33,621 bases of DNA from Bacteroides sp. (GTDB lineage Bacteria; Bacteroidota; Bacteroidia; Bacteroidales; GCA-2748055), in the NCBI GenBank assembly GCA_011056635.1, contig DSEO01000100.1, positions 1 through 33,621 on the forward strand, given 5' to 3'. How positions within the stretch are numbered: position 1 is the stretch's first letter; each line of letters opens with the position of its first letter. Positions 1 to 33,621 of this stretch are shown piece after piece. A model generated the notes under the pieces. It ran no database searches. It saw only the letters and a list, made by a program, of their open reading frames with translations, and was not told the DNA's origin. The translations under genes were made by a program, and so were the position numbers.

Positions 1-37
1 AATATATCCTGATGTTCTCATCCATAATTCAAAGACC

Positions 38-188
38 GGTGATTGAGGTAGCCAGGTATTACGGATGGGTGATTGAGGCAACCTGGCACGTTGGTTACGC
101 CGATTAGGACATTGCAAGAGAGTAGCCTGCAAGAGAGTAGCCTGCAAGAGAGTAGCCTGCAAGAGAGTAGCCTGCGAGAGAGTATCCC
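38..188. repeat. 15-bp tandem repeat (GCAAGAGAGTAGCCT), four perfect copies at 114-173 plus a degenerate copy at 174-188; preceded by a diverged 30-bp-spaced pair (GGTGATTGAGG..., 38-57 and 68-87)
   Basis: Direct reading: gcaagagagtagcct at 114, 129, 144 and 159, then gcgagagagtatccct. The copies at 38 and 68 match at 16 of 20 positions. Confidence 0.93.
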
Positions 189-251
189 TCAGCATGTTAG
201 TTGTGGATTGACATTTACAACTGCTTCTCAAAACTGGGTCTCACCCGGTTC

Positions 252-1415
252 TCAGGTGTGGTGCGCCCTGGATTCCTCCAGGAACGGGTGGTTCACCGGG
301 TAGAGATTGGCCCGGGTCAGCATGTAGCCGGTGACCAGCATGAACAGGCCCGCATAACCGACGAAGGTGCCGATCTCCTGGAATCCCAGGACCTGTGTGC
401 CCAGGGTGCCGGGAAAGATCTGGATGTACAGGTCGATGAACTGACCGGCGATCAGGAACGGGATGACGATCTTCAGCACGGTTTTGTTGCGGGCCAGGGC
501 CAGGGGCATCAGCAGCACAAAGGGCAGCAGCCAGTTGATGGCAATGTTGGCATAGAAGAAAAATGCCCATCCCTCACCCCGGATCCTTGGAATGAAATAG
601 GCGGTCTCTTCCGGGATGTTCCCGTACCAGATCAGCATGAATTCGGCAAACCAGAAGTATCCCCAGATAATGCAGAGCATGAAAATGTACCTGGAAAAAT
701 CTCCCAGGTGGCTTTTGTTCAGGAAGGGAAAATAACCGCGCCGGTTCATCAGCAGTACGGTGAAGGCGATCACAATGGATGCATGATGAAAGGCCGCCAC
801 AAAATTTTTCACTGCAAAAATGGTACTGTACCAGTGTGCATCAATGGACATGATCCAGTCGATCATGGCCAGGGAAAAAGTAAGGATCACGATGAATATG
901 AAGATCCTGGAATAAAGCTCCCCCCTGCGGAAGGGTCCGAGCCCTCCTTCCCTGTCCTCTCTCAGGGAAATCCGGCGGAGCAGAACGGCCATCAGGATCC
1001 AGAGCGCAAAATAGACCGCCATCCTGATGATCCAGAAGGGCAGATTGAGGTAGGGTGCCTTGTGGGCAAGCAGCGGATCCCGGGCCACCGCTTCTGCATG
1101 TGACCAGTGATAAAGTGCGTTTGCACCCGGTATCATCAGCAGGAAAAGCAGGGCAGCCACCGGCAGGAATCCTCCCATGGCCTCGGGGACCCGGATGAAC
1201 CCGGCCGACCAGCCCGAGTGGGTGACCCGCTGGATGGACAGGAACAGGAGTGCACCCACCGAAAGGGAGACGAAGTACACATTGTTCAGCAGCACATTGG
1301 CCCATCCCCGGCCGGGATCCTGCAGGAAGCTTATCAGCACTGCTGCGATCCCCACCCCAATCATGAGCAGGGTTCCCGTGATATAGATGCCGGATAATTT
1401 GATCTTCTCTTCCAT
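252..1415 (-). CDS. actF: Alternative complex III subunit ActF (NrfD-like quinol:cytochrome c oxidoreductase membrane subunit)
   Basis: Polytopic membrane protein, last gene of an act operon; contains MIDWIMSIDAHWYSTIFAVKNF and C-terminal PVNHPFLEES typical of ActF. Confidence 0.9.
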   Translation of the reverse strand: MEEKIKLSGIYITGTLLMIGVGIAAVLISFLQDPGRGWANVLLNNVYFVSLSVGALLFLSIQRVTHSGWSAGFIRVPEAMGGFLPVAALLFLLMIPGANALYHWSHAEAVARDPLLAHKAPYLNLPFWIIRMAVYFALWILMAVLLRRISLREDREGGLGPFRRGELYSRIFIFIVILTFSLAMIDWIMSIDAHWYSTIFAVKNFVAAFHHASIVIAFTVLLMNRRGYFPFLNKSHLGDFSRYIFMLCIIWGYFWFAEFMLIWYGNIPEETAYFIPRIRGEGWAFFFYANIAINWLLPFVLLMPLALARNKTVLKIVIPFLIAGQFIDLYIQIFPGTLGTQVLGFQEIGTFVGYAGLFMLVTGYMLTRANLYPVNHPFLEESRAHHT

Positions 1416-1433
1416 ATCTGATGATTTAACCCT

Positions 1434-1985
1434 CTATTTCTGGAGGTTCTCCCGGATATACAACACGATCTTCCACCGGTCCGCCGGACGGATCATACCG
1501 CCGTGGGCTCCCATGATCCCGTACCCCACGGCGATGGTATGGTACATCGCCCCGTCCTTCAGCGCCCCCGCCTGTTCACTGACCAGGCTGGCCGGAGGAT
1601 AGGGATAACGCCCGCTGGTAAACAGGAATCCCTGTCCGTCTCCCTCCGCCCCGTGGCAGGAGGCGCAGAATGACCCGTATGCCGCTCTGCCCCTTTCCAG
1701 GTTGGATACCGTGGCTTCCAGGGGATTGACCAGGTCATTTCCCGCGGCGGTCCTGTCCTCCGGATTGTTTTCATAATCAAAGGGGATCATCTCCCGGGGG
1801 ACGGTCCCTTTCACCGGCACACGCATGGTCATGCTGTCACTGAAATTGGGGTTGGACGTATAGGTTTCATAGGCCCGGGAATAATACATGTCGGGCATAT
1901 AATCCCATCCCGTGCTGGAGCGTGTGCGGTCGCACGAAGCCACAGCCATCCAGAAAACCGCGATACAGATGAAGGTCCGTTTCAT
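1434..1985 (-). CDS. actE: Alternative complex III subunit ActE, monoheme cytochrome c lipoprotein
   Basis: One CXXCH (CASCHGAEGDGQG), N-terminal lipobox-like VASC, position in operon. Confidence 0.9.
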   Translation of the reverse strand: MKRTFICIAVFWMAVASCDRTRSSTGWDYMPDMYYSRAYETYTSNPNFSDSMTMRVPVKGTVPREMIPFDYENNPEDRTAAGNDLVNPLEATVSNLERGRAAYGSFCASCHGAEGDGQGFLFTSGRYPYPPASLVSEQAGALKDGAMYHTIAVGYGIMGAHGGMIRPADRWKIVLYIRENLQK

Positions 1986-2527
1986 GCTTTTTGCCCTGTT
2001 TGCTTTTCGGTGATCTCGATTGCCCCCGTCTCCTTCATGATGCGGATGGCCCTTTCCGTGTCCACTTTCGTTTTATCCAGCAGGATCACGAAGCTGTCGT
2101 CGGTGGCCCTTTCATGAAAGATTGGTTTTTCATTGCCGGGCCACAATCCGGCCCTCATGGAGAAGGTGAACAGGCTCAGGATGGTGATGCTGAAAATGGT
2201 CAGCACGATGGTGACCACCAGGAACGAGGGGAATGCATTGCTGGGTTTTCCCCCGTAATTGAGGGGCCAGTCGATGACCGCGGTATAGAAAAGGAAAGCC
2301 AGCACTGCAAGGGCGGAGAAAAAGCCAAAGAACCAGCCCACAATGGTGATCCTGGACTTCCGGCCCAGGTTCTGCAGCACTTCGTGGACCGGGAAGGGCA
2401 TGAACACATCCGCGATCTCGATCTTTTCTTCCTTCAGTTTCCGGAAAGCTGCCAGCAGGGACTCCTCCTGCGCATACACCCCCAGTATATATGCTGAACC
2501 CATAACATTAATTTTTTTTACTTTCAC
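1982..2527 (-). CDS. actD: Alternative complex III subunit ActD (DUF3341); start may be 2503
   Basis: SAYILGVYAQEESLLAAFRKL..., two TM segments, C-terminal FVILLDKTKVDTERAIRIMKETGAIEI; operon position. Confidence 0.88.
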   Translation of the reverse strand: MKVKKINVMGSAYILGVYAQEESLLAAFRKLKEEKIEIADVFMPFPVHEVLQNLGRKSRITIVGWFFGFFSALAVLAFLFYTAVIDWPLNYGGKPSNAFPSFLVVTIVLTIFSITILSLFTFSMRAGLWPGNEKPIFHERATDDSFVILLDKTKVDTERAIRIMKETGAIEITEKQTGQKA

Positions 2528-3893
2528 CTTTTGACTTTCGATTTTCGATCTGGTATTTATTCACCGCCTTGACCTCGCTGATGGCGATCATCGGTATGTA
2601 CTTGAAAAACAGCAGTACGCCGAAGATGAAAATACCCAGGGTCCCCAGGTATACGGAGATCTCCACGAAGGTGGGCGAATAGCTGGCCCAGGCCGAGGGC
2701 AGGTAATCCTTTGCCAGGGAGGTGATCACGATGTTGAACCGTTCGAACCACATTCCCACGTTGATCAGGATGGAGATGATAAAAAGGATCAGGACATTGC
2801 TCCGGATCTTTTTGAACCACATGAGCTGGGGGATGATGGCATTACAGACGAACATGATCCAGAATTGCACGGTGAATTCTCCCGTGATCCGGTTGTGGAA
2901 AAAGGTGAAGATCTCATACCGGTTTCCCGAATACCATGCCAGAAATATTTCGGTCAGGTAGGCGGTGCCCATGATCAGTGAAACGAAGATCAGGATCTTT
3001 GCCACATTCTGCATGTGCCGGTCCGTTATATAGTCCTCCAGCTTATAGATCTTACGCAGCAGGATCATCAGGGTCATAACCATGGCAAATCCTGAAAAGA
3101 TGGCTCCCACCACAAAATAAGGCGGAAAGATGGTGGTATGCCAACCCGGTTCCACAGAGACGGCAAAGTCCGTGGAGACGATGGAATGGACGGAGACCAC
3201 CAGGACGGCGGCGATGCCCCCCAGGATATAGCTGAGCCCCTCATACCTTTTCCATTCCCCCACCGAACCCCTCCATCCCATGGCCAGCCATCCGTATACG
3301 CCCTTCCGCACTTTCGATTTGGCATGGTCGCGGATGGTGGCGAAATCCGGGATCATCCCCAGGTACCAGAAGGAGGCGGAGATGAGCAGGTAGGCTGAGA
3401 TGGCGATGAAGTCCCAGAACAGCGGGGAGTTGTAATTGACCCAGAGCGGCCCCCGGGTATTGGGATAGGGAAGGATAAAAAATGCATTCCAGATCCGGCC
3501 CATGTGCAGGGCCGGAAACAGGGCTGCGCATCCAACCGCCACCACGGTCATCGCCTCCGCAGCCCGGTTGATGGAAGAACGCCATTCCTGCCTGAGGATC
3601 AACAGGAAGATGGAGAAAGCGGTACCCGCGTGACCGATCCCGATCCACCATACAAAATTGATGATCGCCCATCCCCATCCCACCGTATTGTTCACACCCC
3701 AGGTACCGATCCCGGTGGAAATGGTCACGTAAATGGCCCAGAAGCCCAGGAGCATCATGAGCGAGCTGATGCCGAGTCCCGCCAGCCACCAGAATTTGGG
3801 CCGGGCATACAGGGGCGAGGTGATATCGTCTGTGATCTGCCCAAGGGATTTGTTCCCCAGGATCAGGGGTCCTCTGATCTCGGTGTTATACAT
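2508..3893 (-). CDS. actC: Alternative complex III subunit ActC (NrfD/PsrC-like)
   Basis: 461 aa polytopic protein; IGIGHAGTAFSIFLLILRQEWRSSINRAAEAMT is characteristic of ActC. Confidence 0.92.
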   Translation of the reverse strand: MYNTEIRGPLILGNKSLGQITDDITSPLYARPKFWWLAGLGISSLMMLLGFWAIYVTISTGIGTWGVNNTVGWGWAIINFVWWIGIGHAGTAFSIFLLILRQEWRSSINRAAEAMTVVAVGCAALFPALHMGRIWNAFFILPYPNTRGPLWVNYNSPLFWDFIAISAYLLISASFWYLGMIPDFATIRDHAKSKVRKGVYGWLAMGWRGSVGEWKRYEGLSYILGGIAAVLVVSVHSIVSTDFAVSVEPGWHTTIFPPYFVVGAIFSGFAMVMTLMILLRKIYKLEDYITDRHMQNVAKILIFVSLIMGTAYLTEIFLAWYSGNRYEIFTFFHNRITGEFTVQFWIMFVCNAIIPQLMWFKKIRSNVLILFIISILINVGMWFERFNIVITSLAKDYLPSAWASYSPTFVEISVYLGTLGIFIFGVLLFFKYIPMIAISEVKAVNKYQIENRKSKGESKKN

Positions 3894-3917
3894 GGATGCG
3901 TATTTTATTCTCCATAA

Positions 3918-6866
3918 TCAGCCGTTGTGTTCATTTTGTTCCTCGTGGTTCCCGGGAGAGCCCGGAGGGGAATTCCTTACCCGGGTGAGGTAACCCACCG
4001 AGGGAAGTGTGTGCAGCTCTTCCAGCAGGTGGTAATTCCGCTCCTGCTTTTTCAGGCGACTCACCTCAGATCCCTCATCGTTCAGGTTCCCGAACACCAG
4101 GGCTCCGGCAGGACAGGACTGCACACAGGCAGGTTGGACCTCTCCGTCGGTCAATGCCCGGTTTTCCAGTTTGGCCTCCATCTTCTTTTCCTGGATGCGC
4201 TGTACACAGAATGAGCATTTTTCTATCACGCCCCTTTCCCGCACCGTCACATCCGGGTTCAGGGCCAGCCTGGAAAGGTCGCTGTTCTGGTTAAAATCGA
4301 ACCGGTCGTTCTTCACATATTTGAACCAGTTGAAACGGCGTACGCGGTAGGGACAGTTGTTAATGCAGTACTTGGTCCCGATACACCGGGCATAGGCCAC
4401 CTGGTTCAGTCCCTCGTTGCTGTGCATGGTGGCGCTTACCGGGCACACATTTTCGCAGGGTGCATTGTCACAGTGCTGGCAAATAACGGGCTGGTGGAGC
4501 ACCTGCGGGTTCCCCGGTTCCCCGCTGTAATACCTGTCGATGCGGATCCAGTGCATGATCCTCCGGTTCCTGACCTCCTCCTTTCCCACCGTGGCCACAT
4601 TGTTCTCGGCCGTGCAGGCCACAATGCAGTTGTTGCACCCGGTGCATTTATTCAAATCGACCACCAGGCCCCAGTGGAAACCGTCAAATTTTACACCGGG
4701 ATACAGGGTCTGGTGATGCGCTTCCGTTTCCACGTGAAAGTGATTCCCCGCACAGGGATCCTTCCTGTACTCCTCCAGGGTGGTCTCCCGCACAATGGGC
4801 CGTCCCTCCATGGTATGGTGTGTCTGTGTGCGGGCCAGCGGATAGGTCTCTCCGGTTGCCTCCATCCGGATCCGGTCATTCACATAACAGCGGTGACCGT
4901 TCCTGCGGGTGATCCACCTGAATCCGTTGATCCCCAGATGATCGCCTACCTTTCCCGCCCGGGTGCGTCCGTATCCGAGTGCCAGGGAGACCGTTCCCCT
5001 GGCCTGGCCCGGTTGAACGAGCACCGGGACCGCGATGCCGTCCAGCGTGACTACCATTTCGTCCCTGAGCCCCTTTTCCTCCGCATCCGCAGGGGATACC
5101 GCCAGGTAATTGTCCCAGCACACTTTGGAAACAGGATCGGGCAGCTCCTGAAGCCACGGATTGTTGGCATAACGGCCGTCATTCAGCGACACCGGCTGGT
5201 AGAGGATGAGGGACAGTCCGGATTCGGCAGGCTCCAGCGCCACCCGGGGCGGAGTATATTCCAGAACAGGGTGACCAGGCTCCTTTTCCAGGTAACCCTG
5301 CTGCAGGGTATGCTTCCACCACGCCTCAAATCCTTCCGGTGCGGAGGGGGCGAGGTTCTCCTTCCACCAGGATCTGAGCAGATCCCCGTAGGACTGTGTC
5401 TCCCCTGCCCACGCCAGGAGCGAATCCTGGAACGCCCTGGTATTGAAAATGGGACGGATGCAGGGTTGCTGGAGGCTGTAGGAGGCGGTGACCGGCTCCG
5501 CATCGCCCCATGCCTCCAGGTAATGGTGATCCGGACAGACCACCCGGCATGCCTCTGCGGTCTCATTCATGGCAGTCCCCGCATATACCGTAAACCCGGC
5601 TTTCCCCAGTGCGTCGAATCCCCCGAGACTGTAAAGCGGGTTCACATTCACCAGCACAAGGTTGTCCACTTCCCCATTTTCCAGGGAAGCCACGAAATCG
5701 ACAAATTTCGCATCATCCCCCTGTTTGAGCATGATGCACCTGTCCAGGTCCAGCGTTTGCCCGTAATTGCCCAGCATGTAGTTCAATCCCCCCACCAGCA
5801 CCTGAACATCGGGATCGTTGGACCCGCTGACCACCAGGGAGCGTCCCCGGTGTTCCAGCAGCCCGGCCGTCATAGCCTCCACATCGTGAACGGGGGGCGG
5901 AGCGAGCAGGGAAGGGTAGCCTGTGGCATCTGCCACGCGGTTGTAAATGGCTGCCAGCATCAGCTGGGATTCGCGGGGAGTGACCGGGAGACGGATATCG
6001 GCGCTGGTACCCGTCACGGAAAACCCGGATTCCACCTGCACGTGCCTGGACATCCGCGGGCGCGTGCTGCTTACTTCCCTGGTGGAGGCATAATCCCTGG
6101 TAAACTCCACCGGCGCGAGCCAGGTCCCCAAAAAATCCGCATCCAGCGAAAGGATGTAATCGGCAGTGTCAAAATGAAAGCCCGGAATCAGGGACCGGCC
6201 AAACAGGATCCGGTGTGCCTCCCGGATCCCGGAAGCCGGTGTCTCATCGTACTGGATCCATTCCGCTCCCGGATACGCCTTCAGGAACAACCCGATGGCC
6301 TCCCGGGTGGAGGGACTGATGACGGTGGGTGTGACCAGGACCGTCCGCCTGCCCGATGACAGTTTTTCCCTCACCAGCCGGTCCGTTTCTTCCCAGGAAA
6401 CGGGCTCCCTGCTGATCATGGGATCCCTGTACCTGGCTTCGTCATAAAGATTAAGCACCGATGCCTGCACCCTTGCACTGGTTCCCCCGTGGGAGACGGG
6501 CGACCGGTGGTTCCCTTCGATCTTGATGGGCCGGCCGTCCCTTACCTTCACCAGGACACTGCAATATTCCGAGCCGTCGTAAAAGGTGGATGCATAATAG
6601 CTGGCCTGGCCGGGGGTGACTTCCTCGGGCCTGATCAGGTAGGGAATTGCCTTCTGGACCGGCTTTTCGCAACTGCTCACCACGGTGGCGGTGGCTATGC
6701 TGAAACCGAAAAGTTTCAGAAAATCCCTCCTGGTGGCCGGTGAATCAACGGCACGGCTATCCAGCAGGTCCAGCACAGCATTCCGGTGTTCCTGGCCGGC
6801 TTCCGTTTCCGGTCCGGGATCTTTTCCGCCATGAAATTCTTCAATGCTTCTCCAGTGTTTTTCCAT
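3918..6866 (-). CDS. actB: Alternative complex III subunit ActB (TAT-variant molybdopterin oxidoreductase-like / 4Fe-4S protein)
   Basis: N-terminal TAT-like segment (RRDFLKLFGFSIATATVVSSC); ferredoxin motifs CTGCNNCIVAC, CQHCDNAPCENVCP, CIGTKYCINNCPYRVRRFNWF. Confidence 0.93.
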   Translation of the reverse strand: MEKHWRSIEEFHGGKDPGPETEAGQEHRNAVLDLLDSRAVDSPATRRDFLKLFGFSIATATVVSSCEKPVQKAIPYLIRPEEVTPGQASYYASTFYDGSEYCSVLVKVRDGRPIKIEGNHRSPVSHGGTSARVQASVLNLYDEARYRDPMISREPVSWEETDRLVREKLSSGRRTVLVTPTVISPSTREAIGLFLKAYPGAEWIQYDETPASGIREAHRILFGRSLIPGFHFDTADYILSLDADFLGTWLAPVEFTRDYASTREVSSTRPRMSRHVQVESGFSVTGTSADIRLPVTPRESQLMLAAIYNRVADATGYPSLLAPPPVHDVEAMTAGLLEHRGRSLVVSGSNDPDVQVLVGGLNYMLGNYGQTLDLDRCIMLKQGDDAKFVDFVASLENGEVDNLVLVNVNPLYSLGGFDALGKAGFTVYAGTAMNETAEACRVVCPDHHYLEAWGDAEPVTASYSLQQPCIRPIFNTRAFQDSLLAWAGETQSYGDLLRSWWKENLAPSAPEGFEAWWKHTLQQGYLEKEPGHPVLEYTPPRVALEPAESGLSLILYQPVSLNDGRYANNPWLQELPDPVSKVCWDNYLAVSPADAEEKGLRDEMVVTLDGIAVPVLVQPGQARGTVSLALGYGRTRAGKVGDHLGINGFRWITRRNGHRCYVNDRIRMEATGETYPLARTQTHHTMEGRPIVRETTLEEYRKDPCAGNHFHVETEAHHQTLYPGVKFDGFHWGLVVDLNKCTGCNNCIVACTAENNVATVGKEEVRNRRIMHWIRIDRYYSGEPGNPQVLHQPVICQHCDNAPCENVCPVSATMHSNEGLNQVAYARCIGTKYCINNCPYRVRRFNWFKYVKNDRFDFNQNSDLSRLALNPDVTVRERGVIEKCSFCVQRIQEKKMEAKLENRALTDGEVQPACVQSCPAGALVFGNLNDEGSEVSRLKKQERNYHLLEELHTLPSVGYLTRVRNSPPGSPGNHEEQNEHNG

Positions 6867-6880
6867 GGATTACAGAGGGT

Positions 6881-8008
6881 TTAATAATGACACCTGGAGC
6901 ACTCGGTACCGCCGGTCATATCCGCGGTGACCCGGTCGATCTCCCCGTTTTTCAATTTTTTATGCGTCGCTTCATATACCGCATAAAAGGCCTGATCAAA
7001 AGCCTGTACCTCGGTGTCGCGGTGACAGTTGATGCACCAACCCATGCTCAGGTCGGACACTTGCCGCACACGGTCCATTTTTTCAATGGCACCGTGACAG
7101 GAGGCACAGTCGATCCCTGCGACCTTTACATGCTGTGCGTGACTGAAGAACACGTGGTCCTGCAGGTTGTGAACCCGGATCCACTCAATGGGTCTGCCAC
7201 CCTCCCGGGCCTCCACCACCATCTGGATCTGGTGCCTTCCGGAATGTGTCCCTTCCCTCACGATGGCATGACAGTTCCAGCACACCTGCACACCGGGGAT
7301 CCCTGCAGATTTGGAGTGCTCCACGGTGGTGTGGCAGTACCGGCAATCGATCCCGTTGCCGGCCACGTGCACGGCATGCGAGAACTTAACGGGCTGGTCG
7401 GGCTCATAACCTTCCTGTCTCCCCAGGGCCGTCCCCGCTTCATACAGCAGCTTGACCTGCCATCCCAGCGCCGCCAGAAAAAGGATCCCCAGGATGTACC
7501 TTCTTTTCACCCTTTTCAGAAAAAAGATATCCAGCACGATCCAGGTGAGGACCGCTCCCAGCAGCAGGAACAGGAATATTTTGTTGATCACGGGCTTCTT
7601 TTTGATCATCCCTTCTTCCTCGAAAACATCCAGGTACAGCTTGATCATTGTCACATCGCTTTCGTTCAGGCCGAAGGTCCCGTGCATGGCGGACATGGTC
7701 CGGCCGGTGGGATTGAGGACCGCCTCCCGGAACTCCCCGATGCTCCTTGTCTTGTACTTGTGGGCAATCTCCCAGGCACTGGGATTCCAGTTGAAGGTAT
7801 CTGCTTCCATCGTGTTGTGACACTCCGCGCATGCGTTCGACCCGAATTTGCCATCGATCAATCCGTAGAAAAGCCTTTCTCCGCGCATCAATCCCTCCGC
7901 CGGATGATCCGGGTCAGGGTCCCCGTTCTGCCCGGAAAGCGGACTGATCATCAAAACCGATATAGCCAGCATGAACAGGGTGGAGAACGGACTGGTGAGG
8001 TTTCTCAT
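6881..8008 (-). CDS. actA: Alternative complex III subunit ActA, multiheme cytochrome c
   Basis: Six CXXCH motifs (CAECH, CRYCH, CWNCH, CASCH, CINCH, CSRCH), signal/TM segments, first gene of the act operon. Confidence 0.9.
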   Translation of the reverse strand: MRNLTSPFSTLFMLAISVLMISPLSGQNGDPDPDHPAEGLMRGERLFYGLIDGKFGSNACAECHNTMEADTFNWNPSAWEIAHKYKTRSIGEFREAVLNPTGRTMSAMHGTFGLNESDVTMIKLYLDVFEEEGMIKKKPVINKIFLFLLLGAVLTWIVLDIFFLKRVKRRYILGILFLAALGWQVKLLYEAGTALGRQEGYEPDQPVKFSHAVHVAGNGIDCRYCHTTVEHSKSAGIPGVQVCWNCHAIVREGTHSGRHQIQMVVEAREGGRPIEWIRVHNLQDHVFFSHAQHVKVAGIDCASCHGAIEKMDRVRQVSDLSMGWCINCHRDTEVQAFDQAFYAVYEATHKKLKNGEIDRVTADMTGGTECSRCHY

Positions 8009-8203
8009 GAATAATTCAGATTCGTATATACAAAGGCTGCAGGGTGATTACGCTAATTTAAATTTATTGGTGAAAATTAGCAACAAGCCCAAAAATTACT
8101 GATTAAAAGCTGCATGGATATTTATTATTTATAATCAGTTTAAATAATACAGGTTGCTGATCACTTAATTTTATTTAAATTCGATCCGTAATCCGTATCC
8201 TGC

Positions 8204-9103
8204 ATGCAGTCGCTCTTCTCTGACTATTTCCTCCCCGTCACACTCGCCATTATTACGCTGGGAATGGGACTGTCGCTGACTGACAGGGATTTCAGGAATA
8301 TCTTTGTCCAGCCCAGAGCGGTGATCACAGGCATATGCTGCCAGATGATCCTGCTGCCGGTGATCGCGTTCCTCATTGCCCGTACCACCGATCTGGATCC
8401 GGTGTTTAAAGTGGGACTGATACTTATCGCCGCCTGCCCGGGGGGTGCCACCTCCAACCTGGTCACCTATATCCTCAGGGGGAATGTGGCCCTCTCCATC
8501 TCCATAACGGCCATCAACAGCCTGATCACGCTGGTAACCATACCCGTCATTGTGACCCTGGCGCTGAACCATTTCATTCACCAGGAAGCGGAGATCCACC
8601 TTCCGGTGTGGGAGACCGTGATGAAGGTCTTTTTGATCACCCTGGTGCCGGCATACCTGGGCACCCGGATCAGGAAAAGGAGACCCGGATTTGCGGACAG
8701 ACTGGAACAACCCCTGCGCATCATCCTCCCCCTGCTTTTGCTGCTGATCTTTACCGGGGTGATCTTCATTGACCAGGGGACCGGGCTGGCCACCATCAAA
8801 GATTCCATCAGCATTTTCCCCTATGCGCTCCTGCTCAACATCATGGCCATGCTGGCCGGATTGCTCGTAGCCATGGTACTGGGACTGGTCAAGGTCAACC
8901 AGTTCACGATCACCATTGAGGTGGGACTACAGAATTCGGCACTGGCGATTTTCGTGGCCACAAGCCTGTTGAACAGCCGGGATATGGCACTGGTGCCCGT
9001 GGTTTACGGCTCCTTCAGCTTTTTCACCACCCTGCTGTTCGCATGGGTGGTTAAGAAGATCGTACTTGTAAGGAAAAGACCACCTAACGGAACAGGTGGA
9101 TAA
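8204..9103 (+). CDS. Bile acid:sodium symporter (BASS) family transporter
   Basis: Polytopic; LPVTLAIITLGMGLSLTDRDF, ACPGGATSNLVTYILRGNVALSISIT, GLQNSALAIFVA motifs of the BASS family. Confidence 0.9.
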   Translation: MQSLFSDYFLPVTLAIITLGMGLSLTDRDFRNIFVQPRAVITGICCQMILLPVIAFLIARTTDLDPVFKVGLILIAACPGGATSNLVTYILRGNVALSISITAINSLITLVTIPVIVTLALNHFIHQEAEIHLPVWETVMKVFLITLVPAYLGTRIRKRRPGFADRLEQPLRIILPLLLLLIFTGVIFIDQGTGLATIKDSISIFPYALLLNIMAMLAGLLVAMVLGLVKVNQFTITIEVGLQNSALAIFVATSLLNSRDMALVPVVYGSFSFFTTLLFAWVVKKIVLVRKRPPNGTGG

Positions 9104-9512
9104 AGCCTGCCTTTTCAAAAGGCTCCGGGGTCCCGGTCTCCTCGATCACATAATAATAGATACCGGCTTTCACATCCGTTCCGCTGCTGTTCTTCCCGTT
9201 CCAGTATATGCGTGGCGACCTGGAATAGAAGATCTGGGTACCGCTGCGTGTAAATATCCTGAAAGTATACACCGTGGTCCCGTCGGTATCCACCTCGAAA
9301 TAATCATTGACCCCGTCCCCGTTGGGAGTGAACACATTGGGGATTGCCAGCTCCTGGCCTGCCGAATCCACATCGGACGGGGTGGCGAACAGCTCCATGG
9401 GACCGGATGAGAACCGGGTGGAATCGGGGGGGGGGACGGCTTCCTGTCCGGTGATCACCGGAACGAACAGGCAGGCAACGAGCCAGGCGGCAAACATTTT
9501 TTTGAGGGTCAT
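9084..9512 (-). CDS. Small secreted protein made almost entirely of a gliding-motility-associated C-terminal (CHU_C, T9SS type B) domain
   Basis: Signal peptide, then IPNVFTPNGDGVNDYFEV...FTRSGTQIFYS...WNGKNSSGTDVKAGIYYYVIE. Confidence 0.88.
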   Translation of the reverse strand: MTLKKMFAAWLVACLFVPVITGQEAVPPPDSTRFSSGPMELFATPSDVDSAGQELAIPNVFTPNGDGVNDYFEVDTDGTTVYTFRIFTRSGTQIFYSRSPRIYWNGKNSSGTDVKAGIYYYVIEETGTPEPFEKAGFIHLFR

Positions 9513-10618
9513 ATCTTCTCGGTCAGCTTCTGGACCACCCTAAAGTTATTAAAAAATTCCTTGGCAAAAACCCGGATCACCGTATAGGTGGGGATGGCCA
9601 GGATCATTCCCACAATTCCGGCCAGGCTGCCGGCCATCATGATCACGATAAAGATCTCAATGGGATGGGCATAGACGCTGGTCCCGAAAATGAACGGTTG
9701 GAATACCATGTTGTCCGTAAGCTGGGTAATGACGAATACAATGAACATATACCCCATCAATGGCAGCAGCTGGGTGGTAAAATCCAGATCAAGGTGGGAT
9801 GCCGCTCCCAGCAGGATCCCCAGCGCCGCTCCGATCCAGGGGCCCAGGTAGGGGATGATATTGAGCACGGCGGCCATCAATCCGATCACCAGTCCGTGCC
9901 TGAATCCCACACCCACAATGGTCATGCCCAGGGTGACCAGCGTCATGATCCCTGTCATCTGCAATGCGATGCCGACGAAATACCTGCGGAGCAGATGGAT
10001 GATGGAGGTGATGGCATGCCGGAAGGCCGATTCCTTTTCCTTCGGCAGCAGGGTAATCACGTAACCCAGTAACAGGCGCTCCTCCCTGAGCACGAAAAAG
10101 GTAATGAAAGAGATGGCAAAAATGGCCCAGGCAATATTCCCCAGGATGGAGGCAACGCTCCCAACAAGGTCTGTGATCACATTGATGCTCAGTACTTCCC
10201 TCAGGCGATTCTGCAACAGCTGCCTCAGCGATTCCTGGTTATCTTCACCCAGGTTCAGTTCGCTGTACCATATTTCCACACGCTCGATGGGCCCTTCCAG
10301 CTGCTGGAAGATCTTATTGGTATCCACTTTGGAAAGTTCCTGGGCCTCGCTGGCCACCAGGGGTATAAAAAGCCTGAAGAAACTGAAGATGGCTACCCAG
10401 ATCACGATCAACGTGACCATGGCCCTCAGGGTCACGGGGATTTGCCACTTCCCGATCCTGATGCGTCCGAGCAGGTGCACCAGGGGGCGCCCGATCAGGG
10501 AAAGGACGGAGGCGATCAGCAGGTAGGCCACAATGTTCGAAAACCGCCATACCAGGAAAACAAGCACAGCGATACCGGCTATCACAAGCAGGGTACGTGG
10601 CGTGAACCAGGATTTCAT
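9509..10618 (-). CDS. AI-2E family transporter (PerM-like permease)
   Basis: 369 aa polytopic; ...VGFRHGLVIGLMAAVLNIIPYLGPWIGAALG..., DNMVFQPFIFG, GIVGMILAIPTYTVIRV. Confidence 0.9.
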   Translation of the reverse strand: MKSWFTPRTLLVIAGIAVLVFLVWRFSNIVAYLLIASVLSLIGRPLVHLLGRIRIGKWQIPVTLRAMVTLIVIWVAIFSFFRLFIPLVASEAQELSKVDTNKIFQQLEGPIERVEIWYSELNLGEDNQESLRQLLQNRLREVLSINVITDLVGSVASILGNIAWAIFAISFITFFVLREERLLLGYVITLLPKEKESAFRHAITSIIHLLRRYFVGIALQMTGIMTLVTLGMTIVGVGFRHGLVIGLMAAVLNIIPYLGPWIGAALGILLGAASHLDLDFTTQLLPLMGYMFIVFVITQLTDNMVFQPFIFGTSVYAHPIEIFIVIMMAGSLAGIVGMILAIPTYTVIRVFAKEFFNNFRVVQKLTEKI

Positions 10619-10753
10619 ATCGGTGCCATCCCTTCCGGGTAATTAACAGTTCGTGTAAATATAATAATTTATTGATGATGGGAATGTTGATATTTTTTCC
10701 TTTTGATTTCCTGGGCGAATCGCTACTTTTACCTCCCACGAAGCGAAGGGAAA

Positions 10754-11548
10754 ATGAAGCAATATCTTGATCTGCTTGATCATGTGCTGAAGCATGGACA
10801 CAGGAAGGAGGACCGCACGGGGACGGGAACCCTCAGTATTTTCGGATACCAGATGCGGTTCGACCTGGCCGAAGGATTTCCGTTGCTGACCACCAAAAAA
10901 CTGCATGTCCGGTCGATCCTGTACGAACTGCTCTGGTTCCTGAGGGGGGATACCAACATCCGGTACCTGAACGACCACGGGGTCAGGATCTGGGACGACT
11001 GGGCGGACGAGAACGGTGAACTGGGCCATATCTACGGTTACCAGTGGCGCAGCTGGCCTGCGGCCGACGGTACCACCATTGACCAGGTGGCCATGGTGAT
11101 TGATTCCATCCGGAATGACCCGGACTCCAGGAGACATGTCATCAGTGCATGGAATGTGGGAGAACTGGACCGGATGGCCCTGCCTCCCTGTCACATCCTC
11201 TTCCAGTTCTATGTGGCCGGTGGAAAACTCTCCTGTCAGCTGTATCAGCGGAGTGCGGATATCTTCCTGGGTGTTCCGTTCAACATCGCATCTTATGCTT
11301 TTCTGCTGATGATGATGGCCCGGGTGACGGGACTGCAGCCCGGCGAGTTCATTCATACCCTGGGGGATGCACACATCTATCTCAATCACACGGACCAGGT
11401 GAAACTGCAGCTCAGCCGGGATCCCAGACCGCTGCCCCGGGTGACCCTGAATCCGGAAGTCCGTTCCGTTTTCGATTTTATATATGAAGACTTTCAGGTG
11501 GAGGATTATGATCCCCACCCCCATATCAAAGGTGCCATCTCGGTATGA
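10754..11548 (+). CDS. thyA: Thymidylate synthase
   Basis: 264 aa from ATG at 10754: [38 protein letters not shown]...[14 protein letters not shown]...[14 protein letters not shown]. The ORF-track start at 10703 is upstream of the conserved start. Confidence 0.97.
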
Positions 11549-12042
11549 TCCATAAAAACATCTCCATCATCGTGGCCGTTGCGGAAAACCATGCCATCGG
11601 AAAGGACAACCGGCTGCTCTGGCACCTGCCGGACGATCTCAAGAGGTTCAAAAGACTCACCACGGGACATACCCTGATCATGGGGAGAAATACATTTCAT
11701 TCTCTGCCCGGGGGACCCCTGCCCGACCGCCGCCATATCGTACTCACGGACAGACCCTGTGAAAAATTCGAAGGTTGCGAGACAGCCCGTTCCGTCGAGG
11801 AGGCGCTGGCGCTTGCCGGTAACAGGAAGGAGTGTTTTGTGATCGGAGGAGGCATGGTGTATGCCCGCTTCCTGCCCCTGGCGGGGAAACTGTACCTGAC
11901 CAGGGTGCACCGGGAATTCGAGGGAGATACCTTCTTCCCGCAGATCGATTTCAGTCACTGGAAAGCCGTATATACGGAAACGGTGGAGGCGGGGGGAAAA
12001 AATGAATATGCCCATACCTATACGGAATATGTAAGAATTTGA
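11545..12042 (+). CDS. folA: Dihydrofolate reductase
   Basis: [44 protein letters not shown]...; ATGA overlap with thyA. Confidence 0.96.
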
Positions 12043-12052
12043 CCCTGCATCG

Positions 12053-12083
12053 TTGTAAGGTGTCACTTTAATCACTATTTTTC
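12053..12083 (+). promoter_or_regulatory. Candidate Bacteroidota-type promoter for the DUF2147 gene
   Basis: TTG (12053-12055) - N20 - TATTTTTC (12076-12083), one mismatch to TAnnTTTG. Confidence 0.45.
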
Positions 12084-12106
12084 CGCACGAACCAACACAG
12101 CACAAC

Positions 12107-12562
12107 ATGAAAAAGTATCTGGTATCCATCACCGCCATTCTGTTCCTGCCCCTGTTCCTCTATGCACAATCGGACAGGATCCTCGGCGTATGGCTCACCG
12201 AGGAAGGGACCTCACAGGTGGAGATCTACAAGTCCCCGGACGGAAAGTTCCACGGAAAGATTGTCTGGCTGGATGAGCCCTTTGAAAACGGGAAGCCCAA
12301 GGTTGATGATGAGAATCCCGATCCCAAACTGGCCAAAAGGCCTATCATGGGATTGCCCCTGGTGAAGAACTTTAAATACAGTTCGAAAAAGAAGCAATGG
12401 GTCGACGGAAGCATCTATGATCCGGATAACGGAAAAACGTATGATTGTTTCGCCTGGTTTGAGAACGGCAATTACAACACCCTGTATCTGAAAGGGTATG
12501 TGATGGGGATCCGGGCTCTGGGCAGGTCGACCGTCTGGAAGCGGGAGAACAAAAGAAACTGA
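12107..12562 (+). CDS. DUF2147 domain-containing secreted protein
   Basis: Signal peptide (LFLYAQ), ILGVWLTEEGTSQVEIYKSPDGKFHGKIVWL...WVDGSIYDPDNGKTYDCFAWF...LKGYVMGIRALGRSTVWKR. Confidence 0.9.
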   Translation: MKKYLVSITAILFLPLFLYAQSDRILGVWLTEEGTSQVEIYKSPDGKFHGKIVWLDEPFENGKPKVDDENPDPKLAKRPIMGLPLVKNFKYSSKKKQWVDGSIYDPDNGKTYDCFAWFENGNYNTLYLKGYVMGIRALGRSTVWKRENKRN

Positions 12563-12599
12563 AAATGCGCGGGCCTGCCGGAACGGGCCTGCCTGAAAT

Positions 12600-12645
12600 T
12601 GAACGGAAACGGACACTGCTGTCCCGCTTCCGTTCACTTTTTTTT
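12600..12645 (+). terminator. Rho-independent terminator after the DUF2147 gene
   Basis: TGAACGGAA ... TTCCGTTCA 9-bp perfect outer stem followed by T8 (12638-12645). Confidence 0.85.
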
Positions 12646-12805
12646 GCCGCTCAGCGCATCCGGTTTATTGTATGTTCTTGATTGCCCAAAGCTTATATAT
12701 TTTGGCATGTAATATGCTATATTTTCAATGAAAACAAATCTTACGTCCTTTTACACCAACGGGTGATTCAGTAAAATTTCTTTTTTAGGTTTAAGTGGTT
12801 AGTTT

Positions 12806-12836
12806 AAAAAAGGGGCTTCACAGGGCCCCTTTTTTT
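12806..12836. terminator. Bidirectional intrinsic terminator
   Basis: AAAAAAGGGGC - TTCACAGG - GCCCCTTTTTTT (11-bp stem, A-tract and T-tract on opposite sides), between the plus-strand DUF2147 gene and the 3' end of the minus-strand 12874-14094 gene. Confidence 0.85.
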
Positions 12837-12873
12837 CCCCTGCCTCCTTCTTTTCTTCCCTGCCTCCTTCTTT

Positions 12874-14094
12874 TCAGTTCCCCAGCAGATTCCGGATGGC
12901 CACGTATTCAGCCAGTGCGATCCCCTTGGCGGCATCACTCAGTTTGTAGTAATTCTTTACCAGCGGTTCGTTCAGCACATGACCTGCCCCGTATTCGATT
13001 TTCCAGATTTTCCCGGTGAATTCCAGGTGGTCCCCGATCTGGCCCCGGACCACCGGATCATCGATCATCTCCTCCAGCATCTCCCTGAATATGTTAGCTT
13101 CCAGGTCAAATTCCCTGCCGGCTCCGTCCTTGCTGATCACCTGGTCACCGGCCCTGCGGTTGTCGATGGCCTGTACATCCCCGATAAAGGCCCCCGGCTC
13201 CCCCACAAGGGAGATCATCTCATCCTGCATGGCCTCTATGCGGACCTGCAATGACCTGGCCTGTTCGTGGATCCGCGCAATGGATCCCTGCCGGTCCGCC
13301 GTTACACTGTCACCGGCCAGTTCCAGCAACGCGGCGGTCCGCTCCCGCACCTGCTGCACGCTGGCTTCATTCTGGACGGCCTCCTCCCGGTAGAGCTCCA
13401 GGGACGTTTTGGACATGTTCACATTGGCAAAGAGCGTGATGATGGCGATCCCCACCAGCAGCATCACCACATAGGGCAGGGCGACCTTCTGTTTTCCCGC
13501 CCGCCGGAAAGCATTGACCACGTAGAGGGGAACGAAACCCACAATCAGGAACCCGGTTCCCAGCAGGACCATGCTACCGGCCCCGGGCCAGTGCATGATC
13601 TTGAACAGTGCGCCGGCCAGCAGCAGGGCCAGGGTCAGATAGCCCACCACAGGGTATACAGGGTTCTTTTTCTCTGCCTGCTCCCGGTAATTGGTGACGA
13701 AATACAGCGGCAGGAACACCAGGACGATCAGTACAATGCCCACGGTAAGCAATATACCGGCACCCGGCCAGTGCATCCGTTTGAAGAAAGCGCCGAGTAG
13801 GGTGACCAGCGCGGAGGAAAGTCCGAAGATATACGTGAAATTTTTCATGCGTTGAAATTTTTTATCCAGGTTAAGCAAAGTCTGGTGCTGGAGCTCGGGA
13901 AGCCTGTTTTCGCCGATGGAATCGAGGACCGCCCCGTAGGAGGATTCGAAATCCTCCCCGGCATGCATCTTCTCCTCCACCATGCAGCATACATGGTCCA
14001 GCACGTCATCCAGGAGCCTCTGGCAGGTCAGCCCGCGGCCGGCCAGATCGCTCCTGATCCGTTCGAGGTTGTCGTCAATGGTCGCTCCGATCAT
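12874..14094 (-). CDS. Membrane protein: N-terminal HAAS/DUF1700-like cytosolic segment, two tandem GldL-like TM hairpins, a fifth TM and a C-terminal extracytoplasmic helical domain
   Basis: ...LLDDVLDHVCCMVEEKMHAGEDFESSYGAVL...; LLGAFFKRMHWPGAG and LAGALFKIMHWPGAG hairpins exactly 180 nt apart; fifth TM VVMLLVGIAIITLFA. Sits directly downstream of padR. Confidence 0.8.
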   Translation of the reverse strand: MIGATIDDNLERIRSDLAGRGLTCQRLLDDVLDHVCCMVEEKMHAGEDFESSYGAVLDSIGENRLPELQHQTLLNLDKKFQRMKNFTYIFGLSSALVTLLGAFFKRMHWPGAGILLTVGIVLIVLVFLPLYFVTNYREQAEKKNPVYPVVGYLTLALLLAGALFKIMHWPGAGSMVLLGTGFLIVGFVPLYVVNAFRRAGKQKVALPYVVMLLVGIAIITLFANVNMSKTSLELYREEAVQNEASVQQVRERTAALLELAGDSVTADRQGSIARIHEQARSLQVRIEAMQDEMISLVGEPGAFIGDVQAIDNRRAGDQVISKDGAGREFDLEANIFREMLEEMIDDPVVRGQIGDHLEFTGKIWKIEYGAGHVLNEPLVKNYYKLSDAAKGIALAEYVAIRNLLGN

Positions 14095-14096
14095 TG

Positions 14097-14429
14097 TCAG
14101 GCAGGCGACGGTTTGAGCACATAGGTCAGGGTATTCACAAAATCAAAAAATTCATCCAGCTTCTGCTGTGCCCCTGACCTGCCAACCTCGGTCAGAGAGT
14201 AGTACTTCCGGACCCGCCTGCCGATGTATTCCGTTTCGGTGGTGATGTGTCCGTCCGCCTCCAGTTTATGTAAAACCGGGTAGAGCGCCCCGAATGTGAG
14301 CCTGATCTTACCGGTGGAGAGCTCTTCCACCTTTTTGGTAATCTCATAGCCGTACATGCGTCCGTTGTCGGCCAACAGCTTCAGTACGATCGTACGCAGG
14401 GTACCTTTTAAAAGATCATTCGATATCAT
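14097..14429 (-). CDS. PadR family transcriptional regulator
   Basis: 110 aa winged-helix: LLKGTLRTIVLKLLADNGRMYGYEITKKVEELSTGKIRLTFGALYPVLHKLEADGHI...RRVRKYYSLTEVG. Confidence 0.95.
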   Translation of the reverse strand: MISNDLLKGTLRTIVLKLLADNGRMYGYEITKKVEELSTGKIRLTFGALYPVLHKLEADGHITTETEYIGRRVRKYYSLTEVGRSGAQQKLDEFFDFVNTLTYVLKPSPA

Positions 14430-14434
14430 GGGTA

Positions 14435-14464
14435 CAAATATATAACATTGTTATATATATGCAA
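14435..14464 (-). promoter_or_regulatory. Promoter of padR overlapped by a perfect 10-1-10 palindrome (14438-14458)
   Basis: Minus strand: TTG (14464-14462) - N19 - TATATTTG (14442-14435), exact TAnnTTTG. Palindrome ATATATAACA-T-TGTTATATAT covers most of the spacer and part of the -7 box. Confidence 0.8.
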
Positions 14465-14472
14465 ATTATATA

Positions 14473-14510
14473 TTGCTTTTTTTCCGTTTTGTTCATATGT
14501 TTGAACATAT
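14473..14510 (+). promoter_or_regulatory. Divergent plus-strand promoter overlapped by a second palindrome (14495-14510)
   Basis: TTG (14473-14475) - N20 - TATGTTTG (14496-14503), exact TAnnTTTG. Palindrome ATATGTT-TG-AACATAT overlaps the -7 box. Confidence 0.75.
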
Positions 14511-14527
14511 TTGTCTCACCTTAATTT

Positions 14528-15427
14528 ATGACTATGAAACAAAAATTTACGCTTAAGAAACTTTTCCGGAAAAGGGAAGGCTGGCTGCTGATGGCCCTGT
14601 TTGCACTCCTGCTCGTGTTCGGGTGCTATGAATTCAAAGTGGTGGATCAGCCCACCGAAGGTACCAAGAACAGTTCGTTTGATGTGAATATCGTGATGAC
14701 CGAGGATGATGATGAGTCCAATGACTGGACCTATGAGGACGGTTCACTGACCAAGGGCGGCCTGTTCAGTGTGCTGCTTCCGGAAGGATGGACCATCACG
14801 GACGACATCGGGGTCACCGTGGTGGCGGCTGACTCCCTGCCGGACGGAATGGGAGGATGGGTTAAACCGACCGGGGAACACGGCGGACAGTACGTGCTGC
14901 AATATGATGAAACGCAGACCACCATGCTGAATGATTCCTCTGCCGCACCGCCCGAAGGGTATTACTGGTGGGGTGCCGTGACCAGCGAACCCGTGGACAT
15001 GGCGTTCTTCGACAGCCTTTACTTCACAGTGAACATCCTGACGGACGACAAGCTGGGGGAATTCTTCCTGCAGTATGCGGCGGGTGACGTGGATTACTGG
15101 GGCCGGATGCCCTATGATCCCCTGACCCTCACCGATCCGCTTCCCATTACCATCAGTCCGGGCGTCAATGTGAATGAATACCTGACGGAAGCTGCCCTTT
15201 CCCTCTATCCCAATCCCTCCTACGGATACCTGAACATCGGGCTGTCCGGTGCAATGGACCGGACGGTGGATATGATGATCTATGATCTGAGGGGAAAACA
15301 GGTACGCTCCGGACAGATTACCGGTGCGCACACCACCCTGGATGTGGTGGACCTGGCCCCGGGGACCTATGTGCTCCGGCTTGAAACGGGCGGGGAGACA
15401 ATCACCAGGAAATTCGTGAAACACTGA
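14528..15427 (+). CDS. Secreted protein (DUF4961-like N-terminal region) with a T9SS type A sorting domain
   Basis: Hydrophobic N-terminus ending LLLVFGC; ...CYEFKVVDQPTEGTKNSSFDVNIVM; C-terminal LYPNPSYGYLNIGLSG...DLAPGTYVLRLETGGETITRKFVKH. Confidence 0.8.
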   Translation: MTMKQKFTLKKLFRKREGWLLMALFALLLVFGCYEFKVVDQPTEGTKNSSFDVNIVMTEDDDESNDWTYEDGSLTKGGLFSVLLPEGWTITDDIGVTVVAADSLPDGMGGWVKPTGEHGGQYVLQYDETQTTMLNDSSAAPPEGYYWWGAVTSEPVDMAFFDSLYFTVNILTDDKLGEFFLQYAAGDVDYWGRMPYDPLTLTDPLPITISPGVNVNEYLTEAALSLYPNPSYGYLNIGLSGAMDRTVDMMIYDLRGKQVRSGQITGAHTTLDVVDLAPGTYVLRLETGGETITRKFVKH

Positions 15428-15473
15428 CGGTTCGCACTTCACGCAATCTGAAAACCTGATCACTACATATCGT

Positions 15474-16313
15474 GTGGAACTGGCATACATCACATGGAAT
15501 GTGGATCCTGTCATCTTCAGGATCGGATCCTTCGCGATCCGGTGGTACTCCCTGTTCCTTGTGGCCAGCTTCTACATCAGCTACCGCATGGTGGGCTATA
15601 TCTATGACCGCGAAGGAAGATCGAAAGATCCCCTCCCCTCCTATGCGCTGTTTGTGATCGGGGGACTCTTCCTGGGGGGGCGACTGATGCACTGCCTGGC
15701 ATATGAACCTGCATATTACCTGAAATATCCCTGGGACATCATCAAACCCTGGAGGGGCGTGCTGGGTGAAAATGCCAGGTTCGTGGGTTACAGGGGTATG
15801 TCGGGCCACGGTTCCGCCCTGGGGATCATCCTGGGGATCGTGATCAATGCCTGGCGGACGAAGACCCCCGTGGTCTGGATGATCGACCGCGTGGCCCTTT
15901 TCGGTCCCCTCATCGGCTTTTTCGTCCGCCTGGGGAACCTGTTCAATTCCGAGATCCTGGGAACGCCCTCCGGCGCTTCCTGGGCTTTTGTGTTCATGCG
16001 GACCGACCATGTTCCCCGCCATCCGGTCCAGCTCTATGAAGCCATTGCCTACCTGGTTATTTTTATTGTCTCGTTTGACTGGTACAAAAGAATTGCGGGA
16101 AGGGAGAAGCCCGGAGCCATGCTGGGACTGGTGCTGATCCTGGTGTACAGCGCCAGGTTTTTGCTGGAATTCTTCAAGGCGAAACAATCCGATGTGGAAA
16201 CGGACCTGTCCCTGAACATGGGACACCTGCTGAGTATTCCTTTTATTGTCGGGGGACTCATCCTGTTTTTCCGGCCGGCGGGAAAAAAAGATAAAAACAC
16301 GCAGATCCGATGA
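15474..16313 (+). CDS. lgt: Prolipoprotein diacylglyceryl transferase (GTG start)
   Basis: IGSFAIRWYSLFLVASFYISYRM, GYRGMSGHGSALGIILGIV, ALFGPLIGFFVRLGNLFNSEILG, HPVQLYEAIAYL. Confidence 0.94.
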   Translation: MELAYITWNVDPVIFRIGSFAIRWYSLFLVASFYISYRMVGYIYDREGRSKDPLPSYALFVIGGLFLGGRLMHCLAYEPAYYLKYPWDIIKPWRGVLGENARFVGYRGMSGHGSALGIILGIVINAWRTKTPVVWMIDRVALFGPLIGFFVRLGNLFNSEILGTPSGASWAFVFMRTDHVPRHPVQLYEAIAYLVIFIVSFDWYKRIAGREKPGAMLGLVLILVYSARFLLEFFKAKQSDVETDLSLNMGHLLSIPFIVGGLILFFRPAGKKDKNTQIR

Positions 16314-17680
16314 GAAGGTTGTTTTTATACGGCAGCATGACCTGTTTGCTTCAGCCTTCCATGGCTGCGGAGCCGGATACCGCATTCAACAATCAGTTCC
16401 GGAGAGACATCGGGGGGTGGATCGCCGCGGATGCGACCTTCTCCATTGCGCTGCCCGATGGCAGGACCCTCTGGCTGTTCGGCGACACCTTCCTGGGGGA
16501 GGTGAACCCGGACAGCTCCATCCAGTCCGGCGCCAGGATGATCCGCAACAGTGCGGTGATCCAGGAGGGTGACCAGCTCCGCACGCTGCATGGTGGGACC
16601 TCCTCCGATCCGGCCGATTTCATCCCCACCCTGCATCCCGATTCCACCTGGTACTGGCCCGAACACGGCCTGGTGGAAGACGATACCCTGCGGATCTTCG
16701 TGGCCAAATTCAGGGAGGCGGACAGAGGCACACCGGGGTTCAATTTCGAACACGCCGGAAACGACATGGCGCTGTTCTCCTATCCTTCGCTGGAATTCCT
16801 GCATGCCGGACCGGTCCGCGCACATGCCGTGAATCAGGTGCTGTACGGCGACCGGGTCCTGGTTGACACAGTCCATACCTATATTTACGGCCGGAAAAGC
16901 GATCCGGAGCATAACATCCCCTACCCGCATGTGGCCAGGGCGCTGAACGGGACTGTCAAAGACCAGGCGTGGGAGTTCTATGACGGATCCGGCTGGTCCC
17001 CCGACCCCTCCCTGTCTGTCCGTATCCATTCCTTCCAGGTTTCCCAGCAATACAGCGTTTCCACATACCGGGGAAAATACATCCTGCTGACCCAGGATAT
17101 CTGGTTATCCCCGAAAATATTCTCCTTCACCGCCCCCGCACCCACGGGTCCCTGGTCGAACAAGCGGCTGCTGTACACGACCCCCGAGACCGCGGATGAA
17201 ACATTTACATACAATGCCTATGTGCATCCCCAGTTTGACAGGGACGGGGAGATGCTGGTCTCTTACAATGTGAACGGGGATTTCTGGTCCATTTTCGATA
17301 ATGTGGAACTGTACCGGCCCCGCTTTATCCGCATTCCTTACATGAACCTGGATTATGCGTTCTGGCCCAACAGTGCGGAAGGGCAGCCGGGACAGGAAGG
17401 ATCCCCGGAGCCGGAAGATCACTCCCTGAGCGCTTTTCCCAATCCCCTGACGGACCATGTGACGCTCCGGTTCGGGATTCACCAGGCGGGAACGGTCGCC
17501 GTCGAAATCACCGACATCCGCGGTATCAAACGTATAGAAACACAAATCATCTGTTCCACACCCGGAGCCCGGATGGTGGAAATGGACATGAAGGAGCTGT
17601 CCCCCGGGATCTATTTCTGCCGGGTGAGGTCCGCCGGCGGCTTACAGGTCCTCCCTTTGCTTAAAACATGCTTTCGGTAA
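16310..17680 (+). CDS. Secreted DUF4185/DUF5005-like (predicted beta-propeller) protein with a T9SS type A sorting domain
   Basis: IALPDGRTLWLFGDTFLGEVNPD...WEFYDGSGW...YILLTQD...GPWSNKRLLYTTPE...RPRFIRIPY; C-terminal LSAFPNPLTDHVTLRF...LSPGIYFCRVRSAGG. ATGA overlap with lgt. Confidence 0.78.
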   Translation: MRRLFLYGSMTCLLQPSMAAEPDTAFNNQFRRDIGGWIAADATFSIALPDGRTLWLFGDTFLGEVNPDSSIQSGARMIRNSAVIQEGDQLRTLHGGTSSDPADFIPTLHPDSTWYWPEHGLVEDDTLRIFVAKFREADRGTPGFNFEHAGNDMALFSYPSLEFLHAGPVRAHAVNQVLYGDRVLVDTVHTYIYGRKSDPEHNIPYPHVARALNGTVKDQAWEFYDGSGWSPDPSLSVRIHSFQVSQQYSVSTYRGKYILLTQDIWLSPKIFSFTAPAPTGPWSNKRLLYTTPETADETFTYNAYVHPQFDRDGEMLVSYNVNGDFWSIFDNVELYRPRFIRIPYMNLDYAFWPNSAEGQPGQEGSPEPEDHSLSAFPNPLTDHVTLRFGIHQAGTVAVEITDIRGIKRIETQIICSTPGARMVEMDMKELSPGIYFCRVRSAGGLQVLPLLKTCFR

Positions 17681-20600
17681 AAACGATCAAACCAAACACC
17701 ATGAGCATACCGATGATACAATTGAAAAACCTGACCCTCTCGATCCTTCTCGGTGCCGGGATGATCCAGGGCGGCGGCACGATCATGCATGCCCAGGAGC
17801 AGCGTACCATTACCGGTACCGTTGTGGATGCATATGAAAACACCGGGATCCCGGGAGTCAGTGTCATTGAGAAAGGAACCCGGAACGGGACCATCACCGA
17901 CGGGGAGGGAAATTACTCCATCCGGGTCGCTCCCGGTGCCGCCCGCCTGGTGTTTTCCTTCGTGGGCATGAAGAGTGTGGAGAAGGAGATAGGCAGCCAG
18001 GGCACCGTGGATGTGATCATGGAGGAAGATGTCATCGGCCTGGAAGAGGTGGTGGCCATCGGATACGGCACGATCAAGAAAAGCGACCTGACCGGATCGG
18101 TCGGGTCGGTCAGGGTGGAAGAGATCCGGAAGAACCCCGTCACCTCCCTGGATCAATCCCTCCAGGGGAGGGTTGCCGGGGTGCAGGTGGTGCAGGTTTC
18201 CGCCCAGCCGGGTGGCTCCACCCTTTTCAGGGTCCGGGGGAACAACTCCATTTATGCAGGGAACCAGCCCCTCTATGTGATCGACGGCATGCAGATCAAT
18301 GCCAGTGAAAACATGACATTCCTCAGTGCCCCGTCCATCAATGCATTGAGCTCCCTGAATCCCAATGACATTGAATCCATTGAAATCCTGAAGGATGCCT
18401 CCGCCACTTCCATATACGGGGCCAAAGGGGCCAACGGGGTGGTGCTGATCACCACCAAAAGGGGGAGCAGCGGATCCGACAGGGTAAGTTTCGAGTCCTA
18501 TGTGGGCATGCAGCAGATCACCCGGCGGATCGAGGTGATGAATGCCACGCAGTATGCCATACTGTTTGATGAAGCGGGACAGAACGCGGCGAATGACAGG
18601 GGCCAGAATTACACCCCTGAATTTCCAAACCCGGAATCGCTCGGGGAGGGCACCGACTGGCAGGATGAGATCTACAGGGAGGCTGTCACCCAGAACTACC
18701 AGCTGTCCGCCTCGGGTGGAAACGACCGGACCCGGTATGCGATCACCGGCAACTACTTCAGGCAGGAAGGGGTCATCATCGGTTCGGATTTCAACCGGTA
18801 CTCCTTCCGGGTCAACCTGGACCATACCATCAGCGACAGACTGAAAGTGGGGACCAGCGTCTCGCTGAACCGGACCCATGCCAACGTGATCGGGACATCC
18901 ACCCAGGCGGGCTTCTTCCCCGGGGTGGTGAATACATCGCTGACCATGAGCCCGGTGCTTCCCATCCGCGATTCCACGGGACAGTATACCCTGAGGGACC
19001 CCTACGCGGACGCGTGGCTGGATAACCCGGTGGCCGTGACCCGCGACGTGAAGGCCATCGACAACATGTTCAAGTTCATCGGTCACGCCTTTGCCAGTTA
19101 TACGATTGTCCGGGGACTGGATCTGAAAGTGTCGGTCGGACTGGACCAGCTCTTCAATACCCAGGATTACTATAATCCCTCTTACACCTATTCGGGCTCA
19201 TTCAATGCGGGACAGGCCAGGTTCCTGTTCACGGGCAACACCAGCTTCCTCAATGAAAATATCCTGAATTACAGCGGGAACTTCAACGGGGTGCACCAGC
19301 TGGATGCCCTTGCGGGTTTTACCTACCAGCGCATGGATTCACGCACATTCGTGGAGGTGGTGACCGGCTTTCCCAGTGACCGTCTCGGCTATTACGGCAT
19401 CGCCGAGGCAGAGAACATGCCGACCATCATGACAGGATTCGCGGACGGGGCGCTCATTTCCTACCTAGGCCGGGTCAATTACAGTTATGACAGCAAATAC
19501 CTTGTGACCCTGTCGCACAGGGTGGATGGTTCATCCAAATTCGGGCCCAACAACAGGTTCGCGCATTTTCCCTCCATGGCACTGGCCTGGAGGATCAGTT
19601 CCGAACCATTCCTGGAGAACCTGACCTGGATCTATAATATGAAACTGCGGGCAAGCCTGGGAATAAGCGGGAACGATGCCATCCCCAATTATCTGTACAT
19701 CCCCACCATGAACGCCACCACCTATTATTTTAACAATGCCACCCCGGCAACGGGTTACACCCAGGCGGTGGTGGGCAATGACGACCTGAAGTGGGAAACC
19801 ACCCGGCAGCTGGATGTAGGACTGGACCTGGCCATCCTGAAGGGACGGGTCTCCCTGGTGGCCGATTATTACAACAAACTGACCTATGACATGCTCTATT
19901 ACGCGGAAGTCCCCTACACCTCGGGATTCGCCACGGCCATGATCAATGTGGGGACCATGGTGAACAAAGGATTCGAATTCACCCTGAACACGGTGAACGT
20001 GGAGGGAGCACTCTCGTGGAACACCGATTTCAGCATCAGCTTCAACCGGAGCAGGGTGGTGGACCTCAACAACAACGATGACACCTACATCAGTGACGAT
20101 ACCTACAAGCTGAAGATCGGGTACTGGTCCATCATCGCAGAAGGTGAAGAGCTGGGCAGTTTTTACGGACGGGTTTCCGACGGCATCTGGCAGCTGGATG
20201 AGGCCGAGGAAGCCGCTGTTTACGGTGCCAGGCCGGGGGATTTCAAGTACAGGGACCTGAACGATGACGGGAAGATAGACAGCGAGGACCGCACCATCAT
20301 CGGTCACGCCCAGCCAGATTTCTTCTGGAGCCTCAACAACACCTTTTCATTCAGGGGATTTGAACTCAGTGTATATATCCAGGGGGTGCAGGGGAACGAC
20401 ATCCTGAATTCCAACCGTTTCGAGCTGGAATCCGGGAACGGTCTCTCCAATGCATCCATCGGGATGCTGGACCGGTGGACGGAGGAAAATCCCAGCAACA
20501 TCTATCCCAGGGCGAACCGGAATGCGGATTACCTCCATATGTCGGACCGTTACCTGGAGGATGGTTCCTATACCAGGTTGCAGCTGGTTTCCCTGGCTTA

Positions 20601-20808
20601 CAACCTGCCCGGGTCACTGGTAAGCCGGATGGGACTGGACGGTGCACGGATCTTCGTGTCCGGTAAAAACCTGCTTACCCTGACCGGCTACACCGGTTTT
20701 GATCCGGAGGTCGGACGATTCGGGACCTCCAATATCCGCCAGGGGTATGACCTCGGGGGATATCCATCGGCCAGGACCTGGCTCATCGGTTTGAATCTTG
20801 ATTTTTAA
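17668..20808 (+). CDS. SusC/RagA family TonB-linked outer membrane protein (start 17668 or 17701)
   Basis: Carboxypeptidase-regulatory-like N-terminus (ITGTVVDAYENTGIPGVSVIEKGT), plug DLTGSVGSVRVEEIRKNPVTSLDQSLQGRVAGVQV, NQPLYVIDG, ATSIYGAKGANGVVLITTKRG. Confidence 0.97.
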   Translation: MLSVKTIKPNTMSIPMIQLKNLTLSILLGAGMIQGGGTIMHAQEQRTITGTVVDAYENTGIPGVSVIEKGTRNGTITDGEGNYSIRVAPGAARLVFSFVGMKSVEKEIGSQGTVDVIMEEDVIGLEEVVAIGYGTIKKSDLTGSVGSVRVEEIRKNPVTSLDQSLQGRVAGVQVVQVSAQPGGSTLFRVRGNNSIYAGNQPLYVIDGMQINASENMTFLSAPSINALSSLNPNDIESIEILKDASATSIYGAKGANGVVLITTKRGSSGSDRVSFESYVGMQQITRRIEVMNATQYAILFDEAGQNAANDRGQNYTPEFPNPESLGEGTDWQDEIYREAVTQNYQLSASGGNDRTRYAITGNYFRQEGVIIGSDFNRYSFRVNLDHTISDRLKVGTSVSLNRTHANVIGTSTQAGFFPGVVNTSLTMSPVLPIRDSTGQYTLRDPYADAWLDNPVAVTRDVKAIDNMFKFIGHAFASYTIVRGLDLKVSVGLDQLFNTQDYYNPSYTYSGSFNAGQARFLFTGNTSFLNENILNYSGNFNGVHQLDALAGFTYQRMDSRTFVEVVTGFPSDRLGYYGIAEAENMPTIMTGFADGALISYLGRVNYSYDSKYLVTLSHRVDGSSKFGPNNRFAHFPSMALAWRISSEPFLENLTWIYNMKLRASLGISGNDAIPNYLYIPTMNATTYYFNNATPATGYTQAVVGNDDLKWETTRQLDVGLDLAILKGRVSLVADYYNKLTYDMLYYAEVPYTSGFATAMINVGTMVNKGFEFTLNTVNVEGALSWNTDFSISFNRSRVVDLNNNDDTYISDDTYKLKIGYWSIIAEGEELGSFYGRVSDGIWQLDEAEEAAVYGARPGDFKYRDLNDDGKIDSEDRTIIGHAQPDFFWSLNNTFSFRGFELSVYIQGVQGNDILNSNRFELESGNGLSNASIGMLDRWTEENPSNIYPRANRNADYLHMSDRYLEDGSYTRLQLVSLAYNLPGSLVSRMGLDGARIFVSGKNLLTLTGYTGFDPEVGRFGTSNIRQGYDLGGYPSARTWLIGLNLDF

Positions 20809-20829
20809 TCCACGGAAAACCAGACTGTC

Positions 20830-22266
20830 ATGAAAAATATCATCCGTACCTTCATCCTGCTCACGGCGCTGACCGGTTGTGAGAAAGCACTGGAATTTGA
20901 AGTGAAGAACCAGCTTACCCTGGAGAACTTCTTCCAGAATGAGGGTGATGCAATTGCTTCGGTCAACGCGGTGTATGATGCCCTGGGGGATGTGGACCTG
21001 TATATGTCCAGCCTGTGGCTGATCCAGGACATTGCGTCGGATGACTGCGATGCGCTGTCCACCTGGAACGATCCGAACGCCCAGCAGTTCGACCAGTACA
21101 CCCTGCAATCCACCAACAACTACCTGGCGGGAATATGGAGAGCCTCCTACCGGTTGATCACCCGGGCCAACCTGGCCATTTTCCGCATCCCGGATGTGGA
21201 GATGGATGAAACCCTGAAGGCCCGGTTGCTGGGTGAGGCCAGATTCCTGCGTGCGCTCGGTTATTTCAACCTGGTGCGCCTGTTCGGGGATGTGCCGCTC
21301 GTGCTCGAACCGGAATCGGACATTGATGCTTACCTGGTGTCCCGGGCGGGAGAGGATGCCGTATACGGACAGATCATCGCTGACCTTGAGGACGCAGCCG
21401 GCATCCTGCCCGGAAGCTATTCGGGTGCCAACAGGGGGCGGGCCACCCGGGGTGCGGCCATGGGCCAGCTGGCAAAGGTGTACCTCACCACCGGGGAGTG
21501 GGCGCTGGCCGCACAATATGCCGGCGATGTCATGGACCTGGGCGTGTACGGACTGTGGGACGATTATCAGGACAATTTCCGGGAAGTCAACAAGAACGGG
21601 AAAGAATCACTCTTCGAAGTACAGTTCTTTTCTGCAGAGCAATCGGAAAACACCCGGATCGTGATCAGCGGGCTTCCTTCCATTTATGCCTTTCCGGCAG
21701 GCGTGGGGATCATCCTTCCCACGGAGGATTTGCTGGGCCGGTTCGAGGAGGGCGATCACCGGTACGGGGTGACCTTCTTCGAGGAGTATTCCTATTTCGG
21801 CATGAACCGGTTTGAACCCCACATCTGGAAACACTGGGACCAGGATGTATACGGACCGGCGGAGACGGGCGAATCGGGCGCGAACTTTCCCCTCATGCGG
21901 TATGCAGAAGTCTTGCTGATCTACGCCGAAGCCCTGAACGAGCTCCATAACGGTCCCACCCAGGAAGCCTACGATGCGGTCAACCGGGTCAGGTTGCGTG
22001 CCAGGAACGGGATCGAAGGGGTGGTCCCCGATCTGGAAAATCTTTCCTACCGGCAGTTCCGCGATGCCGTCCTCAACGAGAAAAGGCTGGAGACGGTCAA
22101 CGAGGGCCACCGGTGGTTCGACCTGACAAGGACCGGGAACCTGGCGGAATATGTGAAACGTGCCAAAGGGGACAAGGCCAATCCCCTGCCCCAACATACG
22201 GTGTTCCCCATCCCGCAGCGGGAAATGGACCTCAATCCCAACCTGGTGCAGAATGAAGGGTATTAG
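20830..22266 (+). CDS. RagB/SusD family nutrient-uptake lipoprotein
   Basis: Lipobox LTGC, GEARFLRALGYFNLVRLFGDVPLV, RYAEVLLIYAEALNE, VLNEKRLETVNEGHRWFDLTRTG; directly after susC. Confidence 0.97.
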   Translation: MKNIIRTFILLTALTGCEKALEFEVKNQLTLENFFQNEGDAIASVNAVYDALGDVDLYMSSLWLIQDIASDDCDALSTWNDPNAQQFDQYTLQSTNNYLAGIWRASYRLITRANLAIFRIPDVEMDETLKARLLGEARFLRALGYFNLVRLFGDVPLVLEPESDIDAYLVSRAGEDAVYGQIIADLEDAAGILPGSYSGANRGRATRGAAMGQLAKVYLTTGEWALAAQYAGDVMDLGVYGLWDDYQDNFREVNKNGKESLFEVQFFSAEQSENTRIVISGLPSIYAFPAGVGIILPTEDLLGRFEEGDHRYGVTFFEEYSYFGMNRFEPHIWKHWDQDVYGPAETGESGANFPLMRYAEVLLIYAEALNELHNGPTQEAYDAVNRVRLRARNGIEGVVPDLENLSYRQFRDAVLNEKRLETVNEGHRWFDLTRTGNLAEYVKRAKGDKANPLPQHTVFPIPQREMDLNPNLVQNEGY

Positions 22267-22283
22267 AAAACAGGTGAAGCAAC

Positions 22284-24050
22284 ATGAAGCTGACGTCGAA
22301 ATTCAATAAAGCACCCTTTGTCCCCGTACACGGAATGGAACAGGCTTGCGTGACCGGCTGGCAAGCCATCGGCCGCGAACTGAGGCAGGCGCTGGATCAG
22401 AAAGGAGACCACCGGAAGGTGGTGGTGGTGGAGACCTACCAAGGGGTCCACGGGGATGCACTGAGATCGGCGCTGCAGGAGCTGCTGCAACCGGAATTGC
22501 TCATGGACACCGCGCAGCTGTTCAGGGAGGAGGCGGAGATCAGGGCGATCACCCAACCGGATGTGACGGACGACCGGGTATTTGGCTATCTGACCCGGCT
22601 GAACATGGAGGATCTGATGGATGCGGGAAAAACAGAGCGGGCCAGAAAGCGCACGGAGGAACTGGCAGGTTCCCTGGCCGTTATTTTCGGTGCGGGTGCA
22701 TACCTGGTATGGACGGACCCCGATCTGCTGGTGTATGCGGACATGGCACGCTGGGAGATCCAGCAACGGATGCGGAACAACCAGGTGAACAACCTGGGCA
22801 TTCATAACCTGGAGGAAGAGACGGAATGGAAGTACAAGCGCGGGTTTTTCGTGGACTGGCGCATATGCGACCGCGTGAAGAAAAAAACCATGGCGCGGTG
22901 GGACTATGTGCTGGATACGAACGATCCCGTGAACCCGAAGATGGCCACTGGGGAAGCGGTCCGTGAAGGGCTTCGCCAGGCATCGGTGCGACCCTTCAGC
23001 GTGGTCCCGTTCTTTGATCCGGGACCCTGGGGGGGACAGTGGATGAAAGAAAAGTTCGGGCTGCGGGAAGAGACGGAAAATTTTGCCTGGTGTTTCAACT
23101 GCATACCCGAGGAGAACAGTCTCCTGCTGGGATTCGGGGAAACCCGTTTCGAGATCCCTTCCATCAACCTGGTCTTCTACCGGCCGGAAGCATTGCTCGG
23201 GGATCCCGTGCATGCCCGTTTCGGAGATGAGTTCCCCATCCGGTTCGACTTCCTGGATACCATGGCCGGGGGGAACCTGAGCCTGCAGGTGCACCCGCTG
23301 ACGGAATACATCCAGGAAAAATTCGGCATGCACTACACCCAGGACGAGAGTTATTACCTGATGGATGCGGCACCGGACGGATCGGTTTTCCTGGGGCTCA
23401 AAGAAGGGATCGATCCTGAAAGGATGGTCAGGGAACTGAAAAGGGCCGAAAGGGAAGGCACTCCCTTCGAGCCAGAAAAATACGTGGAAAATTTTCCTGC
23501 CGCAAAGCACGACCACTTCCTGATCCCGGCAGGCACCGTGCACTGTTCGGGACGGAACGGCATGGTGCTGGAGATCAGTGCCACACCCTATATATTCACC
23601 TTCAAACTGTACGACTGGGGACGGAACGATCTGAACGGGAAGCCCCGGCCCCTGCATCTGGATCATGGCGTGAACAATATCCGGTGGGACCGCACCACGG
23701 ACTGGACCCGTAAAAACCTGACGGGCCGCGTGGAAAAGATGGCCGAAGGAGAAGGCTGGGTGGAGGAGCGGACCGGGCTCCACGAAAGGGAATTCATCGA
23801 GACCCGGCGCCACTGGTTCACCGGGAAGGTCCCCCATCACACCGGGGGCGGGGTGAATGTGATGACCCTGGTGGAAGGGGAAGAAGCCATCATTGAGAGT
23901 CCCGCCGGTGCATTCGAGCCTTTCATCGTCCATTATGCGGAGACTTTCATCGTTCCCGCTGCGGTGGGTGCATTCACCGTCCGTCCCCACGGAGCTGCCG
24001 AAGGCAAACAGTGTGCCACCGTCAAGGCGTTTGTCAGGACCCATCCTTAA
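22284..24050 (+). CDS. Class I mannose-6-phosphate isomerase with an extra N-terminal domain of about 230 aa
   Basis: C-terminal half: DPGPWGGQWMKEKFG, AGGNLSLQVHPLTEYIQEKFG, FLIPAGTVHCSGRNGMVLEISATPYIFTFKLYDWGR. Confidence 0.88.
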   Translation: MKLTSKFNKAPFVPVHGMEQACVTGWQAIGRELRQALDQKGDHRKVVVVETYQGVHGDALRSALQELLQPELLMDTAQLFREEAEIRAITQPDVTDDRVFGYLTRLNMEDLMDAGKTERARKRTEELAGSLAVIFGAGAYLVWTDPDLLVYADMARWEIQQRMRNNQVNNLGIHNLEEETEWKYKRGFFVDWRICDRVKKKTMARWDYVLDTNDPVNPKMATGEAVREGLRQASVRPFSVVPFFDPGPWGGQWMKEKFGLREETENFAWCFNCIPEENSLLLGFGETRFEIPSINLVFYRPEALLGDPVHARFGDEFPIRFDFLDTMAGGNLSLQVHPLTEYIQEKFGMHYTQDESYYLMDAAPDGSVFLGLKEGIDPERMVRELKRAEREGTPFEPEKYVENFPAAKHDHFLIPAGTVHCSGRNGMVLEISATPYIFTFKLYDWGRNDLNGKPRPLHLDHGVNNIRWDRTTDWTRKNLTGRVEKMAEGEGWVEERTGLHEREFIETRRHWFTGKVPHHTGGGVNVMTLVEGEEAIIESPAGAFEPFIVHYAETFIVPAAVGAFTVRPHGAAEGKQCATVKAFVRTHP

Positions 24051-24073
24051 CCCGAACATATGCAAACGAACCC

Positions 24074-25261
24074 ATGGAAAAAAAACAACCGCTCAATGTA
24101 ATCCTGCCCGTATTCATGTCCTTTTACGTGATGGGCTTCGTGGACCTGGTCGGAGTGGCCACCGCGTTTGTCAGGGATGATTTCCAGCTGTCGGATACCA
24201 TGGCCCAGCTGCTGCCGACCATGGTCTTTCTCTGGTTTGCGCTGGTCAGCATCCCCACCGGCATCTTCCAGGACCGGAAGGGAAAGAAGTTCACGGTGAT
24301 GCTGGGAATGGCCATCACGGGACTGGGCGTGATGCTTCCTTTTGTGCATTACAGCTACCTGACGGCCGTATTCGGTTTCATGGTGCTGGGCATCGGGAAT
24401 ACGATCCTGCAGGTATCCGCCAATCCGCTGCTGCTGGATGTATCTCCCAAAAACAGTCAGGCCGCCAACCTGAGCCTGTCCCAGTTCGTCAAGGCGATCG
24501 CCTCCATGCTGGGACCTGTGATCACGGCCGCGCTGGCCAGATACACGGGGAACTGGAAACTGATCTTTCCCATCTATGCCGCCGTCTCGCTCATCTCCAT
24601 TGTCTGGCTGTACGCGGTACGCATCCGGGAGACCGAGCCCGAAAAAGACCCGGCCACCTTCAAAAGTGTGCTGGCCCTGTTCAGAAAACGCTTTGTGACC
24701 GTGATGATCATCTCCACATTCCTGCTGGTGGGATTCGATGTGGGCATGAATTCCAACATCGCCATCTTTTTGCAGAAGCGCTTCCAGATCTCCATCGAAT
24801 CGGCGAGCCTGGGTATCTCCATCTATTTCGCATCCCTGGTGATCGGAAGGTTCCTGGGCGGCGTGCTGCTGCGGAAGATCAACACCCTCCGGTTCATGAT
24901 CGCAAGCATCATCCTGACCTTCATCGGCCTGGGAGGCATCATCGTCTCGGAGAACCTGGCGGTGACCCGGATCATGATCTTTGTGGCCGGGCTCGGTTTT
25001 TCCAACACCTTCCCCATCCTGTTCGCCGTCATCATCGACCGGATGCCCCGGTATGCCAATGAGCTGTCGAGCCTCATCATCCTGTCCGTGGCAGGCGGGG
25101 CATTCATCCCGCCCCTGATGGGACTGATGAGCGATACGCTGGGGGTGACCGCCAGTTTGTTCGTGCTGGTGATCTGCGTGGTCTACGTCTCCTTCGCCAC
25201 CTGGTATGCCATCCGGACAAAGCCGGTCCCCCTTTCTGCAAATGAACAACCACCCCTGTAA
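24074..25261 (+). CDS. Sugar MFS transporter (FucP/GluP-like)
   Basis: 12-TM-like; FMSFYVMGFVDLVGVATAFVRDDFQLSDTMAQLLPTMVFLWFALVSIPTGIFQDRKGKK. Best start is ATG at 24074, after the PMI stop at 24050. Confidence 0.88.
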   Translation: MEKKQPLNVILPVFMSFYVMGFVDLVGVATAFVRDDFQLSDTMAQLLPTMVFLWFALVSIPTGIFQDRKGKKFTVMLGMAITGLGVMLPFVHYSYLTAVFGFMVLGIGNTILQVSANPLLLDVSPKNSQAANLSLSQFVKAIASMLGPVITAALARYTGNWKLIFPIYAAVSLISIVWLYAVRIRETEPEKDPATFKSVLALFRKRFVTVMIISTFLLVGFDVGMNSNIAIFLQKRFQISIESASLGISIYFASLVIGRFLGGVLLRKINTLRFMIASIILTFIGLGGIIVSENLAVTRIMIFVAGLGFSNTFPILFAVIIDRMPRYANELSSLIILSVAGGAFIPPLMGLMSDTLGVTASLFVLVICVVYVSFATWYAIRTKPVPLSANEQPPL

Positions 25262-25273
25262 AGCCAAACTCCC

Positions 25274-26383
25274 ATGCACATCAACACACAGAAAGATCCG
25301 AGAATCATCATGACCCTGGATGCGGGGGGCACCAACCTGGTCTTTTCAGCCATCCGGGGAAACCAGCAGATCGTGCCCGACATCCACAAGCCTTCCTCTC
25401 CGGATGACCTGGAGGGGATCCTGGAGAGCCTGGTGAAAGGATTTGAAGCGGTGTCGGAACAACTGCCCGGAAAGGCCTCGGCCATCAGTTTCGCTTTCCC
25501 GGGGCCGGCAGACTACCCCAAGGGGATCATCGGGGACCTTCCCAACTTCAAGGCCTTTCAGGGCGGGGTGGCGCTGGGACCCATGCTGGAGGATCATTTC
25601 GGGATCCCCGTATACATCAACAACGACGGGAATCTTTTTGCATACGGGGAAGCACTGGCCGGGTTTCTTCCGGACCTGAACAAACGGCTCGAAGAAGCAG
25701 GGAGCCTGAAACGGTATGACAGCCTCATCGGATTTACCCTGGGAACCGGCTTCGGGGCGGGGATCGTGCTGGACAACAAAATGATCGTGGGCAACAGCTC
25801 CTCCGGGGCCGAGATCCACAACACCCTGAACCAGTACCACCCGGACTGGAATGCGGAAGAGAGTGTGAGCACCCGTGCCATCCGGCGCGTATATGCCGAA
25901 CTGTCCGGGATCCCCTTTGACAGCGCTCCCATGCCAGCCGGTATCTATGAGATTGCGAAAGCGAACGGGGAAGCGGCCCGGGAAGCGGCCCGGGAAGCAT
26001 TTGTCCGCTTCGGGAGGGGACTGGGAAGTTCCATTGCCAATGCCATGTCGCTTATCGACGGCATCGTGGTGCTCGGGGGCGGGATCACCGCAGCGTGGGA
26101 CCTCTTTGCACCGGCCATGTTCCGGGAGATCAACCGGGAATACCGGGATTTCCGCGGGAACAGTTTCCCCCGGCTCTCCTACAAAGTATACAACCTGGAG
26201 GATGAGCATACCTTCGGGGAGTTTGTCAGGGGAAAAACCCGTGAGATTACCGTACCCGGAAGCGGCAGGAAGATCACCTATGACGACCTGCCCCGGACGG
26301 GTGTGGGACGGTCGGCCCTGGGAGCCAGCAGGGCCATTGCCCTGGGAGCCTATGCATTTGCACTGCAACAACTGGACACATAA
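25274..26383 (+). CDS. ROK family sugar kinase
   Basis: MTLDAGGTNLVFSAIRG phosphate motif, YINNDGNLFAYGE, GFTLGTGFGAGIVLDNKMIVG. Confidence 0.92.
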   Translation: MHINTQKDPRIIMTLDAGGTNLVFSAIRGNQQIVPDIHKPSSPDDLEGILESLVKGFEAVSEQLPGKASAISFAFPGPADYPKGIIGDLPNFKAFQGGVALGPMLEDHFGIPVYINNDGNLFAYGEALAGFLPDLNKRLEEAGSLKRYDSLIGFTLGTGFGAGIVLDNKMIVGNSSSGAEIHNTLNQYHPDWNAEESVSTRAIRRVYAELSGIPFDSAPMPAGIYEIAKANGEAAREAAREAFVRFGRGLGSSIANAMSLIDGIVVLGGGITAAWDLFAPAMFREINREYRDFRGNSFPRLSYKVYNLEDEHTFGEFVRGKTREITVPGSGRKITYDDLPRTGVGRSALGASRAIALGAYAFALQQLDT

Positions 26384-26392
26384 ACCTGACGC

Positions 26393-28720
26393 ATGAAAAC
26401 AATCAAGTACATGATCCTGGCCATGATGGTACCCGCTATCTCCTGCAACCGGCCGGACCCTCAGGCGGTCCGGAAGCACGTGCCCCCGCTGGACCAGGTG
26501 GGCGGTGTCTGGGTTTCGGCCGATACGACCGATATGGAACCCTCGGTACGGAATTTCCGGGGCCAGGCCCTGCTGAACCGGGACATGACCTCCATCAGCT
26601 GGTTCGTATCGCCTCCCTACAGCGGCGGATACCATACCGGCACCCTGCGGGTCAACGGGGAAACGCCCCGGGTATCCATGTTCCGGTGGCTGCCGCACCA
26701 GGCCATCCGGAAAGGGGGGACGGGCGACTGGACGCTGTTCTCCACCGTCAAGATGGTCCCGGATGCGGATGCGGTGATGTGGGAGGTCAGCGTGACGAAT
26801 CAAACGGATTCGGTGCGCACCCTGGAACTGGACCTGGATGTAATCGGGTTTATCAGCAAATACGGGGGTGACTGGCAATGGTGGTATCCCTATCCCAAAC
26901 TGGACGGGGCGACCACGGTCCGGGATGATGAGGTGGAAAACGTGCGCAGGCACCTGGGTTCCGCAAAGAACGAATCCACCGAACCGGTTGTGGAACTGAT
27001 CGGCGGGAAACCAACCCCCACCACCCGAACAGCCCGGTGGCCCTCCGATGCAGCGATCCTGGGGGCTGAAAAATACACCGCCGAGGGAAGCGGCGGCACG
27101 CTCATTGTCCGTGATTCGGAAACGGAGGCGGTGACCGGCTTCCGGATCCTGCAGGAGCCCGTGGCGCTGGAGGTGAAAAGCAGCGGCGGCACGGCCACCT
27201 GGAAAAAAGAGCTGCAGTCAGGGGAAGCATTCACGCTCAGGTATGTGATGACCTGGGGGGATGACGACCGGAAGGTCAGGAGCGGGCTGGACCGGTGGGC
27301 GGGGGATTTCGATTCCGTGTTCCATGCGGTGGACCGGGTTTGGGAAGAGCGGTGGCAGGCCATGTTCACTCCGGGAAACGATTTGTTCTCGGGATGCTTC
27401 CCGGTACTGGAAACCCCGGACGAAAAAGCCAGGAAGGTCTATTATACCGGTCCCCTTACCCTGCTTTACCTCCTGCACAACAACCTGCCGGAGCATGAAA
27501 AAGTGTTCCTGACGGGGGGACCGCGATGGGGGGCTTCCATCACCTTCTTCTGGGACATTACCGAATGGTCCACCCTCTGGGCGGTGGTCGACCCGGTGAT
27601 GATGAAGGAGCACCTTGCATCCTGGATCCTGATCGATCCCTCCCTGCACTACGGGAAGGACAATTTCGGCGGCAAAGGCGTGGGCAACGGGTATTCGGCC
27701 AACTACTGGGCCCTCTTCCAGCTGATCCGCTCCTATGTGACCGTGTCGCGCGATTTCGGTTTTCTGCAGGAACGGATCGGGGACAAAACCGTGATGGAGC
27801 ATCTCCATGACTATGCCATGAACTGGAAGAACATCTCCCTGTACGGCTCGGAAGGGAACGAGGATGAGGTCTACAAACTGGCCGATTTCGGGGATGACGA
27901 ATGGAACCTGCTGGAGTGCGTCCCCACCTACAAGCACATCGTCCCCTCGTTCAATGCGGGCTATGCCTGGATGATGCGGGAAATGGCGGACCTGTACGAC
28001 CAGGCCGGGGATACCGCCACGGCCGGCAACCTGAGGCGCGAGGCCGGCGCCATGACCAGCCGGATCCTGTCCCTGTATGCCGGAGAAGGCGTGTGGAACA
28101 GCCTCTATCCGGACGGCCGTACGGTGGAAGTGCGCCATTGCCTGGATTTCATGTTCATCGGCCGGTACATCCCCAATGATGTGCCGGAACAGATCAAAAA
28201 CGAGATGATCGGGTTCGTGTACGATGAATTGCTGACCGACCGCTGGATGCGGGCCCAGTCGCTGAAGGACATCGCCGCCGGTGTATCCGACCGGCCGGAC
28301 CACGGACCGCTGGGGGCCTTCGACGGGTGGCCGGCGGGGACCATGGACGCGCTGGTTTGGATGGGGTATCCCGACAGCGCACTGGATTTTTACCGCGCCA
28401 TTGAGCCGGTAACGTATGAAGGATGCTGGGCACAGTCCCGCGAACTGTGGGGCGAGAACAAGTACCGGAAAAATGCCCGCGTGCGGATCGCCCAGCGCGG
28501 CTGGGGAAACCGGGAATCTTCCGGGGGGATTTCCATTTCCCAGGTGATGCTGAAGTGCTTCTTCGGTTTCTACCCGGACGTGCAGGGCCATGTGCTGCAC
28601 GGGAACATCCCGTCCAATTTTTCGGGGACCCTCCACCATGTCCGTTACGGGGACGAATATTACACCATTACCGCGGACAAAGGAGCGGTGAAAATGAAAA
28701 AAGAAAAAAGCCATGACTGA
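26393..28720 (+). CDS. Predicted secreted/lipoprotein glycoside hydrolase with an (alpha/alpha)6-like catalytic region; family not assignable by eye
   Basis: Lipobox AISC; N-terminal beta-rich region, then FFWDITEWSTLWAVVDPVMMKEHL...GNGYSANYWALFQLIRSYV...HGPLGAFDGWPAGTMDALVWMG...CWAQSRELWGENKYRKNARVRIAQRGWGNRESSGGISISQVMLKCFFGF. Confidence 0.7.
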   Translation: MKTIKYMILAMMVPAISCNRPDPQAVRKHVPPLDQVGGVWVSADTTDMEPSVRNFRGQALLNRDMTSISWFVSPPYSGGYHTGTLRVNGETPRVSMFRWLPHQAIRKGGTGDWTLFSTVKMVPDADAVMWEVSVTNQTDSVRTLELDLDVIGFISKYGGDWQWWYPYPKLDGATTVRDDEVENVRRHLGSAKNESTEPVVELIGGKPTPTTRTARWPSDAAILGAEKYTAEGSGGTLIVRDSETEAVTGFRILQEPVALEVKSSGGTATWKKELQSGEAFTLRYVMTWGDDDRKVRSGLDRWAGDFDSVFHAVDRVWEERWQAMFTPGNDLFSGCFPVLETPDEKARKVYYTGPLTLLYLLHNNLPEHEKVFLTGGPRWGASITFFWDITEWSTLWAVVDPVMMKEHLASWILIDPSLHYGKDNFGGKGVGNGYSANYWALFQLIRSYVTVSRDFGFLQERIGDKTVMEHLHDYAMNWKNISLYGSEGNEDEVYKLADFGDDEWNLLECVPTYKHIVPSFNAGYAWMMREMADLYDQAGDTATAGNLRREAGAMTSRILSLYAGEGVWNSLYPDGRTVEVRHCLDFMFIGRYIPNDVPEQIKNEMIGFVYDELLTDRWMRAQSLKDIAAGVSDRPDHGPLGAFDGWPAGTMDALVWMGYPDSALDFYRAIEPVTYEGCWAQSRELWGENKYRKNARVRIAQRGWGNRESSGGISISQVMLKCFFGFYPDVQGHVLHGNIPSNFSGTLHHVRYGDEYYTITADKGAVKMKKEKSHD

Positions 28721-31700
28721 TCCACGAACCATGCGGGAGCCGGACCGGAGAAAAAAGCTGGCCGTGATCCTGGTCCTCTGCCTGTGTGCCTCCGCCCTGC
28801 TGGCCCAGGAAAGATACATCGACTATGTGGACCCGCTCACGGGCAGCCGGGATTCGCGGTGGATCATGTTCCCGGGACCGGCCCTGCCGTTCTCCATGGT
28901 CAAGCTGAGTCCCGATAACCAGGAACTGGGATGGAAAGCCGGATACGACTATTCCATCAACAACATCGCCGGGTTCAGCCACATCCATTCCTGGACCATG
29001 GCCGGGATCCTCACCATGCCAACGACGGGTCACCTGCAGACCCGGCCGGGGACCGAGAAACACCCCGAAAGGGGTTACCGCTCCCTGTTTCATCACGCGA
29101 ACGAGGAGGCCTCCCCGGGCTATTACAGCGTGTTTCTGGACGATTACGGTGTGAAGGCGGAACTGACCTCCACCATGCGGACCGGCTTCCAGCGGTATAC
29201 CTTCCCCGAAAGCGACAGTGCAAGGATCCTGGTCGATCTCCAGTTCCCTTCCGAATACGGCTTTGAGATCTTCTATACCCAGATCAGCAAAGTCTCGGAT
29301 ACGGAGATCGAAGGGGTCTCCTACCAGCAGAGCCTGCGGAAAGCCAATTTCAACGAGTACATTGTCCATTTCGTCATGCGTTTCAGCAAGCCTTTCCGGT
29401 CCTTCAACGGATGGGTCAAGGAGGATGTATTCAGGGATGTGGAGATGGTCTCTTCCGGGTTCGGTCACATGGATGTGGGTGCCTTCGTGGAATTCAGCAC
29501 GGGAGAAGGGGAACAGATCATGGTGCAGACCGGCATCTCGCTGGTCTCGGTGGAACAGGCAAGAAAGAACCTGGAAACGGAGCTGGATCCGTTCAACTGG
29601 GATTTTGAGGCAGTGCGGACGGCCGCAGAAAACGAATGGGAAACCCTGCTCGGAAAGATCAGGGTGGAAGGGGGGACCGAAGCCGACAAGAAAAAGTTCT
29701 ACACGAACCTCTACCGCTCCTATGTGGGAAGGACCACCTGGAACGATGTGGATGGCAAGTATGTGGACATGTACGAGAAGGTCCGCCAGCTGCCCGAAGG
29801 CACTCCGGCAATCTACGGAAGCGACGGCTTCTGGATCACCATCTGGAACCTGAACCAGCTCTGGCCGCTGATCACCCCGGAAATCACCAGCCGCTGGGTG
29901 AAGTCCTTCCTGGAGATATACGACCGGGGAGGGTGGCTCCCCAAGGGTCCCACCGGCATTGAATACTCCGGCATCATGGTGGCCTCCCACCAGATCGCCT
30001 TCATCGCGGGAGCCTACCAGAAGGGGATCCGGGACTTCGACGTGGAAAAGGCTTACGAGGCCTGCTACAAACTCCAGACCCAACCCGGGGGGCCCCACAA
30101 GGCCGGGGGCGTGGTGGGGAACCGGAACCTGGAGGAATACATGAAGTTCGGGTATGTCCCCGAAGAATACGGCCCGGTCTCCAATACCGTGGAATATGCG
30201 TATGACGACTGGAGCGTGGGACAGTTCGCCCGGGCCCTGGGGAAGGAGAACGATTACCGATACTTCACGAAACGGTCGTTCAATTATACAAATGTTTTTG
30301 ACCCGGAAGTGGGCTACATCCGGCGGCGACACGAGGACGGGAGTTGGGTGGACGGGTTCAGTCCGTTCGGTCAGGTTACCTTCCTGGATGCCGGTTTTGT
30401 GGAAGGCAATGCCTGGCAGTTCACCTATTTCGTGCCGCATGACCTGGCGGGACTGATCGAACTGATGGGCAGGGAGGAGTTCAACGACCGGCTGGAGGAG
30501 GGATTCGCAACTTCCAGTCCCCACAACTTCAATTCGGAGCACCTGGGCTCCAACAGCCTGGAGGGAATGGGGATCCTTCCGGTGAACCACGGCAACCAGC
30601 CCAACATGCAGGCCGCTTATCTCTTCAACCATGCGGGGAAACCCTGGCTCACCCAGCAATGGGTGCGGGAGATCATGGACCGGTATTACGGGACGGGACC
30701 GGAAGACGGGTGGCTGGGGGACGAGGACCAGGGACAGATGGGAGCCTGGTTCGTCATGAGTGCCATGGGAATGTTCCAGATGGACGGCGGCGCAGCCGTG
30801 GACCCGGTCTACGAACTGGGCAGTCCGCTCTTCGAAAAGATCACCATTGAACTGGATCCGGACTATTACCCGGGGAAGGAATTCGTCATCGAAGCCAGGA
30901 ACGTGTCCGGTGAGAACCGGTATATCCAGTCCGCCCGCCTCAACGGAACACCCCTCAACCAGCCCTGGTTCTATCACAAAGACCTGGTCAGCGGTGGCAA
31001 ACTCGTCCTCCGCATGGGACCAAAACCCAACAAGGAATGGGGCAGCCGGCCGGAGGACGCCCCGCCGTCGCTGAGCACGGTCCTTTCACCGGAGGAAAAA
31101 CAGGAGATCATGGCATACGACAGGGATGCCGAGGCACTGAACGAGTGGAACCGGGCGCTGAAAGCCTATTATTACCACCGCAAGGAGCATTTTGAAAGTC
31201 TCCCCGATACCGAGCACGAGATCATCTTCCTGGGCAACAGCATCACGGACAACGCGGAGTGGGCCGAGCTCTTCGGCAATCCCCATGTGAAGAACCGGGG
31301 GATCGGCGGCGATGACACCGGCGGGGTGCTGGGAAGGCTGGATGAGGTGGTCCGCTCCCGGCCCGATAAGATCTTTTTGATGATCGGGACCAACGACCTG
31401 TCCGCCGGCAAATCCGTGGAGCAGATCATCGCCAATTACCGGCTGATCCTTGACCGGATCAGGGAGGCCTCCCCAGAGACCAGGGTCTATATCCAGAGCG
31501 TTTTGCCCACCGAGGATGCGCTGCACACCACCCGGAAAAACCGGGACATCATGCAGATCAACCGGGAACTGGAGGCGATTGCCGCGGAGCGGGGACTGGT
31601 CTACATCGACCTGTTCACGCCGCTGGCCACCCCGGAAAATAAGCTGAACATGGAATACAGCATCGACGGCCTGCACCTGAACGGCGCCGGCTATGTGCTG

Positions 31701-32813
31701 TGGAAAGAACTGATCGAAAAATTCGTGAACAGCTCCGATCCCCACGGACCTGTCACCGGCCTGGAAACCCCCGGCGGTATATCCCCGGACACTTTCTTTA
31801 CCGGACTGTTCCTGCGCAGCGGGGAGGGATTCACCGGGGGGGACGGGACCTATTCCATCCCGCTTCCGGACGGGCGCACGGCCTGGCTGTTCGGGGATAC
31901 CTTCATCGGAGGGGTGGATCCGGAAAAAGGGACCCGGTTAAAACAGGATCCCATCTATATCCGGAACAGCCTGGTGGTGCAGGACGGAACGGAACTGCAG
32001 ACGATCCACCAGAAACATAACGGCAAAAACGCCTCTTTTGTCATCCATCCCGGCGCCTTCAGGAAGGATGGCACCCTGAAAGAGGACTCCGTCTGGTTCT
32101 GGCCCGGGGACGGATATGTGGAGGATGGGACCCTCAGGATCTTTTTGAGCGAATTCGACAAGACCGGGGACGGCATGTGGGATTTCAGGTGGACCGGCAC
32201 ATGGGTGGCCGGTTTCAGCCTCCCGGACCTGGAACTGAAAGCGCTCACACCCATTCTCTGCGGTGCGGAAGCCGGGGTCCATTTCGGTCACGCCATCCTG
32301 GAGGATGAAAGCTACATTTACGTGTACGGCGCGGGTTCCGGGAAACCCCATGCAGCCAGGTTCCCGCGGGGCAAGATCTCCGGTCCCTGGGAATTTTTTG
32401 ATGGACAGGGGTGGACCGGGGAAGCTTCAGCGGCAGCGCCCATGTCGGATATGGCAGGATCGGAACAGTTCAGCGTGTTCCGGTGGGAAGACCTGTACAT
32501 CCTGGTCACCCAGATGGGAGGGATCAGCGATGAGATCTGTTCGTTCACCGCCGAAACCCCATACGGTCCCTGGAAGAACAGGCAACTGATCTACAAAACG
32601 CCGATCCCCGGTTCAAACCCAAACCTTTTTACCTACAACGCCCTGGCCCATCCCCAATTCACGGAGGAGGGGATGCTGCTGGTCTCCTACAACATGAACA
32701 GCATGGAGCTGGAGGATCATTTCAGGGATGCCGGGATCTACCGTCCCCGTTTTATCCGGGTACCGCTTGAAATGATCGATCCGGCGATTTCACCCGAGAT
32801 GAAAACAGAATGA
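28713..32813 (+). CDS. Trimodular secreted enzyme: GH92 alpha-mannosidase (about 28800-31040), SGNH/GDSL esterase (about 31165-31735), DUF4185/DUF5005-like domain (about 31790-32785)
   Basis: Signal peptide ...CLCASALLAQ. GH92: YIDYVDPLTGSRDSRWIMFPGPALPFSMVKLSPDNQ, GFVEGNAWQFTYFVPHDL, LGDEDQGQMGAWFVMSAMGMF. SGNH: IIFLGNSITDNAEW, IGGDDTGG, LMIGTNDLSAG, SIDGLHLNGAGY. C-terminus: IPLPDGRTAWLFGDTFIGGVDPE...RPRFIRVPLEMID. Confidence 0.92.
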   Translation: MTDPRTMREPDRRKKLAVILVLCLCASALLAQERYIDYVDPLTGSRDSRWIMFPGPALPFSMVKLSPDNQELGWKAGYDYSINNIAGFSHIHSWTMAGILTMPTTGHLQTRPGTEKHPERGYRSLFHHANEEASPGYYSVFLDDYGVKAELTSTMRTGFQRYTFPESDSARILVDLQFPSEYGFEIFYTQISKVSDTEIEGVSYQQSLRKANFNEYIVHFVMRFSKPFRSFNGWVKEDVFRDVEMVSSGFGHMDVGAFVEFSTGEGEQIMVQTGISLVSVEQARKNLETELDPFNWDFEAVRTAAENEWETLLGKIRVEGGTEADKKKFYTNLYRSYVGRTTWNDVDGKYVDMYEKVRQLPEGTPAIYGSDGFWITIWNLNQLWPLITPEITSRWVKSFLEIYDRGGWLPKGPTGIEYSGIMVASHQIAFIAGAYQKGIRDFDVEKAYEACYKLQTQPGGPHKAGGVVGNRNLEEYMKFGYVPEEYGPVSNTVEYAYDDWSVGQFARALGKENDYRYFTKRSFNYTNVFDPEVGYIRRRHEDGSWVDGFSPFGQVTFLDAGFVEGNAWQFTYFVPHDLAGLIELMGREEFNDRLEEGFATSSPHNFNSEHLGSNSLEGMGILPVNHGNQPNMQAAYLFNHAGKPWLTQQWVREIMDRYYGTGPEDGWLGDEDQGQMGAWFVMSAMGMFQMDGGAAVDPVYELGSPLFEKITIELDPDYYPGKEFVIEARNVSGENRYIQSARLNGTPLNQPWFYHKDLVSGGKLVLRMGPKPNKEWGSRPEDAPPSLSTVLSPEEKQEIMAYDRDAEALNEWNRALKAYYYHRKEHFESLPDTEHEIIFLGNSITDNAEWAELFGNPHVKNRGIGGDDTGGVLGRLDEVVRSRPDKIFLMIGTNDLSAGKSVEQIIANYRLILDRIREASPETRVYIQSVLPTEDALHTTRKNRDIMQINRELEAIAAERGLVYIDLFTPLATPENKLNMEYSIDGLHLNGAGYVLWKELIEKFVNSSDPHGPVTGLETPGGISPDTFFTGLFLRSGEGFTGGDGTYSIPLPDGRTAWLFGDTFIGGVDPEKGTRLKQDPIYIRNSLVVQDGTELQTIHQKHNGKNASFVIHPGAFRKDGTLKEDSVWFWPGDGYVEDGTLRIFLSEFDKTGDGMWDFRWTGTWVAGFSLPDLELKALTPILCGAEAGVHFGHAILEDESYIYVYGAGSGKPHAARFPRGKISGPWEFFDGQGWTGEASAAAPMSDMAGSEQFSVFRWEDLYILVTQMGGISDEICSFTAETPYGPWKNRQLIYKTPIPGSNPNLFTYNALAHPQFTEEGMLLVSYNMNSMELEDHFRDAGIYRPRFIRVPLEMIDPAISPEMKTE

Positions 32814-32826
32814 AACACCTGTATTG

Positions 32827-33564
32827 ATGAAAAGATATTCGATCGACCACAAAAGCCAGATCCCCCTCCATGCCCAGGTGGAGTCGCTGCTCAGGGAAAT
32901 GTCCGGGGAGCAGGATTACAAAGAGGGAAAATACCTTCCCAACGAGGTGGAACTGGCCAAGCAACTGGGCATCTCCCGGAACACCCTGCGCCAGGCCACC
33001 AATAAGCTGGTCTACGAGGGGATCCTGCTGCGGAAAAAGGGAGTCGGAACGAAATTCGCCGATACCAGTGTCAACACCCGGCTGCGGAACTGGTCCTCCT
33101 TTTCCCAGGAGATGAAGGCCCTGGGCATCAAGATCAAAAACTATGAGATCCGTGCGGACTGGGTGTATCCGGACAGGGAGGTGGCGCAGTTCCTGGAGAT
33201 CTCCCAGGATACCAGGGTGCTGAAGATGGAACGTCTGCGGGGAACCGTCCAGGGGCCATTTGTCTATTTCTTCTCCTTTTTCCATCCCCGGATCGGGCTG
33301 ACGGGCAGGGAGGATTTCTCCGGATCGCTCTATGACATCCTGGAAAACCAGTACTCCACCCGGGTGAAAGTTTCCAAGGAGCAGATCAGCGCCTGTGCGG
33401 CGGACAGCCTGCTGGCCGAAAAACTCCGGATGAAGCAGGGTCAGCCCGTCCTCAAAAGGAAACGGCTGGTCTACGACCCCGGTCAGCGTCCCGTCGAATT
33501 TAACGTGGGATATTACCGCGGCGACAGCTTCATCTATACCATCGAAAGCGAAAGGGAGCTGTAA
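32827..33564 (+). CDS. GntR family (HutC subfamily, UTRA domain) transcriptional regulator
   Basis: HTH: HAQVESLLREMSGEQDYKEGKYLPNEVELAKQLGISRNTLRQATNKLVYEGILLRKKGVGTKFA; UTRA region ...LEISQDTRVLKMERLRG...QPVLKRKRLVYD...PVEFNVGYYRGDSFIYTIE. ATG at 32827 (TTG at 32824 in the ORF track). Confidence 0.94.
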   Translation: MKRYSIDHKSQIPLHAQVESLLREMSGEQDYKEGKYLPNEVELAKQLGISRNTLRQATNKLVYEGILLRKKGVGTKFADTSVNTRLRNWSSFSQEMKALGIKIKNYEIRADWVYPDREVAQFLEISQDTRVLKMERLRGTVQGPFVYFFSFFHPRIGLTGREDFSGSLYDILENQYSTRVKVSKEQISACAADSLLAEKLRMKQGQPVLKRKRLVYDPGQRPVEFNVGYYRGDSFIYTIESEREL

Positions 33565-33621
33565 CCCACCCACCCTGCCGAATATTATCAGCACCGGTTA
33601 TCAATTTCCATCACCCCGGTC

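Follow-up and report, generated by a model that had tools for sequence, protein, structure and literature searches.

The window, as we call the whole 33,621-nucleotide stretch of DNA analysed here, codes for a 406-aa membrane protein in which two GldL-type transmembrane hairpins are fused to a GldM-type axle helix and D1 domain, and this layout reflects true homology to the ring and axle components of the type IX secretion (T9SS)/gliding motor. The hairpins have lost the glutamate of the motor, and the gene follows, after a gap of 2 nt, that of a PadR-family regulator with a conserved palindrome at its promoter; both genes lie where the earlier note had placed them (Table 1). We propose, with a probability of roughly 55%, that the fusion is a membrane signalling module derived from a decommissioned, proton-uncoupled GldLM motor, which would signal via its N-terminal domain and PadR.

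Table 1. Features of the padR/fusion locus (positions in the window)
Feature	Position	Strand	Evidence
GldL-GldL-GldM(TM+D1) fusion membrane protein, 406 aa	12874..14094	-	ORF; Pfam GldL_N; AF2
N-terminal helical domain, predicted cytosolic, aa 1-84, motif LLDHICC..E, PadR-linked	13843..14094	-	
D-H-x-C-C-x-x-E motif, aa 33-41	13972..13998	-	
GldL-type hairpin 1, aa 85-141, motif GAFFKRMHWPGAG, TM2 without acidic residue	13672..13842	-	
GldL-type hairpin 2, aa 145-201, motif GALFKIMHWPGAG, TM2 without acidic residue	13492..13662	-	
TM5, aa 204-229, GldM-type axle helix, ends ANVNMSK (GldM: ALNMSK)	13408..13485	-	
Helical domain, predicted periplasmic, aa 229-406, GldM/PorM D1 homologue	12877..13410	-	hhalign; PDB profile search; Foldseek
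PadR-family winged-helix regulator, 110 aa	14097..14429	-	PF03551 E=6.3e-20
Putative operator ATATATAACATTGTTATATAT, perfect palindrome	14438..14458	.	
Second putative operator copy, overlapping the first, one mismatch	14453..14473	.	
Candidate Bacteroidota -7 element TATATTTG, overlaps operator	14435..14442	-	sequence
Divergent lipoprotein-like gene with T9SS C-terminal sorting domain	14528..15427	+	

Pfam GldL_N matches the fusion protein in two stretches that correspond to both hairpins (E=5e-14, 52.7 bits with a cut-off of 24), and the NCBIfam equivalog model for GldL, TIGR03513, gives 36 bits, under its cut-off of 68.3. When the two-hairpin family (29 rows) was compared by hhalign to true GldL, the probability was 98.1 (E=1.3e-13). 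The earlier note had picked out the motif of each hairpin and had allowed that it might prove generic, or the transmembrane region foreign to the GldL fold; both motifs are present, they lie within genuine GldL_N matches, and the region downstream of them is GldM. In the window's genome the only GldL_N matches are the fusion protein and the true GldL on another contig (C37). The fusion has five hydrophobic segments, with a K/R-rich loop after each hairpin, and this charge pattern, read together with the topology of GldL and GldM, fits an N-terminus in the cytosol, two hairpins that each run in-out-in, and a single helix that enters the periplasm.

In the true motor, E49 of GldL is essential, and it is strictly conserved in GldL (PMC8986121). 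None of the five hydrophobic segments of the fusion has an Asp or Glu, and in the E49 column of the hairpin HMM not one of about 270 family hairpins carries an acidic residue (classes of n=53, 54, 28, 28, 28, 39 and 39), so that the loss of the motor glutamate, claimed beforehand for the window protein, holds family-wide. The same column is acidic in 26 of the 30 single-hairpin sequences, a class made up mostly of true GldL; the non-acidic exceptions printed for this class are fragments of family proteins, and the true GldLs listed all keep the Glu.

The relationship of the C-terminal half to GldM is supported by several comparisons. Against true GldM, the two-hairpin family (29 rows) gave an hhalign probability of 98.8 (E=7.5e-17) over 192 columns. 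A profile of 12 family members, searched against 397 Bacteroidota genomes, found true GldM genes with E-values down to 2.5e-25, matching over profile positions 211-421 in frames of about 510-530 aa; among these matches was the GldM of the window's own genome, which adjoins its true GldL. The family profile, when run against PDB sequences, placed PorM/GldM at the top (2e-14) and GldL second. Pfam GldM_1st is sub-threshold on the window protein itself (E=0.029); it scores above cut-off in homologues over the region aligned to that of the window protein (51 bits in L027, 42.7 in L021), the best E-values among homologues being 7e-19 and 2.9e-20. The structural comparison suggested in the earlier note agrees: in a Foldseek search with the AlphaFold model (pLDDT 86.2, pTM 0.61) the 15 best matches were all GldM/PorM, with 7sat_A at a probability of 1.00, a TM score of 0.76 on the target and E=1.5e-3, and a three-hairpin relative likewise retrieved GldM/PorM (7sau_A, E=5e-6). 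True GldM reads PRQKMINLMYLVFIAMLALNMSKEVL; the family keeps the end of this helix (LALNVSKNVL, or ANVNMSKTSL in the window protein) without the PRQK start, and the fusion stops after D1, thus missing the D2-D4 shaft of GldM, whose full length is about 515 aa. What the earlier note had described as mimicry of a fused GldL-GldL-GldM arrangement is accordingly homology to both motor components.

A scan of named genomes recovered 79 family loci, all from Bacteroidota and mostly from MAGs, and the conservation of the pattern at over 70 loci throughout the phylum means that it is not due to chance. Five architectures were distinguished: 1) the N-terminal domain with two hairpins and GldM D1, as in the window; 2) the N-terminal domain with three hairpins and D1; 3) short forms of 243-264 aa without D1; 4) stand-alone versions with two hairpins and D1; 5) two hairpins and D1 followed by a further TM segment, a coiled coil and a SpoIIE domain (Pfam 2e-21). 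Within the window's genus, 3 to 4 genomes carry a SpoIIE fusion (L031:806-2971 on the minus strand, L042:2432-4603, L215 and L217), one of these being a fragment. A pattern scan could not use the alignment of 12 diverse members, whose sequences had diverged too far.

The second and fourth of these architectures are frequently adjacent. Three-hairpin proteins are followed by a gene for a stand-alone two-hairpin protein with GldM D1 in 24 of the 27 cases with enough flanking sequence, as against 0 of 46 for two-hairpin proteins, a contrast that stems from few independent events, in that a tree of the N-terminal domain, first hairpin and PadR requires only 3 changes to account for the three-hairpin state. 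Such pairs are seen at L027, L028, L054, L062, L066, L068, L070, L072, L073, L076-L079, L081, L083, L084, L086, L089-L091, L094, L096, L097, L100 and L106; the second-gene partners have no N-terminal domain, and three-hairpin proteins without a partner are found at L030, L032 and L069. Three further loci (L033, L034 and L103) belong to one partnered lineage and have a degenerate two-hairpin first gene; they are PadR-linked, and their hairpins lack the HWPG motif while D1 and the two-hairpin partner are kept. Each 3+2 pair contains five hairpins and two axle helices in total, which matches the 5:2 stoichiometry of the GldL5GldM2 motor (PMC9389320) and is suggestive of a 5:2 assembly of the paired products. 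The window protein has two hairpins per axle, and its genome holds no partner gene.

The N-terminal domain carries the conserved residues D33, H34, C36, C37 and E40. They form the nearly invariant D-H-x-C-C-x-x-E motif, which lies in one helix of the putative cytosolic domain and is a candidate metal or redox site. An initial assignment of this region as HAAS/DUF1700-like did not hold up: Pfam HAAS (PF22564) and HAAS_TM/DUF1700 (PF08006) match no family member, hhalign against Bacteroidota PspC-HAAS domains gave a probability of 0.8%, and a cross-HMM search with HAAS was negative, so that the sequence lends this identity no support. The N-termini of ADOP permeases, also considered as relatives, gave no useful match. 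To judge by its sequence, the domain constitutes a family of its own, defined by the motif LLDHICC..E. The same genome encodes a canonical PadR-HAAS-PspC pair on contig C98 (L156), which is separate from the system described here. It also has, on contig C47 (L003:1145-2406), a paralogous PadR next to a 307-aa protein that combines the same N-terminal domain with an unrelated multi-TM part, which marks the N-terminal domain as a distinct PadR-linked module. At the C47 locus a one-mismatch copy of the operator lies upstream of the preceding TPR gene.

PadR is encoded directly upstream at nearly every family locus with enough flanking sequence, which bears out the co-occurrence anticipated in the earlier note; the window's PadR also matches TIGR03433 (E=3.9e-19), under the cut-off of that model. 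The padR promoter bears a conserved palindrome, ATATATAA-N5-TTATATAT. Perfect 8-bp arms with a 5-bp spacer are present at 32 of 82 loci (shuffles: mean 1.2, maximum 3), and arms matched at 7 or more of 8 positions at 62 of 82 (shuffles: mean 16, maximum 24). The arms vary by lineage with the symmetry maintained, as in ATACATAA/TTATGTAT and ACCTAA/TTAGGT, and this position and symmetry suggest that PadR binds the palindromes. In the window's 3.55 Mb genome, which is 88% complete and could thus lack further sites, the perfect operator occurs only at the padR promoter, with 2 weaker sites elsewhere; the genome-wide palindrome control is uninformative, the reversed pattern being the same palindrome. 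Given that the perfect site is found only at its own promoter, PadR probably controls mainly its own two-gene operon, and the dyad looks self-regulated. The element TATATTTG, a candidate -7 element by the Bacteroidota consensus, would imply a near-leaderless transcript. The divergent gene with the T9SS sorting domain shares its intergenic region with padR and is absent as a conserved neighbor at the other loci. No conserved operon partner or target was found in the window's genus, the sole conserved neighbors of the dyad loci being convergent DUF2147/DHFR/thyA genes.

These features underlie the proposed signalling module; the sensor or envelope-stress function suggested in the earlier note is an inference. 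With two hairpins and the axle helix in one chain, the hairpins would surround axle helices as they do in the motor, presumably in an oligomer, with D1 situated in the periplasm; since the motor glutamate is gone, proton flow would not be the drive. A change in the periplasm or the membrane might instead alter D1 or the transmembrane packing, and this could be relayed to the N-terminal domain, which would bind or release PadR, a contact to which the gene linkage points. PadR would in turn repress its own two-gene operon via the twin palindromes, so that the signal could turn the level of this same membrane protein up or down, comparable to the PadR/DUF1700 operons of Listeria. In true GldLM, the periplasmic domain of GldM alters its conformation in response to the packing of the GldL transmembrane helices and to the proton-motive force (PMC8986121), and hence the fold can couple the membrane to the periplasm. 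The fusion of the TM+D1 module to a SpoIIE phosphatase likewise fits an input module. Counting against a signalling role, some relatives (the short forms) dispense with D1 altogether. A more specific version, which we offer tentatively and at somewhat short of even odds, is that the glutamate-less fused GldLM family comprises transmembrane receptors, whose 3+2 pairs form a pseudo-5:2, GldL5GldM2-like complex signalling via PadR (or SpoIIE).

Should PadR regulate nothing beyond its own operon, the membrane protein might act as an effector rather than a sensor. It could then protect or modify the envelope and be induced when a small molecule relieves repression by PadR, the latter being the sensor; the operator unique to its own promoter fits this, as do Listeria LltR and LftR, PadR proteins that repress their own operon with the co-encoded membrane protein as the effector (PMC6624303). 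We nevertheless regard such a role as unlikely, because the conserved N-terminal domain accompanies PadR and is not present in the second-gene partners, and because the C47 paralogue retains this domain and PadR with a different transmembrane part, which favors a relation between the two. Still less probable is that the fusion co-assembles with true GldL/GldM as a brake that tunes type IX secretion or gliding. Its homology to both proteins and the true GldL and GldM in the same genome would allow this, but the 3+2 pairs look self-sufficient, and PadR and the SpoIIE fusion would be left unexplained. SprA is present in all 50 family-bearing genomes tested; however, it is also widespread in the background, with 320 of 394 genomes and 174 of 180 genera (97%) having it, making the T9SS co-occurrence uninformative, and we rejected it as evidence. 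That the protein is still driven by ions, through a different protonatable residue such as the nearly invariant Lys or His of FKxxHW, is very improbable in a family whose column for E49, a residue essential in the true motor (PMC8986121), is never acidic, and with no acidic residue in any of the five TM segments.

Both the motor fold and PadR-membrane protein dyads are already known. The family shares with GldL/PorL, which form the ring of the motor, the GldL_N hairpin with the GALFKIMHWPGAG motif, and differs from them in having two or three hairpins per chain and a fused axle, and in lacking both E49 and the C-terminal cytoplasmic region of GldL. With GldM/PorM it shares a TM helix ending in ALN(M/V)SK and the helical D1 domain, whereas the N-terminal PRQKMINLMY and the D2-D4 shaft are lacking and the axle is fused behind GldL hairpins. 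A signalling role has been proposed for PadR dyads, and in the HAAS-PadR dyads, as far as that account describes them, a standalone PadR similarly adjoins a membrane protein whose N-terminal cytosolic domain is short and helical; the domain described here is not detectably HAAS, and GldLM takes the place of the other sensor domains reported there (mSystems 2024, PMC11237479). Autoregulated operons of PadR and a membrane protein are known from Listeria LltR and LftR, which have a Gram-positive host and DUF1700 or FtsW-like membrane proteins (PMC6624303); here autoregulation is predicted. We found no report in the open-access papers searched of a glutamate-less GldLn-GldM fusion with PadR or SpoIIE. 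If our proposal is correct, the GldLM fold is not just a motor, and Bacteroidota have adapted it into a receptor-like module that feeds several outputs. The natural glutamate-less fusions would then provide a control set for separating the parts of GldLM that relay conformational change from the proton-using ones. The 3+2 gene pairs would bear independently on the question of why the motor places five ring units around two axles.
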